51,672 bases of DNA, taken from NCBI GenBank assembly GCA_021817985.1, contig JAKAFK010000018.1, positions 1 to 51,672 of the forward strand, read 5' to 3'. The stretch is from Pseudomonadota bacterium. Its GTDB lineage: Bacteria > Pseudomonadota > Gammaproteobacteria > Burkholderiales > JAKAFK01. How positions within the stretch are numbered: position 1 is the first letter of the stretch; every line of letters starts with the position of its first letter. The notes under the pieces were generated by a model. The model ran no database searches, was not told where the DNA came from, and saw only the letters and a program-made list of their open reading frames with translations. Made by a program: the position numbers and the translations under genes. Below are positions 1-51,672 of this stretch, in pieces.

Positions 1-76
1 CCCGAACTCGGAAGTGAAACGGTTGCGCGCCGATGATAGTGTGGTCTCCCATGCGAAAGTAGGTCACCGCCAGGCT
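1..76 (+). rRNA. rrf: 5S ribosomal RNA, 3' part
   Basis: The window opens inside a 5S rRNA. The stretch CCGAACTCGGAAGTGAAACG, followed by GATAGTGTGG, ATGCGAAAGTAGG and the closing GCCAGGCT, matches the 3' two thirds of bacterial 5S rRNA. About 40 bases at the 5' end lie outside the window. A terminator follows 11 bases later, so this is the last gene of an rRNA operon. The exact 3' end (position 76, within one or two bases) is inferred from the usual GCCAGGC ending. Confidence 0.95.
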
Positions 77-87
77 CCCCTCACGCA

Positions 88-112
88 AACCCCCGCCTAA
101 AAACGGGGGTTT
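88..112 (+). terminator. Rho-independent terminator of the rRNA operon
   Basis: AACCCCCG (88-95) pairs with CGGGGGTT (104-111) around the loop CCTAAAAA. The T run is short (TT then G). Its position just after 5S rRNA supports the call. Confidence 0.85.
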
Positions 113-205
113 GTCTCGCTTCTCGCGGCGCCCCTAGAGGGGCACCGCCCCCGCGTCAGAATACGGAACTTCAGTCTAATTTTATTTTCTTAGTTGTTGT
201 ATTTT

Positions 206-214
206 TGGTATAAT
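206..214 (+). promoter_or_regulatory. Extended -10 promoter for the rimP-nusA-infB operon
   Basis: TGGTATAAT at 206-214 is a perfect extended -10 (TG at 206-207, TATAAT at 209-214). The -35 region is T-rich without a good match (around 186-191), which is common when an extended -10 is present. It lies 56 bases upstream of rimP and just before an attenuator-like hairpin. Confidence 0.7.
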
Positions 215-230
215 GCAAAATATTCAATAG

Positions 231-253
231 ATGGGCTGTCGGCCCATTTTTTA
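231..253 (+). promoter_or_regulatory. rimP-leader-like terminator/attenuator hairpin
   Basis: ATGGGC (231-236) pairs with GCCCAT (242-247) around a five-base loop and runs directly into a U tract. It sits between the promoter at 206-214 and the rimP start at 270. A conserved intrinsic-terminator-like hairpin at this place is known in many Proteobacteria as the rimP leader. It would let nusA operon transcription be attenuated, with NusA itself a plausible effector (inference). Confidence 0.65.
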
Positions 254-269
254 TTTGTGGTGAGCGGTT

Positions 270-701
270 ATGGACCTGCGGGCCCTGCTTGAGCCGACCG
301 TCAACGGCCTCGGCTTTGAACTGGTGGACCTTGAGGCCGGGCGAGGCGGAAGACTCATTCGGCTTTTCATCGACAAGCCCGGCGGCATCGACGTCGAGGA
401 CTGCGCGCGCGTCAGCCACCAGGTCACGCGCCTGCTGGCGGTGGAGGCCGATTACGACTATGACCGGCTGGAGGTCTCCTCCCCGGGACTGGACCGGCCG
501 CTGAAGCGCGCGGCGGATTTCGTGCGTTTCGCCGGCCGCGAGGCGCAGCTCAAAATGCGCGTGCCCAAGGAGGGGCGGCGCAATTATGTGGGCATCTTGC
601 GCGGCGTGGACGACGGGGTCTTGCACCTGGAAGTAGACGGCAAGGTGGTCGACTTGGCGCTGGAGCAGGTCGAGAAGGCTCGTCTGGTTCCCAATATCTA
701 G
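270..701 (+). CDS. rimP: Ribosome maturation factor RimP
   Basis: RimP is a cytoplasmic factor for 30S subunit maturation. The 143-residue product has the usual family length (about 150). The N-terminal alpha/beta domain carries the typical [22 protein letters not shown] stretch (shown in part: FIDKPGG), followed by the DCARVSHQV and [12 protein letters not shown] motifs around residues 50-80. A C-terminal SH3-like domain follows. The ATG at 270 sits after GGTGAGCGG. It is the first gene of a classic rimP-nusA-infB-rbfA-truB run, 11 bases before nusA, and its leader carries an attenuator-like hairpin. Confidence 0.97.
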
Positions 702-712
702 CTGGAGGTGGT

Positions 713-2185
713 ATGAGTCGCGAAGTGTTGTTGCTGGCCGATGCGTTGGCACGCGAGAAGAACGTCGATAAGGACATCGTCTTTGCAGCGCTTGAACAGG
801 CCTTGGCGTCTGCCACCAAGAAGCGCTTCCATGAGGATGTCGACGTGCGCGTGTCGGTCGATCGCCAGACCGGCGGCTTTTCCGCCTTCCGCCGGTGGGC
901 GGTGGTGGAGGACGAAACCATCGAGAACCCCAGCGCCCAGATCGCCTTGTCCGAGGCGCGCCGCGACAATCCCGAGATCGAGGTGGGCGAGTATATCGAG
1001 GAGTCACTGCCGCCCGTGGAATTCGGGCGCATTGGCGCGCAGACCGCGAAGCAGGTCATCCTGCAGAGGATTCGCGATGCCGAGCGCGAGCAGATCCTGA
1101 GCGACTTCCTGATGCGCAAGGAACATCTCGTGACCGGGGTGATCAAGCGCATGGAGCGGGGCAACGCGATCATCGAGTCGGGGCGGATCGAGGCGGTGCT
1201 CCCGCGCGAGCAGATGATCCCGAAGGAGAATTTGCGCATCGGCGATCGCGTCCGGGCATTCTTGCTGCGGGTGGACCGGGCCGGCCGCGGCCCTCAGTTG
1301 GTGCTCTCGCGCACGGCGCCCGAATTCGTGACCAAGCTCTTCGAGCTGGAAGTGCCCGAGATCGAGGAAGGCCTTCTCGAGATTAAATCCGCGGCCCGCG
1401 ATGCCGGTGCGCGCGCGAAGATCGCCGTCAAGTCCAACGACGCGCGCATCGATCCGATCGGTACCTGCGTGGGCATGCGCGGCTCACGCGTCCAGGCGGT
1501 CACCGGCGAATTGGCCGGAGAGCGCATCGATATCGTGCTCTGGTCCAGCGATCCCGCCCAGTTCGTCATCAATGCGCTGGCGCCCGCCGAGGTGAGCAGC
1601 ATCGTGGTCGATGAGGAACAGCACAGCATGGACGTCGTGGTGGATGAGGAGCAGCTCGCGCAAGCGATCGGGCGCAACGGGCAAAACGTCCGCCTGGCCA
1701 GCGAGCTGACCGGCTGGGACCTCAATATCATGACCATTGACGAGGCGCAGCAGAAGAATCAGGAAGAGTACGCGGCCGTTCGCGAACTGTTCATGGAGCG
1801 GCTCGACGTCGATGAAGAGGTCGCCGACATTCTCGTGCGGGAAGGCTTCGGCAGCCTGGAAGAAGTCGCCTACGTTCCGATGGGCGAGATGATGGAGATT
1901 GAGGCGTTTGACGAGGACACGGTGAACGAGCTCCGGAGCCGGGCGCGCAACGCGCTGCTCACGGAAGCGATCGCCACCGAGGAGGAGGTCGAAAGCGGAA
2001 CCGGCGATCTGCTCACCCTCGATGGCATGGACAGCGAGACTGCGCGCCAATTGGCGGCCCAGGGCGTAACCTCGAAGGATGCACTCGCGGATTTGGCGGT
2101 GGATGATTTGGTCGAAATGACCGGAATGGACAGCGAACGTGCCAAGCAGCTGATTATGACCGCGCGGGCTCCGTGGTTTGCATAG
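713..2185 (+). CDS. nusA: Transcription termination/antitermination factor NusA
   Basis: NusA binds RNA polymerase and nascent RNA and controls pausing, termination and rRNA antitermination. The 490-residue protein shows the N-terminal RNAP-binding domain, an S1 domain (about 135-200), and two KH domains (about 205-345) with [12 protein letters not shown] and [11 protein letters not shown] motifs. The acidic C-terminal half has two helix-hairpin-helix repeats, as in gammaproteobacterial NusA of about 495 residues. The ATG at 713 follows a good ribosome site, GGAGGTGGT. It is co-transcribed with rimP (11-base gap) and infB (21-base gap). No anomaly is seen. Confidence 0.98.
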
Positions 2186-2206
2186 GCACATGGGACAGGA
2201 TCCGGG

Positions 2207-4765
2207 ATGGGACAAATGAACGTAAAGCAGTTTGCGAGTGAGTTGGGTTTGCCTGCGGCGTTGCTACTCGAGCAACTCAAGGCCGCAGGCGTGGACAAGA
2301 CGCTCGTGGACGACGCGTTGACCGAGCAGGACAAGACGCAGTTGCTGGAGTATTTGCGCCGGGTACACGGGGCCAAGGAACAAAGAAACAAGATCACGCT
2401 CACGCGCAAGCAGACGACGGAGATCAAGAAGCCGGACAGCACCACCGGCAAGGCGCGCACCATTCAGGTCGAAGTCCGCAAGAAGCGGGTTTACGTGAAG
2501 CGCGAAACGCCGGAGGGCGGGCAGCCGGAAGCCGAGTTGGTCGCCGAGCGGCCGGCGGCCCCGGTGATCAGCGACGCACAGATTGCGCAGCGTGAGGATG
2601 AGGCGCGCCGGCAGGCAGAGCTTATCGCGCGCCAGAGCGCGGAGGCGAAGGCGAAGCAGGAGAAGGAATTGCAGCGCAAGCAGGCGCAAGAGCCCGAAGA
2701 GGCGCCTGCGCCCGTTGCGCCGGCGCCCGAGGCCGGTGCCCCCGCTGCGGCCGGCCCCGTCGGCGCGGCCGGGGCGGCGCCTGCGGAAAGCACCCTGCAC
2801 AAGCCCGCCGCGACCGAGAAGCCCAAGGCGGAGAAGAAGACGGCCAAGAAGGGCAAGGAGGGCGGCTGGAGCGACGAAGCCGCCAAGCGGCGCACGCTCA
2901 AGGTGCGCGGCGACAGCGCAGCCAGCGCAGGCTGGCGCGAGCGCAAAGGCGGCCGCCACAAGACGGCCGAACAGCCCGAACATGCCTTTTCCATGCCGAC
3001 GGAACCGGTCGTTCGCGAGATACTGGTGCCGGAGACCATCACCGTGGCCGCGCTCGCGCAGAAGATGGCGGTCAAGGCGGCCGAGGTCATCAAGCGGCTC
3101 ATGAAAATGGGCAGCATGGTGACCATCAATCAGGTGCTCGACCAGGAGACGGCGATGATCGTCGTCGAAGAGATGGGGCATGTGGCGAAGCCCGCGCCGC
3201 TGGAGAGTCCCGAGGCATTCCTGGAAGAGTCCGGCCAGCCGCAGGAATTCACCATGGAGCATCGCGCCCCGGTGGTGACGGTGATGGGCCACGTCGACCA
3301 CGGCAAGACGTCGCTGCTCGACTACATCCGGCGCACGCGGGTGGCGAGCGGGGAAGCCGGGGGAATCACGCAGCATATCGGCGCCTATCATGTCGAGACG
3401 CCCCGCGGCATGCTCACCTTCCTCGACACCCCCGGCCACGAGGCCTTCACGGCGATGCGCGCACGGGGGGCCAAGGTGACCGACATCGTGGTGCTGGTCG
3501 TGGCGGCCGACGACGGGGTCATGCCGCAGACGATCGAGGCGATTCACCATGCCAAAGCCGCGAACGTACCCATCGTGGTGGCGTTGAACAAGGTCGACAA
3601 GCCGGAGGCCAATCCCGAGAAGATCAAGCAGGAACTGGTGGCGCAGGGCGTCGTGCCGGAGGACTGGGGCGGCGATACCATGTTTGCGCCCGTTTCGGCG
3701 AAAACCGGGCAGGGGATCGACGATCTCCTGGAAAATATCCTGCTCCAGGCGGAAGTGCTCGAGCTCAAGGCGGCCAAGGACTCGCCGGCCAAGGGCATCG
3801 TGATCGAGGCGCGGCTCGACAAGGGCCGCGGCCCGGTCGCGACGATCCTCGTCCAGTCGGGCACGCTCAAGCGCGGCGACGTGGTTCTCGCCGGGGCGGC
3901 CTACGGGCGCGTGCGTGCGATGCTCGACGAGCGGGGGCGCGCCGTGCAGGAAGCCGGCCCTTCGATCCCGGTGGAGATACAGGGCCTGGCGGACGTCCCG
4001 ATGGCCGGAGAGGACGTGGTGTCCTTGGCGGACGAGCGCAAGGCGCGGGAGATCGCGCTGTTCCGCCAGGGCAAGTTCCGCGACGTGAAGCTGGCCAAGC
4101 AGCAGGCGACCAAGCTCGAGAACATGTTCGAGCAGATGGGGGAAGGCGAGGTCAAGAGCCTGCCGCTCATCATCAAGGCCGACGTGCAAGGGTCGTACGA
4201 GGCGTTGGCCCATGCGCTGGAACGACTCTCCACCGCGGAGGTGAAGGTCAATATCATCCACGCCGGGGTGGGGGCGATCACGGAATCCGACATCAACCTG
4301 GCACTGGCTTCCAAGGCGGTCATCATCGGCTTCAATTCGCGCGCCGATGCGACGGCACGCCGGCTGATCAGCAGCACAGGCGTCGACGTCCGCTACTACA
4401 ACATCATTTATGACGCCGTGGATGAGGTCAAGGCCGCGATGTCCGGGATGCTCGCGCCGGAGCAGAAGGAGAATGTCGTCGGGCTGGTGGAGGTGAGGGA
4501 AGTCTTCCGCATCTCGAAGGTGGGCACCGTTGCCGGCTGCTATGTCCTGGATGGGATCGTGCGGCGGGGCGCGAGCGTACGAGTGCTGCGCGACAACGTG
4601 GTGATCCACAGCGGCGAGCTCGAATCGCTCAAGCGCTTCAAGGACGACGTGAAGGAGGTCAAGGCCGGCTTCGAATGCGGATTGTCGGTGAAGAATTTCA
4701 ACGACATCAATGTGGGTGACCAGCTCGAAGTCTATGAGATGGTCGAAGTCGCCCGGACGCTTTGA
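2207..4765 (+). CDS. infB: Translation initiation factor IF-2
   Basis: IF-2 is the GTPase that brings initiator tRNA to the 30S subunit and promotes subunit joining. The 852-residue protein has an N-terminal IF2N domain (about 1-55), a long charged Lys/Glu/Ala/Pro linker (about 120-270), a second IF2N-like segment, then the G domain. That domain has the P-loop GHVDHGKT at residues 361-368, DTPGHE and NKVD. Domains II, III and IV follow. A second ATG at 2216 (MNVKQ) is an equally possible start, because the ribosome-site context does not settle it. A low-GC-free, repeat-rich linker is normal for the family. Confidence 0.98.
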
Positions 4766-4782
4766 GCGCTGGCGCTGTCTCC

Positions 4783-5160
4783 ATGTCGAAGCCACAGTCG
4801 CGCGCCCGCCGCATGGCGGAACAGATCCAGCGGGAACTGGCGGAGATTGTCCGCCAGGAACTCAAGGATCCGCGCGTCGGCATGCTCACCTTCACGGATG
4901 TGGAGGTCGCCCAGGACTATGCCCATGCGAAGGTGTTCTATACCCAGCTGGGCGGTGCGGATCAGCTCGCCTCGACCGCCGAGGCCCTGGAGCGGGCTGC
5001 CGGCTTCCTGCGCTCGCAGCTCGCCCATCGGTTGCGCACGCGTACCGTGCCGCAGCTGCACTTCGTCTATGATGCCTCGGTCGAACAGGGGATGCGGCTT
5101 TCCCGACTGATCGACGAGGCGCTCGCCGAAGACCAGGCGCAAGCCAAGGACAAATCCTGA
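4783..5160 (+). CDS. rbfA: 30S ribosome-binding factor RbfA
   Basis: RbfA is a KH-type factor that binds the 16S rRNA 5' region during late 30S maturation and cold adaptation. The 125-residue product carries RMAEQIQRELAEIVRQELKD near the N-terminus and the VTDVEV-like strand FTDVEVAQDYAHAKVF. It ends in the helix with DEALAED. I chose ATG 4783 (MSKPQSRARR) because it matches the family N-terminus. An in-frame TTG at 4762 would overlap the infB stop and adds only seven unconserved residues. It sits in the nusA operon. Confidence 0.95.
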   Translation: MSKPQSRARRMAEQIQRELAEIVRQELKDPRVGMLTFTDVEVAQDYAHAKVFYTQLGGADQLASTAEALERAAGFLRSQLAHRLRTRTVPQLHFVYDASVEQGMRLSRLIDEALAEDQAQAKDKS

Positions 5161-5173
5161 GGGTGCGGGACGC

Positions 5174-6100
5174 GTGATGGGCCCTTCCATCCGGCGGGAG
5201 AAACGCTGCGTCAGCGGCGTCGTGCTGGTCGACAAGCCGCTCGGGCTGACGTCCAACGCGACCTTGCAGCAGGTCAAGCGCCTTTATCAGGCCGCCAAGG
5301 CCGGTCACACCGGCACGCTCGATCCGATGGCCACGGGGCTGCTGCCGATTTGCCTGGGCGAGGCGACCAAATTCGCCCAGTTTTCCCTCGATGCCGACAA
5401 GGCGTACCTCGCGCGCATCCGGCTCGGGGAGACCACGACGACCGGGGATGCCGAAGGCGAGACGGTGGCCCGTCTCCCGGTCGAGGCGACCCCCTCCCGG
5501 ATCGAGGCGGTGCTCCATCAGTTCGAGGGCGCCATCGAACAAATCCCCCCCATGTATTCTGCGCTCAAGCACAAGGGCCAGGCGTTGTACACTTACGCGC
5601 GCGCCGGGCTGGACATCGACCGGGCGCCGCGTCCGGTGTTCATCCACGCGCTGCGCCTCGAGGCGGCGTCGAATGACGAACTGGAGGTGAGCGTGCGTTG
5701 CAGCAAGGGAACCTACATCCGCGTTCTCGCCGAGGATATCGGCCGCGCGCTAGGATGCGGTGCCCACCTCGCCGCCTTGCGCCGCACGGCCTCAGGCGGC
5801 TGGCAGGTCGAGGCGGCGCTCACCCCGGACTCCCTCGAGGCCATGAGCCTGTCGGCCCGCGACGAACACCTATTGCCCCCGGACTGCCTGGTCGCCCATT
5901 TGCCCCGCGTCGATCTCGTCGCGCCCGAGGCGCGCCGCATCGGTCACGGCCAGTCGGCCCAGGAGACGACGGCAGCGCCGGGCGTGCCGGTGCGACTCTA
6001 TGCACCGGGCGGCCGCTTTCTGGGAATCGGGGAAGGCGGGCCGGATGGGCGTGTCGTCCCCGTGCGCCTTACCGTGGAAAACGGGGGACCGCGGTGGTGA
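5174..6100 (+). CDS. truB: tRNA pseudouridine(55) synthase TruB
   Basis: TruB isomerises U55 in the T-arm of elongator tRNAs and also acts as a tRNA chaperone. The 308-residue protein has the catalytic motif HTGTLDPMATGLLP with the nucleophile Asp50. It also has the KAYLA strand, the family motif RCSKGTYIRVLAEDIG (about residues 175-190), and a C-terminal PUA-like domain. The start may be GTG 5174 or the next codon, ATG 5177. It is the last forward gene of the rimP block; the next gene is on the other strand, so the usual truB-rpsO junction is broken here. Confidence 0.97.
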   Translation: MMGPSIRREKRCVSGVVLVDKPLGLTSNATLQQVKRLYQAAKAGHTGTLDPMATGLLPICLGEATKFAQFSLDADKAYLARIRLGETTTTGDAEGETVARLPVEATPSRIEAVLHQFEGAIEQIPPMYSALKHKGQALYTYARAGLDIDRAPRPVFIHALRLEAASNDELEVSVRCSKGTYIRVLAEDIGRALGCGAHLAALRRTASGGWQVEAALTPDSLEAMSLSARDEHLLPPDCLVAHLPRVDLVAPEARRIGHGQSAQETTAAPGVPVRLYAPGGRFLGIGEGGPDGRVVPVRLTVENGGPRW

Positions 6101-6155
6101 CCTGGGGATCGCCTCCATCCCGGGAGGTCGCCCGTGCCGGACAAGCGCGGCCCGC

Positions 6156-6186
6156 GGGTCGGGCTTCCCTGCTTGTCGCCCGACCC
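6156..6186. other. Perfect 9-bp hairpin between convergent truB and dsrE-like gene
   Basis: GGGTCGGGC (6156-6164) pairs perfectly with GCCCGACCC (6178-6186) over a 13-base loop. It lies in the 138-base gap between two convergent genes, where a shared terminator would be expected. Neither side has a T run, so intrinsic termination is uncertain. Confidence 0.4.
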
Positions 6187-6238
6187 CGGTTGTCCCCGTC
6201 CGCGCCAAGCAGGAGCCGTTGACGAAGACGGAGGGCGG

Positions 6239-6766
6239 CTACGGCTGGATCTGGACGTAGCCTTGCTGAACCAGCTGGATGATTCGCCCGACGGCCCCGG
6301 CGTTCACCAGCACGCCCGGAAGCAAGTCAGCGTTGCCCCAGCCATGCCCCTTCATGGACACGGCACATTCCTCGATCTGAACGCCCTGGCGCTGCAGGTT
6401 CGCGATGAGGCCCTTATAGGGATTGCCGGTCGTGACACCGCGATAAGCGTCGTAGGCCTTGTCGTTCAGCGTCATGAATGCGGCCTTGCCATGGAATACG
6501 CCGATGATCTTTCCGGGGGTCCTCGTCTTTTTCATGCGCAGCGCGAGCAGGTGCATGTACTTCATCCCCACCGGCATGTCGCCGAAGAACGCCAGGTGAT
6601 CCATATTGAACACCACGTCGGCTTCCTTGAGCTTGACAGGGATCTCGACATGAATGGCGTGCGCCTGGGTGCCGGAAGGGGCCGCCATGGCGGCATGTCC
6701 GCCCGCCAAGGTGCCAAGAAGTGCCGCGGATACGATGAGGGACTTGAGAAGCGTCTGCTGGGCCAT
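6239..6766 (-). CDS. Exported DsrE-family sulfur-relay-like protein
   Basis: The 175-residue product starts with a clear signal peptide (MAQQTLLKSLIVSAALLG, Ala-rich cleavage region near residues 25-30). A DsrE/DsrF-like domain follows: an HIEIPVKL-type first strand, VVFNMDHLAFFGDMPVG, a helix-rich middle, one cysteine in EECAVSMKG, and the characteristic end LLPGVLVNAGAVGRIIQLVQ. COG1416-type DsrE proteins of this form are common and often periplasmic, and their reaction is not established. I chose ATG 6766 rather than the longer frame because it opens the signal peptide. It faces truB and diverges from rpsO, splitting an otherwise conserved cluster. Confidence 0.85.
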   Translation of the reverse strand: MAQQTLLKSLIVSAALLGTLAGGHAAMAAPSGTQAHAIHVEIPVKLKEADVVFNMDHLAFFGDMPVGMKYMHLLALRMKKTRTPGKIIGVFHGKAAFMTLNDKAYDAYRGVTTGNPYKGLIANLQRQGVQIEECAVSMKGHGWGNADLLPGVLVNAGAVGRIIQLVQQGYVQIQP

Positions 6767-6880
6767 GCTGAGGGTGTCCTTTTTGTTCAGTTGTCGTCGA
6801 TTGGACGAAAAAAATGGAGAAGCCCGCCGCGAGTGCGAACGGATCGCCTCGAGATGTCGAGTCTTCTCCAGCGGGCGATG

Positions 6881-6993
6881 GGCGCCGTTCGGTTGAGCGG
6901 CGCCAGCGAGCATATACGCTTGGATGCCCGTTTTATTCCCGTGCCCCGACGTTGAAGTCGATGGGGACCGCGTCTCGGGCCCGGCGTCGGGGC
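6881..6993. repeat. Two inverted repeats in the divergent dsrE-like/rpsO gap
   Basis: The gap 6767-7217 has no gene I can support. It holds two perfect inverted repeats: GGCGCCG (6881-6887) with CGGCGCC (6898-6904), and GCCCCGACG (6943-6951) with CGTCGGGGC (6985-6993). Function is unknown; they may be RNA hairpins or protein-binding sites. Confidence 0.4.
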
Positions 6994-7028
6994 GTGTTTC
7001 GGACCGTCGGGCAGGTCGAAGGAATCGC

Positions 7029-7058
7029 TTGAGGCTTTGTCGGATGACGCGCTATAAT
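7029..7058 (+). promoter_or_regulatory. Sigma-70-type promoter of rpsO-pnp
   Basis: TTGAGG (7029-7034) and TATAAT (7053-7058) are separated by 18 bases. The transcript would have a leader of about 150 bases before rpsO, long enough for the S15 autoregulatory structure known in other Proteobacteria (inference). Confidence 0.75.
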
Positions 7059-7217
7059 GGCAAGTTCGCGAGATCGTGGACGTGCCTCACCCCGGATGCA
7101 GCGCTTCGGGTCGCGGGCCCCATCTGGCAGGAAATTCTGTTCGGTTGATACGGATTTTCCTGTGCCTTCGCGCGAAGGCGCGAATTTGACTCTCTACCCT
7201 CTATGACTGGAGCAAAC

Positions 7218-7487
7218 ATGTCCGTTTCAACCGATCAGAAGGCACAGATTGTGCAGGATTACCAACGCGTCCAGGGCGATACGGGATCGCCGGAAGTGCA
7301 GGTGGCCCTCCTGACCGCCCGCATCAACGACCTGACCGATCATTTCAAGATCCACGTCAAAGATTTCCATTCGCGTCGCGGATTGCTGAAGCTGGTGAGT
7401 CGCCGGCGAAAACTCCTCGATTACCTCAAGGATCGGAACGTCGAGGCCTACCGGACGCTGATTGACCGCCTGGGGCTGCGCAAGTAA
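7218..7487 (+). CDS. rpsO: 30S ribosomal protein S15
   Basis: S15 binds the 16S rRNA three-way junction and helps form the central domain and an intersubunit bridge. From ATG 7218 the product is exactly 89 residues, the standard length. It has the family motifs [35 protein letters not shown] and [14 protein letters not shown] lies 5 bases upstream of this ATG. An earlier in-frame ATG at 7203 adds five unconserved residues and is unlikely. It precedes pnp by 116 bases, the normal order. Confidence 0.98.
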
Positions 7488-7603
7488 AGCGACCCCGAAA
7501 AAGGAGTAAAGAGCGCTCGCCGCGGACGGTCCCCATGCGGGGCGGGCAAATGGCGTTGCGGCGCAAGTGGCCGCGATAGACGACTCGGTAAAGGATATCG
7601 CCG

Positions 7604-9715
7604 TTGAGACAGATCAAGAAAAGCTTCACGTACGGTCGCCATGCGGTGACTTTGGAAACCGGTGAAATCGCTCGCCAGGCAACTGGGGCGGTACTGGTCA
7701 ACATGGAGGACACCGTCGTCCTGGTGACGGTGGTGGGGCTCAAGGACGCCAAGCCCGGGCAGGATTTCTTCCCGCTGACGGTCGACTACCAGGAACGCAC
7801 CTATGCCGCCGGAAAGATTCCCGGCGGATTCTTCAAGCGGGAAGGCAAGCCGTCGGAGAAGGAAACGCTCACCTCGCGCCTCATCGACCGGCCCCTGCGC
7901 CCGTTGTTTCCCGAGGGCTTCTACAACGAGGTCCAGATCGTTGCCACGGTGATGTCGTCGAATCCCGAAGTGGATTCCGATATTCCCGCGATGCTCGGCG
8001 CATCCGCGGCTATGGCGATTTCCGGCATTCCCTTCAACGGCCCGATCGGGGCCGCGCGCGTGGGCTACGTGGATGGACAGTATGTCCTCAACCCCTATGC
8101 GGCGGAGCTGCAGTTCTCTCAATTGAATTTGGTCGTGGCGGGCACCGAATCGGGCGTGCTCATGGTCGAGTCCGAAGCGACCGAGCTGCCGGAGGACGTG
8201 ATGCTGGGCGCCGTGGTTTACGGGCATACGCAGATGCAGGCGGCGATCCAGGCGATCAACGAGCTGGCCGATGAAGTCGGGGCCGAGCCGTGGGACTGGA
8301 CGGCACCCGAGAAGGATACGGCGCTCATCGCGCAGGTGTCCGAGATGGCCGAAAGCGAGCTGGTGGCCGCATACAAGATCAAGCAAAAGCAGGCTCGGTC
8401 GAGCCAGGTCGATGCGATTCGCAGCCGAGTGGTGGCCGCCCTGATCACCGAGGAGTCCGACCCGGCACGCGTTAACTTGGTGAAAAGCGTTTTCAAGGAT
8501 CTTGAATCGCACATCGTGCGCGGCCAGATCCTGGCCGGCGAGGCGCGCATCGATGGGCGGGACACCCGCACCGTGCGCCCCATCACCATCCGGCCCGGCG
8601 TCCTGCCGCGCACCCATGGCTCCGTCCTGTTCACGCGCGGAGAAACGCAGGCGCTGGTGGTCACGACCCTCGGAACCGCTCGTGACGAGCAGATCATCGA
8701 CGCCTTGCAAGGCGAGTATCGCGACCGCTTCCTGCTGCACTACAACTTCCCCCCCTATTCGACGGGAGAAACCGGACGGATCGGGACGCCCAAGCGCCGT
8801 GAGATCGGGCATGGACGCCTGGCCAAGCGCGCACTGATGGCCGTCTTGCCCAGCGCGGAAGAATTTGCCTATACCATGCGTGTGGTGTCGGAGATCACGG
8901 AATCGAATGGCTCGAGTTCGATGGCGTCGGTGTGCGGCGGCTGCCTGTCCATGATGGACGCCGGCGTGCCGCTGAAGGCGCACGTGGCGGGCATCGCGAT
9001 GGGCCTGATTCTCGAGGGCAACCGTTTTGCGGTCTTGACGGATATCCTGGGCGACGAGGATCACCTTGGCGACATGGACTTCAAGGTGGCGGGCACCGAA
9101 GCGGGCGTCACGGCGCTGCAGATGGATATCAAGATCGATGGGATCACGAAGGAAATCATGCAAGCCGCCTTGGCGCAGGCGCGAGAAGGCCGCATGCATA
9201 TTCTGGGCCTGATGAAGCAGGCGGTGCCGAGCCCGCGCTCGGGCCTTTCCGCTTATGCCCCTCGCATGCTGACGATGAAGATCAATCCGGAGAAAATCCG
9301 CGACGTCATCGGCAAGGGCGGGGCGGTGATTCGTGCCCTCACGGAAGAGACGGGCACGTCCATCGACATTGCCGAAGACGGGACCGTGACCATTGCCTGC
9401 ACGGCGTCCGAAGCCTGCGAACTCGCGAAGCAGCGGATCGAGGCACTGACCGCGGAAGTCGAGGTTGGCAAGGTCTACGAGGGAACCGTCCTCAAACTCC
9501 TCGACTTTGGTGCGATCGTGAGTGTGCTGCCGGGCCGCGATGGCCTTTTGCACATCTCCCAGATTGCCCATGAGCGCGTGGCGTCGGTGGCCGACCATCT
9601 CAAGGAAGGCCAGGCGGTCAAGGTCAAGGTGCTCGAGGCCGACGAAAAAGGTCGCCTGCGCCTGAGCATGAAGGCCCTGCTCGACGCGCCCGAGCGGCCG
9701 GAAAAGGCCGAATAG
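7604..9715 (+). CDS. pnp: Polyribonucleotide nucleotidyltransferase (PNPase)
   Basis: PNPase degrades RNA 3' to 5' by phosphorolysis and is a degradosome component. The 703-residue protein has two RNase PH domains (about 10-220 and 310-540). The second includes the [13 protein letters not shown]-like and [23 protein letters not shown] region ([14 protein letters not shown] shown). An alpha-helical linker lies between them. A KH domain ([20 protein letters not shown], about 557-620) and an S1 domain (about 620-693) follow. The start is TTG 7604, placed 8 bases after AAAGGA, and it fits the family N-terminus. A very strong terminator follows. Confidence 0.98.
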
Positions 9716-9779
9716 GCCTCCTCCAGAGGCCGACGGCCGTCCCGCGGATGCCGGGGCGGCGGTTCCTGCCCGTATAGTC

Positions 9780-9832
9780 CCCCGCACTTGACGCCGGCAT
9801 GGCCTGCGCCAAGTGCGGGGTTCTTTTTTTTC
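9780..9832 (+). terminator. Strong terminator after pnp
   Basis: An 11-bp perfect stem pairs CCCCGCACTTG (9780-9790) with CAAGTGCGGGG (9810-9820) and is followed by TTCTTTTTTTT. It ends the rpsO-pnp unit. Confidence 0.95.
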
Positions 9833-10535
9833 AATCTCCCCAGCGACTGCCATGGGGCTGCAATCGCCCGCCCGGGGCGGGCTCGCCGTTGTCTTTGTCG
9901 GCGGCGCGTCCATTGCCCGACATGACACGGCCGGCGGAAGGCGATGGGTGTGGGCGGCGTGGACGAGCGGGCGCTGTCATGGGTGCCGAGTTCGCATTCG
10001 TCCGTGGGTCGGCGAAATGATCCGGCGCTGCGCAGGGGCGGCGAGGCCTGTCGGAAACGCCCGCTGCAGCCGAAGCCAGGCGGAAGGCGTTCACAAGCCT
10101 ACTGTGCGGGCAGGGACCGCCACACTGCGGCAGCGAATGCCCAGCCCGATGATGACGCATGTCACGCGTGCCCAGAAGATGACGGTGGGCGCCTCTCAGT
10201 GCGTCCGTTTGCGCTGGTCGTATCCGGCAACCCTCAGAAGGGGGTCTGCGGTCCGATGGACATGAACCAGATGCAGTCCCGGGACCGGGATTGGAGAGGG
10301 AGGTCTTCCGATTAGCACCGGGGGAGATGCGCGCAGGGCGTTCCAACGCTCGGGCCGGTGGGAAGCCGGCGAGATTCGAAGACGTTCCGGGTGATCGCAA
10401 AACGAGGCGCCGGTGTGCAAGGCGCTTCGGCGCCGGAGCATGGAGACAAGCCGCGGAGGGGCCAGGGGCGGAGTCGGTCCAGCAGGAAAAGTGTCGGCCC
10501 GGGTGGGCACGCAGGCGATGGAGGCGCCGCCGAAT
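9833..10535. other. 700-base stretch without a supported gene
   Basis: Open frames exist on both strands, but their translations are Arg/Pro/Gly-rich and low in hydrophobic residues, as expected for GC-rich non-coding DNA. None has a convincing ribosome site or recognisable motif. I see no RNA gene, repeat array or mobile element in it. Confidence 0.5.
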
Positions 10536-10994
10536 TCAGGCGCCTTCGCCCGCCAGGAAGGCTTGCCACCAGCGTTTCCGGTTGCCGGGAACAATGCGTT
10601 TGGCCTGGAGTTCGACAGGCGCCGTCAGGCTCATGATCCAGCCCGGCAGCGGGGGGGTCTTGCTGGAGCCGCAGGACGATCCCAGATGGTTGGGATCATA
10701 GATCTTGATGAAGCGCGGAGATTCCAGGTCGTCTGCGTACACGATTCCGCAGTAGTCCTCGCGGTGGTCTCGCCGCAGCAGGCTATCGACGCGCTGGATG
10801 AAGTCGGCAACCTGTTCACCCGTAGCAGGCTGGGTGGGCACATCTTCGCCGACGGCGTAAAGAAACCAGCCGGCGCTCGTGTCGATACGTGGCCAGAACT
10901 GCGCCAACTGCTGCCAGGACAGGAGGCTGTGCAGAAGGCCGTTCAGGCTGCTTTCAAATGAGCCGCTCTGGGCTTGTTCCGAAGGTGGCGACAT
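10536..10994 (-). CDS. Conserved hypothetical protein downstream of dksA
   Basis: I do not recognise a named family. The 152-residue product has protein-like composition: an N-terminal helix (SFESSLNGLLHSLLSWQQL), then WPRIDTSAGWFLYAVGEDV and VDSLLRRDHREDYCGIVYAD. The C-terminal part has FIKIYDPNHLGSSCGSS and LPGWIMSLTAP. The two cysteines are isolated, with no signal peptide or membrane segment. The start is ATG 10994; the frame stays open 25 codons further, but those residues look non-coding. It begins 84 bases after dksA on the same strand, so it probably shares the dksA transcript. Confidence 0.7.
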   Translation of the reverse strand: MSPPSEQAQSGSFESSLNGLLHSLLSWQQLAQFWPRIDTSAGWFLYAVGEDVPTQPATGEQVADFIQRVDSLLRRDHREDYCGIVYADDLESPRFIKIYDPNHLGSSCGSSKTPPLPGWIMSLTAPVELQAKRIVPGNRKRWWQAFLAGEGA

Positions 10995-11078
10995 GATGCT
11001 CGCGAAGTGAAAGTGGGGCGAGTCGTGGCTTTCTGCATGCGTCAGCACACGACCCACCAAGAGGGACACAGGCGTGCT

Positions 11079-11501
11079 TTACTTGGCGACCTGCTTCTCG
11101 CGCAACTCATCCAGCGTCTTGCAGTCGATGCACAAGGTGGCCGTCGGGCGCGCCTCGAGGCGCTTGAGGCCGATTTCGACCCCGCAGCTCTCGCAATAAC
11201 CATAGTCATCGGCGTCGATTTTTGCAATGGTTTCTTCGATCTTCTTGATCAGCTTGCGCTCGCGGTCGCGGTTGCGCAGCTCGAGCGCCATGTCCGACTC
11301 CTGGCTCGCCCGATCGTTGGGATCCGCAAAGATCGTGGCCTCATCCTGCATGGTATGGACCGTGCGATCGATGTCCTGGCTAAGCTCCGCTTTCCAATCC
11401 TCGAGTATCTTGCGAAAATGCTCGCGCTGCGCCGGGCTCATGTATTCTTCGTCGGCTGTCGGGACGTACGGCGTGAACTGTTTATGTAATTCTGCTGTCA
11501 T
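11079..11501 (-). CDS. dksA: RNA polymerase-binding transcription factor DksA
   Basis: DksA inserts a coiled coil into the RNA polymerase secondary channel and, with ppGpp, controls rRNA and amino-acid promoters. The 140-residue protein has the coiled coil (about 25-100) with Asp60 and Asp63 at its tip (FADPNDRAS), the two acidic residues needed for activity in the family. Its zinc finger has Cys103, Cys106, Cys124 and Cys127. The N-terminus is about 10 residues shorter than in Escherichia coli. It has its own strong promoter and is divergent from a HAD phosphatase. Confidence 0.97.
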
Positions 11502-11537
11502 CTATGGGCATCCTCTGCCGGCCTGGGCAAAACAGCT

Positions 11538-11566
11538 TTAATAGCACAAATGGTGGGCGATGACAA
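11538..11566 (-). promoter_or_regulatory. Sigma-70 promoter of dksA
   Basis: On the reverse strand TTGTCA (11561-11566) and TATTAA (11538-11543) are spaced by exactly 17 bases. They lie 37 bases upstream of the dksA start. Confidence 0.8.
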
Positions 11567-11603
11567 GCATCGTTGACGCGGATCCGATTGATGAGGGAAC
11601 GGA

Positions 11604-12374
11604 ATGTTCGAAGCCTTAATTTTCGATGTGGACGGCACACTGGCCGATACCGAGCGCGACGGACACCGTCTGGCGTTCAATCGGGCGTTTCAGTCATTCG
11701 GCCTGGACTGGGAGTGGGATGTCGGGCTCTATGGCGAGCTCCTGCAAGTGACCGGAGGCAAGGAACGCATGCGCCATTACGTGCAAAGGCATCGGCCGGA
11801 TCTCGCCTCGTCTGATCTCGATGCGCTGATTCCCGCGCTCCACCGGCAGAAGACGCAACACTATACCGAGCATCTGGCACAAGGAGGCATCCCGATGCGC
11901 CCCGGGGTCAGGCGACTGTTGCAGGAGGCGCGTGCGGCGGGCGTGCGTCTGGCGATCGCGACGACCACGACCCCAGACAACGTGAGCGTCTTGCTTCGGT
12001 CCAGCCTCGACCCTTCGGCGGAGGCGTGGTTCGAAGTGATCGGTGCAGGCGACGTGGTCGCGGCAAAGAAGCCCGCGCCCGACATCTATCTGTGGGTGCT
12101 GGAGCGCCTGGGTCTTCCGGCCCATCGCTGCCTTGCGCTCGAGGATTCCGAGAACGGCCTGAGGGCGAGCCGCCGGGCGGGCATCCCCACCGTGGTCACG
12201 ATCAGCGACTACACCCGCGATCAGGACTTCAGCGGCGCTGTCGCCGTGCTCACCGACCTCGGTGATCCGGGCGAGCCGATGACGCAGTTGGCCGGGCCGG
12301 ACCTCGGCCGCGAGTACGTCGACCTTGCGCTGCTTCGGCGCTGGCATGAGGCCGCAGGCGCGGGACCGGCTTAG
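11604..12374 (+). CDS. HAD-superfamily phosphatase, CbbY/phosphoglycolate phosphatase type
   Basis: This is a 256-residue haloacid-dehalogenase-fold hydrolase. Motif I is FDVDGTLADTE (residues 6-16, nucleophile Asp8). A helical cap follows (about 18-90), motif II is in AIATTTT, the motif III lysine is in AAKKPAPDIY, and motif IV is EDSENGL. The pattern fits the CbbY group, which includes xylulose- or phosphoglycolate-type phosphatases linked to CO2 fixation in autotrophs. The true substrate cannot be read from sequence. It starts 102 bases from dksA on the opposite strand, with GAGGGAACGGA before the ATG. Confidence 0.85.
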   Translation: MFEALIFDVDGTLADTERDGHRLAFNRAFQSFGLDWEWDVGLYGELLQVTGGKERMRHYVQRHRPDLASSDLDALIPALHRQKTQHYTEHLAQGGIPMRPGVRRLLQEARAAGVRLAIATTTTPDNVSVLLRSSLDPSAEAWFEVIGAGDVVAAKKPAPDIYLWVLERLGLPAHRCLALEDSENGLRASRRAGIPTVVTISDYTRDQDFSGAVAVLTDLGDPGEPMTQLAGPDLGREYVDLALLRRWHEAAGAGPA

Positions 12375-12393
12375 TCGAACCTTGGCCCCCTGA

Positions 12394-12432
12394 AATAGCC
12401 GAACCTATTGTCTGATTTGGGTCTCGGCTATT
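12394..12432. repeat. 9-bp inverted repeat at the left side of the IS remnant
   Basis: AATAGCCGA (12394-12402) is repeated inverted as TCGGCTATT (12424-12432) in a locally AT-richer patch. It could be part of the left end of the decayed insertion sequence that follows; this is not proven. Confidence 0.35.
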
Positions 12433-12509
12433 CTTATGGCCTTGAACGTACTCTTCTGTTATATCGATATCGTGCTTGCATCTGTGGTGCATAGGATAGA
12501 TATGCGCGC

Positions 12510-12683
12510 ATGTATATTGAGTCCGTGCCCAACCGAAACGCCCCGCCAGCCGTTCTGCTGCGCGAATCCGTTCGCGAGGGGAAGAAGCTCATCGAGCGCA
12601 CGCTCGCCAAATTGTCGGCGGATGTCATCGAGGGACTGCGGTGGAAGTCTTCTCCAGGAACGCGGCCGATCCAGCCACCGTGA
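12510..12683 (+). pseudogene. IS1634-type transposase, N-terminal remnant
   Basis: Reading from ATG 12510 gives MYIESVPNRNAPPAVLLRES, then EGKKLIERTLAKLSADVIEGLR. This is the characteristic N-terminus of IS1634-family transposases (PNRNSPPAILLRES...KRTLANLS...EGLR). After about 46 matching residues the similarity ends, and the frame closes at a TGA after 57 codons. The intact protein is roughly ten times longer, so this is a 5' stub left by deletion. Its right-hand partner is not visible; 12684-12935 holds no recognisable transposase sequence. Confidence 0.75.
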
Positions 12684-12863
12684 CACCCCAGGCGCGCATC
12701 GACAAGGGACCATTCTTCCAGTCCTTGCGGTTCGACGAACGCATCGAGGAAGCGCGTGCCGAGCAGATCTCGTCGGATGCAAAGGTCGCCATGACCACTC
12801 GGCCCACAGCGGTTCAGGACAAGGCCTTCCGCCTCCTGGGGGCGAGCCCGGCATGCACCCGGT

Positions 12864-12896
12864 GGACGACCCTAAAGAACAAAAAAGGGTTCGTCC
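12864..12896. other. Hairpin with one bulge between IS remnant and folD
   Basis: GGACGACCCT (12864-12873) pairs with AGGGTTCGTCC (12886-12896) with one bulged base across an A-rich loop. It may be a leftover IS end or a terminator-like structure; there is no T run. The rest of 12684-12935 shows no supported gene. Confidence 0.35.
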
Positions 12897-12935
12897 AATC
12901 CATGGGTTAGTGTTTGCCGCCTTTCAAAGTTCGGG

Positions 12936-13793
12936 CTAAAGGGGGGCGTGCTGGTCGGCCGCCGCCAGTGTGTTTTGCAGGAGCGTTGCCACCGTCATCG
13001 GCCCGACCCCGCCGGGCACCGGCGTGATCCATGCCGCGCGCCGCGCCGCGACGGCAAAGTCGACATCGCCGCACAGCCGCCCGTCGGGCAGGCGGTTGAT
13101 CCCTACATCGATGACCGTCGCACCTTCGCGGACCCATTCGCCCTGGACCAGATGAGGCTTGCCGACGGCCACCACCAGGATTTCCGCCGCGCGTACGAAG
13201 CCCGCCAGGTCGCGCGTGAATCGGTGCGTCGTGGTCACCGTGCAGCCGGCGAGCAGGAGCTCCAGCCCCATGGGGCGGCCCACCGTATTGGAGGCGCCGA
13301 CGATGACCGCATGCTTGCCTCTGATCTCGGTTGACGTGGACTGAAGAAGGGTCATGACGCCGTGAGGGGTGCAGGGGCGCAGCGTGGGCATGCGCAGCGC
13401 CAGTCGGCCCACGTTGTAGGGATGAAAGCCGTCCACGTCCTTGTCGGGACGGATCCGCTCCACAATGGCCTCGCGGTCGATTTGCGGCGGCAGCGGCATC
13501 TGGACGAGAATGCCGTCGATGGCCGGATCCTCGTTCAGCTGATCGATGAGCGCCAGCAACTCATCCTGCGTCGTGGTTGCGGGAAGATCGCGCGAGACTG
13601 ACCGAACCCCGGTCGTCTCGCAGGCGCGGCGCTTGTTGCGCACGTAAATGACGGATGCCGGATCATCGCCCACGAGAATCACGGCCAGCGCGGGCGCACG
13701 CTTACCTGCTTGCTGCCGGTGCGCGACGCGCTCCTTGATTCGGGAGAGGACTTGGTCGGCAATGGCCTTGCCGTCGATGACGTGGGCAGACAT
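12936..13793 (-). CDS. folD: Bifunctional methylenetetrahydrofolate dehydrogenase/cyclohydrolase
   Basis: FolD interconverts 5,10-methylene- and 10-formyl-tetrahydrofolate using NADP. The 285-residue product (usual 285-290) has the motif [10 protein letters not shown] with the catalytic lysine near residue 56. Other matches are [16 protein letters not shown], the NADP-binding [11 protein letters not shown], and the C-terminal [15 protein letters not shown] 13793 (MSAHVIDGK) is chosen over a 13-codon longer frame because it matches the family start. It diverges from the tRNA cluster. Confidence 0.97.
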
Positions 13794-13858
13794 GTGTTGT
13801 TGGAATGCTCGGGCAAAGCGCCATTTTCGCATTTTTCCCGTGTTTGCCTCAAGGTCAA

Positions 13859-13887
13859 TTGACCTTTAACCGCAGCGACGGTATAGT
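13859..13887 (+). promoter_or_regulatory. Strong promoter of the Pro-Arg-His tRNA cluster
   Basis: TTGACC (13859-13864) and TATAGT (13882-13887) have a 17-base spacer and sit 90 bases upstream of the first tRNA. Confidence 0.8.
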
Positions 13888-13976
13888 AGCATGCTCGATT
13901 CCGGACGGGTCCGAAGGATCCGTTCCACACTGCACCAAGACCTCTTTAAGTAGCGCGGGTCTTGCCGCAACGAGTT

Positions 13977-14053
13977 CGGGGTGTAGCGTAGCCTGGTAGC
14001 GCGCCTGGTTTGGGACCAGGATGTCGGGAGTTCAAATCTCTCCACCCCGACCA
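13977..14053 (+). tRNA. tRNA-Pro (anticodon UGG)
   Basis: The acceptor stem CGGGGTG pairs with CACCCCG, then A and an encoded CCA. The anticodon stem-loop CCTGG-TTTGGGA-CCAGG gives TGG at 14011-14013. The T-loop is TTCAAATCT-like, as in proline tRNAs. Confidence 0.96.
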
Positions 14054-14072
14054 ATGTTCAGCGGGTTGAGTG

Positions 14073-14149
14073 GTGCCCGTAGCTCAACCGGATAGAGCAC
14101 CAGCCTTCTAAGCTGGGGGTTACAGGTTCGATCCCTGTCGGGCACGCCA
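14073..14149 (+). tRNA. tRNA-Arg (anticodon UCU)
   Basis: GTGCCCG pairs with CGGGCAC, followed by G and CCA. The anticodon loop CTTCTAA between CCAGC and GCTGG gives TCT at 14107-14109. The T-arm has GGTTCGATCC. Confidence 0.96.
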
Positions 14150-14222
14150 GTCAATGGCGTCGGCACGGGCAAGACGCTCCCCGGCGGCTTATGGTGCTTG
14201 CAAGTAGCGTTGTGTTATCGGC

Positions 14223-14299
14223 GGTGGCCGTAGCTCAGTTGGTAGAGTCCCGGATTGTGATTCCGGTTGTCGTGGGTTCGAGTCCCATCGGCCACCCCA
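14223..14299 (+). tRNA. tRNA-His (anticodon GUG)
   Basis: The acceptor is GTGGCCG with CGGCCAC. The extra 5' G (14223) lies opposite C73 (14296), the histidine identity pair, and CCA is encoded. The anticodon loop carries GTG and the T-arm has GGTTCGAGTCC. It ends the three-tRNA cluster; no clear T-run terminator follows. Confidence 0.96.
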
Positions 14300-14613
14300 A
14301 AAAACAAGAAATACAGGCAGCCCCACTCGAACATTTCGAGTTTCCCGCCTTCGGGTTGCCCCTGCAATTCCTTGCCTCGTCCGCTTGTCTTTCTCCGATT
14401 GGCTGAGTCGTGCTGATGGCGAGACCTCGCTCTCGCGAGGCGCGTTCGGACGCCTTTCCCTACGCCCCGGAACGGACGGCCGACGTCCGGTGCCTCCCGA
14501 TGAAAATTTCCCCGGCCGGGCGCCGGGACAGCGTTCATACTTAAACAGGGTGTATGGAGAGTCGGGATGAGTGGTGCACAACCGACGCGGCATGATTCGC
14601 AAAGGAGACTGTC
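14300..14613. other. Spacer between tRNA cluster and glsB-like gene
   Basis: No gene is supported here. A short perfect hairpin, CTCGAA-cat-TTCGAG, lies near 14326-14340, flanked by GGCAGCCC and GGGTTGCC, and could end the tRNA transcript. I see nothing else. Confidence 0.4.
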
Positions 14614-14859
14614 ATGGCGCTTTTGTGGTTCATTCTGATCGGCCTCGTTGCCGGCTGGCTGGCCGGCGTCCTGGTCAAGGGGGGCGGTTTCGGCGCTCTG
14701 GGAGACATCATCGTCGGCGTCATCGGCGCGCTCATCGGGGGATACGTGTTCAGCGCCCTCGGCGCGTTCCCGGGCGGCGGGCTATTGGGCAGCCTGATCG
14801 TCGCGACCGTGGGAGCGGTCATCCTGATCGTCCTCTTGCGGCTCGTGGCCAGGATCTGA
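14614..14859 (+). CDS. GlsB/YeaQ/YmgE-family small membrane protein
   Basis: This 81-residue, three-helix inner-membrane protein has the signature GLVAGWLAGVLVKGGGFG, then GDIIVGVIGALIGGYVF and a third hydrophobic helix, and ends in Arg-Ile. The family is annotated as transglycosylase-associated protein, but no enzymatic role is established; in other bacteria members respond to stress. The ATG follows AAAGGAGACTGTC, a strong ribosome site. It stands alone between the tRNAs and a GGDEF gene. Confidence 0.9.
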   Translation: MALLWFILIGLVAGWLAGVLVKGGGFGALGDIIVGVIGALIGGYVFSALGAFPGGGLLGSLIVATVGAVILIVLLRLVARI

Positions 14860-14937
14860 GCATGGGGCGCATTACCGAAGGGCGGCGAAATCGGCATTGA
14901 TCGTCCGGCGCCGTTCCTTCCCCTCCTTCCTAAGAAA

Positions 14938-15002
14938 GTGCCCGTGCTCGCGGGCACGCGACAACCAAATCGATAGGTTGTGCGCAAGAAGCGTATTACA
15001 AT
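14938..15002 (+). promoter_or_regulatory. Hairpin and operator-like dyad upstream of the CBS-PAS-GGDEF gene
   Basis: GTGCCCG (14938-14944) pairs with CGGGCAC (14951-14957) and could terminate the upstream gene weakly. Next comes an inverted repeat, ACAACC (14961-14966) with GGTTGT (14976-14981), then a -10-like TACAAT (14997-15002). The dyad covers the -35 zone, so a repressor or activator site is plausible. Confidence 0.4.
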
Positions 15003-15062
15003 AAGGTCAATTGAAGCGACGCCGCTGATGGCCTGTCGCCGTCCGATCACTCTCGGTCCAAC

Positions 15063-16763
15063 ATGAGTTCACACGATCTAGCCGTTGCCCGCATCATGCA
15101 CACGGATCTCCTGACGTGCGCGCCGAATCTCGCGGTGGCCGATGCCGCCTTGCGCATGAAGGAGGCCCATTGCAGTTCCATCCTGGTCGTGGAGAACGGG
15201 CAGGCGGTTGGCATTTGGACCGAGCGCGACGCCGTCAAGATGGATTTCTCGTCCCCCCAAGTGTTCGAGCAGCCCATCGCTGCCGTGATGAGCACTCCGG
15301 TGCGTACCCTGACGGCGACGGCGAGCGTCGGGGAGGCGGCCGTCGTCTTCCAGACGGACCGAATTCGCCACCTGTTGGTCGTCGACGCGCAGGGGAGGCA
15401 ACGGGGCATCATTTCGCAGACCGATGTTGTGCGTGCGCAGGGGATCGAATTCTACGTGATGCTGCGCAGCATCGAATCGGTCATGGAGCCGATCGGACTT
15501 TCCGTTCCGGCCGAGCGCAATCTCTCGGAAGTGATCGGCGACATGCGCCGGCGCGGGCTCGATGCGGTGCTGGTGGAGGAGTCTGACGGGACGCTGGGCA
15601 TCCTGACGGAGCGGGATGTGGTGAGCCTGATCGGCCGGAAATCGTGGAACCTCTCCGTCGGCGAGGCGGCAAGCAAGCCGCTGCTGACTTTGTCCGGCAG
15701 CGACAGCGTTTATCGGGCGAGCAAGATTTTCTCCAACAAGAAGATTCGGCATTTGGGCGTGACCGACGCGACGGGCAAGGTGCGCGGGCTGATCAGCTAC
15801 GCGAATGTGCTCGCGTCGGTGGCCCATGAGTATGTGACCGAACTCCACGAGGCGTTGCGGGAACAACAGCAGAAGCTCAATCAATTCGAGCATCGCTTGC
15901 GGCTTGCCGACCGGTTCTTTGAAACCATGTCCGAGGCCCTCATGGTGACCGATGCCGCGGGGAATATCGAGTCGGTCAACCCGGCGTTCACCGCTATTAC
16001 CGGCTATGAACTGCATGAGGTGGTGGGACAAAAGCCGAGCGTCTTGCGCTCCGGCCGTCATGAGGCGACCTTCTACAGCGACATGTGGGCAACGCTCACA
16101 CGCGAAGGGCGCTGGCAAGGGGAGGTCTGGAATCGGCGCAAGACCGGCGAGATCTATCCGGAGTGGCTATCCATCAGCGCCGTGCGCAACCCCCAGGACG
16201 TCGTCACGAACTACGTGGCGATCTTCTCCGACATTACCGAACGCAAGGCGGGAGAAGAAAAGGTCCGCTATCTGGCCTATCACGATGCGCTCACTGGGCT
16301 CCCGAACCGCACGTTGTTCATGGAGCACGTGCGGCATGCGTTGAGCCGCGCACGCCGCAACCGCAAGCTCGTCGCCTTGATGTTCGTTGACCTCGACTCG
16401 TTCAAGGCGATCAACGACGCGTTCGGGCACGACGCGGGCGACCGTTTCCTGGTGTCTATCGCGAAAACCCTGCAAGCCGCCTTGCGGGAGGATGACACCG
16501 TGGCGCGCCTCGGCGGAGACGAGTTCGCGGCGGTCCTCGAGGACGTGGCCGACCAGGCGGCGGTCGAAAAGGTGGCGGCGAAAGTGCTGAAGGCCATTTC
16601 TCGTCCCGTCGAGCTGGCCGGGCAACGGGTGGGCTCGGCCGCCAGCATCGGGATCAGCCTTTATCCGTCGGATGCTGATTCCGTCGAAAGCCTGCTCAAG
16701 CACGCGGATACGGCGATGTATAGCGCAAAAAGAGACGGCAAAGGCTGCTACCGGGTATTCTGA
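15063..16763 (+). CDS. CBS-CBS-PAS-GGDEF signalling protein (probable diguanylate cyclase)
   Basis: The 566-residue cytoplasmic protein has four CBS motifs (two Bateman modules, about 1-125 and 130-255) and a short coiled linker (VTELHEALREQQQKLNQFEH). A PAS domain follows (about 285-400; MVTDAAGNIESVNPAFTAIT), then a GGDEF domain (about 405-566). The active-site motif GGDEF is intact at 484-488, and an RxxD inhibitory site (Arg475, Asp478) lies five residues before it, so c-di-GMP synthesis with product inhibition is expected. CBS modules usually bind adenine nucleotides, suggesting energy-state input. It has no membrane segment. Confidence 0.93.
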   Translation: MSSHDLAVARIMHTDLLTCAPNLAVADAALRMKEAHCSSILVVENGQAVGIWTERDAVKMDFSSPQVFEQPIAAVMSTPVRTLTATASVGEAAVVFQTDRIRHLLVVDAQGRQRGIISQTDVVRAQGIEFYVMLRSIESVMEPIGLSVPAERNLSEVIGDMRRRGLDAVLVEESDGTLGILTERDVVSLIGRKSWNLSVGEAASKPLLTLSGSDSVYRASKIFSNKKIRHLGVTDATGKVRGLISYANVLASVAHEYVTELHEALREQQQKLNQFEHRLRLADRFFETMSEALMVTDAAGNIESVNPAFTAITGYELHEVVGQKPSVLRSGRHEATFYSDMWATLTREGRWQGEVWNRRKTGEIYPEWLSISAVRNPQDVVTNYVAIFSDITERKAGEEKVRYLAYHDALTGLPNRTLFMEHVRHALSRARRNRKLVALMFVDLDSFKAINDAFGHDAGDRFLVSIAKTLQAALREDDTVARLGGDEFAAVLEDVADQAAVEKVAAKVLKAISRPVELAGQRVGSAASIGISLYPSDADSVESLLKHADTAMYSAKRDGKGCYRVF

Positions 16764-16782
16764 GGTGCAGGTTCGCCCGGCC

Positions 16783-17394
16783 TCATGCGGGGCGGGATGT
16801 TCCGTCACGGTCCGCCGGCCGCGGGTCGCCGCCGGGAGGGGCGCTGGGGAAGGATACGCGCGAGTTGTACCGGAAGGACATGAGCACATGGCCGCCCATG
16901 AAGGTCCACATGAGATAGGCCGCGTCGTAGTGGAGGTGCTCGACGGCCATCGTGGCCGCAGTCCCACCTCCATCCGGTGCGAGTCCGTAAAAGAGGATGA
17001 GGCCCGTCACCGCCATGAACGACCCCGTCAACAGCCCCAATCCATGCACCGCGCCAGCCAGATTGTCCATGCGCTTGGGCGTGCCGAAGTAGCGGAAGGT
17101 CGCGAAGAGCTTCAGTTCGCGCCAAACGGCGCTTCGGCGCTTCGTATGAAACCACGGGAACAGGTTGGACATCCCGTTGCTTGCGCGCCCGGCCAATTGC
17201 CACGACCAATGAATGGCCAGAACGATGGCGAGAAAGACCCCGATCATGCGATGAATGGCGAACAGGTGATGGCCGATGCTATCCACCGGCACGCCCACCC
17301 GTGGGGCCTGCATCATCAGGCCGACCAGGAGTTGCGTGCTGACCCCGGCGGCAAAGCCGCCGTGCAGCCATAGGGTCACGCGGTCGTATCGCAT
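16783..17394 (-). CDS. Cytochrome b561-like membrane protein
   Basis: The 203-residue protein has four probable transmembrane helices and family-like histidines. Residues include His11 in WLHGGF, His42/His43/His48 in GHHLFAIHRM, His62 in AIHWSW, plus AVHGLG and GGHVLM further on, which are candidates for binding two b hemes. It belongs to the broad cytochrome b561/Ni-hydrogenase b-type group, which moves electrons between quinol and periplasmic or membrane partners. Its start is only four bases after the stop of the upstream Sel1 gene, so both are one transcript. Confidence 0.85.
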   Translation of the reverse strand: MRYDRVTLWLHGGFAAGVSTQLLVGLMMQAPRVGVPVDSIGHHLFAIHRMIGVFLAIVLAIHWSWQLAGRASNGMSNLFPWFHTKRRSAVWRELKLFATFRYFGTPKRMDNLAGAVHGLGLLTGSFMAVTGLILFYGLAPDGGGTAATMAVEHLHYDAAYLMWTFMGGHVLMSFRYNSRVSFPSAPPGGDPRPADRDGTSRPA

Positions 17395-17397
17395 CGG

Positions 17398-18234
17398 CTA
17401 CGACCTCGGCACCTTCGCCGCGACGAGCCTGGCCTGCGCCTGGGCCCGGACGATTTCCCCGCTGGACATTCGCCGGGCCAGGATCTTCATGTTGTCGACC
17501 GCGAGGTGGTTGCCCCCATCGGCGGCGAGGCTGAACCATTGGTAAGCGCCGACCCGGTCTCGGGCCACGCCTTTGCCCGTCAGGTACATGAGGCCCAGGT
17601 TGTACTCCGCACCGGCACGTCCTTCCTCCGCGCCCGCCTCGCCGATCGGTTTCGAGATATGAAACCACATCACTTGGGCGTTATCGAAGGGGACGCCCTC
17701 GGTGGCGTCGTAGATGAAGCGTGGACTGAACCCCGCGTTGTGCGGCTCGGTGGCGGCTTTTTGATACCACCGTGCGGCCGTGGCATAGTCGCGGGGAACG
17801 CCTTGCCCGTTCTGGTACAGCAGGCCGAGGTAGAAATCGGGTTGCGCATCCCCGCGTCCCGCCGCCCGTGCAAACCATTTGGCGGCTTCGGCCATGTTTT
17901 GTTTGGTGCCTTGTCCGTTTCCGTACAGCACGCCGAGGCAAAAGGCCCCTCGCGGATCGTTGAGCTGCGCGGCGCGGTGAAACCATTTGAATGCCGCGGT
18001 GTAGCTCTGGTGTGCCGGACCGGCTCCGAGATAGTAAAGCGTGCCCAGGGCGGTGTCCGCTTGGGCATCGTGGTTCTGGCCGAGCACCAGGAGCTGGATC
18101 AGGGCTTGCGCGTTGCCGTTGTAGGCTGCCATCTCGAGCGCGGTGGCGGACGGTGCATGCGCGTCGGCGAGCGCGCCGGCGCCCCAGAGCAAAGAAAATA
18201 TGCCCACAAGCGGTGCGAATAGCTTTTTGTGCAT
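17398..18234 (-). CDS. Exported Sel1-repeat (TPR-like) protein
   Basis: The 278-residue protein starts with a signal peptide (KKLFAPLVGIFSLLWGAGALA). Several Sel1-like repeats follow, seen as LGTLYYLGAG, LGVLYGNGQGTKQNMAEAAKWFARAA, LGLLYQNGQGVPRDYATAARWYQKAA and LGLMYLTGKGVARDRVGAYQWFSLAA (each shown in part). Such solenoids are periplasmic protein-interaction scaffolds. An insertion (about 165-200) breaks the regular repeat spacing. The coupling to the cytochrome b561-like gene suggests it may hold or recruit a partner for that membrane protein (inference). Confidence 0.88.
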   Translation of the reverse strand: MHKKLFAPLVGIFSLLWGAGALADAHAPSATALEMAAYNGNAQALIQLLVLGQNHDAQADTALGTLYYLGAGPAHQSYTAAFKWFHRAAQLNDPRGAFCLGVLYGNGQGTKQNMAEAAKWFARAAGRGDAQPDFYLGLLYQNGQGVPRDYATAARWYQKAATEPHNAGFSPRFIYDATEGVPFDNAQVMWFHISKPIGEAGAEEGRAGAEYNLGLMYLTGKGVARDRVGAYQWFSLAADGGNHLAVDNMKILARRMSSGEIVRAQAQARLVAAKVPRS

Positions 18235-18366
18235 TGCCTTGCGGCCTCCTTCTGACAGAACGGTCGATTATGCCATAACTCACTATCTGGGCGCGCCTGT
18301 GCGGCGGCCGGTGTCCCGTTGCTCGCGGCGAGAACCGCCGGTCCGGCCGGAGGCGATGGAGGGGCC

Positions 18367-18810
18367 TTAGCGGGCCCGCAGCAAGCGCTGCTTTTCGCGT
18401 TCCCAGTCGCGAGTCTTTTCCGCCTCGCGCTTGTCGTATTGCTTCTTGCCCTTCGCCAATCCGATGGCGAGCTTGATGCGCCCGCGCGTGTAATGCAGGT
18501 CGAGCGGCATGAGGGTGTAGCCGGCGCGCTCCGTCTTGCCGATGAGTTTCCGGATTTCCTCGGCGTGGAGCAGGAGCTTGCGCGTGCGGACGGGGTCCGG
18601 CTGAACGTGGGTGGAGGCGGTGGGCAGCGGGCTGATGTGCGCGCCGATCAGAAACAGCTCGCCCTTCTTGACGATGACGTAGGCTTCCTTGAGCTGTACC
18701 CGTCCCGCGCGGATGGCCTTCACCTCCCAGCCGGCGAGGACCATGCCGGCCTCGAAGCGCTCCTCAATGAAGTAGTCGTGGAACGCCTTCTTGTTGTCGA
18801 CGATGCTCAT
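18367..18810 (-). CDS. smpB: SsrA-binding protein SmpB
   Basis: SmpB binds tmRNA and brings it to stalled ribosomes. The 147-residue product has [20 protein letters not shown], then [28 protein letters not shown] and [27 protein letters not shown] (shown in part: [11 protein letters not shown]). It ends in the basic tail that mimics the tRNA anticodon arm. It diverges from ratA, the usual gammaproteobacterial arrangement. An AT-rich patch upstream (18838-18860) probably holds promoters for both directions. Confidence 0.97.
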
Positions 18811-19028
18811 GCAGGGGTGAGTTTTCTTGGCAAATAGTGTATTTTAACAAAATTTTTGGGGGCGGCTTAAAGGTCGTGCGAGGGGCCGCGTCCGCCTGCG
18901 GGTCGGCTGCGGCGCATACCATCAGGGGGCCGGGTGCTTCGTTAGGTCGCGCGAGGCGGCGACTTCCGATGGGGCGGATCGGCTTGTCCGCCCTCACAGG
19001 CCCGGCAACTCCTGGCAAGTCAAACATC

Positions 19029-19460
19029 ATGGCCCGAGTAGACAAATCTGTTTTGGTCCGGCATTCGGCGGCGCAGATGTTCGTCCTGGTGGACGACGTC
19101 GAACATTATGCGGAGTTCCTTCCTTGGTGCGGCGGAGCGGCCGTTAAGTTCCGCGATGAGCACACCACGCTCGCAACCATTCATATCAACTATCATCACA
19201 TCAAGCAGAGCTTCACCACGGAAAATTCCAAGCAGGCACCGGCGCTCATGGAAATCCGGCTCAAGGAAGGCCCGTTTCGCCAACTGGAAGGCAAGTGGTG
19301 CTTCACCGCGCTCGGGGAAGAGGCCTGCAAGATCGAATTCTCGCTGCAATACGAGTTCGCCAGCCGCTTGCTGGACACGGTTCTGGGGCCGGTGTTCAAT
19401 TACATCGCCAGCACCTTTGTCGATGCGTTCGTCCAGCGCGCGGATCGCATCTACCGTTGA
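19029..19460 (+). CDS. ratA: RatA/Coq10-like START-domain protein
   Basis: From ATG 19029 (MARVDKSVLVRHSAAQMF) the protein has 143 residues and a single polyketide-cyclase/START fold, with VEHYAEFLPWC and the C-terminal helix FVDAFVQRADRIY. In Escherichia coli the homologue (RatA/PasT) is described as a toxin affecting 70S assembly; the eukaryotic relative Coq10 binds ubiquinone. Which role applies here is open. The frame is open 64 codons upstream, but that part is non-coding in composition. The smpB-ratA-rnfH context supports the call. Confidence 0.93.
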   Translation: MARVDKSVLVRHSAAQMFVLVDDVEHYAEFLPWCGGAAVKFRDEHTTLATIHINYHHIKQSFTTENSKQAPALMEIRLKEGPFRQLEGKWCFTALGEEACKIEFSLQYEFASRLLDTVLGPVFNYIASTFVDAFVQRADRIYR

Positions 19461-19626
19461 CTGGACCGGCGTGGCGCCGGGTGCGGCGCAAAGGGAAGGC
19501 CGGCGCCGCCGAACAGGCCGCACCGGGATCTGATTGAGAACGCAAGATGGAGGGAAGCGGGATCGGCGGTTTTCGGGGTGAGCCCCGCAAATCCACGACG
19601 GAAAGCGCGGTCCCGCACAAAAGCAG

Positions 19627-19944
19627 ATGAAAGTGGAAGTGGTCTATGCGATGCCCGACAGCCAAGTGCTCTTGCCGGTCGAGGCCGCCGCCGGCGCGAC
19701 GGTCGAGCAGGCGATCAAGGCTTCAGGGATTCTCGAGAAGTGCCCCGAGATCGACCTGACCCGGAACAAGGTCGGCATTTTCGGGCGATTGGTCAAGCTG
19801 GATGCGGCCTTGCGCGAGAAGGACCGCGTCGAGATTTATCGCCCGCTCGTCGCCGACCCGAAGGAGATCCGGCGCAAGCGGGCAGAGGAAGGCAAGGCCA
19901 TGAAGAAAGGCGGCGGGAGCCTTGCCGAGCAGGGTGACGCTTAG
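19627..19944 (+). CDS. rnfH: RnfH family ubiquitin-like protein
   Basis: The 105-residue protein has the UPF0125/RnfH pattern: [15 protein letters not shown], then [28 protein letters not shown], and [22 protein letters not shown] (shown in part). It has a beta-grasp fold like ThiS/MoaD but lacks their C-terminal Gly-Gly. In the family it is a likely partner of the RatA protein encoded just upstream, 166 bases away; no molecular function is established. Confidence 0.92.
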
Positions 19945-19954
19945 CCCCCTCGCG

Positions 19955-20410
19955 TCAGTGGCACCATTGGGCGACCGATTGCTGCGCAGTCGCGATGGCC
20001 GCGACACGGGCCTGATCGTCCATAAACTCGCGCTCGCCCTGGGCGTTGACAGTGGCGATCCGCCCGCCGGCCTGTAGCGTCCTCAACGTACCCTGTGCCT
20101 GGGCGCAGTTGGCGCGCTCCGTTTGTTTTTGAGCCTCCTCCTTGGCTTGACGGTCGTGGGCGGCTTTCTTTGCCGCAAGATGCTTGTCGAGGGCCTTTTC
20201 CTGCGCCTGCCAGCCGCCACTGGACGCGGCCGTGCCGCTCGAAGGGGCGGATGCCGCCTCCAGGGAGAGGGGTACGGCCTGGGCGGTGGCGGGGGGTTGA
20301 TCGGTGTAATGCACCAAACCGGTGGAATCGGTCCACTTGTAGATTTGACCATGGGCGGCCGTACTGAATACGACCACCAGCGGCAGCAGAAAATATGCGG
20401 TACGCATCAT
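19955..20410 (-). CDS. DUF4124-domain exported protein
   Basis: The 151-residue protein has a signal peptide (MMRTAYFLLPLVVVFSTAAHG) followed at once by the DUF4124 motif QIYKWTDSTGLVHYTDQPP. The middle is a low-complexity Ala/Ser linker. Next is a charged coiled-coil-like helix (QAQEKALDKHLAAKKAAHDR), and the end has two cysteines. The family is common in gammaproteobacteria and is of unknown function. It runs convergent with rnfH, leaving 10 bases between stops. Confidence 0.88.
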   Translation of the reverse strand: MMRTAYFLLPLVVVFSTAAHGQIYKWTDSTGLVHYTDQPPATAQAVPLSLEAASAPSSGTAASSGGWQAQEKALDKHLAAKKAAHDRQAKEEAQKQTERANCAQAQGTLRTLQAGGRIATVNAQGEREFMDDQARVAAIATAQQSVAQWCH

Positions 20411-20444
20411 GATGTGAGGGGGCGGTCCGCCCCCTTTCCTCCCG

Positions 20445-20762
20445 TTAGTGGATCAGAGGGTAGCGCCGCTGCTGCAGGCTAAGCTTCGCCGTCTGGCTCG
20501 CGAGATCCGATTCCTTGATGACAAGGCCGTTTTCCCCCTTGGCCGCTGCGCGCTTGGCCTTCTGCAGGGCGGCCGCGGTGGTGGTCCAGAGCGTATGCTT
20601 CGCCTTTGCGGCATTCACGTCGGCTTCGGCTTGCGAGAGAGCCTGGCGCGCCTGGGAGGAGATCTTGGGGTAATTGACTGCGGGCGGGGGGGCGGCCGTG
20701 GATTGACAGGCCGATAACGAGAAGGCAAGGGTTCCCGCCAGTGCAACGAGCCATTTTTGCAT
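20445..20762 (-). CDS. Small lipoprotein resembling SoxXA-binding protein (SoxK-like)
   Basis: The 105-residue protein has a lipoprotein signal (LAGTLAFSLSACQS, lipobox LSAC, Cys19). After a Pro-rich spacer it is a long helix: ARQALSQAEADVNAAKAKH, then LWTTTAAALQKAKRAAAKG, ending ASQTAKLSLQQRR. The pattern of A-rich heptads, an internal W-T-T segment and a closing A..Q resembles SoxXA-binding proteins of thiosulfate oxidisers. No soxXA genes are in this window, so the match rests on sequence pattern only; a generic envelope lipoprotein is the alternative. Confidence 0.6.
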   Translation of the reverse strand: MQKWLVALAGTLAFSLSACQSTAAPPPAVNYPKISSQARQALSQAEADVNAAKAKHTLWTTTAAALQKAKRAAAKGENGLVIKESDLASQTAKLSLQQRRYPLIH

Positions 20763-20999
20763 TATGTAGTCTCCGTTTTGCTTTATTGATGGGATGCTGT
20801 TTCTGTCGCTCGGGAAGCCATGCCGCGGGCATCGGCTGGTTCCTGGAAGGAACGACAGGCGAGGCGCCCGCGTTTTCCGGAGCGTCTTGCAAAAATAACG
20901 GCTTGGGCTGCATTCGTCAATGGGCTTTCCGGCGCCGGACGCGAGCCGCCGCCGCCTCTTTCAGGGCCTTGATTCCTTTCCCCGGTTCGGCGAATTTCG

Positions 21000-21005
21000 T
21001 ATAAT
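21000..21005 (+). promoter_or_regulatory. -10 element of the guaBA promoter
   Basis: TATAAT at 21000-21005 lies 30 bases before guaB. No good -35 is present at 16-18 bases upstream (TTTCCC at 20978-20983 is the best), so an activator or growth-rate control may contribute. Confidence 0.55.
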
Positions 21006-21034
21006 GCGTTTTTGGAAGCCAAGGAATTCAGAAC

Positions 21035-22495
21035 ATGCGTGTCCTTCAAAAAGCGCTGACTTTCGATGATGTCTTGCTCGTTCCCGCCTACTCGGCCGTT
21101 CTGCCTCGTGATGTTACCCTCCAGACGCAGCTGACCCGCTCGATCACCCTGAATACGCCCCTGGTCGCGGCCGCAATGGACACCGTGACCGAAGCCCGCT
21201 TGGCCATTGCGTTGGCCCAGGAGGGGGGCATCGGCATCATTCACAAGAACATGACCGCGACGGCACAGGCCGCGCAGGTATTGCAGGTCAAGCGCTTCGA
21301 AAGCGGCGTGGTGAAGAATCCCATCACGATTTCCGCGGACATGTCGGTACGCGATGTCCTTGCATTGACCCACCGCCATAGGATTTCCGGATTGCCGGTG
21401 GTGGAGGGCGCCAAAGTCGTGGGTATCGTGACGAACCGCGATTTGCGCTTCGAGACGAATCTCGACCAGCCGATCGGGAACATCATGACGTCGCGCGACC
21501 GGCTGGTGACGGTGCGCGAGGGTGCGTCGCGGGAGGATGCCTTGGCCCTGATGCACAAGCACAGGCTCGAGCGCGTGCTGGTGGTCAATGACCGGTTCGA
21601 GCTGTGTGGCCTTGTGACCGTCAAGGATATCCAGAAGTCCAGGGAAAACCCCTATGCCTGCAAGGATGCGCTTGGCCGTCTGCGTGTCGGCGCCGCGGTC
21701 GGGGTGGGGGCGGGGACGGAAGAGCGCGTTAGTGCGCTGGTGGACGCAGGCGTCGATGTGATCGTCGTGGATACCGCGCACGGGCACTCCAAAGGCGTGC
21801 TCGATCGCGTCAAGTGGATCAAAAAGACGTTCCCCGACGTGCAGGTCATCGGCGGCAACATCGCGACGGCGAATGCGGCCACAGCGCTCATGGAGCACGG
21901 CGCCGACGCCGTGAAGGTGGGGATCGGTCCGGGTTCGATCTGTACGACGCGCATCGTGGCCGGTGTCGGCGTGCCGCAGATCACCGCGATTTCGAACGTC
22001 AGCGAGGCGTTGAAGGGGACGGGCGTCCCGTTGATCGCCGACGGGGGCATTCGCTATTCGGGGGACATCGCGAAGGCCATTGCCGCGGGCGCACATTGCG
22101 TGATGCTTGGAGGACTGTTCGCGGGAACCGAGGAAGCGCCGGGCGAAATCGAGCTCTTCCAGGGACGCTCGTACAAATCCTACCGGGGCATGGGCTCCAT
22201 CGGCGCCATGCAGCAAGGCTCGAGCGATCGCTATTTCCAGGAAGCCGAGAAGAGCGTCGAGAAGCTCGTGCCGGAAGGCGTGGAGGGACGAGTCCCGTAT
22301 AAGGGCAGCGTCATGGCGGTGATTCACCAATTGATGGGCGGCTTGCGCTCCAGCATGGGCTATGTGGGGGCGGCCACCATCGAAGAGATGCGCGTCAAGG
22401 CGGAGTTCGTCGAAATCACGGCCTCGGGCATCCGCGAATCGCATGTGCACGACGTGCAAATCACCAAGGAAGCGCCCAACTACCACATTGAGTAG
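21035..22495 (+). CDS. guaB: Inosine-5'-monophosphate dehydrogenase
   Basis: GuaB oxidises IMP to XMP with NAD, the committed step to GMP. The 486-residue enzyme has a TIM barrel interrupted by a CBS pair (about 90-205). The barrel has [13 protein letters not shown], the substrate loop [11 protein letters not shown] with catalytic Cys303, [10 protein letters not shown], and the flap with [10 protein letters not shown]. Length equals the family norm (488). It is 37 bases upstream of guaA, forming the standard guaBA operon. Confidence 0.98.
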
Positions 22496-22532
22496 CGCGC
22501 GAACGCACCGCGCGCCTTAAAGCAAGGCTTTT

Positions 22533-24098
22533 ATGATTTCGCAGAAGATCCTCATCCTCGATTTCGGTTCGCAGTACACCCAGCTTATCGCGCGACGCGT
22601 GCGGGAGACGAACGTCTACTGCGAACTCCATCCCTACGATGTGGGCGCGGACTTCGTCCGGCAATTTGCGCCCCAGGGCATCATTCTCTCCGGAGGGCCG
22701 GCATCGGTCACCGAGAGCGATACGGCGCGCGCCCCCGATGTGGTCTTCGAGCTCGGCGTGCCCGTGCTGGGGATCTGTTACGGCATGCAGACGATGGCGG
22801 CGCAATTGGGCGGACAGGTGGAGAATGCCCGGCACCGGGAGTTCGGCTATGCCGAGGTCCGGGCCCAGGGGCACTCGGCCTTGCTGCGCGAAATCCAGGA
22901 TCGCGCCAACGAAGAGGGCCACGGGCTGCTCGACGTGTGGATGAGCCACGGCGACAAGGTGACGGCCCTGCCGCCGGGCTTCCGGGTCATCGCCGGCAAT
23001 GCGGCGACCCCTATCGCCGGCATGGCGGATGAGCTTCGGCGCTTCTACGGTCTGCAATTTCATCCCGAGGTGACCCATACCCTCCAGGGGAAGGCGATCA
23101 TTGCACGTTTTGTGCATGATGTTTGCGGACTCGGCTTCGAATGGAACATGCCGGATTACATTGCCGAGGCGGTGGGCCGCATGCGTTCCGAGGTGGGCTC
23201 CGAAGAGGTGATTCTGGGGCTGTCGGGGGGCGTCGACTCGTCGGTGGCGGCCGCCCTGATCCACCAGGCGATCGGCGATCAGCTGACCTGCGTGTTCGTG
23301 GACAATGGCCTGTTGCGCCTTAACGAAGCGGAGCAGGTGATGCGGACGTTTGCCGCGAACCTCGGCGTCAGGGTCATCCACGTGGATGCCTCGGAGACGT
23401 TTCTTCAGGAACTGGCGGGCGTCTCGGACCCGGAACAAAAGCGCCGCATCATCGGGCGGTTGTTCGTCGAAGTCTTCCAGCGCGAGGCCGCCAAGCTGCC
23501 GCGCGCAAAGTGGCTGGCGCAGGGCACCATCTACCCTGATGTCATCGAGTCGGCCAGCGCGAAGACCAAGAAGGCGCATACCATCAAGTCTCACCACAAT
23601 GTCGGCGGGCTGCCTGAGACGCTGCACCTCAAACTGCTGGAACCCTTGCGCGAGCTGTTCAAGGATGAGGTGCGCGAGCTTGGCGTCGCGCTGGGTTTGC
23701 CGCACGACATGGTCTTCCGCCATCCTTTCCCTGGGCCGGGGCTCGGCGTGCGCATCCTTGGGGCGGTCAAGAAGGAGTACGCCGATCTGCTGCGGGCGGC
23801 CGATGCCATTTTCATCGAGGAATTGCGGGCGGCGGGCTGGTATGAGAAGACCTCCCAGGCGTTCGCGGTATTCCTGCCCGTGAAGTCCGTGGGGGTCATG
23901 GGCGACGGGCGCACATACGACTATGTGGTGGCCCTGCGGGCGGTGCAGACGCAAGATTTCATGACCGCGCACTGGGCCGAGCTCCCGCACGCGCTGCTGG
24001 GCAAGGTCTCGAATCGGATCATCAACGAGATCAGAGGGATCAACCGCGTCGTGTACGATATTTCCGGCAAACCGCCTGCGACCATCGAGTGGGAATGA
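22533..24098 (+). CDS. guaA: GMP synthase (glutamine-hydrolysing)
   Basis: GuaA converts XMP to GMP with ATP and glutamine. The 521-residue protein has an N-terminal class I amidotransferase domain with the nucleophile Cys82 in GICYGMQ and the HPE motif in FHPEVTHT. It is followed by the ATP pyrophosphatase domain with [11 protein letters not shown] (about 230) and the C-terminal dimerisation domain ending IEWE. It closes the guaBA operon; a terminator follows 48 bases later. Confidence 0.98.
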
Positions 24099-24145
24099 TC
24101 CCGCGTCTGGCAGTGGCTGGCACCATCAGGTAGTAGAATACAGAC

Positions 24146-24174
24146 AAGCCCGCGACTTTGCGGGCTTTTTTGTT
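24146..24174 (+). terminator. Terminator of guaBA
   Basis: AAGCCCGC (24146-24153) pairs with GCGGGCTT (24160-24167), followed by six further T residues. Confidence 0.93.
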
Positions 24175-24195
24175 TCACTGCACACCCGGCTCAGT

Positions 24196-24579
24196 TCAAT
24201 ATTCTCCTGGCTTCCAATCCGTAATCTGTGCCCGCACTTGGGTGTAACCAAGCGCCGCAAATAAGTGCAGGCGATGGAAGCCCTCGCGCAGTTCGTAGCG
24301 TTGTTCGCCAGCACGCTGGAACAGCAGAAGCGGTGGCAATGGGATGCCCGCGCTCACAGCAGAAAGAATGCTCGCGCTGCGCACAATACCCGGCCTGCCA
24401 GGGTCTTGTTTGTCGAAGTTTGGAACGCCAGGACTTCGCACGGGCGGGTCAATTAGTTTTATCTCCACCAGTTCGCCTCCTGTGCTTGCCGGGGCCGCCC
24501 CGCGAGGAACGAAACCCGCCATGCCGGCTTTTGCTACCAATGCGCAAGCCTCTGCCAGGGTGGTGGCGTCAATGGGCAT
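24196..24579 (-). CDS. ParB/sulfiredoxin-fold-like hypothetical protein
   Basis: The 127-residue product begins at ATG 24579 after a strong ribosome site (CAGGAAGG). The C-terminal half reads PPLLLFQRAG, then YELREGFHRLHLFAALG, ending ITDWKPGEY. The central L.EGFHRL..A..LGY pattern resembles the ParB-like nuclease fold seen in many phage- and plasmid-borne regulators (DGNHRL-type motif), but with EGFHR. Base composition is less GC-rich than neighbours. An isolated gene after guaA with this composition suggests acquisition. Function is unknown. Confidence 0.6.
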   Translation of the reverse strand: MPIDATTLAEACALVAKAGMAGFVPRGAAPASTGGELVEIKLIDPPVRSPGVPNFDKQDPGRPGIVRSASILSAVSAGIPLPPLLLFQRAGEQRYELREGFHRLHLFAALGYTQVRAQITDWKPGEY

Positions 24580-24856
24580 AGAACCTTCCTGTTTCGTGAG
24601 ATGGACTGAATTTGCAACGGCAAGTGCGTTTCCAAATATCATGCGCCACTGCAGCCCACGGCGTGAAGCCACATTAGCCCTCGTGAATTTCGTTTTGCCA
24701 GTAAGCGTGACGGTTTCGCTTCTCGTGAATCTCAATAAATCCAGCAAATACGCGGCGTTTCATGGCCTATCGATTATTGAGTGGGAGATCCCGCACCTGA
24801 GATTGCCCGACACCGGCAGGCACTGAAGTCGTGAGGTGCCACGCTCTTGGCGTGGA

Positions 24857-25837
24857 TCATGCTCCCCTCGTCGACGATTTTCCCCGTATTTCCTTCAGTC
24901 GCCCGTTGGCATAGCTGAGGGCCACGCGCGCCAACTCGCGTGGCCGATAGCGCCGACGCAGGTTGCACTGGCTGCAGATCGCCGCATCGGGTCCCTCCGC
25001 CTGGCGCAAGGCGATCGCTTCCCCCAGGCTCATGTCCGAGACATGGCCGATCGGATGGCTGTGGCGAATATCATTGAAGCAATACGTGTAATTGCCGCCC
25101 GCGTCGATCAGCATGCTGGTGTTGCGGGGAATGCATTTGAATCGATTGTGCCGCCACTGGCCAATGATGTCGCCAACGCCCGGGATGAATGCCATTTCCT
25201 GGCTCGCAAAGCCGTAGGCGCGAATCTTCGCCCTAAGATCGCGTTCCGACGGCACCCCATCGGTGCGGATCGCACCGGCCCGGTCATAGTAGGTGGGTGA
25301 CATGTGCAGGCTATCGATGCCGTGCCGCCGGAACCATGCGACTGTCCCGGGCAGGGTGGCGAGGCATTCCGCGGTCGGGGACAGGTTGATGACCAGTCGA
25401 GTCGCCTTCAGCGTGCGATGGGCGAGGAGAATGTTCTCCATGACCTGGGCCTGGTCGAGATTGGCGTGCACGCTGCGATAGACCTCGGGATCCGTGCTGG
25501 AGAACGAGATCATCAGCCCCGTAAACAGGCCGTCCATGCGCATCAGCCGCTCTTCGTCCAGTCGACTGCCGTTGGTGGCCATGTCGAAACGCAGAGGATG
25601 GCCGCGCAGGGCTTCGACGAAGTCGTCGAAGCGGGGATGAGTCGTGGGTTCGCCGTATCCCGCAATGATGACGCGGAAGGCCAAGTCCGGGGACAGGCGT
25701 GACAGCGTTTGGCGGAAAGTCGCCAATTCCATGATGCGGGGTTGGGCGATCATCGAACGCGGACACATGGCGCAACGGGCGTTGCACTTGCTGGTCCATT
25801 CCACGTTGACGGCAATGCGGTAGGGCGTTTCCTTCAT
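24857..25837 (-). CDS. Radical SAM protein with SPASM-type C-terminus
   Basis: The 326-residue protein has the radical SAM motif CNARCAMC (Cys18, Cys22, Cys25), which binds a 4Fe-4S cluster for S-adenosylmethionine cleavage. The GGE-type motif appears as GYGEPTTHP, and the barrel continues with FDMATNGSRL. The C-terminal part has CFND and CSQCNLRRRY, a SPASM/twitch-like set of cysteines for auxiliary Fe-S binding. Such enzymes modify peptides or proteins, but no precursor peptide is evident next to it. ATG 25837 is preceded by AAAGGAGTGTCATCG. The N-terminal EWTSKCNARC form is common in this group. Confidence 0.85.
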   Translation of the reverse strand: MKETPYRIAVNVEWTSKCNARCAMCPRSMIAQPRIMELATFRQTLSRLSPDLAFRVIIAGYGEPTTHPRFDDFVEALRGHPLRFDMATNGSRLDEERLMRMDGLFTGLMISFSSTDPEVYRSVHANLDQAQVMENILLAHRTLKATRLVINLSPTAECLATLPGTVAWFRRHGIDSLHMSPTYYDRAGAIRTDGVPSERDLRAKIRAYGFASQEMAFIPGVGDIIGQWRHNRFKCIPRNTSMLIDAGGNYTYCFNDIRHSHPIGHVSDMSLGEAIALRQAEGPDAAICSQCNLRRRYRPRELARVALSYANGRLKEIRGKSSTRGA

Positions 25838-26126
25838 CGATGACACTCCTTTTGAAGCGGCAGCCGACGTGGCGCCGCTAATCAGCGATTGATCTCAACA
25901 GCTATATTCGTGCCAGATCTCCACCGTATTGAATAAACGGAAGAAATAAGACAAGCAACAGTAGTTGTGGATCTGAAACGCGAAATAGTGCGCAAAAACA
26001 GCAGACAATCCTTGCAGCATTTGCCGAAGTCAGCAGGGCAGACGCACTCGATTGGGCCACCGCGGATGTCGGGCGGCCTTCGTCGCCAGCGTTAGAAAAG
26101 ATCCGGCGCAGGAAGCGCCGACCCGG
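25838..26126. other. Divergent intergenic region, AT-richer
   Basis: No gene is supported between the radical SAM gene and the pot promoter. It includes an AT-rich part (25900-25990) suited to promoter function for the reverse gene and a short hairpin CGGCGC-aggaa-GCGCCG near 26104-26120. Confidence 0.4.
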
Positions 26127-26156
26127 TTGCGTCTGCGTCGCGACGACTATTATTAA
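26127..26156 (+). promoter_or_regulatory. Candidate promoter of the potABCD operon
   Basis: TTGCGT (26127-26132) and TATTAA (26151-26156) have an 18-base spacer. It lies about 125 bases upstream of potA and 34 bases upstream of a short upstream ORF. Confidence 0.5.
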
Positions 26157-26189
26157 TGCAGGTGGTTGTTCGGGTGAGGGGGGAACATC

Positions 26190-26267
26190 ATGGCTTGCGC
26201 CTTCGGGCGGCTAAGGAGCGTCCGGGGTGCGCGGGCATACGATGGGCCGGGGATAGGCAGCCGATAG
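26190..26267 (+). CDS. Possible 25-codon upstream ORF before potA
   Basis: ATG 26190 follows GAGGGGGGAACATC, a better ribosome site than that of potA. It encodes 25 residues starting MACAFGRLRS and stops at 26267, just before the potA start. It may be a leader peptide used for translational coupling, or chance. There is no sequence evidence for function beyond the ribosome site and position. Confidence 0.3.
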   Translation: MACAFGRLRSVRGARAYDGPGIGSR

Positions 26268-26282
26268 GCGATGGGACCGCCC

Positions 26283-27368
26283 ATGGCGCTTCTGGAGATT
26301 CGCGGGGCGACGCGCAGGTTCGGCAATTTCGTCGCTGTGCGCGACGTCAACCTTGAAATCGAAGCGGGTGAGTTCTTCACACTGCTCGGTCCCTCCGGGT
26401 GTGGCAAGACGACCTTGCTGCGTCTTATTGCAGGCTTTGATACGCCGGATGAAGGCCGGATTCTGCTCGATGGGCGGGACATCACCCTGACACCGCCCGA
26501 GAAGCGGCCGGTGCATACCGTCTTCCAGAGCTATGCCCTTTTTCCCCACATGACGGTGGCCGACAACGTGGCCTTTCCGTTGCGCATGGCACGGGTCCCG
26601 CGTGCGGAGATCGGGTCGCGGGTTGCCCAGGCGCTCCGGGATGTCCAGCTGGCGGGGATGGGCGAGCGGCTGCCCCAGGAGCTCTCGGGCGGGCAGAAGC
26701 AGCGGGTGGCCATTGCCCGAGCCCTTATCGATCGCCCGCGCGTGCTGCTCCTGGACGAGCCCTTGGCAGCCCTCGACCTCAAGCTGCGCGAGCAGATGCA
26801 GCTTGAGCTCATCACGCTTCAGCGGCTGGTCGGCATCACCTTCGTCTACGTGACGCACGACCAGGGGGAAGCCTTGGCCCTATCCCACCGGATTGGCGTC
26901 ATGGACGCGGGACGGATCGTGCAGCTGGGCGCCCCCGACGCGATCTATGAATTTCCCGAGACGCGTTTCGTCGCCGATTTCATCGGGACCTGCAATCTTC
27001 TGGAGGGCACGGTCAGGACGTTGGCGGGGACGCGGCTAACGCTCGAGGTGGCCGGCCTGGGGGAGCTTGCGGCGTCGACACGGGCGCCGGCGCAGGCGGG
27101 CGATCGCGGCGTGCTGGCGGTGCGCCCGGAAAAAGTGCGCATCGCGGCGCAGATCGCGCCGACGCCGGGAGAGGTCCATCTGCGGGGCGTCGTCCACGAT
27201 CAACTCTACCTCGGCGATGTCACCGTCTACAAGGTGCAGCTGGCCGACGGGCGCCTGCTGGAAGCCCTGTTGCCGAATTCGGCGGCCGGCGTGGTCAAGT
27301 TCTTCGAGGTGGGCGACCATGTCGATCTCGCGTGGCGTGCCGAAGCGGCGCTCTTCCTCCATGACTAG
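26283..27368 (+). CDS. potA: Polyamine ABC transporter ATP-binding protein PotA
   Basis: This is the ATPase of a spermidine/putrescine-type importer. From ATG 26283 it has 361 residues. The Walker A is GPSGCGKTT (about 36-44), the Q-loop is in VFQSYALFPHMTV, the signature is LSGGQKQRVAIARAL, the Walker B is LLLDEPLAALD, and the H-loop is YVTHDQGEA. A C-terminal TOBE domain (about 270-360) follows. An upstream ATG at 26271 is also possible. Its stop overlaps the potB start by 8 bases. Confidence 0.93.
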   Translation: MALLEIRGATRRFGNFVAVRDVNLEIEAGEFFTLLGPSGCGKTTLLRLIAGFDTPDEGRILLDGRDITLTPPEKRPVHTVFQSYALFPHMTVADNVAFPLRMARVPRAEIGSRVAQALRDVQLAGMGERLPQELSGGQKQRVAIARALIDRPRVLLLDEPLAALDLKLREQMQLELITLQRLVGITFVYVTHDQGEALALSHRIGVMDAGRIVQLGAPDAIYEFPETRFVADFIGTCNLLEGTVRTLAGTRLTLEVAGLGELAASTRAPAQAGDRGVLAVRPEKVRIAAQIAPTPGEVHLRGVVHDQLYLGDVTVYKVQLADGRLLEALLPNSAAGVVKFFEVGDHVDLAWRAEAALFLHD

Positions 27369-28257
27369 CCGCGCGAGGCTCGCACGCTGGGCCCTGAGCG
27401 GGCCGCCTCTGGCCTTTCTCGCCGTCTTTTTCCTTATCCCCACCCTTATCATGGGGCTCGCCTCGTTCGGCTGGCCCGGACAGGAGGGCGGCCTGTCGCC
27501 CCTGTGGTATCACGATGCGGCGGGCTGGCACTTCGATCTCACGCTCGGCAATTACCGGGACATCTTCACGCTCAAGCTCTTCCTGGCCTTGTACCTGCGC
27601 TCCTTGGGCTATGCGCTTGCGACCACCGTCTGCTGCCTGGTGGGGGCGTATCCGCTGGCGCTCGTGATCGCGCGCGCCCGGGCCCGGTACCGGAATCTCC
27701 TCCTCCTGCTGGTCATCGTCCCTTTTTGGAGCAATTTCCTGATCCGCATCTACGCCTGGATGATTATCCTGGGCCCGCAGGCCGCCCTTTCGCGGGGCGT
27801 CAACGCGGTGCTGGGGCTTTTCGGGTTCGGGCCGACGAGCCTCCTTTTTTCCCCCTTCGCGGTCCTGATGGGGCTCGTCTACGTCTCGCTGCCTTTCATG
27901 ATCCTGCCGCTGTACGCCAATTTGGAGAAGCATGATCCGGCCTTGTTGGAGGCCGCGCGCGACCTCGGGGCGAGCGCGTGGGCTTGCTTCTGGCGCGTGA
28001 CCTTCCCACTGGCGGTCCCGGGGGTGATCGCGGGCGCCACGCTGGTGTTCATCCCGGCGCTCGGCGCCTTCGCGGTGCCCGACATTCTCGGCGGCACGCG
28101 CGGGATCATGATCGGCAACGTCATCGAAATGGAGTTTCTCCAGGCGCGTGACTGGCCGTTTGGCGCCGCGCTTTCGATCATGCTCACGTTCCTGGCGCTC
28201 GGGGCGACCGGACTCGCCGCGTGGGCGGCCCGGCGCGGCGTCAAGGCCTATGGCTAA
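27361..28257 (+). CDS. potB: Polyamine ABC transporter permease PotB
   Basis: The 298-residue inner-membrane permease has six predicted helices. The first is PPLAFLAVFFLIPTLIMGL, and the EAA-type coupling loop is EAARDLGASAWACFWRVTFPLAVPG (shown in part: LEAARDLGASAW). Its length and loop fit PotB. The start is ATG 27361, overlapping potA by 8 bases, although the frame is open far upstream; translation is probably coupled. Confidence 0.93.
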   Translation: MTSRARLARWALSGPPLAFLAVFFLIPTLIMGLASFGWPGQEGGLSPLWYHDAAGWHFDLTLGNYRDIFTLKLFLALYLRSLGYALATTVCCLVGAYPLALVIARARARYRNLLLLLVIVPFWSNFLIRIYAWMIILGPQAALSRGVNAVLGLFGFGPTSLLFSPFAVLMGLVYVSLPFMILPLYANLEKHDPALLEAARDLGASAWACFWRVTFPLAVPGVIAGATLVFIPALGAFAVPDILGGTRGIMIGNVIEMEFLQARDWPFGAALSIMLTFLALGATGLAAWAARRGVKAYG

Positions 28258-29029
28258 GCGCGGGAAGGCAGCCCTCTATGCGGCAGCCCTGGCGGCCTAT
28301 GCCTTCCTCTATGTGCCTCTGGTCATCGTGGTGCTGTTTTCCTTCAGTGCCTCGCGCCTGGGTACCCAGTGGGCCGGGTTCACCCTGGGCTGGTATGTCA
28401 TGCTGCTGCACGACGCCGACATGCTGCATGCGGCGTGGAACTCGCTCGTCATCGCCCTCGCCGCGAGCCTCGCCGCGATCGTCTTCGGAACCCTCGCGGC
28501 GCTCGCCACCCACAAGTACCGGCTGCGCTTTCTTCCGGTCCTCGTGCTCGCGCCGCTGTCCACGCCGGACATCCTGCAAGGCGTGAGCCTGCTGGTCTTC
28601 TTCGTCCTGCTCAATGTCTCGCTGGGATTGAGATCCATCATGCTTGCCCACACCTCATTTTGCATTGCCTATGTGGCGATCGTGGTAAGTTCCCGGCTGG
28701 CAGGCATGGATCCCTCCCTCGTGGAGGCCGCGCGCGACCTCGGCGCGAGCCCCTGGAAGGGCTTCTGGCTCGTCACGCTGCCTCTGCTGGTGCCAGGGAT
28801 CCTGGCGGGGGGGCTGCTGGCCTTCACGATGTCGATCGATGACTTCGTGATCACCTTCTTTACCGCGGGCGCGGGAACGAGCACATTGCCGCTCAGGATC
28901 TATACCATGATCAAGGTCGCGGTGACCCCCGAAGTCAATGCGGTGTCGACGTTGCTGATGGCGTTGACGCTGGTGCTCGTGATCTCGATCTCGAGGCTTG
29001 CGCCGCAGGCCCTCAAGGGGATGGGTTGA
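28250..29029 (+). CDS. potC: Polyamine ABC transporter permease PotC
   Basis: The 259-residue permease has six predicted helices, beginning AAALAAYAFLYVPLVIVVLFS. The coupling loop is VEAARDLGASPWKGFW, and the PotC-typical SIDDFVITFFTAG segment is near residue 195. It overlaps potB by 8 bases with the same ATGGCTAA-type junction. It forms the second half of the transmembrane channel with PotB. Confidence 0.93.
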   Translation: MAKRGKAALYAAALAAYAFLYVPLVIVVLFSFSASRLGTQWAGFTLGWYVMLLHDADMLHAAWNSLVIALAASLAAIVFGTLAALATHKYRLRFLPVLVLAPLSTPDILQGVSLLVFFVLLNVSLGLRSIMLAHTSFCIAYVAIVVSSRLAGMDPSLVEAARDLGASPWKGFWLVTLPLLVPGILAGGLLAFTMSIDDFVITFFTAGAGTSTLPLRIYTMIKVAVTPEVNAVSTLLMALTLVLVISISRLAPQALKGMG

Positions 29030-29032
29030 GCC

Positions 29033-30109
29033 ATGGCGCGACGTCTGGCGATGGTCGTGGCGGCGGGCCTTGTCGCCTTTCTCGTGGCCGGCCTCGTCCG
29101 GGCGAACGGGGTCTTGCATCTTTACAACTGGAACAACTACATCGCTCCCCAGACGCTGGCGCGCTTCGAGACCGTCTGCCGCTGCCGCGTCGCGTACGAT
29201 ACCTACGGTTCGAACGAGGAGCTGCTGGCGCGGCTTGCGGCCGGCGCCACCGGCTACGACATCCTGGTGCCGACCGGCAACGCGGTCCAGTCGCTGATCC
29301 GGGCCGGGCGCCTGTTGCCCCTCGACAAGCGTAAGCTGCCCAACCTCGCGAACATCGATCCGACCTACCTGAATGGCTTCTACGATCCCGGGAATGTCTA
29401 TTCTGTGCCTTATGCCTATACCATCACCCTGCTCGGCTACAACGTGGAGAAGATGCGCGAACTCGGGATTCCGACCGATACCTGGGCCGCCTTGTTCGAT
29501 CCGCGCTACCTGAAAAGACTCCGCGGCCGCGTGACGGTCCTGGACGATCCGCGCGAGCTCCTGGCCGCCGCCCTCAAGTATCTCGGATATTCCGCCAACG
29601 ATACCGACCCTTCGCACTGGCAACGCGCGGCCGAGGTGATCATCAACGCGAAGCCCTACTGGGCGGCCTTCAATAACACGAGCTACATACGGCTGATGGC
29701 TTCAGGGGATGTGTGGCTTGCACAGGGCTATTCCAACGATTTCTTTCAGGCTGGGCGGGAGGCCGAGCGCGCCGGCGAGCCCTTCACGATTGCGTTCAAC
29801 GTGCCGAAGGAGGGCGCCGTGCTCGCTGTCGACAACATGGTGGTGCCCAAAGGCGCGCCGCGGCCGGATCTGGCCTATCAGTTCATCGACTTCATGCTGG
29901 AGGGCAGGAACGCTTCGGAACTGACCAATTTGATCGGCTCGGGCAATCCCAATCGGGCAGCCCTTCCTTTCATTCGTCCCGCCATCGCGGCCAACCGGGC
30001 CATTTTTCCGGACCACGCCGTCCTCGGCCGCCTCGAAGAGCTGCATGAGCTAGACCGCGGCCAGCGCCGCTTCCTGAATCGGCTGTGGCTCGAGATCAAG
30101 CTGCATTGA
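29033..30109 (+). CDS. potD: Polyamine-binding periplasmic protein PotD/PotF type
   Basis: The 358-residue solute-binding protein has a signal peptide (MARRLAMVVAAGLVAFLVAG). Mature-domain family motifs are LHLYNWNNYIAPQTL, YDTYGSNEELLARL, YDILVPTGNAV, VPYAYTITLLGYN, and AQGYSNDFFQA. The acidic and aromatic residues typical for polyamine binding appear in these segments, but spermidine versus putrescine preference cannot be read. It is the last gene of the four-gene operon, starting 3 bases after potC. Confidence 0.92.
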   Translation: MARRLAMVVAAGLVAFLVAGLVRANGVLHLYNWNNYIAPQTLARFETVCRCRVAYDTYGSNEELLARLAAGATGYDILVPTGNAVQSLIRAGRLLPLDKRKLPNLANIDPTYLNGFYDPGNVYSVPYAYTITLLGYNVEKMRELGIPTDTWAALFDPRYLKRLRGRVTVLDDPRELLAAALKYLGYSANDTDPSHWQRAAEVIINAKPYWAAFNNTSYIRLMASGDVWLAQGYSNDFFQAGREAERAGEPFTIAFNVPKEGAVLAVDNMVVPKGAPRPDLAYQFIDFMLEGRNASELTNLIGSGNPNRAALPFIRPAIAANRAIFPDHAVLGRLEELHELDRGQRRFLNRLWLEIKLH

Positions 30110-30125
30110 CTGGGGCGCAGCGGGG

Positions 30126-30146
30126 CGGGTGCCCTTCGGGGACCCG
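30126..30146 (+). other. UUCG-loop hairpin after potD
   Basis: CGGGTGCCC and GGGACCCG pair around a TTCG tetraloop, with one bulged base. It lies 16 bases after the potD stop and has no T run, so it may be a weak terminator or an mRNA 3' stabiliser. Confidence 0.4.
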
Positions 30147-30212
30147 GCGAGGAATGTGGTATCTTCAGGATTCGGAAAATTGCGCGAGGACTTAAAAGGA
30201 TGCCAAACGTGA

Positions 30213-30782
<570 letters not shown>

Positions 30783-30803
30783 CGGCTGATGTCGTGCGTC
30801 TTG

Positions 30804-30832
30804 GCCCGCGGTGACGGTCCGCGGGCTATACT
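30804..30832 (+). promoter_or_regulatory. Perfect inverted repeat abutting a TATACT -10
   Basis: GCCCGCGG (30804-30811) and CCGCGGGC (30819-30826) form a perfect 8-bp dyad directly followed by TATACT (30827-30832), with TTGG just upstream at 30801-30804. The dyad fills the -35 to -10 spacer. It may be an operator for the SDR gene downstream or a tadA terminator without T run. Confidence 0.45.
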
Positions 30833-30987
30833 GGAAGCGGTACTGCACGGTGGTTGGCTGCATGCCCTGCCCATTACGGGCAAGCCCGCCGGAACCACGC
30901 CGGTGATGTCGCGGCGCACGCGCGTCTCGGACGGTCCCGGCGATTTCCCTGGAATACCGGCTTTTTGGGAATGCCGAAAGGTCTTCG

Positions 30988-31680
30988 ATGGACGATCTGC
31001 GCCAAGGCGTGGTCTTGATCACCGGCGGCTCGCGGGGGATAGGGCTTGCATGCGCGGAAGCCTTTCTGCGCGGCGGTGCGCGCGTCGCCATCAGCGCCCG
31101 CGAGAAACACGCCTTGGGCAAGGCTGAGGAGCGCCTTGCCGCGCTGGGCGAGGTGGCCATCGTCGAGTCCGACGTCGGCCGGCGTGCAGCGGCCGAAAGA
31201 GGCGTCGAACAGGTCCTCCGGCGGTTCGAGCGTATCGATGTGCTGGTGAACAATGCGGGCCAAGTCTGGGTCGGCTATTTCGCTAATCAGCCGTGGGACC
31301 GTATCGACACGCTCGTCGAGACCAACGTGAAGGGCGTGCTCTACATGACGCGCGCGGCGCTGCCGTACATGCTCGCACAGGGTTCCGGGGCCATCATCAA
31401 CATTGCGTCTGGGGCCGGGAAGTCCGGGTTCCCCGGCTTCGCCGTCTACTGTGCGACCAAGTTCGCGGTGGTCGGTTTCACCGCATCGCTGGCCGCAGAG
31501 GTCGGCGGCAAGGGCGTACGCGTGCATTCGGTGTGTCCGGGTGCTGTCGCCACCGACATGCAGGCCGAGATCGGAGGACGGCGCGGCATGCCGCCTGAAC
31601 GGGTGGCGACGCAAGTCGTGAACCTTTCCGGACCGCACCCCCCGATCGCGGCGGGCGAGTGCCTCGAGATCTATTCCTGA
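30988..31680 (+). CDS. Short-chain dehydrogenase/reductase (SDR)
   Basis: The 230-residue classical SDR has the cofactor motif TGGSRGIG (12-19), NNAG (88-91), and the catalytic triad Ser141, Tyr154, Lys158 in the YxxxK motif YCATK. Arg after Gly in the first motif fits NADP(H) preference. The substrate is unknown; the group includes 3-oxoacyl-ACP reductases and many others. It stands alone between tadA and a convergent PEBP gene, with a dyad-type promoter about 155 bases upstream. Confidence 0.9.
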   Translation: MDDLRQGVVLITGGSRGIGLACAEAFLRGGARVAISAREKHALGKAEERLAALGEVAIVESDVGRRAAAERGVEQVLRRFERIDVLVNNAGQVWVGYFANQPWDRIDTLVETNVKGVLYMTRAALPYMLAQGSGAIINIASGAGKSGFPGFAVYCATKFAVVGFTASLAAEVGGKGVRVHSVCPGAVATDMQAEIGGRRGMPPERVATQVVNLSGPHPPIAAGECLEIYS

Positions 31681-31736
31681 GTGCGCCCGTTTCCGGCGGA
31701 TTTCTTTCCCGCGCACCCTCTTCGCCTGGGCCGCGG

Positions 31737-32312
31737 CTAATGTCGGCGATACGTCCCCATGAGCTCGGCCTCCGCCAGGATATGCCCCTTCATGGCATCC
31801 AGGAGCTGCGCCTGGGTCGGCGTCTTCAGATCCAGTAGGGTGTCCAGGGCGTACAGGTGAAACCAATAATGGTGTGTCCCGGACGGCGGGCAAGGTCCCC
31901 CATAGCCGGTCTTGGGCCAGCTGTTGAGCCCCTGCCGTGCGCCGTCCGCAAGCACCGGGTGATGCGGTACATTGGCTTCGAGCGCGTGGACGCGGGCGGG
32001 AATATTGTAGAGGACCCAATGCACCCAGGTGCCTCCCGGCGCATCAGGATCCTCCAGGACCAGGGCCAAGGTCTTCGTGTCGGCGGGCGTCCCCGACCAG
32101 GCGAGGGGTGGGGATCGATCGGCACCGTCGCACGTGTACTCCTTCGGAATCGATTCTCCGGGGCGGAAGGATGGGCTTGTCAGCGTCAGTGACATGGCAT
32201 GCGATCCAGGGTGGGGCGGGGCAGCGTCCGACGTCGGGGCGGCGAGGGCCGAGGCAAGGGCAACGCAGAGGGTGACCCGAATCGGCACCTTGTGGGCATG
32301 CCAACGCCGCAT
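31737..32312 (-). CDS. Exported YbhB/YbcL-family (PEBP) protein
   Basis: The 191-residue protein has an N-terminal signal (VTLCVALASALAAPTSDAA) and a phosphatidylethanolamine-binding-like fold. Family motifs are LTSPSFRPGESIPKEYTCDG, PPLAWSGTP, LVLEDPDAPGGTWVHWVLYN, and GYGGPCPPSGTHHYWFHLYALD (shown in part: GPCPPSGTHHY). Bacterial members are of unclear role; some bind small ligands. The signal peptide places it in the periplasm. It is convergent with the SDR gene. Confidence 0.93.
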   Translation of the reverse strand: MRRWHAHKVPIRVTLCVALASALAAPTSDAAPPHPGSHAMSLTLTSPSFRPGESIPKEYTCDGADRSPPLAWSGTPADTKTLALVLEDPDAPGGTWVHWVLYNIPARVHALEANVPHHPVLADGARQGLNSWPKTGYGGPCPPSGTHHYWFHLYALDTLLDLKTPTQAQLLDAMKGHILAEAELMGTYRRH

Positions 32313-32446
32313 CGCAACGTGCTCCTGAACGCCAATCGGAACGGACGGACACCTCCCCCGCGCGGAGCGGGGTCGACCTGACTAGAGTATAGACCAAGGC
32401 CCCATACTCAACGCGCGCCGCAGGAAAGGCTTCGCCGGTTGCCGCG

Positions 32447-32986
32447 TCAGCCGCCGCGCGGTTGCCGCCGCAAGGCCATCATGCGGCCCAGATGCGCGCG
32501 TTGGGCGGGGGACAAGGCCTGGCTCGCGTAAGGCAGGAGGCGATCATTCTCCTTGGCCATATGAGGCCTGTAGGCGGCCGCGAAGCGGTCGACGGGCAGG
32601 GCCTTCGTCTCCACCGGGCGGGAGGCCGCGAGCTCCTCGAGAAAAGGCTGCAAGGCCTGCCATGCCGCGTCCATCTGCCCATGCTCCGCAAGCAATTCCC
32701 CGATCAGGTCCAGGATAGCCGAGTCTCCCCGGGATCGTGCGATGGGCTCGAGCATGGGAAACAGATCCTCTTCCTCGTCTTGATGATGATGGCGGCCCGA
32801 GCTGTTGAAATAAGTGAGCGCTTTCGCGGCAGCCTGCGCCGCCTGCTCGTCGGGGCCAAAGTGCTCGATATGCTGTGGAAGCCGGAGCAGCGTCGCGCAT
32901 TGCCGCTCGATGCGTCCATGGCAGGCGACAAGGAGACCGAGCGGGTCGCTGAAATCGGGTGCGGGGCTGACTAGAATCGAGGACAT
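32447..32986 (-). CDS. Hemerythrin-like (HHE) domain protein
   Basis: From ATG 32986 the product has 179 residues and an HHE cation-binding four-helix bundle. Candidate di-iron ligands are His23 (ACHGRIE), His66-68 with Glu71-73 (RHHHQDEEED), His102 (AEHGQMD), and His142 with Glu146 (PHMAKEND). Such proteins bind O2, NO or iron in stress responses. The frame extends 62 codons further upstream, but that part looks non-coding. An AT-rich promoter-like stretch lies at 33020-33060. Confidence 0.88.
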   Translation of the reverse strand: MSSILVSPAPDFSDPLGLLVACHGRIERQCATLLRLPQHIEHFGPDEQAAQAAAKALTYFNSSGRHHHQDEEEDLFPMLEPIARSRGDSAILDLIGELLAEHGQMDAAWQALQPFLEELAASRPVETKALPVDRFAAAYRPHMAKENDRLLPYASQALSPAQRAHLGRMMALRRQPRGG

Positions 32987-33108
32987 CTCATGCTCTTGGG
33001 AAAGGGACAATGTCGTTCCGATGTGAATAGATATAAAACATATGCATCTTAGCAGAAATCTAGGGTACATGTCATTCTCGTGGGCGCAGGACTGCGAGCG
33101 AGGGCCAT

Positions 33109-33388
33109 GGGACGCAAAGAGAAGTTCGGCACCACCTGGAGGAAGGCGAAAGCGCGCGTCCAGCGCGTCCATTCCCGCATCGGCAACGCCCCCGCGCCTT
33201 CCTGCACGGGACCGCGACCACGATCAGCAATCAAGAAACACGCGATGGTGTGCATCGAGGACATGCAGGTGCGGAACATGTCCGAGCGAGCGGCAGGCAC
33301 GACACAAGCGCCGGGACGACATGTTCGGACCAGGTCCGGCCTGAGCCGGCCAATCCACGACTCAGGGGGGGCTCAGTGCCACGCCTGA
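33109..33388 (+). pseudogene. TnpB/OrfB (IS200/IS605 type) remnant
   Basis: The forward frame reads KEKFGTTWRKAKARVQRVH, then SRIGNA. After a short out-of-frame piece (RAFLHGTATTIS in another frame) it resumes as KKHAMVCIEDMQVRNMS, AAGTTQAPGRHVR and SGLSRPIHD. This is the conserved central segment of TnpB, the RNA-guided nuclease of IS200/IS605 elements (KARVQRVHSRIAN, ..TTISKNHAMVCIEDLQVRNMSKSA..). Two compensating frameshifts and loss of both the N-terminal part and the C-terminal zinc-finger/RuvC part make it inactive. Confidence 0.85.
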
Positions 33389-33396
33389 GCGCCGCA

Positions 33397-33431
33397 GGCA
33401 TCTCCGGCATTCAGGCCGGGGAGGATGTCAA
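33397..33431 (+). repeat. IS200/IS605 right end (omegaRNA 3' end-like)
   Basis: The sequence ATCTCCGGCATTCAGGCCGG followed by GGAGGATGTCAA is the typical terminal form of TnpB elements: an imperfect hairpin, then GAGGATGTCAA. It lies just after the TnpB remnant and marks the element's right boundary at about 33431. Confidence 0.7.
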
Positions 33432-34118
33432 CGCCGTGGTAAGCACCGTCAGGGGTAGGCGCTGGCGACCGTCGTGGTCGAAGTTCCCGGGTTCCAACCA
33501 ACGCTCGAAGGCCGATTGCAGTGCCGGCCATTCTCTATCGATGATGCTGAACCAGGCCGTGTCGCGATTCCGCCCCTTGACGACGTTTGCTTGGCGGAAG
33601 ATGCCCTCGAAGCGAAAACCCAGACGCTGTGCCGCGCGCCGCGAGGGTTGGTTGAGCGAATCGCACTTCCATTCCAGCCGCCTGTAGCCGAGCGCGAAGG
33701 CTTCGCGCATCAGCAGGAACAACGCTTCGGTGGCCATCGCGGTGCGCTGCAGGCGCGGCGAGAAATGCAGATGCCCGATCTCGATCGTTCCGGCGTTCGG
33801 GGTGATCCGCAGATAGGCCGCCACGCCGAGCGCACGGCTGGTCGCGATGTCGAGAATGGCGAACAGCAGCGGATCGGGGCCGAGACAGATGGCGCGCATC
33901 CAGGCGTCGTACTCGGCCATGTTGGCAAACGGGCCATAAGGCAAATAAGTCCAGCCTCGTCCGCTGGCATCACAGGAATAGGCATCGTACAGATCGCGGG
34001 CGTGGCGGTTGGGATCCAACGGTTCCAGCCGGCAGAGACGGCCGTGAAGCACGTGGCGGTCTGGGGCTGGGGGTGCCGACCAGTTTGGTACCGGAGTGCC
34101 TAGCGTTTGAGTTTGCAT
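33411..34118 (-). CDS. GNAT acetyltransferase, RimJ/RimL type
   Basis: The 235-residue protein has the GNAT fold of the ribosomal-protein/small-molecule N-acetyltransferase group. Matches are HGRLCRLEPLDPNRHARDLY, GWTYLPYGPFAN, GVAAYLRITPNAGTIEIGHLHFSP (shown in part: GTIEIGHLHF), ATEALFLLMREAF, YRRLEWKCDSLNQPSRRAA and GFRFEGIFRQ. The C-terminal tail (about the last 7 residues, LTSSPA) is encoded by the transposon right end, so the natural stop was lost and replaced. The core domain appears intact. Confidence 0.88.
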   Translation of the reverse strand: MQTQTLGTPVPNWSAPPAPDRHVLHGRLCRLEPLDPNRHARDLYDAYSCDASGRGWTYLPYGPFANMAEYDAWMRAICLGPDPLLFAILDIATSRALGVAAYLRITPNAGTIEIGHLHFSPRLQRTAMATEALFLLMREAFALGYRRLEWKCDSLNQPSRRAAQRLGFRFEGIFRQANVVKGRNRDTAWFSIIDREWPALQSAFERWLEPGNFDHDGRQRLPLTVLTTALTSSPA

Positions 34119-34170
34119 GATTTGTGATTGTCTCGGGCAAGGTGGAGCATCGAATGGATGCCATCAGGCG

Positions 34171-34639
34171 TTAATGCAGGGAGCGCTCAGGCGCCGTGTT
34201 GTGCATGACAAAGCGTAGCACGCGAGCCGCGACGGCATCAGGCATTGCCACAGCCATCCCAGGGTCTGCACGGGTGGGTGAGCTCGAGCCGCGCTCCACC
34301 GATGGCAGCTGCGAGAGGACGGCCGATGGCCGGGCGGCTGATCGGGTCGGCATCACCCCATAGCAGCGGGGTCGGCGGGCCGATCTCGTTCAGTCTCGGG
34401 CTTAAGCCTGGCTTGCCCTCGCGGACCCATCGTGCGGTTCTCGGGAAGGATCGGAGAGGCGCTGGCCGCCAAGCCGCACCGAGTGCGGCGACCTTCAATC
34501 CCTCCGATGTCGCGGTCAGGATCCGGTGCGTCACGCGTTCAGGGTATTGCAGTGCCCATTCCCAGGCGCAGCTTGCCCAGTCCGGACGAGGCCAGGACGC
34601 GCCTATCCCGTTCACAAGGCAGGCGTCGCCCGACCCCAT
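34171..34639 (-). pseudogene. Alpha/beta-hydrolase remnant, frameshifted
   Basis: One reverse frame (34238-34639) reads ALQYPERVTHRILTATSEGL, then PTPLLWGDADPISRPAIGR and LAAAIGGARLELTH. These are typical of an alpha/beta hydrolase from the nucleophile-elbow region to the catalytic Asp strand. Family continuation then appears in a second frame as DPGMAVAMPDAVAARVLRFV, ending at 34171. The frame change near 34260-34275 and absence of an N-terminal half with an intact nucleophile elbow indicate a decayed gene. Confidence 0.65.
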
Positions 34640-34708
34640 GCCAGAACGAGGGCTCGCCGCTGGCTCCCGGACGCCATAGATTGCGGCGGTGCGACGCCAG
34701 CCATGGAT

Positions 34709-35197
34709 TCATGGCTGGACCTCCCACTTCAACTTGCGTCCTCCGGCCAGCGAGAATCCCTGGGCTTCATAGAAAGCGAGCGTACGCTCGAACTGGGGCA
34801 AAGGCGGCGTCGTGACCTCGAGGCGGGACCAGGCACAGGATCGGGCGTGCGCGCGCGCGGCGTCAGCCAGCGCCGAGCCGACGCCTTGGGAACGATACTC
34901 GGGTTCGACATAGAATTCCGGAATAGTCCCAAAGCGTCCACCGGCATAGAGCGCGCAACTCTCGCTCAAGGTGATGACGCCAATGATCCGTTCCGCATGG
35001 TTGCGTGCGATGAATGCGTTGTATCGGCCCATGTCGAGGAACTGACGCAACTGGTTCGCCGATCGGCCGCAATCAAAGTCGAAGACGTTTTCGCCGATCA
35101 CCTGCATGATTTCGCCGAGAAGCTTCCCGATCAGCACCGCGACTTCGTCTGTGTCCGCAATGGTGACCTCTTCGACTCGAATGTTCCGCTTGCTCAT
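34709..35197 (-). CDS. GNAT-family N-acetyltransferase
   Basis: From ATG 35197 (MSKRNIRVEEVTIADTDEV) the protein has 162 residues and a single GNAT domain. The acetyl-CoA region reads IIGVITLSESCALYAGG, EFYVEPEYRSQGVGSALADAARAH (the Q/R-x-x-G-x-G/A loop is RSQGVGSAL), and FYEAQGFSLAGG. The substrate is unknown. A 68-codon upstream extension of the frame is rejected for poor composition. It precedes the decayed hydrolase on the same strand. Confidence 0.88.
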   Translation of the reverse strand: MSKRNIRVEEVTIADTDEVAVLIGKLLGEIMQVIGENVFDFDCGRSANQLRQFLDMGRYNAFIARNHAERIIGVITLSESCALYAGGRFGTIPEFYVEPEYRSQGVGSALADAARAHARSCAWSRLEVTTPPLPQFERTLAFYEAQGFSLAGGRKLKWEVQP

Positions 35198-35397
35198 GTT
35201 CTCAACTCCCACTTCAATGCGAAGCGATGCGGGGGGTGATAGGGATCGTTGTCGGATCTCAAGGCGGCAACCACAGCGTCGCGATCCCCACAACCGACTG
35301 AAGTATGCGCGAGCGTCCCCCACGGCGGCGTTCCAGGTCGGGATCACTCGTGATGCCGTTTCTTCGCCGGGCACCGGGCGTTCGCCCGCGCCACGCA

Positions 35398-36180
35398 TCA
35401 CAGAATGATTTCGCCCTTGAGGTAATCGACCGCGCCACCCTCGAGCAGCACGCGCTCGCCACGGACCTCGCAGTGCACTGTGCCGCCCCGGCGCGAGAGC
35501 TGTCGCGCGGACAGCCGATCCCGGCCGAGACGGCGCGCCCAGTATGGCGCCAGGGCGCAGTGCGCGGAGCCCGTGACCGGGTCTTCGTCAACCCCGAGGG
35601 CAGGATAGAAGCAGCGGCTGACGAAATCGCAGCCTTGACCCGGTGCGGTGACGACGACGCCCCGCGCGTCCAGGCAGGCAATCGCCGCAAAATCGGGGGA
35701 CAGTGCCCGGATCTGCTGCTCGTCGTCAAATACGGCGACCAGGTCCATGCCCCGCAGCACTTGGCGCGGCGCTGCCCCGAGCACCGAGCCTAAGGTGGCC
35801 AGCGTCTCGCAGGGCGTGGTCAAGACTGCCGGGAAGTCCATCTGCAGCCCCTGCGCTGCGCGGCGCACGCGCAGCGCGCCGCTACGGGTGTGGAACGTCA
35901 CTTCGGGCCCAGCATGCCCAAGGTGTTCGAACCAGACATAGGCGCTGGCCAGGGTCGCATGGCCGCAGAGATTGACCTCGGCGCGCGGCGTGAACCAGCG
36001 CAGGTCGGCGCCGTCAGGTGCGGTCTGGACGAAGAATGCGGTTTCGGAGAGGTTGTTTTGTGCGGCGATGGACTGCATCACCGCGTTGTCGAGCCAGCCG
36101 CTCAAGGGGCAGACGGCGGCGGGGTTGCCTTCGAATACCCGTTCGGCAAAGGCGTCGATCTGGTACACAGGGATGCGCAT
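35398..36180 (-). CDS. PhzF-family isomerase/epimerase-like protein
   Basis: The 260-residue protein has the PhzF/diaminopimelate-epimerase-like double fold. Matches are MRIPVYQIDAFAERVFEGNP, QNNLSETAFFV (catalytic Glu of the family near residue 46), LRWFTPRAEVNLCGHATLASA, and the second-half motif GVDEDPVTGSAHCAL. Family members catalyse isomerisations of dihydroxyanthranilate-type compounds or are uncharacterised; no phenazine genes are nearby. A terminator and short leader ORF lie directly upstream, suggesting attenuation. Confidence 0.9.
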   Translation of the reverse strand: MRIPVYQIDAFAERVFEGNPAAVCPLSGWLDNAVMQSIAAQNNLSETAFFVQTAPDGADLRWFTPRAEVNLCGHATLASAYVWFEHLGHAGPEVTFHTRSGALRVRRAAQGLQMDFPAVLTTPCETLATLGSVLGAAPRQVLRGMDLVAVFDDEQQIRALSPDFAAIACLDARGVVVTAPGQGCDFVSRCFYPALGVDEDPVTGSAHCALAPYWARRLGRDRLSARQLSRRGGTVHCEVRGERVLLEGGAVDYLKGEIIL

Positions 36181-36216
36181 GGGGCTCGGTTCGCAGGGAG
36201 CCCACGGGCGGGATAC

Positions 36217-36241
36217 AAAAAACCCGCCTCGAGGGCGGGTT
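36217..36241 (-). terminator. Intrinsic terminator upstream of phzF-like gene
   Basis: On the reverse strand AACCCGCC (36234-36241) pairs with GGCGGGTT (36221-36228) around five bases and is followed by TTTTTT (including two stem bases). It lies between a strong promoter (36330-36359) and the phzF-like start (36180), so it can act as an attenuator or as the end of a small RNA of about 105 bases. Confidence 0.85.
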
Positions 36242-36262
36242 CGTCGGCCAGCGTCGCGCGAA

Positions 36263-36322
36263 CTATCCCGCCACCTTCAGGGTGGAATGGATCATTCGGG
36301 TGGCACGCAGGGCGGAGTTCAT
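36263..36322 (-). CDS. Possible 19-codon leader peptide
   Basis: Reading from ATG 36322 on the reverse strand gives the 19-residue peptide MNSALRATRMIHSTLKVAG and a TAG. The ATG falls 8 bases from the -10 hexamer, so the transcript would be nearly leaderless. There is no run of one amino-acid codon as in classical biosynthetic leaders. Its position between promoter and terminator is what supports it; it could equally be part of a small RNA. Confidence 0.4.
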   Translation of the reverse strand: MNSALRATRMIHSTLKVAG

Positions 36323-36329
36323 GTTGCGC

Positions 36330-36359
36330 ACTATAGCAACCCATGATCGGGTGGGTCAA
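36330..36359 (-). promoter_or_regulatory. Strong sigma-70 promoter of the leader transcript
   Basis: On the reverse strand TTGACC (36354-36359) and TATAGT (36330-36335) are spaced by 18 bases. The -35 is one end of a long perfect palindrome. Confidence 0.75.
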
Positions 36360-36385
36360 GGATCCCGCACGCGGGATCCTTGACC
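36354..36385. repeat. Perfect 15-bp inverted repeat with 2-base centre
   Basis: GGTCAAGGATCCCGC (36354-36368) is followed by AC and then its exact reverse complement GCGGGATCCTTGACC (36371-36385). Both outer ends spell TTGACC, and one of them is the -35 of the leader promoter. There is no T run, so I read it as a regulator-binding dyad or a cruciform-forming repeat rather than a terminator. Confidence 0.75.
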
Positions 36386-36701
36386 TAACGGGCCTGCTGC
36401 GCAAGTGGTTGCATTGCGTTGGAAAGCACGGTGTCCCTATGTCCCCCGAAGAAACGAGCAGGGGCGAGTTTCGCTCGTTGGCCGTCCCACAGGCATTCGA
36501 AAGTAAGCCGTTCGACAAAATGGGCCGGGAGCAGCCACTCAACCACATCAGCCTTTCGCGGAGGGCAGCCTGGGCGGACACGAGTCGCCACGTTCTCCAG
36601 ACTCGGGACGGCAACCGGGATTTGCACAAGGCGGGGAGCTTTTCCGTTGCCCATTTGCGGATGGTTCCCACCTTGCAAATGCAGATAACCCATTTCCCTC
36701 T
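36386..36701. other. About 315 bases without a supported gene
   Basis: A long reverse frame is open through this stretch, but it starts outside the region in the antisense of the DUF2173 gene and has no recognisable motif. The forward frame is also open without motif. I see no convincing gene or repeat other than the palindrome at its edge. Confidence 0.4.
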
Positions 36702-37115
36702 TCAGGTGAGCAGGCTTGCTCGGATATCTCCCCCGAAACGCTGATAGAGCCTGACGAGGCCATCCTCTTCCGGATGATCGTAGCGGTGGCGAAGGAGATC
36801 GGCGACCTGGTTGAGCGTGCCAGGCGCGTTGTTGTTGTCGACGAACGCAAAATGGGAACCAATGGTCACGACCGTATGGTGGGAGCCTCGGACCATCCAA
36901 CCGGGAACCGCCTTGACGCCGCATACGGGATCGAAGGCGCAATAGATCTCGGCCTGGGTGTTGGCGCTTCGCGTATTGGCGAGGCACAAGGTGGCCACAA
37001 GCCGCGCCTGGGCGTCAGAAAGGTTGCCCTTGTGGCGCAGGATTTCTCCCTTGTAGGAAAACTCGCCCCCCGCCACCACACCGGGTATTTCCATGAGCTT
37101 GGACAGAATCTGCAT
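36702..37115 (-). CDS. DUF2173-family protein
   Basis: From ATG 37115, after GAGGAG and 6 bases, the product has 137 residues. It shows the DUF2173 pattern: LMEIPGVVAGGEFSYKGEILRHKGNL (shown in part: MEIPGVVAGGEF, ILRHKGNLSD), then ATLCLANTRSANTQAE, and VPGWMVRGSHHTVVTIGSHFAFVDN (GWMVRGSHHTV). The fold is roadblock/LC7-like by family description. DUF2173 genes are typical of acidophilic sulfur and iron oxidisers such as Acidithiobacillus, where several copies often occur; function is unknown. Confidence 0.8.
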   Translation of the reverse strand: MQILSKLMEIPGVVAGGEFSYKGEILRHKGNLSDAQARLVATLCLANTRSANTQAEIYCAFDPVCGVKAVPGWMVRGSHHTVVTIGSHFAFVDNNNAPGTLNQVADLLRHRYDHPEEDGLVRLYQRFGGDIRASLLT

Positions 37116-37260
37116 GGCTCGCTCCTCAATAGATCCGCTGGTGCGGCGCGCAATGCCCACCGGCATTCGATGGTTCGCTGCGGGCCGCACGGATGCGTCT
37201 CATTCCCACTATAGCTTTCGCCAAGCGGCATGCAATGCCTGAATGCGCAGGTCGGCTGCT

Positions 37261-37710
37261 TCAGAACCAGCGCGTGCTGCGGGTCACGCAGAAGAGCTTG
37301 CTTTGGCTGCTGCCGTAGGAAATGAGGTAGCCGCCGGCGGGCGAGCGTTCTTGGGCGCCATCGGGCGCGTAGGCAAGTCCCGTGGCCGCCGTGATTCGTC
37401 TGGCGGCCGTTTGGGCGTTGCTGGCGAGCAAGGCGCCAACGAAGGCGTAGCGGCTTCCAGGCACGCTCACGAAGATGTCGGTGACGGACACGCCGAACAG
37501 CGTCGTGTTCGCCGAAAACCATTCGGCGCCGCCTTGCGTCTTATAGGGTTGATGGAAGGCCTGGGTCAGATAGCTGCGGAAAAATGGCGCGTCGATCGCA
37601 TCCATGCACAGCACGGCCTGGCCGACCACCTGGCCGAAGGTGGTGGGGGCCGCATGGGCGAGCGGCGATAGGACGCATAGCGTCAGGGCGCTTAGGGCGG
37701 TAAGGCGCAT
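37261..37710 (-). CDS. Small exported protein of unknown function
   Basis: From ATG 37710 the product has 149 residues with a signal peptide (MRLTALSALTLCVLSPLAHA). The mature part begins APTTFGQVVGQAVLCMDAID and includes PYKTQGGAEWF, SVTDIFVSVPGSRYAFVGALL and the end KLFCVTRSTRWF. Two cysteines (one near each end) could form a disulfide. I do not recognise the family. The frame extends upstream without protein-like composition. It diverges from the next exported protein. Confidence 0.7.
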   Translation of the reverse strand: MRLTALSALTLCVLSPLAHAAPTTFGQVVGQAVLCMDAIDAPFFRSYLTQAFHQPYKTQGGAEWFSANTTLFGVSVTDIFVSVPGSRYAFVGALLASNAQTAARRITAATGLAYAPDGAQERSPAGGYLISYGSSQSKLFCVTRSTRWF

Positions 37711-37899
37711 GCAAGGGCTCCGGTCATAGCGCCAAGAACGGCATGCGCCCCATAAACTTGAGTCGAGGGATTTCCGTGCACCCGCGCCGTCGGCGGCGGC
37801 GGGCGTTCGTCGCCGATTGCGTGCGTCAGCTATCCTGAATTCAAGCACCGGTGTCCTTGCCGCCGGGAGATGCCGTGCGCGCGGTCTCGGACCGATTGA

Positions 37900-37944
37900 G
37901 CGTCTTGCGCCTGATGCGTGGGCGGGCGCAAGACGCGGTATACT
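37900..37944 (+). promoter_or_regulatory. 12-bp perfect inverted repeat just upstream of TATACT
   Basis: GCGTCTTGCGCC (37900-37911) is repeated inverted as GGCGCAAGACGC (37925-37936) with a 13-base centre. TATACT (37939-37944) follows two bases later. The gap 37711-38089 lies between divergent genes, so this is not a terminator; an operator covering the -35 zone is the simplest reading. The arrangement resembles that at 30804-30832. Confidence 0.5.
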
Positions 37945-38089
37945 AACAACCCCCGCGATGCGAACGCCGTTTGCGCGCCGGGGCCGAGGTGAAGCCTTCA
38001 GGGCGTGGCGGCCGACGCCCGCCCTGATGAATTTTGACCCGTACAATAGTCAGCCTGACGCGGAAATGCGAAACTCGAGAGGCCGTTGC

Positions 38090-39046
38090 ATGCGCTCCCC
38101 ACGCAGGAGGCGGGGAGGGGCGCATGCGCGTGTCACCTTCCCTTCTGTTCTTGCGGAAGCGCCGGTGAGCCAAGCTCCCCCTGGGGACGGCTGCGCGGCA
38201 TGGGTCCGGCGGATGCTGCTCGCGGTGGTCGCCGCGGTTTGCCTGGGGCAGGGCGCGCTTGCCTTCGGAGGGCAGCCGTCGCCGCGGAGCATGGCCGTGC
38301 CGGCTTCGTCGGCGCCGTTGTCGCGGCGCACGCGCGAGGCGCTGATTGAGGTCCTCAAGAGACACCGGTGCGATGATGGCCATACGGTCAGTGAAGTGTT
38401 TCGCTATGCTCGCCGATTAGGCTTCAAGATCGTGCGCTACGGGGTGAGCCGCGGGGCGGATGGCCAGATCTACGCGACGGTGGATTACACCCTCGGTTCC
38501 GACAAGCAATCCGGCGATGCGATCAGGATGGCTTGGCTCGTCTCGGCCAACCGGCATTCCGTATCACCTCGGGAAGGCAAGGACGAGAGCATCGTCCAGC
38601 TCGGCGCTTTCCCGTTCGTCTACTACCTGAACAACGGGTTGTACCGGTGGATGTATGGGGCGCCCCACAGCCAATCGCTGCTGAAGGACAAAAGGATTCT
38701 TTCGATTCTGCCGGCCCACCACTTCAGGGATGGGGTCGAAGGGGTCTTCTGGAGACATCACGTCCTGCTCAAGGACGCACAAATCCTGCCCATTCCTGCC
38801 GATATGCCCGATGCGGGCTTGCATAAGGGAGACATCGTGATGGATGTCTATTTTGTTTTGCCCGGCAAAGCATCCAAAGGCACGGGGGCGACCCAGCATG
38901 CGCGCTGGGTGAAACCGTCGGGATCTCGCGCATTCAAACCCTGGGACGCATGGGCCAGGCGCTTGAGCGCCGACAATGCCTCGCCGCCCAAAGGGGCGAG
39001 GCTGGCGGCCGGCCCCCGGGTGCCGCGTCCGGTGAGGCACAAATAG
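38090..39046 (+). CDS. Probable exported protein of unknown function
   Basis: I do not recognise the family. From ATG 38090 (after CGAGAGG) the product has 318 residues. A hydrophobic segment, MLLAVVAAVCLGQGALAFGG, lies at about residues 42-61. A later start at ATG 38213 would make it a normal signal peptide but has a poor ribosome site. The mature region has SRRTREALIEVLKRHRCDD, FKIVRYGVSRGADGQIYATVDYTLG (shown in part), LGAFPFVYYLNNGLYRWMYG and PAHHFRDGVEGVFWRHHVLL. The C-terminal tail is basic and Pro/Ala-rich. It is 76 bases upstream of the CYTH-CHAD gene. Confidence 0.7.
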   Translation: MRSPRRRRGGAHARVTFPSVLAEAPVSQAPPGDGCAAWVRRMLLAVVAAVCLGQGALAFGGQPSPRSMAVPASSAPLSRRTREALIEVLKRHRCDDGHTVSEVFRYARRLGFKIVRYGVSRGADGQIYATVDYTLGSDKQSGDAIRMAWLVSANRHSVSPREGKDESIVQLGAFPFVYYLNNGLYRWMYGAPHSQSLLKDKRILSILPAHHFRDGVEGVFWRHHVLLKDAQILPIPADMPDAGLHKGDIVMDVYFVLPGKASKGTGATQHARWVKPSGSRAFKPWDAWARRLSADNASPPKGARLAAGPRVPRPVRHK

Positions 39047-39122
39047 TCTCTCCTCGTTGGCGCGCCGGCCCGATAGACGCGGCAGGCGACGGCCCCGCGG
39101 CGGGAGGGACCCAGGGGGCGGC

Positions 39123-40658
39123 ATGAACACGGAAATCGAGCTCAAACTCGCGATCGATCCCGCCGATGCGGTGAAGTTGCGCCGTCAGGGGTGGCTGCGG
39201 GCGCGGGCGGGCAAGCCGGTGCGCCGAAAAGTTACCACGATCTACCTGGATACCCCTGACAATGCCCTGAAGGATCGCGGCATCGCCTTGCGCGTGCGCC
39301 GCACCTCGCGCGGCTGGGTCCAAACGCTGAAGGACGCCGGCGAGGCCCTGGCGGGCCTCCATGAGCGCGCCGAGTGGGAGGTCCCCATCCCGAAGGGCGA
39401 ACCTGATTTCGGCAGCATCGCCGAGAGCCCATGGGCGTCCGTGTTCACGCGCGACCTACAGGATCGTCTGCAGAAGGTATTTTCCACGGATTTTTGGCGC
39501 ACCACCTGGCTGATCGAAGACGGGGACAGTCTGATCGAGCTGGCGCTCGACCTCGGGCAGATCGTCGGCCCGCAGGGGCAGGCCGACATTGCCGAAATCG
39601 AGCTGGAGCTCAAGCGGGGGGAAGTGCGCGCGCTCTTCGACGTCGCGCTCCGGTTGGCTTCGGACATCCCGCTGCGATTGGAAAGCCGGAGCAAGGCGGC
39701 GCGCGGCTACGCCCTGGGGCATTCCGAGGCACCCCAGGCGGTGAAGGCCGTCTCCCCGACGCTCAGGCCCGAGATGGATGCCAACGCGGCCTTCCGGCCT
39801 ATGCTTGAACAATGTCTGAGCCACCTGCAGGACAATGTCCAAGTGTTCTTGTCCATAGGTGACGGCGAAAGCCTGCACCAAGCGCGTGTCGCGGTTCGGC
39901 GCTTGCGGGCGGCCCTGAGCATCTTGAGCGCGGTGGTTCCGGCCGGGTGCGTGAGTGGCTTCGTGGACGAACTGCGCTGGCTGATGTCCCATCTCGGGCC
40001 GGCGCGCGATTGGGACATCCTGCGCACCCGGTTCATGGGGCCGCTCGAGGCCCAAGTGCCCGAGAACGGTGCCCTGGACGGACTCAAGGTGATTTCCCGA
40101 CGCGCCCAGGCGGAAAGTTGGGAGGCTGCCCGCACGGCGCTCGCGTCTCCCCGATTCACGAAACTTGCCCTTTCGTTGGGCGGCTGGCTGGCGGCCCAGC
40201 AATGGTGCGAGGAACTCACCCCGACGGTGTCGGAGAGCCTAGCTCAGCCGATCATCCTCGTTGCGCGCCGTATTCTGCGCAAGCGGCATAAGCGTTTGCT
40301 CGCGCAGGGCGGGCAAGGGGAGCGTCTGACCCCGGAGCAGACGCACCGGCTCCGGATAGCGGGCAAGAAGACCCGCTACACGGCAGAATTCTTTTCTTCG
40401 CTGTTCGATCCGACCGCGGTGCGCCGCTACGTCAAGGCCCTCACCGCGCTTCAGGACAACCTCGGTCGGCAGCACGACGCCGTGGTCGCGATCGAGCGCC
40501 TGAATGGGCTGACGGCTCGACAAAAGGACCCGCAGCTGGCCTGGGCGATGGGCGCGGTCGCGGGATGGAGCTTAAGCGATGCGGCCTGGCAGGCGGATGA
40601 ACTGCCCGGGCTGTGGGCGCGGTTCCGAAGCCGCAGGCCGTTCTGGAATGGGCCTTGA
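39123..40658 (+). CDS. CYTH-CHAD domain protein (inorganic triphosphatase/polyphosphate-binding)
   Basis: The 511-residue protein has an N-terminal CYTH domain (1-205) with the signature ExExK in TEIELKL (Glu4, Glu6, Lys8). Further tunnel residues are in YLDTPDNALKDRGIALRVRR and ERAEWEVP. The CHAD domain (about 225-500) has LHQARVAVRRLRAAL, ARDWDILRTRF and LRIAGKKTRYTAEFF with its conserved histidines. Relatives such as YgiF hydrolyse inorganic triphosphate, and CHAD domains bind polyphosphate granules. ATG 39123 is the family start. Confidence 0.92.
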   Translation: MNTEIELKLAIDPADAVKLRRQGWLRARAGKPVRRKVTTIYLDTPDNALKDRGIALRVRRTSRGWVQTLKDAGEALAGLHERAEWEVPIPKGEPDFGSIAESPWASVFTRDLQDRLQKVFSTDFWRTTWLIEDGDSLIELALDLGQIVGPQGQADIAEIELELKRGEVRALFDVALRLASDIPLRLESRSKAARGYALGHSEAPQAVKAVSPTLRPEMDANAAFRPMLEQCLSHLQDNVQVFLSIGDGESLHQARVAVRRLRAALSILSAVVPAGCVSGFVDELRWLMSHLGPARDWDILRTRFMGPLEAQVPENGALDGLKVISRRAQAESWEAARTALASPRFTKLALSLGGWLAAQQWCEELTPTVSESLAQPIILVARRILRKRHKRLLAQGGQGERLTPEQTHRLRIAGKKTRYTAEFFSSLFDPTAVRRYVKALTALQDNLGRQHDAVVAIERLNGLTARQKDPQLAWAMGAVAGWSLSDAAWQADELPGLWARFRSRRPFWNGP

Positions 40659-40737
40659 GACTGCGAATGCCGGGCGGGGGCCTCCGGCGAGCAGTTCGCT
40701 GGGCTCGCGTTGAGGGCGTCCGCCCAAGGAGGTTCCG

Positions 40738-41493
40738 GTGAATCTGGAGATTCTGGGGTGTAGCGGCGGCATCGGCGGCAGCGCGCGCACCTCGTGCCTG
40801 ATGGTTGACGGGCATACGCTGATCGATGCCGGTTCAGGCGCGGGCGATCTGGCGCTGGCGCAGATCGTCAAGCTGGATCACGTATTCCTCACGCACTCGC
40901 ACCTCGATCATTGCGCCTTTCTGCCCTTTGTCGCGGATGCACGGATCGGCAGGCGCGCCGAGCCGCTGATCGTGCATGCCCTGCCCGAAACATGGGCCGC
41001 CCTCCAAGCGTGCATGTTCAATGGCCAGTTGTGGCCCGATTACACGCGCCCCGATCAACCGTATGTGCGCTTCGAACCGCTGCGCGTGCACGCGCCGTGG
41101 GTCTTTGAGGGCGGTCGCGTGACGCCCTTGCCCGCCTGCCACGCGGTGCCGGCCGTCGGATACCACCTGGAAGGACGCCAGGCAAGCTTCGCGACCAGCG
41201 GCGATTCGACGTATTGCGAGGCGTTCTGGGAGCGCCTTGCGGGCATCGGGAATCTGCGGTGGGTGATGCTGGAGGCGACGTTCCTGGATGAACAGCAGGA
41301 TCGCGCGCATGCGGCCGGCCACATGACGCCGGGCATGATTGCGCAGGCCCTGGCCCGTTGGGCGCTCCCGGCCGACGTCCTGATCGGCCATATGGAGCCC
41401 GGGCGCGAAGCAGCGATCATCGCCCAGTTCGCTGCCCACGCGCCCCGGAAGGCGGTCATCGTGGCGCGGCCTGGGATGACGTTCGAGCTTTAG
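40738..41493 (+). CDS. Metallo-beta-lactamase-fold hydrolase, class II cyclic-nucleotide phosphodiesterase-like
   Basis: The 251-residue protein begins with GTG 40738 after a perfect AAGGAGG. It has the metal-binding motif HSHLDH (residues about 53-58), a later histidine in ACHAVPAVGYHLEG, the aspartate in FATSGDSTYCEAFW, and GHMEPG near the C-terminus. The first strands NLEILGCSGGIGGSARTSC and LIDAGSGAGDL resemble class II cAMP phosphodiesterases. RNase Z-like or other hydrolases are alternatives. Its 3' end overlaps the convergent L,D-transpeptidase gene by 38 bases. Confidence 0.82.
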   Translation: MNLEILGCSGGIGGSARTSCLMVDGHTLIDAGSGAGDLALAQIVKLDHVFLTHSHLDHCAFLPFVADARIGRRAEPLIVHALPETWAALQACMFNGQLWPDYTRPDQPYVRFEPLRVHAPWVFEGGRVTPLPACHAVPAVGYHLEGRQASFATSGDSTYCEAFWERLAGIGNLRWVMLEATFLDEQQDRAHAAGHMTPGMIAQALARWALPADVLIGHMEPGREAAIIAQFAAHAPRKAVIVARPGMTFEL

Positions 41494-42592
41494 TCCCCGG
41501 CGGATCCTCGCTCGGCATTTCGCCCGGCACGGTTAGTACCGGGGCGGCGGCGATGACTTGGTCGAGGCTGGGGGTTCCCCGGCTGATGGGAATGGGAATA
41601 TCCATGTCCTGCTTTGCGGTCTGGACGGCCTTGGCCCAGTCGATCGCGGGCAACGGGTGGTGACGGAGCGCCGCGCGCCGGACCACCTGCACCAGAGCGC
41701 GATGCTCCGCCGGCCAAGTCGCGCGGTTTTCGGCCAGGGGTCGGTTGGCGGCCAAGTAGAGTTTTCCGTTCAGCCATCCCGTGACAAACGGTTGATTGAC
41801 GATGCGCACGGGCGTGCCGATCGGCACCTGGGGGAAGAGTCGGGCGATATCTTCGGGATAAAGGTGGACGCAGCCGTGGCTCACCCGCATGCCGACCCCG
41901 TAGGGCTTGTCGGTGCCATGGATCAGGTAACCGGGGATGGCGAGCCGCAGGGCGAAGGCACCCAAGGGATTGTCGGGGCCCGCGGGCACTACCTTGGGCA
42001 ACGGGAAGCCTTCCTTCGCGTGTTCGGCACGGATCGACGGCGGGACGTTCCAGACCGGATTGACGATCTTGGCCACCACTCGGGTCACGCCGATCGGCGT
42101 TTCCCAATTTCTTCGGCCGATGCCGACGGGGTGGGTGATCACCATCGGCCGCTCGCCCGGCTTGGGGATTGGGAAGTAAAACAGGCGCATCTGGGCGACG
42201 TTGATCACGATGCCGACGTGCGGGGCGTCAGGCAGGATGAACTGGGAGGGAATGACGATGCGCCGGCCCGCACCGGGCACCCACGGGTTGACGCCCGGAT
42301 TGGCTTCGGTGATTTCCTTGTAGCCCACGTCATAACGGCGCGCCAAGCCGGAGAGGGTCGTATCGGGCCCGGCGATGACCGTTTTGATTTGGCCGATGAC
42401 CGACTTTCCGTGACGCGGCAGCGGAAACTTGCCCGCGTTCGGGGGCGCGACGTCGGGCGTGGCGGCCACCGGCGGCCGGGTTGCGACAGCGGGCGCGGCC
42501 GGCTTGTGCACGAAGGACAGGTTGGCGCAGGCGCCCAGTCCTAGCAGGATGCCCAAGCCCAGCGTCGCGCGAGCGGCGGACCGTAGGCTCAT
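41456..42592 (-). CDS. LysM-containing L,D-transpeptidase lipoprotein
   Basis: The 378-residue protein from ATG 42592 has a lipoprotein signal with the lipobox LGAC. A LysM-like segment (about 65-110; TTLSGLARRYDVGYKEITEANP) follows, then an ErfK/YbiS/YcfS/YnhG domain. The catalytic motif is SHGCVHLYPED with the nucleophile Cys241 and His239; a second conserved histidine is in YLIHGTDKP. It cross-links peptidoglycan or attaches proteins to it in the periplasm. A 45-codon upstream extension is rejected. The last 38 bases overlap the neighbour's end. Confidence 0.93.
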   Translation of the reverse strand: MSLRSAARATLGLGILLGLGACANLSFVHKPAAPAVATRPPVAATPDVAPPNAGKFPLPRHGKSVIGQIKTVIAGPDTTLSGLARRYDVGYKEITEANPGVNPWVPGAGRRIVIPSQFILPDAPHVGIVINVAQMRLFYFPIPKPGERPMVITHPVGIGRRNWETPIGVTRVVAKIVNPVWNVPPSIRAEHAKEGFPLPKVVPAGPDNPLGAFALRLAIPGYLIHGTDKPYGVGMRVSHGCVHLYPEDIARLFPQVPIGTPVRIVNQPFVTGWLNGKLYLAANRPLAENRATWPAEHRALVQVVRRAALRHHPLPAIDWAKAVQTAKQDMDIPIPISRGTPSLDQVIAAAPVLTVPGEMPSEDPPGTKARTSSQAAPR

Positions 42593-43041
42593 GGCCGGAT
42601 GTCTCTTAAGAAAAATGGAGCGGCGACTTGTCATCCAAAGCATACCTTTCGCAGTGCGTGTTGTACCTGTCGGCATCGAGCGCCCATCCGGGCAAGACGG
42701 GGCGAGCCGTGCGCGCGTGACCGACAATGGGGAAGGTTCAAGGGGCCCGACAGCGGCCCGTCCTCAGCGCCGCATGGAGCCGCCGAGAGCCCGCCCGGTG
42801 CATGGGCGGGATGCGCTTTTTACGCTAGGCTATCCGTCGGGGTCAGTCAAATTTCAAATAATTCATGTTTCTGTTCGCAGGCGGCATTTCTGCGTGCGAG
42901 GGGTCCGCGTGGACGCTCCTCCCCCTCGGCCAAGGAGGATCTTTGGCTTTTTGCCATAATGGGGAATCCTCGTGGACGGCGTTCCCATTCGGCGCCGTTT
43001 TCCGATGCGCCATCGGCGCCGAGCATGTTTTGCCATAGGCG
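42593..43041. other. Divergent intergenic region
   Basis: About 450 bases lie between the L,D-transpeptidase and DUF2127 starts. An AT-rich patch at 42845-42875 and CATAAT at 42955-42960 are possible promoter elements. No gene or RNA is supported. Confidence 0.4.
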
Positions 43042-43602
43042 ATGAGCAGACCAAGCATGCGTCCATTCTTCCGGTCAAAAGACAGCCTGCCTGCCGGTCC
43101 GGCCGGGGGCGCCGACGCGCATTGGATCGAACATCGGATCTTTCTCGTCGGGGTCTGGATCAAAGGGCTGGCCGGCCTCGTCGAGGCGATCGGCGGAGCG
43201 CTCGCGCTGGCGGTCAACCCGACGCTTTTGCGTTCCTTCGTGCTGTTCCTGACGGCCCCCGAACTGGCGGAGGATCCGTCCGATCTGGTGGCGAATTTCC
43301 TGCGGCGCTCCATCCGGCATTATTCCGGGAACGTGCAGCTTTTCACCGGCGTGTATCTTGTCGCGCACGGTGTGATCAAGATCGGGCTGGTCGTCGGGTT
43401 GCTGCGCGAGAAGCTGTGGGCTTATCCCCTGTCCCTCTGGTTCGTGGCGGCCTTCGTGCTCTACCAAAGCTACCGTTTCGCCCATACGCACTCGGCCTGG
43501 CTCCTGTTCCTCACGGCTTTCGATCTGGGCGTCATGGCCCTGATCTGGCGCGAATATCGCTGGCAGGAACGGCGCCTGCACGCCGATTCACCACCACCCT
43601 AA
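43042..43602 (+). CDS. DUF2127-family membrane protein
   Basis: The 186-residue protein has four predicted helices. The DUF2127 pattern appears as IFLVGVWIKGLAGLVEAIGG, then NVQLFTGVYLVAHGVIKIGLVVGLL (shown in part: YLVAHGVIKIGLVVG). Next are WAYPLSLWFVAAFVLYQSYRF and LLFLTAFDLGVMALIWREYR (shown to 20). The H-G-x-x-K motif is the family hallmark; function is unknown. The ATG at 43042 is chosen among close alternatives. It stands upstream of a c-di-GMP gene with a 260-base gap. Confidence 0.88.
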   Translation: MSRPSMRPFFRSKDSLPAGPAGGADAHWIEHRIFLVGVWIKGLAGLVEAIGGALALAVNPTLLRSFVLFLTAPELAEDPSDLVANFLRRSIRHYSGNVQLFTGVYLVAHGVIKIGLVVGLLREKLWAYPLSLWFVAAFVLYQSYRFAHTHSAWLLFLTAFDLGVMALIWREYRWQERRLHADSPPP

Positions 43603-43862
43603 CGCGCGGCGGGCGTCGGCGCTCTCGGGGGGGATTCTTGGGCCTTGCGCCGGTGCCCGAGGCTCGGATCGGGCGAATCAAGATGGCGCGATGCGCCGTT
43701 AACTGGTATTTTACTTGCCTGGGTATTTTGCCCGTCTTCAACCCGGCGTTTGCCACGGGCGAGCCATGGGCCCCCGGAACGTCGAAGGGCACGCGCGCCC
43801 GACGCGGCGCGACGCGCATGAAGGCAGGGCACCCATTCGTTTCGCTGGGGTGTGTGCGGCCT

Positions 43863-45701
43863 ATGGATACCACGCAAGAACGGCTCTCGATTTATCAGGC
43901 GCTTCTGGTCGCTACGGCGAGCCTTTCCGCAGGAGGAACCCCTTACGATGTTCTGAAGGCGGCTTGTGATGGCCTGGTTGCCTCCTCCCGCTCGATTTGT
44001 CTCGCCTGGATGTATCTCGGGGACCCCGACCGGGAGGATGTTCGCCCCCAGTATGTCGTTGGGCGCGCGGCCGAATATGCGCACGGACTGGTCATCGATC
44101 ATTCGGAGGAAGCGAAGCGGGGACCGGGGCGGCGTTCCTTGGCCAGTGGCGAGCCGGTGCTCGTCCATGTGGCATCCGACCCGACGTTCGGACGGTGGCG
44201 TGCCGACGCGTTACGATGGGGCCTTCAGGACGGCTTGACGCTGCCGGTGGGGCAGCCGGGCACCTTGCCTCGCGGGATGATCGTGATTTTCGCAGATGCG
44301 CTCGACTATTTTCAGCGCGTCGGCGTGGAGCCCTTCATCGCCTTCGGGCAAATCGCGGGCGTGGCCCTTGATCAGGCCAAGCTCAAAGTCTCTCTTCAGC
44401 AGGCGGCGACCATCGATCCGACCTCCGGCTTGTTCAATCGCCGGGCGCTGCTCGATTGCATTGCTCGCACGCATGCCCAGGCCGAGCGCAGCGGCAACCC
44501 TTACAGCTTTCTCCTGCTCGACCTGGACCGCTTCAAGCTCCTGAACGACAATTACGGACATGCCTTGGGCGACGAGATGCTGGGGCACGTCGGGCAGGTC
44601 CTGGGCCACAGCCTGCGCGCGGGCGACGTGGTCGGCCGCTGGGGGGGCGAAGAGTTTCTCGCCATCTTGCCCGATACCAGCCAGCCGGATGCGGTGAGCA
44701 TTGCCGAGCGCGTGCGCGCCCAGGTCGAAGGCTTTGCCATCGAGTTCAACCGCGAGCAGGTGAGTACGACGACGAGCCTTGGGGTGGCGAGTTTCCCGCG
44801 CGATGGGGATACCCCGGAGTTTCTCCTCAAGGCGGCGGACGCCGCGCTCTATGAGGCCAAGAAGACGGGCCGCAACCGGGTCGTCGCCGTGGGGGCCAAG
44901 CATGAGGTGTACTCGCTGGCCGCGAAAATCGGCTCGGCCCTCGCAGCGCACCGGTTGGTGGCGGCTTACCAGCCGATTGTCGACCTAAAGACCGGCCAAG
45001 TGATGGCTGACGAGGCTCTGGCCAGGCTGATCGACGAAGACGGCCATCCCATCGAGGCCATCCATTTCATCGCCGCGGCGGCCGAGTTGCAGATGACGCA
45101 TCTGATCGATTCCGAGGTCATCACCCGGACCATCCGCCGCTGCAGCGAGCGCATGGCCCAAGGACGCGAGAGCATCGCGCACTTCGTCAACGTGTCGGGC
45201 GATTTGTTGCTGCATCAGGAACTCGTGGAGGCGCTGTTCGCCGAAGCGCAATCGGCGTGCACCGCCTGCGGCCTGGAGATGTCGGGCGTCAAGCCGCTCG
45301 TGCTGGAAATTACCGAGCGGCAGCTGTTGGGCGACATGGCGGCGGTGAAGGCCAAGCTGGCGCCGTTCCTGGATTTTGGCCTGCGCCTTGCCGTCGATGA
45401 TTTCGGCAGTGGCTATTCCTCTTTTCAGTATCTTGCCGATCTTCCGGTGTCCTTCCTGAAGATCGAGGGCGATCTCATTTCGCGGGTGCGCGATCCGAGG
45501 GTGCGCAAAATCGTCGGCCGCATCCAGGACATTGCAAGGGACCTGGATCTCATCACTATTGCCGAATTTGTCGAAGATGCCGAAACGGCCGAGATTTTGC
45601 GGGCGCTGGGCGTCGATTGGGCACAGGGCTATTTCTTCGGCCGCCCGCAGCTCGTCATTCCCTCCCTCGCTTTCCCTTCCCCTGCGTCCTCCGGGGCCTG
45701 A
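43863..45701 (+). CDS. GAF-like/GGDEF/EAL c-di-GMP turnover protein
   Basis: From ATG 43863 the product has 612 residues. It has an N-terminal GAF-like sensor (about 5-170), a GGDEF domain with intact GGEEF (261-265) and an RxxD inhibitory site (Arg252, Asp255). The EAL domain has Glu384-Ala-Leu, NVSG, ITE, DDFGSGYSS, FLKIEGD, IAEFVED and QGYFFGRP, so the metal- and substrate-binding residues are present. Both synthesis and hydrolysis of c-di-GMP are possible. In-frame ATGs at 43818 and 43683 exist; the latter would add a hydrophobic segment. The start is uncertain. Confidence 0.9.
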   Translation: MDTTQERLSIYQALLVATASLSAGGTPYDVLKAACDGLVASSRSICLAWMYLGDPDREDVRPQYVVGRAAEYAHGLVIDHSEEAKRGPGRRSLASGEPVLVHVASDPTFGRWRADALRWGLQDGLTLPVGQPGTLPRGMIVIFADALDYFQRVGVEPFIAFGQIAGVALDQAKLKVSLQQAATIDPTSGLFNRRALLDCIARTHAQAERSGNPYSFLLLDLDRFKLLNDNYGHALGDEMLGHVGQVLGHSLRAGDVVGRWGGEEFLAILPDTSQPDAVSIAERVRAQVEGFAIEFNREQVSTTTSLGVASFPRDGDTPEFLLKAADAALYEAKKTGRNRVVAVGAKHEVYSLAAKIGSALAAHRLVAAYQPIVDLKTGQVMADEALARLIDEDGHPIEAIHFIAAAAELQMTHLIDSEVITRTIRRCSERMAQGRESIAHFVNVSGDLLLHQELVEALFAEAQSACTACGLEMSGVKPLVLEITERQLLGDMAAVKAKLAPFLDFGLRLAVDDFGSGYSSFQYLADLPVSFLKIEGDLISRVRDPRVRKIVGRIQDIARDLDLITIAEFVEDAETAEILRALGVDWAQGYFFGRPQLVIPSLAFPSPASSGA

Positions 45702-45830
45702 CGCCTTGCCGAAGGCGGACAGCCGGCTTGCTTGTCGCCGCTCAAGGGCATAACATGAACTTGTAGGTGGCGGGCGCACTGGTCGCGGGTTCGTGGCGAG
45801 ACGCGCGGGTCGCGGTGGGCGGGAGACGGC

Positions 45831-47522
45831 ATGAGCAAGCTGATGACGCACGACGTCGAGCAGGCGGCCAGACAGTCGCTGGCTACGCTCGATCGGGGCG
45901 TAAAGCTCATTTTCTTCACGCAGCCCGTTGCCTGCGGGGCGTGCGCCGAGCAGCGCGAGCTCCTCGAGTCCCTGACCCGCTTAAGCCCAAGGCTTTCCCT
46001 CGAAGTTTTTCCGCTCGATTCCCCCGCTGCCCTCGAATACGGCGTGACTAAGGCCCCTGCGACCGTCGTGCGAGGGCGCGTCGATCATGGGATACGCTTC
46101 TACGGATTGACGGGGGGCTATGAGTTCGAATCGCTGCTGGAGTCCATCCGGCTGATTTCCCAGGAGGCGGCCGGGCTGGATGGCGATGTGGTCCAGCTTG
46201 CCGCGCTGCTCAAGGTACCCGTTCACATCGAGGTGTTGGTGACCCTGGGCTGCCCCTATTGCGGGAAAATGGTGCGCCTGGCGAATCAGCTGGCGCTGGC
46301 CAACGCGCAGGTGAGGGCGGACATGGTGGACGCCGCCGAATTTCCCGAGCTCGTCACCCGCTATGACGTGCATGGCGTGCCCTTGACGGTCGTCAATGGC
46401 CGGCGGGCGTTCGAGGGGGCGCTTGCCGCCGATCAAGCGGTTCTGGAAATCCTGAAGGCCGCCGATCGTGAGGCCTACGAGGCGATCGAGGCGCGCTTGC
46501 GCGAGGCGCAGGGGTTGCGCCAAGCCAGCCGGGCAAAGGAGGGCGAAGTCTATGACGTGGCGGTCATTGGCGCCGGCCCGGCGGGGCTCGCGGCCGCCTT
46601 GTACGCCCGGCGCAAGGGACGCAGCACGGTTCTGATCGGCCGGCAGGCGGGTGGTCAGATCAACGATACGGCGTTGGTGGAAAACTATCCGGGACTCGTC
46701 CGAATCGAGGGCGCGGAGCTGGGGCGGGCCATGCGCGAGCATCTCGAAGCCTATCCCGTGGCGGAGCGCTGTCACGCGCAGGTGACGCGCATCGAGCGCG
46801 AGGAGCGGCTGTTTCGCATCGCGCTCGAAGGCAAGGAGCATTACCTCTCGCGTACGGTGATCTATTGCGCAGGCAAGCGCTATCGGCGTTTGGGCCTGCC
46901 CGGCGAAGAGCGCTTCATCGGGCGCGGCATCGCCTGGTGCGCGACCTGCGATGCGCCCCTGTACCGCGACAAGCGGGTCGCGGTGGTGGGCGGCGGCAAC
47001 TCCGCCTTCACGGCCATCCGCGATCTGCTCCATTATGCGTCGGACATCCACCTGATCCAAAGTTCCGATCGTTTCCAGGCGGACCCGATCCTGGTCGACG
47101 AAGTTCGTCGAGCCGAGCAGGGCGGCAGGGTCCATATCCATCTCAACAGCCAAATTCGCGAATACCTGGGCGACCAGCGGCTGGAAGGGGTGCGCCTGGC
47201 ATCGGCGGAGGGGGGCGCGACGGTCGACTTGGCCGTCGAGGGCGTGTTCCTGGAGATTGGGCTCGAACCCAACAGCGCCGCTGTCGGTAGGCTGCTGGAA
47301 CTCAATCCGCACGGGGAGATCGTAGTCGATCGCGAGCAGCGGACAGCCGTGCCCGGCCTGTTCGCAGCGGGGGATGTCACTGACGAGCCGGACAAGCAGA
47401 TTGTGATTGCGGCCGGTGCGGGTGCCAAGGCGGCGCTGGCGGCGGATCGCTATTTGGCGGCGGGCCCGTCGGACGCAGTTGGGCGCACCGGACAGGAACG
47501 CGCTTTGGGGGCAGTCCGGTGA
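45831..47522 (+). CDS. Fusion of protein disulfide oxidoreductase and thioredoxin reductase (AhpF-like)
   Basis: The 563-residue protein has two tandem thioredoxin folds, each with its own active site: CGAC (Cys35, Cys38) and CPYC (Cys141, Cys144). A thioredoxin-reductase module follows with the FAD motif IGAGPAGLAA (about 245), the redox pair CATC (Cys370, Cys373), a NADPH-binding VVGGGNSAF and the C-terminal FAD motif LFAAGDVTD. AhpF has the same order, but its first fold normally lacks the cysteines. No ahpC is nearby. It probably passes NADPH electrons to a dedicated disulfide or peroxide partner. Confidence 0.9.
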   Translation: MSKLMTHDVEQAARQSLATLDRGVKLIFFTQPVACGACAEQRELLESLTRLSPRLSLEVFPLDSPAALEYGVTKAPATVVRGRVDHGIRFYGLTGGYEFESLLESIRLISQEAAGLDGDVVQLAALLKVPVHIEVLVTLGCPYCGKMVRLANQLALANAQVRADMVDAAEFPELVTRYDVHGVPLTVVNGRRAFEGALAADQAVLEILKAADREAYEAIEARLREAQGLRQASRAKEGEVYDVAVIGAGPAGLAAALYARRKGRSTVLIGRQAGGQINDTALVENYPGLVRIEGAELGRAMREHLEAYPVAERCHAQVTRIEREERLFRIALEGKEHYLSRTVIYCAGKRYRRLGLPGEERFIGRGIAWCATCDAPLYRDKRVAVVGGGNSAFTAIRDLLHYASDIHLIQSSDRFQADPILVDEVRRAEQGGRVHIHLNSQIREYLGDQRLEGVRLASAEGGATVDLAVEGVFLEIGLEPNSAAVGRLLELNPHGEIVVDREQRTAVPGLFAAGDVTDEPDKQIVIAAGAGAKAALAADRYLAAGPSDAVGRTGQERALGAVR

Positions 47523-47552
47523 TTCCGACACGGGACGGGCATCTTGAAGGGG

Positions 47553-47625
47553 TGTCATGACCGGACATGACAAGGCTGTCAGGTGGCCTGACAGACCGCG
47601 CGAGAGTTGTCAGGTCGATGACAGG
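47553..47625. promoter_or_regulatory. Cluster of six TGTCA/TGACA half-sites upstream of the sulfur operon
   Basis: TGTCA at 47553, 47577 and 47608 and TGACA at 47568, 47589 and 47619 form three inverted pairs. TGTCATG/CATGACA has a 6-base centre, CTGTCAGG/CCTGACAG a 3-base centre, and TTGTCAGG/TGACAGG is the third. Dyad centres lie about 22 and 31 bases apart, close to two and three helical turns. This looks like a multi-site operator for the dsrE-tusA operon. Confidence 0.7.
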
Positions 47626-47657
47626 CTAACCTGTTGGTAATTCAGTGAATCTCAATC

Positions 47658-47673
47658 AGGCATGCTTTTAGCT
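47658..47673 (+). promoter_or_regulatory. Possible sigma-54-type -24/-12 promoter
   Basis: AGGCATGCTTTTAGCT has GG and GC separated by exactly 10 bases and matches TGGCACG-N4-TTGCT at all but three positions. It lies 33 bases after the last half-site, which suits an activator-dependent promoter. A sigma-70 site with TTGGTA (47634-47639) is an alternative with a poor -10. Confidence 0.35.
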
Positions 47674-47767
47674 TAAGGAGGTGGCACGGAAGTCGAAAGT
47701 CAGGCGCGCGGATTATGGAGTTCTGGATCCGAATTGTTTGTGTTTCAAGCGTGAAGGAGAACGCTGG

Positions 47768-48157
47768 ATGTCGGAAAGAATGTGTATTGTGCTGGTGTCT
47801 GGCCAGCGGGAGCAGCTGCAGATGGCCGGCATGATGGCCTCCGTAGGGGCGGTCAGTGGGATGGACGTGACGGTGTTCGTCTCGATGAATGCGTTGCGCT
47901 ACTTCGTCAAGGGCTCGACGGAAGCCGCGCCTGCGGAAGGCGAAATGGGGCGGCTCATGGAGCAGAAGAAGGCACCTGCCTTCCGGACGCTGTTCGAGCA
48001 GGCGGCCACGCTGGGTGATGCGAAGATCCATCCGTGCACCATGGCGATGGATATCATGGGCATCGAGAAGGAAGGGCTGGAGCCCTATATGGGCGAGTCG
48101 CTCGGGCTCACCAAGTTTCTCTCGGATGCCCAAGGCGCGCAGGTTTGGTCGTTTTGA
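47768..48157 (+). CDS. DsrE-family sulfur carrier protein (DsrE3-like)
   Basis: The 129-residue cytoplasmic protein starts at ATG 47768 after GAAGGAGA. It has CIVLVSGQREQLQMAGMMAS, VTVFVSMNALRYFVKG, and the DsrE active-site region AKIHPCTMAMDIMGIEKEGL (in full 20) with conserved Cys90. Cys6 is a second cysteine. DsrE3-type proteins next to TusA are known in acidophilic archaea and bacteria to accept thiosulfonate or persulfide groups from TusA; the same exchange is inferred here. It is the first gene of a four-gene operon. Confidence 0.88.
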   Translation: MSERMCIVLVSGQREQLQMAGMMASVGAVSGMDVTVFVSMNALRYFVKGSTEAAPAEGEMGRLMEQKKAPAFRTLFEQAATLGDAKIHPCTMAMDIMGIEKEGLEPYMGESLGLTKFLSDAQGAQVWSF

Positions 48158-48158
48158 G

Positions 48159-48186
48159 CCACTGTTTCGCAAGTGGTTTTGATTTT
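48159..48186 (+). other. Small hairpin with U-rich tail between dsrE and tusA
   Basis: CCACT (48159-48163) and AGTGG (48172-48176) form a short stem followed by TTTTGATTTTG. It could give partial termination after dsrE. Confidence 0.4.
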
Positions 48187-48203
48187 GTTGGAGGATACGC
48201 CTC

Positions 48204-48431
48204 ATGGCGAAAAAAGTGATTGATGCGAGGGGAAGTTTCTGCCCCGGTCCCCTCATGGAGCTGATTGCCGGTGTGAAGGCGGCCGACGTCGGGGATGAGC
48301 TGGAGGTGCTGTCGACCGACAAGGGTTCGGCAACCGACATCCCGGAGTGGGTCAAGAAGGTCGGCCACGAGGTGGTTGGGACGAAGGAAGAGAACGGCGT
48401 TTGGCATGTGTTCATACGTAAGGCCAAGTGA
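48204..48431 (+). CDS. tusA: TusA-family sulfur carrier protein
   Basis: The 75-residue protein has the TusA/SirA signature: VIDARGSFCPGPLMEL with the sulfur-carrying Cys13 in the CPxP motif. The beta-alpha-beta core continues as VGDELEVLSTDKGSATDIPEW (shown in part) and ends VWHVFIRKAK. It binds sulfane sulfur or thiosulfonate on Cys13 and passes it on. GGAGG stands 10 bases before the ATG. Its place directly after dsrE supports a role in sulfur oxidation rather than tRNA thiolation. Confidence 0.93.
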   Translation: MAKKVIDARGSFCPGPLMELIAGVKAADVGDELEVLSTDKGSATDIPEWVKKVGHEVVGTKEENGVWHVFIRKAK

Positions 48432-48448
48432 GCAAGGCGGTAGGGCGA

Positions 48449-48467
48449 GGCGCCCCTGAAGGGCGCC
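48449..48467 (+). other. Hairpin between tusA and the flavoprotein gene
   Basis: GGCGCCC (48449-48455) pairs with GGGCGCC (48461-48467) around CTGAA. There is no T run. It may stabilise the upstream dsrE-tusA mRNA or tune read-through. Confidence 0.45.
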
Positions 48468-48498
48468 CACTTTAAACAAATAAAGAGGAGACTACGGT

Positions 48499-49635
48499 AT
48501 GAAGATATTGATCGTCGGCGGTGGCATGGGCGGCACCATCCTGGCAAACAACCTCGCGCGCCGCTTGCACGGCGAGCTGAAGTCCGGCAAGGCACGGATC
48601 GTCATGCTGTCGGCCTCGGATCGGCACATGTACCAGCCCGGCCTGCTTTATGTGGCGGTCGGACGCATGACGCCGGATGAGCTCTATCGCGACCAGGCGA
48701 GCCTGCTCGAGCCCGGCATCGAGTTCCATGTCGATCCGGTGACCGAGTTCCACTTCGCAAAAAACCACGTCACGACGCAAAGCGGCAAGACCTGCGACTA
48801 TGACGTCCTGGTCATTGCGACGGGGTCTCGCGCCATGATGACGAGCATCCCGGGCCTCGCGGAAAATGCGGAAACGTTCTACACCGAAGAGACTGCGGTC
48901 AAGATGTTCAAGGCGCTGCGCAGCTTCGAGGGGGGGCGCGTGGTCGTCACGGTGGGCGTTCCCCACAAGTGCCCGATGGCCCCGCTGGAAATCACCTTCA
49001 TGCTCCACGACTACTTCAAGGACCGCGGCATGGGCGACAAGGTGCAGATCCACTACACCTATCCCATCGGACGCGTGCATAGCCTTGAGAACGTGGCCAA
49101 ATGGGCGGCGCCGGAATTCGACAGGCTCGGCATCACGTATGAGACCCTCTTCAACATGAAGGAGGTCGATGGTGCGAACAAGGTGCTCAAGAGCGAAGAA
49201 GGCAGCGAGGCGAAATACGATCTCCTGATTGCCATCCCGGCGCACAAGGGCATGGAAGTGGTGGAGAAGGCGGGCTTCCAGAACGGCTGGGTGCCGACCA
49301 ATCGCACCAACCTGCATATGGACGGCGAGCATGGCAAGAACGTCCTGGTGCTGGGCGATACGACGAATCTGCCGATTTCCAAGGCCGGCTCGACCGCCCA
49401 CTTCGAGGCGGAAGTCGTGGCCGAGAATCTTGCCGCGGTCGTCAAGATGGGCGTTCCCGTGCGCGATTACGACGGGAAGGTGTTCTGCTTCATCCAAGCC
49501 GGCAAGGAACGCGCCACGTACGCGAGCTTCAACTACACCACCCCACCCAGCCCGCAGCCGCCCACCCGTGCGGTGCACTGGTTCAAGACGGCCTACAATA
49601 AGCTTTACTGGGCGTCTGCGCGCGGTCTGCTGTAA
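48499..49635 (+). CDS. Sulfide:quinone oxidoreductase-like FAD flavoprotein
   Basis: The 378-residue protein has the FAD motif ILIVGGGMGGT (3-13), YQPGLLYVAVG, VLVIATGSR (104-111) and VLVLGDTTNLPISKAGS. Three cysteines stand out: Cys99, Cys158 in PHKCPMAPLE and Cys330 in VFCFIQ. The last two align by context with the redox pair of SQR. The C-terminal HWFKTAYNKLYW is amphipathic, as expected for membrane association. It probably transfers electrons from a sulfur compound to quinone; sulfide itself or a carrier-bound sulfur are both possible. It lies 14 bases before the DUF1641 gene. Confidence 0.87.
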   Translation: MKILIVGGGMGGTILANNLARRLHGELKSGKARIVMLSASDRHMYQPGLLYVAVGRMTPDELYRDQASLLEPGIEFHVDPVTEFHFAKNHVTTQSGKTCDYDVLVIATGSRAMMTSIPGLAENAETFYTEETAVKMFKALRSFEGGRVVVTVGVPHKCPMAPLEITFMLHDYFKDRGMGDKVQIHYTYPIGRVHSLENVAKWAAPEFDRLGITYETLFNMKEVDGANKVLKSEEGSEAKYDLLIAIPAHKGMEVVEKAGFQNGWVPTNRTNLHMDGEHGKNVLVLGDTTNLPISKAGSTAHFEAEVVAENLAAVVKMGVPVRDYDGKVFCFIQAGKERATYASFNYTTPPSPQPPTRAVHWFKTAYNKLYWASARGLL

Positions 49636-49649
49636 CAGAGGAGGACCAC

Positions 49650-50618
49650 ATGAACGTCCAACTCGATAGTAAGGCGGCGGAGAGCGGCGAACTCGATCGG
49701 CTGGTCCAGGCGGCCAAGGACGCGTTGACCGACGACATCGTCGCGCGCCTTGCCGCAACGGCCTCGGATGGCGCCGATCTGCTCGATCGCGTCAACCGCT
49801 CGGGGGTCGCGAAGGCCTTGCCGCATCTGGCGGAGATGGCCAACAACGGCGACCTCGAGCGGCTCGCGCAGCTCGCGCGGCTGGTCGGTTCCGCTCAGGA
49901 CGCGCTGACCGATGACATGGTCAGTCGCCTCGCCGAAATGGCCGGGGGCAGCATGGACATGCTGGACCAAATCACCCGGGCCCAGCTGGGCAAGGCGATC
50001 CCGGTCATCGCCAAGCTGATCCAGAACGGCGACCTCGAGCGGGTCGCGGATCTGGCCCGCTTGGTGGGCTCCGCCCAGGACGCGCTGACCGATGACATGG
50101 TCAGCCGTCTCGCCGACACGGCGGGCGGGGCGATCTCCCTGGTCGACCAGATCAACCGCGCGCAGCTGGATAAGGCCATTCCGGTGATTGCGCGAATGGT
50201 GCACACCGGGGATCTCGATCGTCTGGCCGATCTGGCCCGGCTGGTGGGCTCCGCTCAGGACGCGCTGACCGATGATATGGTGAGCCGTTTGGCTGAGGCG
50301 ATAGGGGGCGGCCTCGCGATGCTGGATCGCCTGCAGCGCGGCAGTGGTGACCGGCTGGTCAACATGCTGGAGCGGCTGGACAGCGCGGGAACCATCGAGA
50401 AGCTTGCGGAAGCCCTTCCTTCACTGGTCAACCGCCTCGATATGGTGGAAGGACTGTTGCACTGTCTCGAGAAATCGGCGACCGAGGCGAAGGAGGGCGC
50501 CCACTCGCCCGGCGGGCTCATGGGGCTATTCGCCCTGATGCGCCGGAAGGATACCCAGGAAACACTGGGCTTCCTGCTTGGGTTGGCGCGCAACATGCAG
50601 GCGCAATGCAGCCGCTGA
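49650..50618 (+). CDS. DUF1641 protein with four tandem helical repeats
   Basis: The 322-residue protein is mostly helical. It consists of four repeats (one of 54 and three of 60 residues, residues about 13-246) with the core ARLVGSAQDALTDDMVSRLA. A C-terminal DUF1641-like region follows, with LVNRLDMVEGLLHCLE and GLMGLFALMRRKDTQETLG. DUF1641 genes are repeatedly found next to sulfide:quinone reductase-like genes in archaea and bacteria; function is unknown. A soluble or peripheral partner of the flavoprotein is likely. ATG 49650 follows AGAGGAGG, 14 bases after the flavoprotein stop. Confidence 0.88.
   Translation: MNVQLDSKAAESGELDRLVQAAKDALTDDIVARLAATASDGADLLDRVNRSGVAKALPHLAEMANNGDLERLAQLARLVGSAQDALTDDMVSRLAEMAGGSMDMLDQITRAQLGKAIPVIAKLIQNGDLERVADLARLVGSAQDALTDDMVSRLADTAGGAISLVDQINRAQLDKAIPVIARMVHTGDLDRLADLARLVGSAQDALTDDMVSRLAEAIGGGLAMLDRLQRGSGDRLVNMLERLDSAGTIEKLAEALPSLVNRLDMVEGLLHCLEKSATEAKEGAHSPGGLMGLFALMRRKDTQETLGFLLGLARNMQAQCSR
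49686..50387 (+). repeat. Tandem 180-bp repeats inside the DUF1641 gene
   Basis: Units lie at 49686-49847 (162 bases, shortened), 49848-50027, 50028-50207 and 50208-50387. The most conserved part is GACGCGCTGACCGATGACAT, nearly identical in units 2-4 and diverged in unit 1. Each unit is an exact multiple of three, so expansion keeps the frame. Confidence 0.9.
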
Positions 50619-50687
50619 CCGGCGCGCTCGCAACGCGGAGCCTTACCGAAGGCCGATAGACTTCATCATCTGTGTCTCCTCCGACAC

Positions 50688-50720
50688 GCCGCCCTTCCAT
50701 CCGGGGGGCGGCTTTTTTTT
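50688..50720 (+). terminator. Terminator of the dsrE-tusA-sqr-DUF1641 operon
   Basis: GCCGCCC (50688-50694) pairs with GGGCGGC (50706-50712), followed by eight T residues. Confidence 0.92.
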
Positions 50721-50787
50721 CTCCAAGCCCCCTCGCTCAGGGTTTGCGGCGTGTGGTGGTCGTTTCAGCGACGCGTGACACGAACCG

Positions 50788-51672
50788 TCATTGGGCAGCT
50801 GCATCATTCCCGGTAGAGGGCTTTTTGCGCAACAGGAGCGTCAGTACAGGGGGCGCGATGATAGTGCTCAGAATGACCATGATCACGATGACGGAAAATA
50901 GGGCCTCGTTCACCACGCCAAGCTGCTTGCCGGCCATGGCGAAGATCAACCCCACCTCGCCGCGCGGCACCATACCCCAACCCACCACCCAAGCATTGAC
51001 GCCGCGTCCCGCGACGAATCCGGCCAACAGTTTTCCGGCGACGGCCGCAGCCGCCACACCGAGTGCGACCGCAACAACGACGCAGCTGGCGAGCACGGAC
51101 AGATCGACCTGCATACCCGTGAGCACGAAAAACACTGGTACGAAGAAGTAGCCTATTGGCTCCAGCATGTGCTCGTGTTGGCGGCCGGCATGGTGAGCGA
51201 GCGTTTCTCGCACGCGTCCAACAAGAGAGTGAGTGCCGCTGGGTATACCGCTTGGCAATAGCGCCTCCACTTCGCGCACGATCTTGGGTGTCTCGAAGGT
51301 CTTGAGGAACACCGGTTCAAACAAGAGCCCCGCCGCGAAGGCGCCGATGATCGGCGCAAGGCCCGCCAAATGGGCGAGCCAGGCCATGAACAGACCCGTA
51401 GCCAGCACCTGGGCAAACAGCATGCTACGGCTCCTGTCCAGTCGCGCCAGCCAGCGGCTCGAGTAGGGCGCAAGCGCACGGCCGATGACAATCGAGCCCA
51501 CAAGGAACAGGGCCGCGTTGACAATGATGCTGCCCACTTCGCCCAGAGTGACGGAGCCCGCCCGCACTAGTCCGCTCACCACCGCTAAAATGACCAAACC
51601 CAGGACGTGGTCGATCACCGCCGCACCAAGGACGATGCGCGCCTCAGCAGTGCCGATCTGGTTGAGGTCACG
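50788..51672 (-). CDS. CPA2-type cation:proton antiporter, C-terminal part (partial)
   Basis: The reverse frame runs off the right edge of the window; 294 residues are visible. Several transmembrane helices are seen, including AAVIDHVLGLVILAVV, NAALFLVGSIVIGRAL, PIIGAFAAGLLFEP, PIGYFFVPVFFVLTGMQVDL and WGMVPRGEVGLIFAMAGKQ. This is the core of a KefB/Na+/H+ exchanger-like antiporter. The family's usual Asp-Asp pair in AAVIDD is Asp-His here. No RCK/TrkA domain follows before the stop. It is convergent with the sulfur operon. Confidence 0.9.
   Translation of the reverse strand, partial: RDLNQIGTAEARIVLGAAVIDHVLGLVILAVVSGLVRAGSVTLGEVGSIIVNAALFLVGSIVIGRALAPYSSRWLARLDRSRSMLFAQVLATGLFMAWLAHLAGLAPIIGAFAAGLLFEPVFLKTFETPKIVREVEALLPSGIPSGTHSLVGRVRETLAHHAGRQHEHMLEPIGYFFVPVFFVLTGMQVDLSVLASCVVVAVALGVAAAAVAGKLLAGFVAGRGVNAWVVGWGMVPRGEVGLIFAMAGKQLGVVNEALFSVIVIMVILSTIIAPPVLTLLLRKKPSTGNDAAAQ

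Follow-up and report, generated by a model that had tools for sequence, protein, structure and literature searches.

Known relatives and the layout of the locus

Linkage of sulfide:quinone oxidoreductase (SQR) genes to tusA and dsrE is already in print for Metallosphaera and Methylacidiphilum. In Metallosphaera cuprina, Mcup_1722-1724 encode TusA, a putative SQR and DsrE4, with the SQR gene directly adjoined by tusA and dsrE, according to PMC4175335, in which the term DUF1641 does not occur. In Methylacidiphilum, the type III SQR MFUM_v2_0219 shares an operon with TusA and DsrE2; the operon is reported to be upregulated 1.7-fold with H2S, elemental sulfur is the proposed product, and the term DUF1641 is absent from that paper as well. 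The dsrE3A-dsrE2B-tusA-hdr cluster of sulfur oxidizers also places dsrE beside tusA, but its genomic partners are an Hdr-like complex and dihydrolipoamide dehydrogenase rather than an SQR.

Relatives of DUF1641 proteins are found with other enzymes. The NDH-2 pair YjlC-YjlD of Bacillus subtilis combines a DUF1641-related subunit with a flavoprotein that belongs to the superfamily of the one described here (profile E-values of 9e-8 for YjlC and 4.8e-11 for YjlD). However, it is an NADH dehydrogenase by name, YjlC has 140-176 residues as deposited compared to 322 in the DUF1641 protein, and we know of no sulfur carriers that accompany it. In the ForCE formate dehydrogenase and the Huc hydrogenase, the DUF1641-related subunit (ForE and HucM, respectively) links a soluble dehydrogenase to menaquinone, but the catalytic subunits are a molybdenum/tungsten formate dehydrogenase and a [NiFe]-hydrogenase.

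In the window analyzed here (the whole stretch of DNA, 51,672 nucleotides), sequence reading and Pfam identified four co-directional ORFs at 47768-50618 in the order dsrE, tusA, flavoprotein gene and DUF1641 gene (Table 1). The dsrE start was placed at an ATG with AAGGAG upstream; the enclosing ORF begins earlier, at a GTG (47681). As in the Methylacidiphilum operon, TusA and DsrE genes accompany the SQR-like gene, whereas in M. cuprina dsrE lies on the opposite side of sqr, judging by locus numbers. A single strong terminator-like hairpin with a T-run, at 50688-50712, follows the DUF1641 gene (fold z -4.06), and the hairpins in the dsrE-tusA gap (z -1.70) and the tusA-flavoprotein gap (z -0.91) are weaker when compared to shuffles, which agrees with the earlier note's placement of one terminator at the end of the unit.

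Table 1. Positions of the genes and sequence features of the unit within the window
Feature	Position	Strand	Description
dsrE-like gene	47768-48157	+	129 aa; Pfam DrsE_2 1.5e-13
tusA-like gene	48204-48431	+	75 aa; CPGP motif; Pfam TusA 1.4e-22
Type III SQR-like flavoprotein gene	48499-49635	+	378 aa; Pfam Pyr_redox_2 7.7e-18
Conserved flavoprotein C-terminus YN..YW..ARGLL	49594-49632	+	48 residues past Cys330
DUF1641 helical-repeat protein gene	49650-50618	+	322 aa; proposed quinone-access/membrane-coupling subunit
Three helical repeats in DUF1641 gene	49854-50393	+	60 residues (180 nt) each
Pfam DUF1641 core	50508-50597	+	near C-terminus of DUF1641 protein
Intrinsic terminator	50688-50720	+	10-pair hairpin (8 G-C) + T8; fold z -4.06

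The complete unit, with its order kept, was found in 76 of 80 public loci (the best 80 of 426) and, among the sampled genomes, in 31 of the 35 clade loci, so the four-gene arrangement is not due to chance. Where the contig has room, the TusA gene was present directly upstream of the flavoprotein gene in 79/79 public and 35/35 sampled-genome loci, the DUF1641 gene in 79/79 and 34/34, and the DsrE gene in 77/78 and 32/35. Loci with a flavoprotein score below 400 bits (L141-L144, L146, L155-L157) were excluded from these counts. The public and sampled-genome sets are not independent of each other, since some of their loci share one sequence (L115 and L089 are such a pair). The earlier note had described four linked genes for two sulfur carriers, an SQR-like flavoprotein and a DUF1641 protein; Pfam matches and gene order bear this out, and the consistent separation of the genes that it had asked about did not occur. 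Its statement that a DUF1641-SQR neighborhood is established for related acidophiles could not be matched to a source, as no paper joining DUF1641 with SQR was found in the open-licence literature, though other papers may do so, and nothing in the analysis marks the source organism as an acidophile. The flanks of the unit are not conserved, with the biggest neighbor family in 10/80 loci (many contigs are short). The upstream PDO/thioredoxin-reductase-like gene (45831-47522) was considered as a member and left outside the unit because flanking gene families occur in at most 10/80 related loci; it adjoins the unit in G001 as well.

Outside these loci, tusA, flavoprotein and DUF1641 genes are adjacent on three plasmids, all haloarchaeal, out of eight plasmid regions read (41 plasmid records matched at E 1e-30, 20 of them listed, and 175 at 1e-10, 60 of them listed). 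In Natrialba magadii the order is flavoprotein-DUF1641-cydA-cydB, with quinol oxidase genes adjoining, and this flavoprotein keeps both cysteines without an adjacent TusA. Four other flavoprotein-DUF1641 pairs without TusA (L141, L155, L162 and L163) have lost Cys330. These four rows form one clade in the tree, so the correlation between TusA absence and Cys330 loss amounts to a single event. The tree has 73 rows; it takes in 15 of the 80 public loci and omits duplicates as well as three fragments. Because it is rooted at the midpoint and long branches meet, we do not interpret its deep forks.

The flavoprotein and the two carrier proteins

By sequence and structure model, the flavoprotein is type III SQR-like and has both redox cysteines. 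Cys158 (48970-48972) and Cys330 (49486-49488) align with cysteines of human SQOR, the best PDB match, and are retained in all TusA-linked rows covering those positions; Cys99 is present and not conserved. Two canonical catalytic cysteines are described for type III SQR in PMC13047784. The top NCBIfam match was NF049943 SQR_III_seleno at 299 bits, which is under the 525-bit cut-off of that selenoprotein subtype, and no general type III SQR model was among the NCBIfam matches. The AF2 model (pLDDT 89.6; all structure models are of single chains) has an SQR-type fold of two dinucleotide-binding domains over the whole chain, and VIA matched it to human SQOR (Z 41.3, rmsd 2.8, 367 aligned), followed by the A. 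ferrooxidans and Aquifex SQRs.

The described type III SQRs (SqrC; the Caldivirga maquilingensis enzyme; Methylacidiphilum MFUM_v2_0219) share the SQR fold and catalytic cysteine pair by description. Going by the same descriptions, the flavoprotein is set apart by a short constant C-terminus (short helices, RGLL) and by its DUF1641 partner. Its model ends after short helices at 360-368 and 370-374, and its alignment with the longer A. ferrooxidans and Aquifex SQR chains stops at their residues 411 and 400, respectively. Most SQRs have two C-terminal amphipathic membrane-binding helices, and type VI SQR and A. ambivalens SqrE have one. The tail past Cys330 is 48 residues long in 127/127 clade rows reaching that cysteine (duplicates included; about 120 without them). 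The YN..YW..ARGLL terminus occurs in 124 of 126 DUF1641-partnered rows, the remaining two ending in RGII, and in none of the 10 rows where no DUF1641 partner was seen. Like the loss of Cys330, this motif follows clade.

DsrE has two cysteines, of which Cys90 (codon 48035-48037) is of the active-site type and conserved in 112/112 aligned DsrE rows, and Cys6 is not conserved. TusA scores 79.7 bits with Pfam against a cut-off of 28.6, and the Cys13 of its CPGP motif (codon 48240-48242) is cysteine in 125/125 aligned stretches from 123 ORFs. These two cysteines and the flavoprotein pair are where the earlier note had placed them. Its DsrE3 label was not supported: DsrE3A is defined by Cys-X7-Cys in PMC4175335, this motif is absent from DsrE, and the nearest solved relative is 2QS7 (E 1e-20), which the same paper identifies as the DsrE2B protein SSO1126. 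Despite this DsrE2B-like kinship, the gene adjoins an SQR-like gene rather than Dsr or Hdr genes, and linkage to SQR fits DsrE4. PMC4175335 also reports that in M. cuprina tetrathionate reacted with TusA and DsrE3A, that neither of these two responded to sulfide, GSSH or polysulfide, and that DsrE2B was unreactive toward every sulfur compound tested; thiosulfonate forms of DsrE3A and TusA are known from this species.

The DUF1641 protein and quinone-coupling subunits

The DUF1641 protein matches Pfam DUF1641 at 24.7 bits (cut-off 21), and at E 0.01 the Pfam model is matched by 20 of 25 family members and by 18 of 37 long members in another set. When a 25-row family profile was compared with solved proteins, it matched YjlC (9e-8), ForE1 (2.4e-6) and HucM (1.4e-4), with the next match at 0.031. 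A 5-row profile matched YjlC at 8.4e-6 and ForE1 at 0.44, and HucM was absent up to E 1; kinship to ForE1 and HucM is thus visible only with the broad profile. The partners in L141 and L163 escaped the initial model and are detected by the broader one, but both are among its 25 rows. In the nine loci taken to lack DUF1641, the broader model gave no match at E-values up to 1; one of these, the second gene in L165, stops 155 nt short of the end of its record.

Repeats with a DALTDDMV motif occupy residues 69-128, 129-188 and 189-248, and a repeat search found three copies at spacings of 180 and 180. Since the copies are 70% identical at the DNA level, a tandem duplication here is probably not recent. 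Among 123 DUF1641 homologues 60 is the most frequent motif spacing, and the number of repeats varies. Matches to TrbH and to AbiEi_4 (in 17/37 family members) were taken as helical-repeat look-alikes. The model of this protein is poor (pLDDT 72, pTM 0.31), with a Foldseek E of 2.9 and VIA Z scores (4.8 to HucM, 3.6 to YjlC) in a range that unrelated helices can reach.

YjlC was deposited in the PDB as an 'NDH-2 membrane coupling protein'. ForE is reported to be needed for menaquinone coupling in ForCE, a menaquinone-linked formate dehydrogenase: without ForE1, bound menaquinone drops and menadione activity is absent. Dye activity of ForC1 without ForE1 is also down about 50-fold, which indicates that ForE is needed for integrity too. 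HucM is described as the stalk of Huc and a proposed menaquinone conduit. The kinship to YjlC, ForE1 and HucM suggests that the DUF1641 protein probably gives the SQR-like flavoprotein access to membrane quinone, and the quinone-reducing role that the earlier note gave the module is likely.

A proposed carrier-coupled SQR and its alternatives

We propose, with a probability of roughly 0.55, that the four genes together specify a carrier-coupled SQR with DUF1641-mediated quinone access, whose sulfur goes to TusA/DsrE. H2S would be oxidized at the FAD of the cytoplasmic type III SQR-like flavoprotein by way of the Cys158/Cys330 pair. The electrons would pass to membrane quinone, reached through the DUF1641 protein as a putative peripheral helical-repeat subunit akin to YjlC, ForE and HucM, couplers of soluble or peripheral dehydrogenases to quinone; it may replace part of the C-terminal membrane anchor missing from the short flavoprotein. 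Sulfane sulfur on the SQR cysteine would then move to TusA Cys13 and/or DsrE Cys90 and from the carriers into a cytoplasmic oxidation route, for example, reverse Dsr. The conserved redox cysteines and the H2S response of the Methylacidiphilum operon fit an enzyme that oxidizes sulfide and delivers the sulfur to the carriers.

It is also conceivable, though we consider it unlikely, that the enzyme oxidizes free sulfide as an ordinary SQR, using DUF1641 for quinone, and releases polysulfide, GSSH or sulfur, with TusA and DsrE co-expressed for downstream use and not docking to the SQR. Flavoprotein-DUF1641 pairs without TusA exist, and elemental sulfur is the proposed product for Methylacidiphilum, which has SQR-TusA-DsrE2, and M. 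cuprina TusA and DsrE3A are inert to sulfide, GSSH and polysulfide; the last two observations count against hand-over from SQR to carriers. However, TusA is immediately upstream in every locus with room and on the three haloarchaeal plasmids, and the four rows that lack Cys330 also lack TusA. A scaffold for assembly or oligomerization with no quinone role, which would be compatible with such sulfur release, is an improbable account of DUF1641. The variable repeat number would suit it, as would the integrity effect in ForC1 and the reported loss of the Huc oligomer upon hucM deletion with Huc still active in lysate, but the menaquinone and menadione effects of losing ForE1 and the deposited title of YjlC argue against it.

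The earlier note had favored oxidation of sulfur bound to TusA or DsrE, with electrons going to quinone. The gene unit itself and the thiosulfonates of DsrE3A and TusA reported for M. cuprina are in keeping with this, but both sulfide-oxidizing cysteines are retained, the top fold match is a true SQR, and the comparable Methylacidiphilum operon responds to H2S, which leaves this reading with little probability. From the earlier interpretation the module and the likely quinone role were supported, whereas the DsrE3 label, the established neighborhood and carrier-bound sulfur oxidation were not. The direction of the reaction is not fixed by the present data, and quinol could in principle drive reduction of carrier-bound sulfane sulfur with release of sulfide. 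We regard this as highly improbable given that redox potentials favor sulfide oxidation by ubiquinone, that the Natrialba pair adjoins a terminal quinol oxidase, which fits feeding of the quinone pool, and that H2S is reported to upregulate the Methylacidiphilum operon.

More tentatively, the carrier-coupled SQR proposed here might belong to a widespread, cross-domain class that works partly off the membrane on a DUF1641 stalk, its length set by the number of 60-residue repeats, and passes sulfur straight to TusA/DsrE. If this is true, such SQRs could do without free polysulfide and without tight anchoring in the membrane, and DUF1641 would be a general plug-in quinone adaptor common to SQR, NDH-2, formate dehydrogenase and hydrogenase. 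Dedicated carriers would catch the sulfur, an adaptor of this shared type would collect the electrons, and the unit would offer a concrete protein set for testing SQR to TusA hand-over.

As for the onward route, no dsrA match was found in 8 of the 26 module genomes, defined as the 30 class genomes matching at 1e-60 minus four distant ones (G224, G236, G254 and G289). The gene was present in the other 18, compared to 99 of the 343 remaining genomes sampled from that class (Fisher p 8e-5, with kinship ignored), and it is present in the source genome.

The four-gene unit and its linkage

The unit encodes DsrE (129 aa), TusA (75 aa), a type III sulfide:quinone oxidoreductase (SQR)-like flavoprotein (378 aa) and a DUF1641 protein (322 aa), all co-directional, and re-reading of the open reading frames and domains bore out the coordinates and residues given for it in the earlier note. 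The flavoprotein stop codon lies 14 nt before the DUF1641 start, compared with a median of 12 nt over 123 pairs. The genome to which the window belongs (3.97 Mb, 184 contigs) has three copies of the module. The second is complete on contig C90, with a flavoprotein 62% identical to that of the window, and the third, a flavoprotein-DUF1641 stretch on C99, is interrupted by a contig end. The DUF1641 proteins of these paralogs (C178, C90 and C99; loci L022 and L023) have 322, 140 and 238 aa.

Coordinates of the features
Sequence	Position	Strand	Feature
Window	42972-45701		GGDEF-EAL protein
Window	45831-47522		Protein-disulfide-oxidoreductase-like N-terminus fused to thioredoxin-reductase/AhpF-like C-terminus, just upstream of the unit
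Window	47768-50618		dsrE-tusA-flavoprotein-DUF1641
Window	50688		Strong terminator downstream of the DUF1641 gene
Window	50788-51672	minus	Cation/proton antiporter (Na_H_Exchanger, CPA2-like), continues beyond the window end
pKLC102 (L162)	4962-6594		Flavoprotein-DUF1641 pair without the second Cys, on a conjugative plasmid
Natrialba magadii pNMAG02 (L164)	4935-9265		flavoprotein-DUF1641-cydA-cydB; cydA and cydB annotated as cytochrome ubiquinol oxidase subunits I and II, directly after DUF1641

A scan that took one genome from each species turned up 426 stretches with relatives of the flavoprotein, and the best 80 of the 426 were retained. All four genes were present in the same order and on the same strand in 76 of these 80 loci. 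Three of the exceptions (L033, L035 and L090) are at contig ends; in the fourth, L083, no DsrE was found. None of the flanking gene families occurred in more than 10 of the best 80 loci, and the fusion gene just upstream in the window was not among the conserved neighbours. Because the four-gene order is kept, the flanks are not conserved and the flavoprotein-DUF1641 gap is short, the four genes look like a stand-alone unit. In evenly drawn samples, both of which contain the window's own genome, a flavoprotein match at 1e-60 was found in 30 of 369 class genomes and 11 of 398 phylum genomes. Of the 35 clade loci from these samples, 31 had all four genes; TusA was adjacent in 35/35, DUF1641 in 34/34 with room on the contig, and DsrE in 32/35. 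As for the GGDEF-EAL gene, its homologue in genome G001 begins about 280 residues later, and the start of the open reading frame in the window is probably too far upstream.

The flavoprotein and its DUF1641 partner

The closest family model for the flavoprotein was the type III SQR selenoprotein subtype, with a score below its cut-off. By profile, the closest solved relatives were human SQOR (1.5e-42), the archaeal SQR 3h8i and Aquifex SQR, followed by flavocytochrome c and the NDH-2 YjlD. The Tetrahymena ATP-synthase subunit ATPTT1 (PDB 6ynv) is also a relative by profile (1.9e-13). An AF2 model (pLDDT 89.6) aligned with human SQOR over 367 residues (Z 41.3). Cys158 and Cys330 align with cysteines of SQOR and are retained in every TusA-linked row covering them. 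SQR activity is predicted with high confidence. In four loci with a flavoprotein-DUF1641 pair and no TusA (L141, L155, L162 and L163), the first Cys is retained and the second is gone; all four belong to a single clade, and the loss accordingly counts as one event. These pairs are possible quinone reductases. The Natrialba flavoprotein retains both Cys residues without an adjacent TusA. Four SQR-like proteins (L142, L143, L144 and L157) are longer at the C-terminus by about 180-200 residues, and this added part resembles a CBS-domain pair by eye.

The tail after Cys330 has 48 residues in 127/127 clade rows, some of them duplicates, and ends in a conserved YN..YW..ARGLL; the chains of Acidithiobacillus ferrooxidans and Aquifex SQR extend past this end point. 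This motif was present in 124 of 126 rows with a DUF1641 partner (the other two end in RGII) and missing from 10 rows, from nine loci, in which no DUF1641 was seen. Two further rows are at contig ends, with the motif present in L090 and L145 truncated before it. PMC9666304 states that the type III SQR of Caldivirga became soluble and inactive when one or two of its C-terminal helices were deleted.

The DUF1641 protein is built of 60-residue helical repeats, three of them in register in the window. Repeat number varies across the family. A motif spacing of 60 clearly predominates, and the proteins measure 113 to 342 aa (one cut 38-aa stretch excluded). The AF2 model was poor and structural matches were weak. 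A 25-row profile matched YjlC (9e-8 for 9snk; 1.8e-7 for 9pxk, 'NDH-2 membrane coupling protein'), ForE1 of formate dehydrogenase (2.4e-6) and HucM of Huc hydrogenase (1.4e-4), with noise beginning at 0.031. A 5-row profile matched YjlC, reached ForE1 at only 0.44 and gave no match to HucM up to E 1. The relevant papers report that ForE copurifies with ForC and that without ForE there was little bound menaquinone, no menadione activity and about 50-fold lower dye activity (PMC8808070), that HucM is a membrane-associated stalk and proposed menaquinone conductor (PMC10017518), and that a Parageobacillus hydrogenase operon includes a DUF1641 gene (PMC12976888). The DUF1641 protein is thus likely to be a quinone/membrane coupler, a prediction held nearly as firmly as that of SQR activity. 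The open-licence literature searched contained no paper with DUF1641 together with 'sulfide quinone', and none of its nine papers on DUF1641 was on SQR by title. Wider partners for DUF1641 may, reportedly, already have been proposed by Broc et al.

Plasmid and archaeal relatives

Among plasmid records, 175 matched the flavoprotein at 1e-10 and eight regions were examined. The tusA, flavoprotein and DUF1641 genes are directly adjacent on plasmids of Halopiger, Halobaculum and Haloarcula hispanica (41-42% identity), and tusA and the flavoprotein gene overlap in two of the three. The flavoprotein-DUF1641 pair also occurs on a Comamonas plasmid, and a Chlorohelix plasmid has tusA-flavoprotein with no DUF1641 adjoining. 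On a Mycobacterium marseillense plasmid, where two distant flavoproteins are encoded, neither partner was seen; the record stops 155 nt past the second flavoprotein. We infer that the core is flavoprotein-DUF1641 with TusA and that DsrE is a proteobacterial addition, though the tree is uncertain at its deep forks.

Sulfur carriers and the proposed route

In the aligned homologues, Cys13 of TusA (in CPGP) and Cys90 of DsrE are invariant. The earlier note had called the DsrE protein DsrE3; that label is not supported, as the Cys-X7-Cys of DsrE3A is lacking, and the nearest type is DsrE2B. SQR, TusA and DsrE have been published as neighbours in M. cuprina (PMC4175335), and an SQR-TusA-DsrE operon of M. 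fumariolicum, up 1.7-fold with H2S, has also been published. The M. cuprina paper describes DsrE3A and TusA as taking thiosulfate from tetrathionate and as unreactive with sulfide, GSSH and polysulfide, and DsrE2B as reacting with none of the compounds tested (PMC4175335). This makes it less likely that the carriers readily take up free sulfur species.

The earlier note had suggested that the flavoprotein may oxidise carrier-bound sulfur rather than free sulfide. The reading favoured here, with a probability of about 0.55 for the whole scheme, is that the flavoprotein would oxidise H2S, that electrons would pass to quinone accessed through DUF1641, and that sulfane sulfur would go to TusA/DsrE. 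That the two carriers are direct acceptors of the sulfane sulfur is somewhat favoured, less firmly than the predicted roles of the flavoprotein and DUF1641.

Among the class genomes, 18 of the 26 bearing the module gave a dsrA match, versus 99 of 343 without the module (Fisher p 8e-5, uncorrected for relatedness). The remaining eight module genomes of the 26 gave no dsrA match, which suggests that another route may serve there. The module occurs in 20 families, of which 15 include at least one dsrA-positive member, and dsrA is present in the window's own genome.
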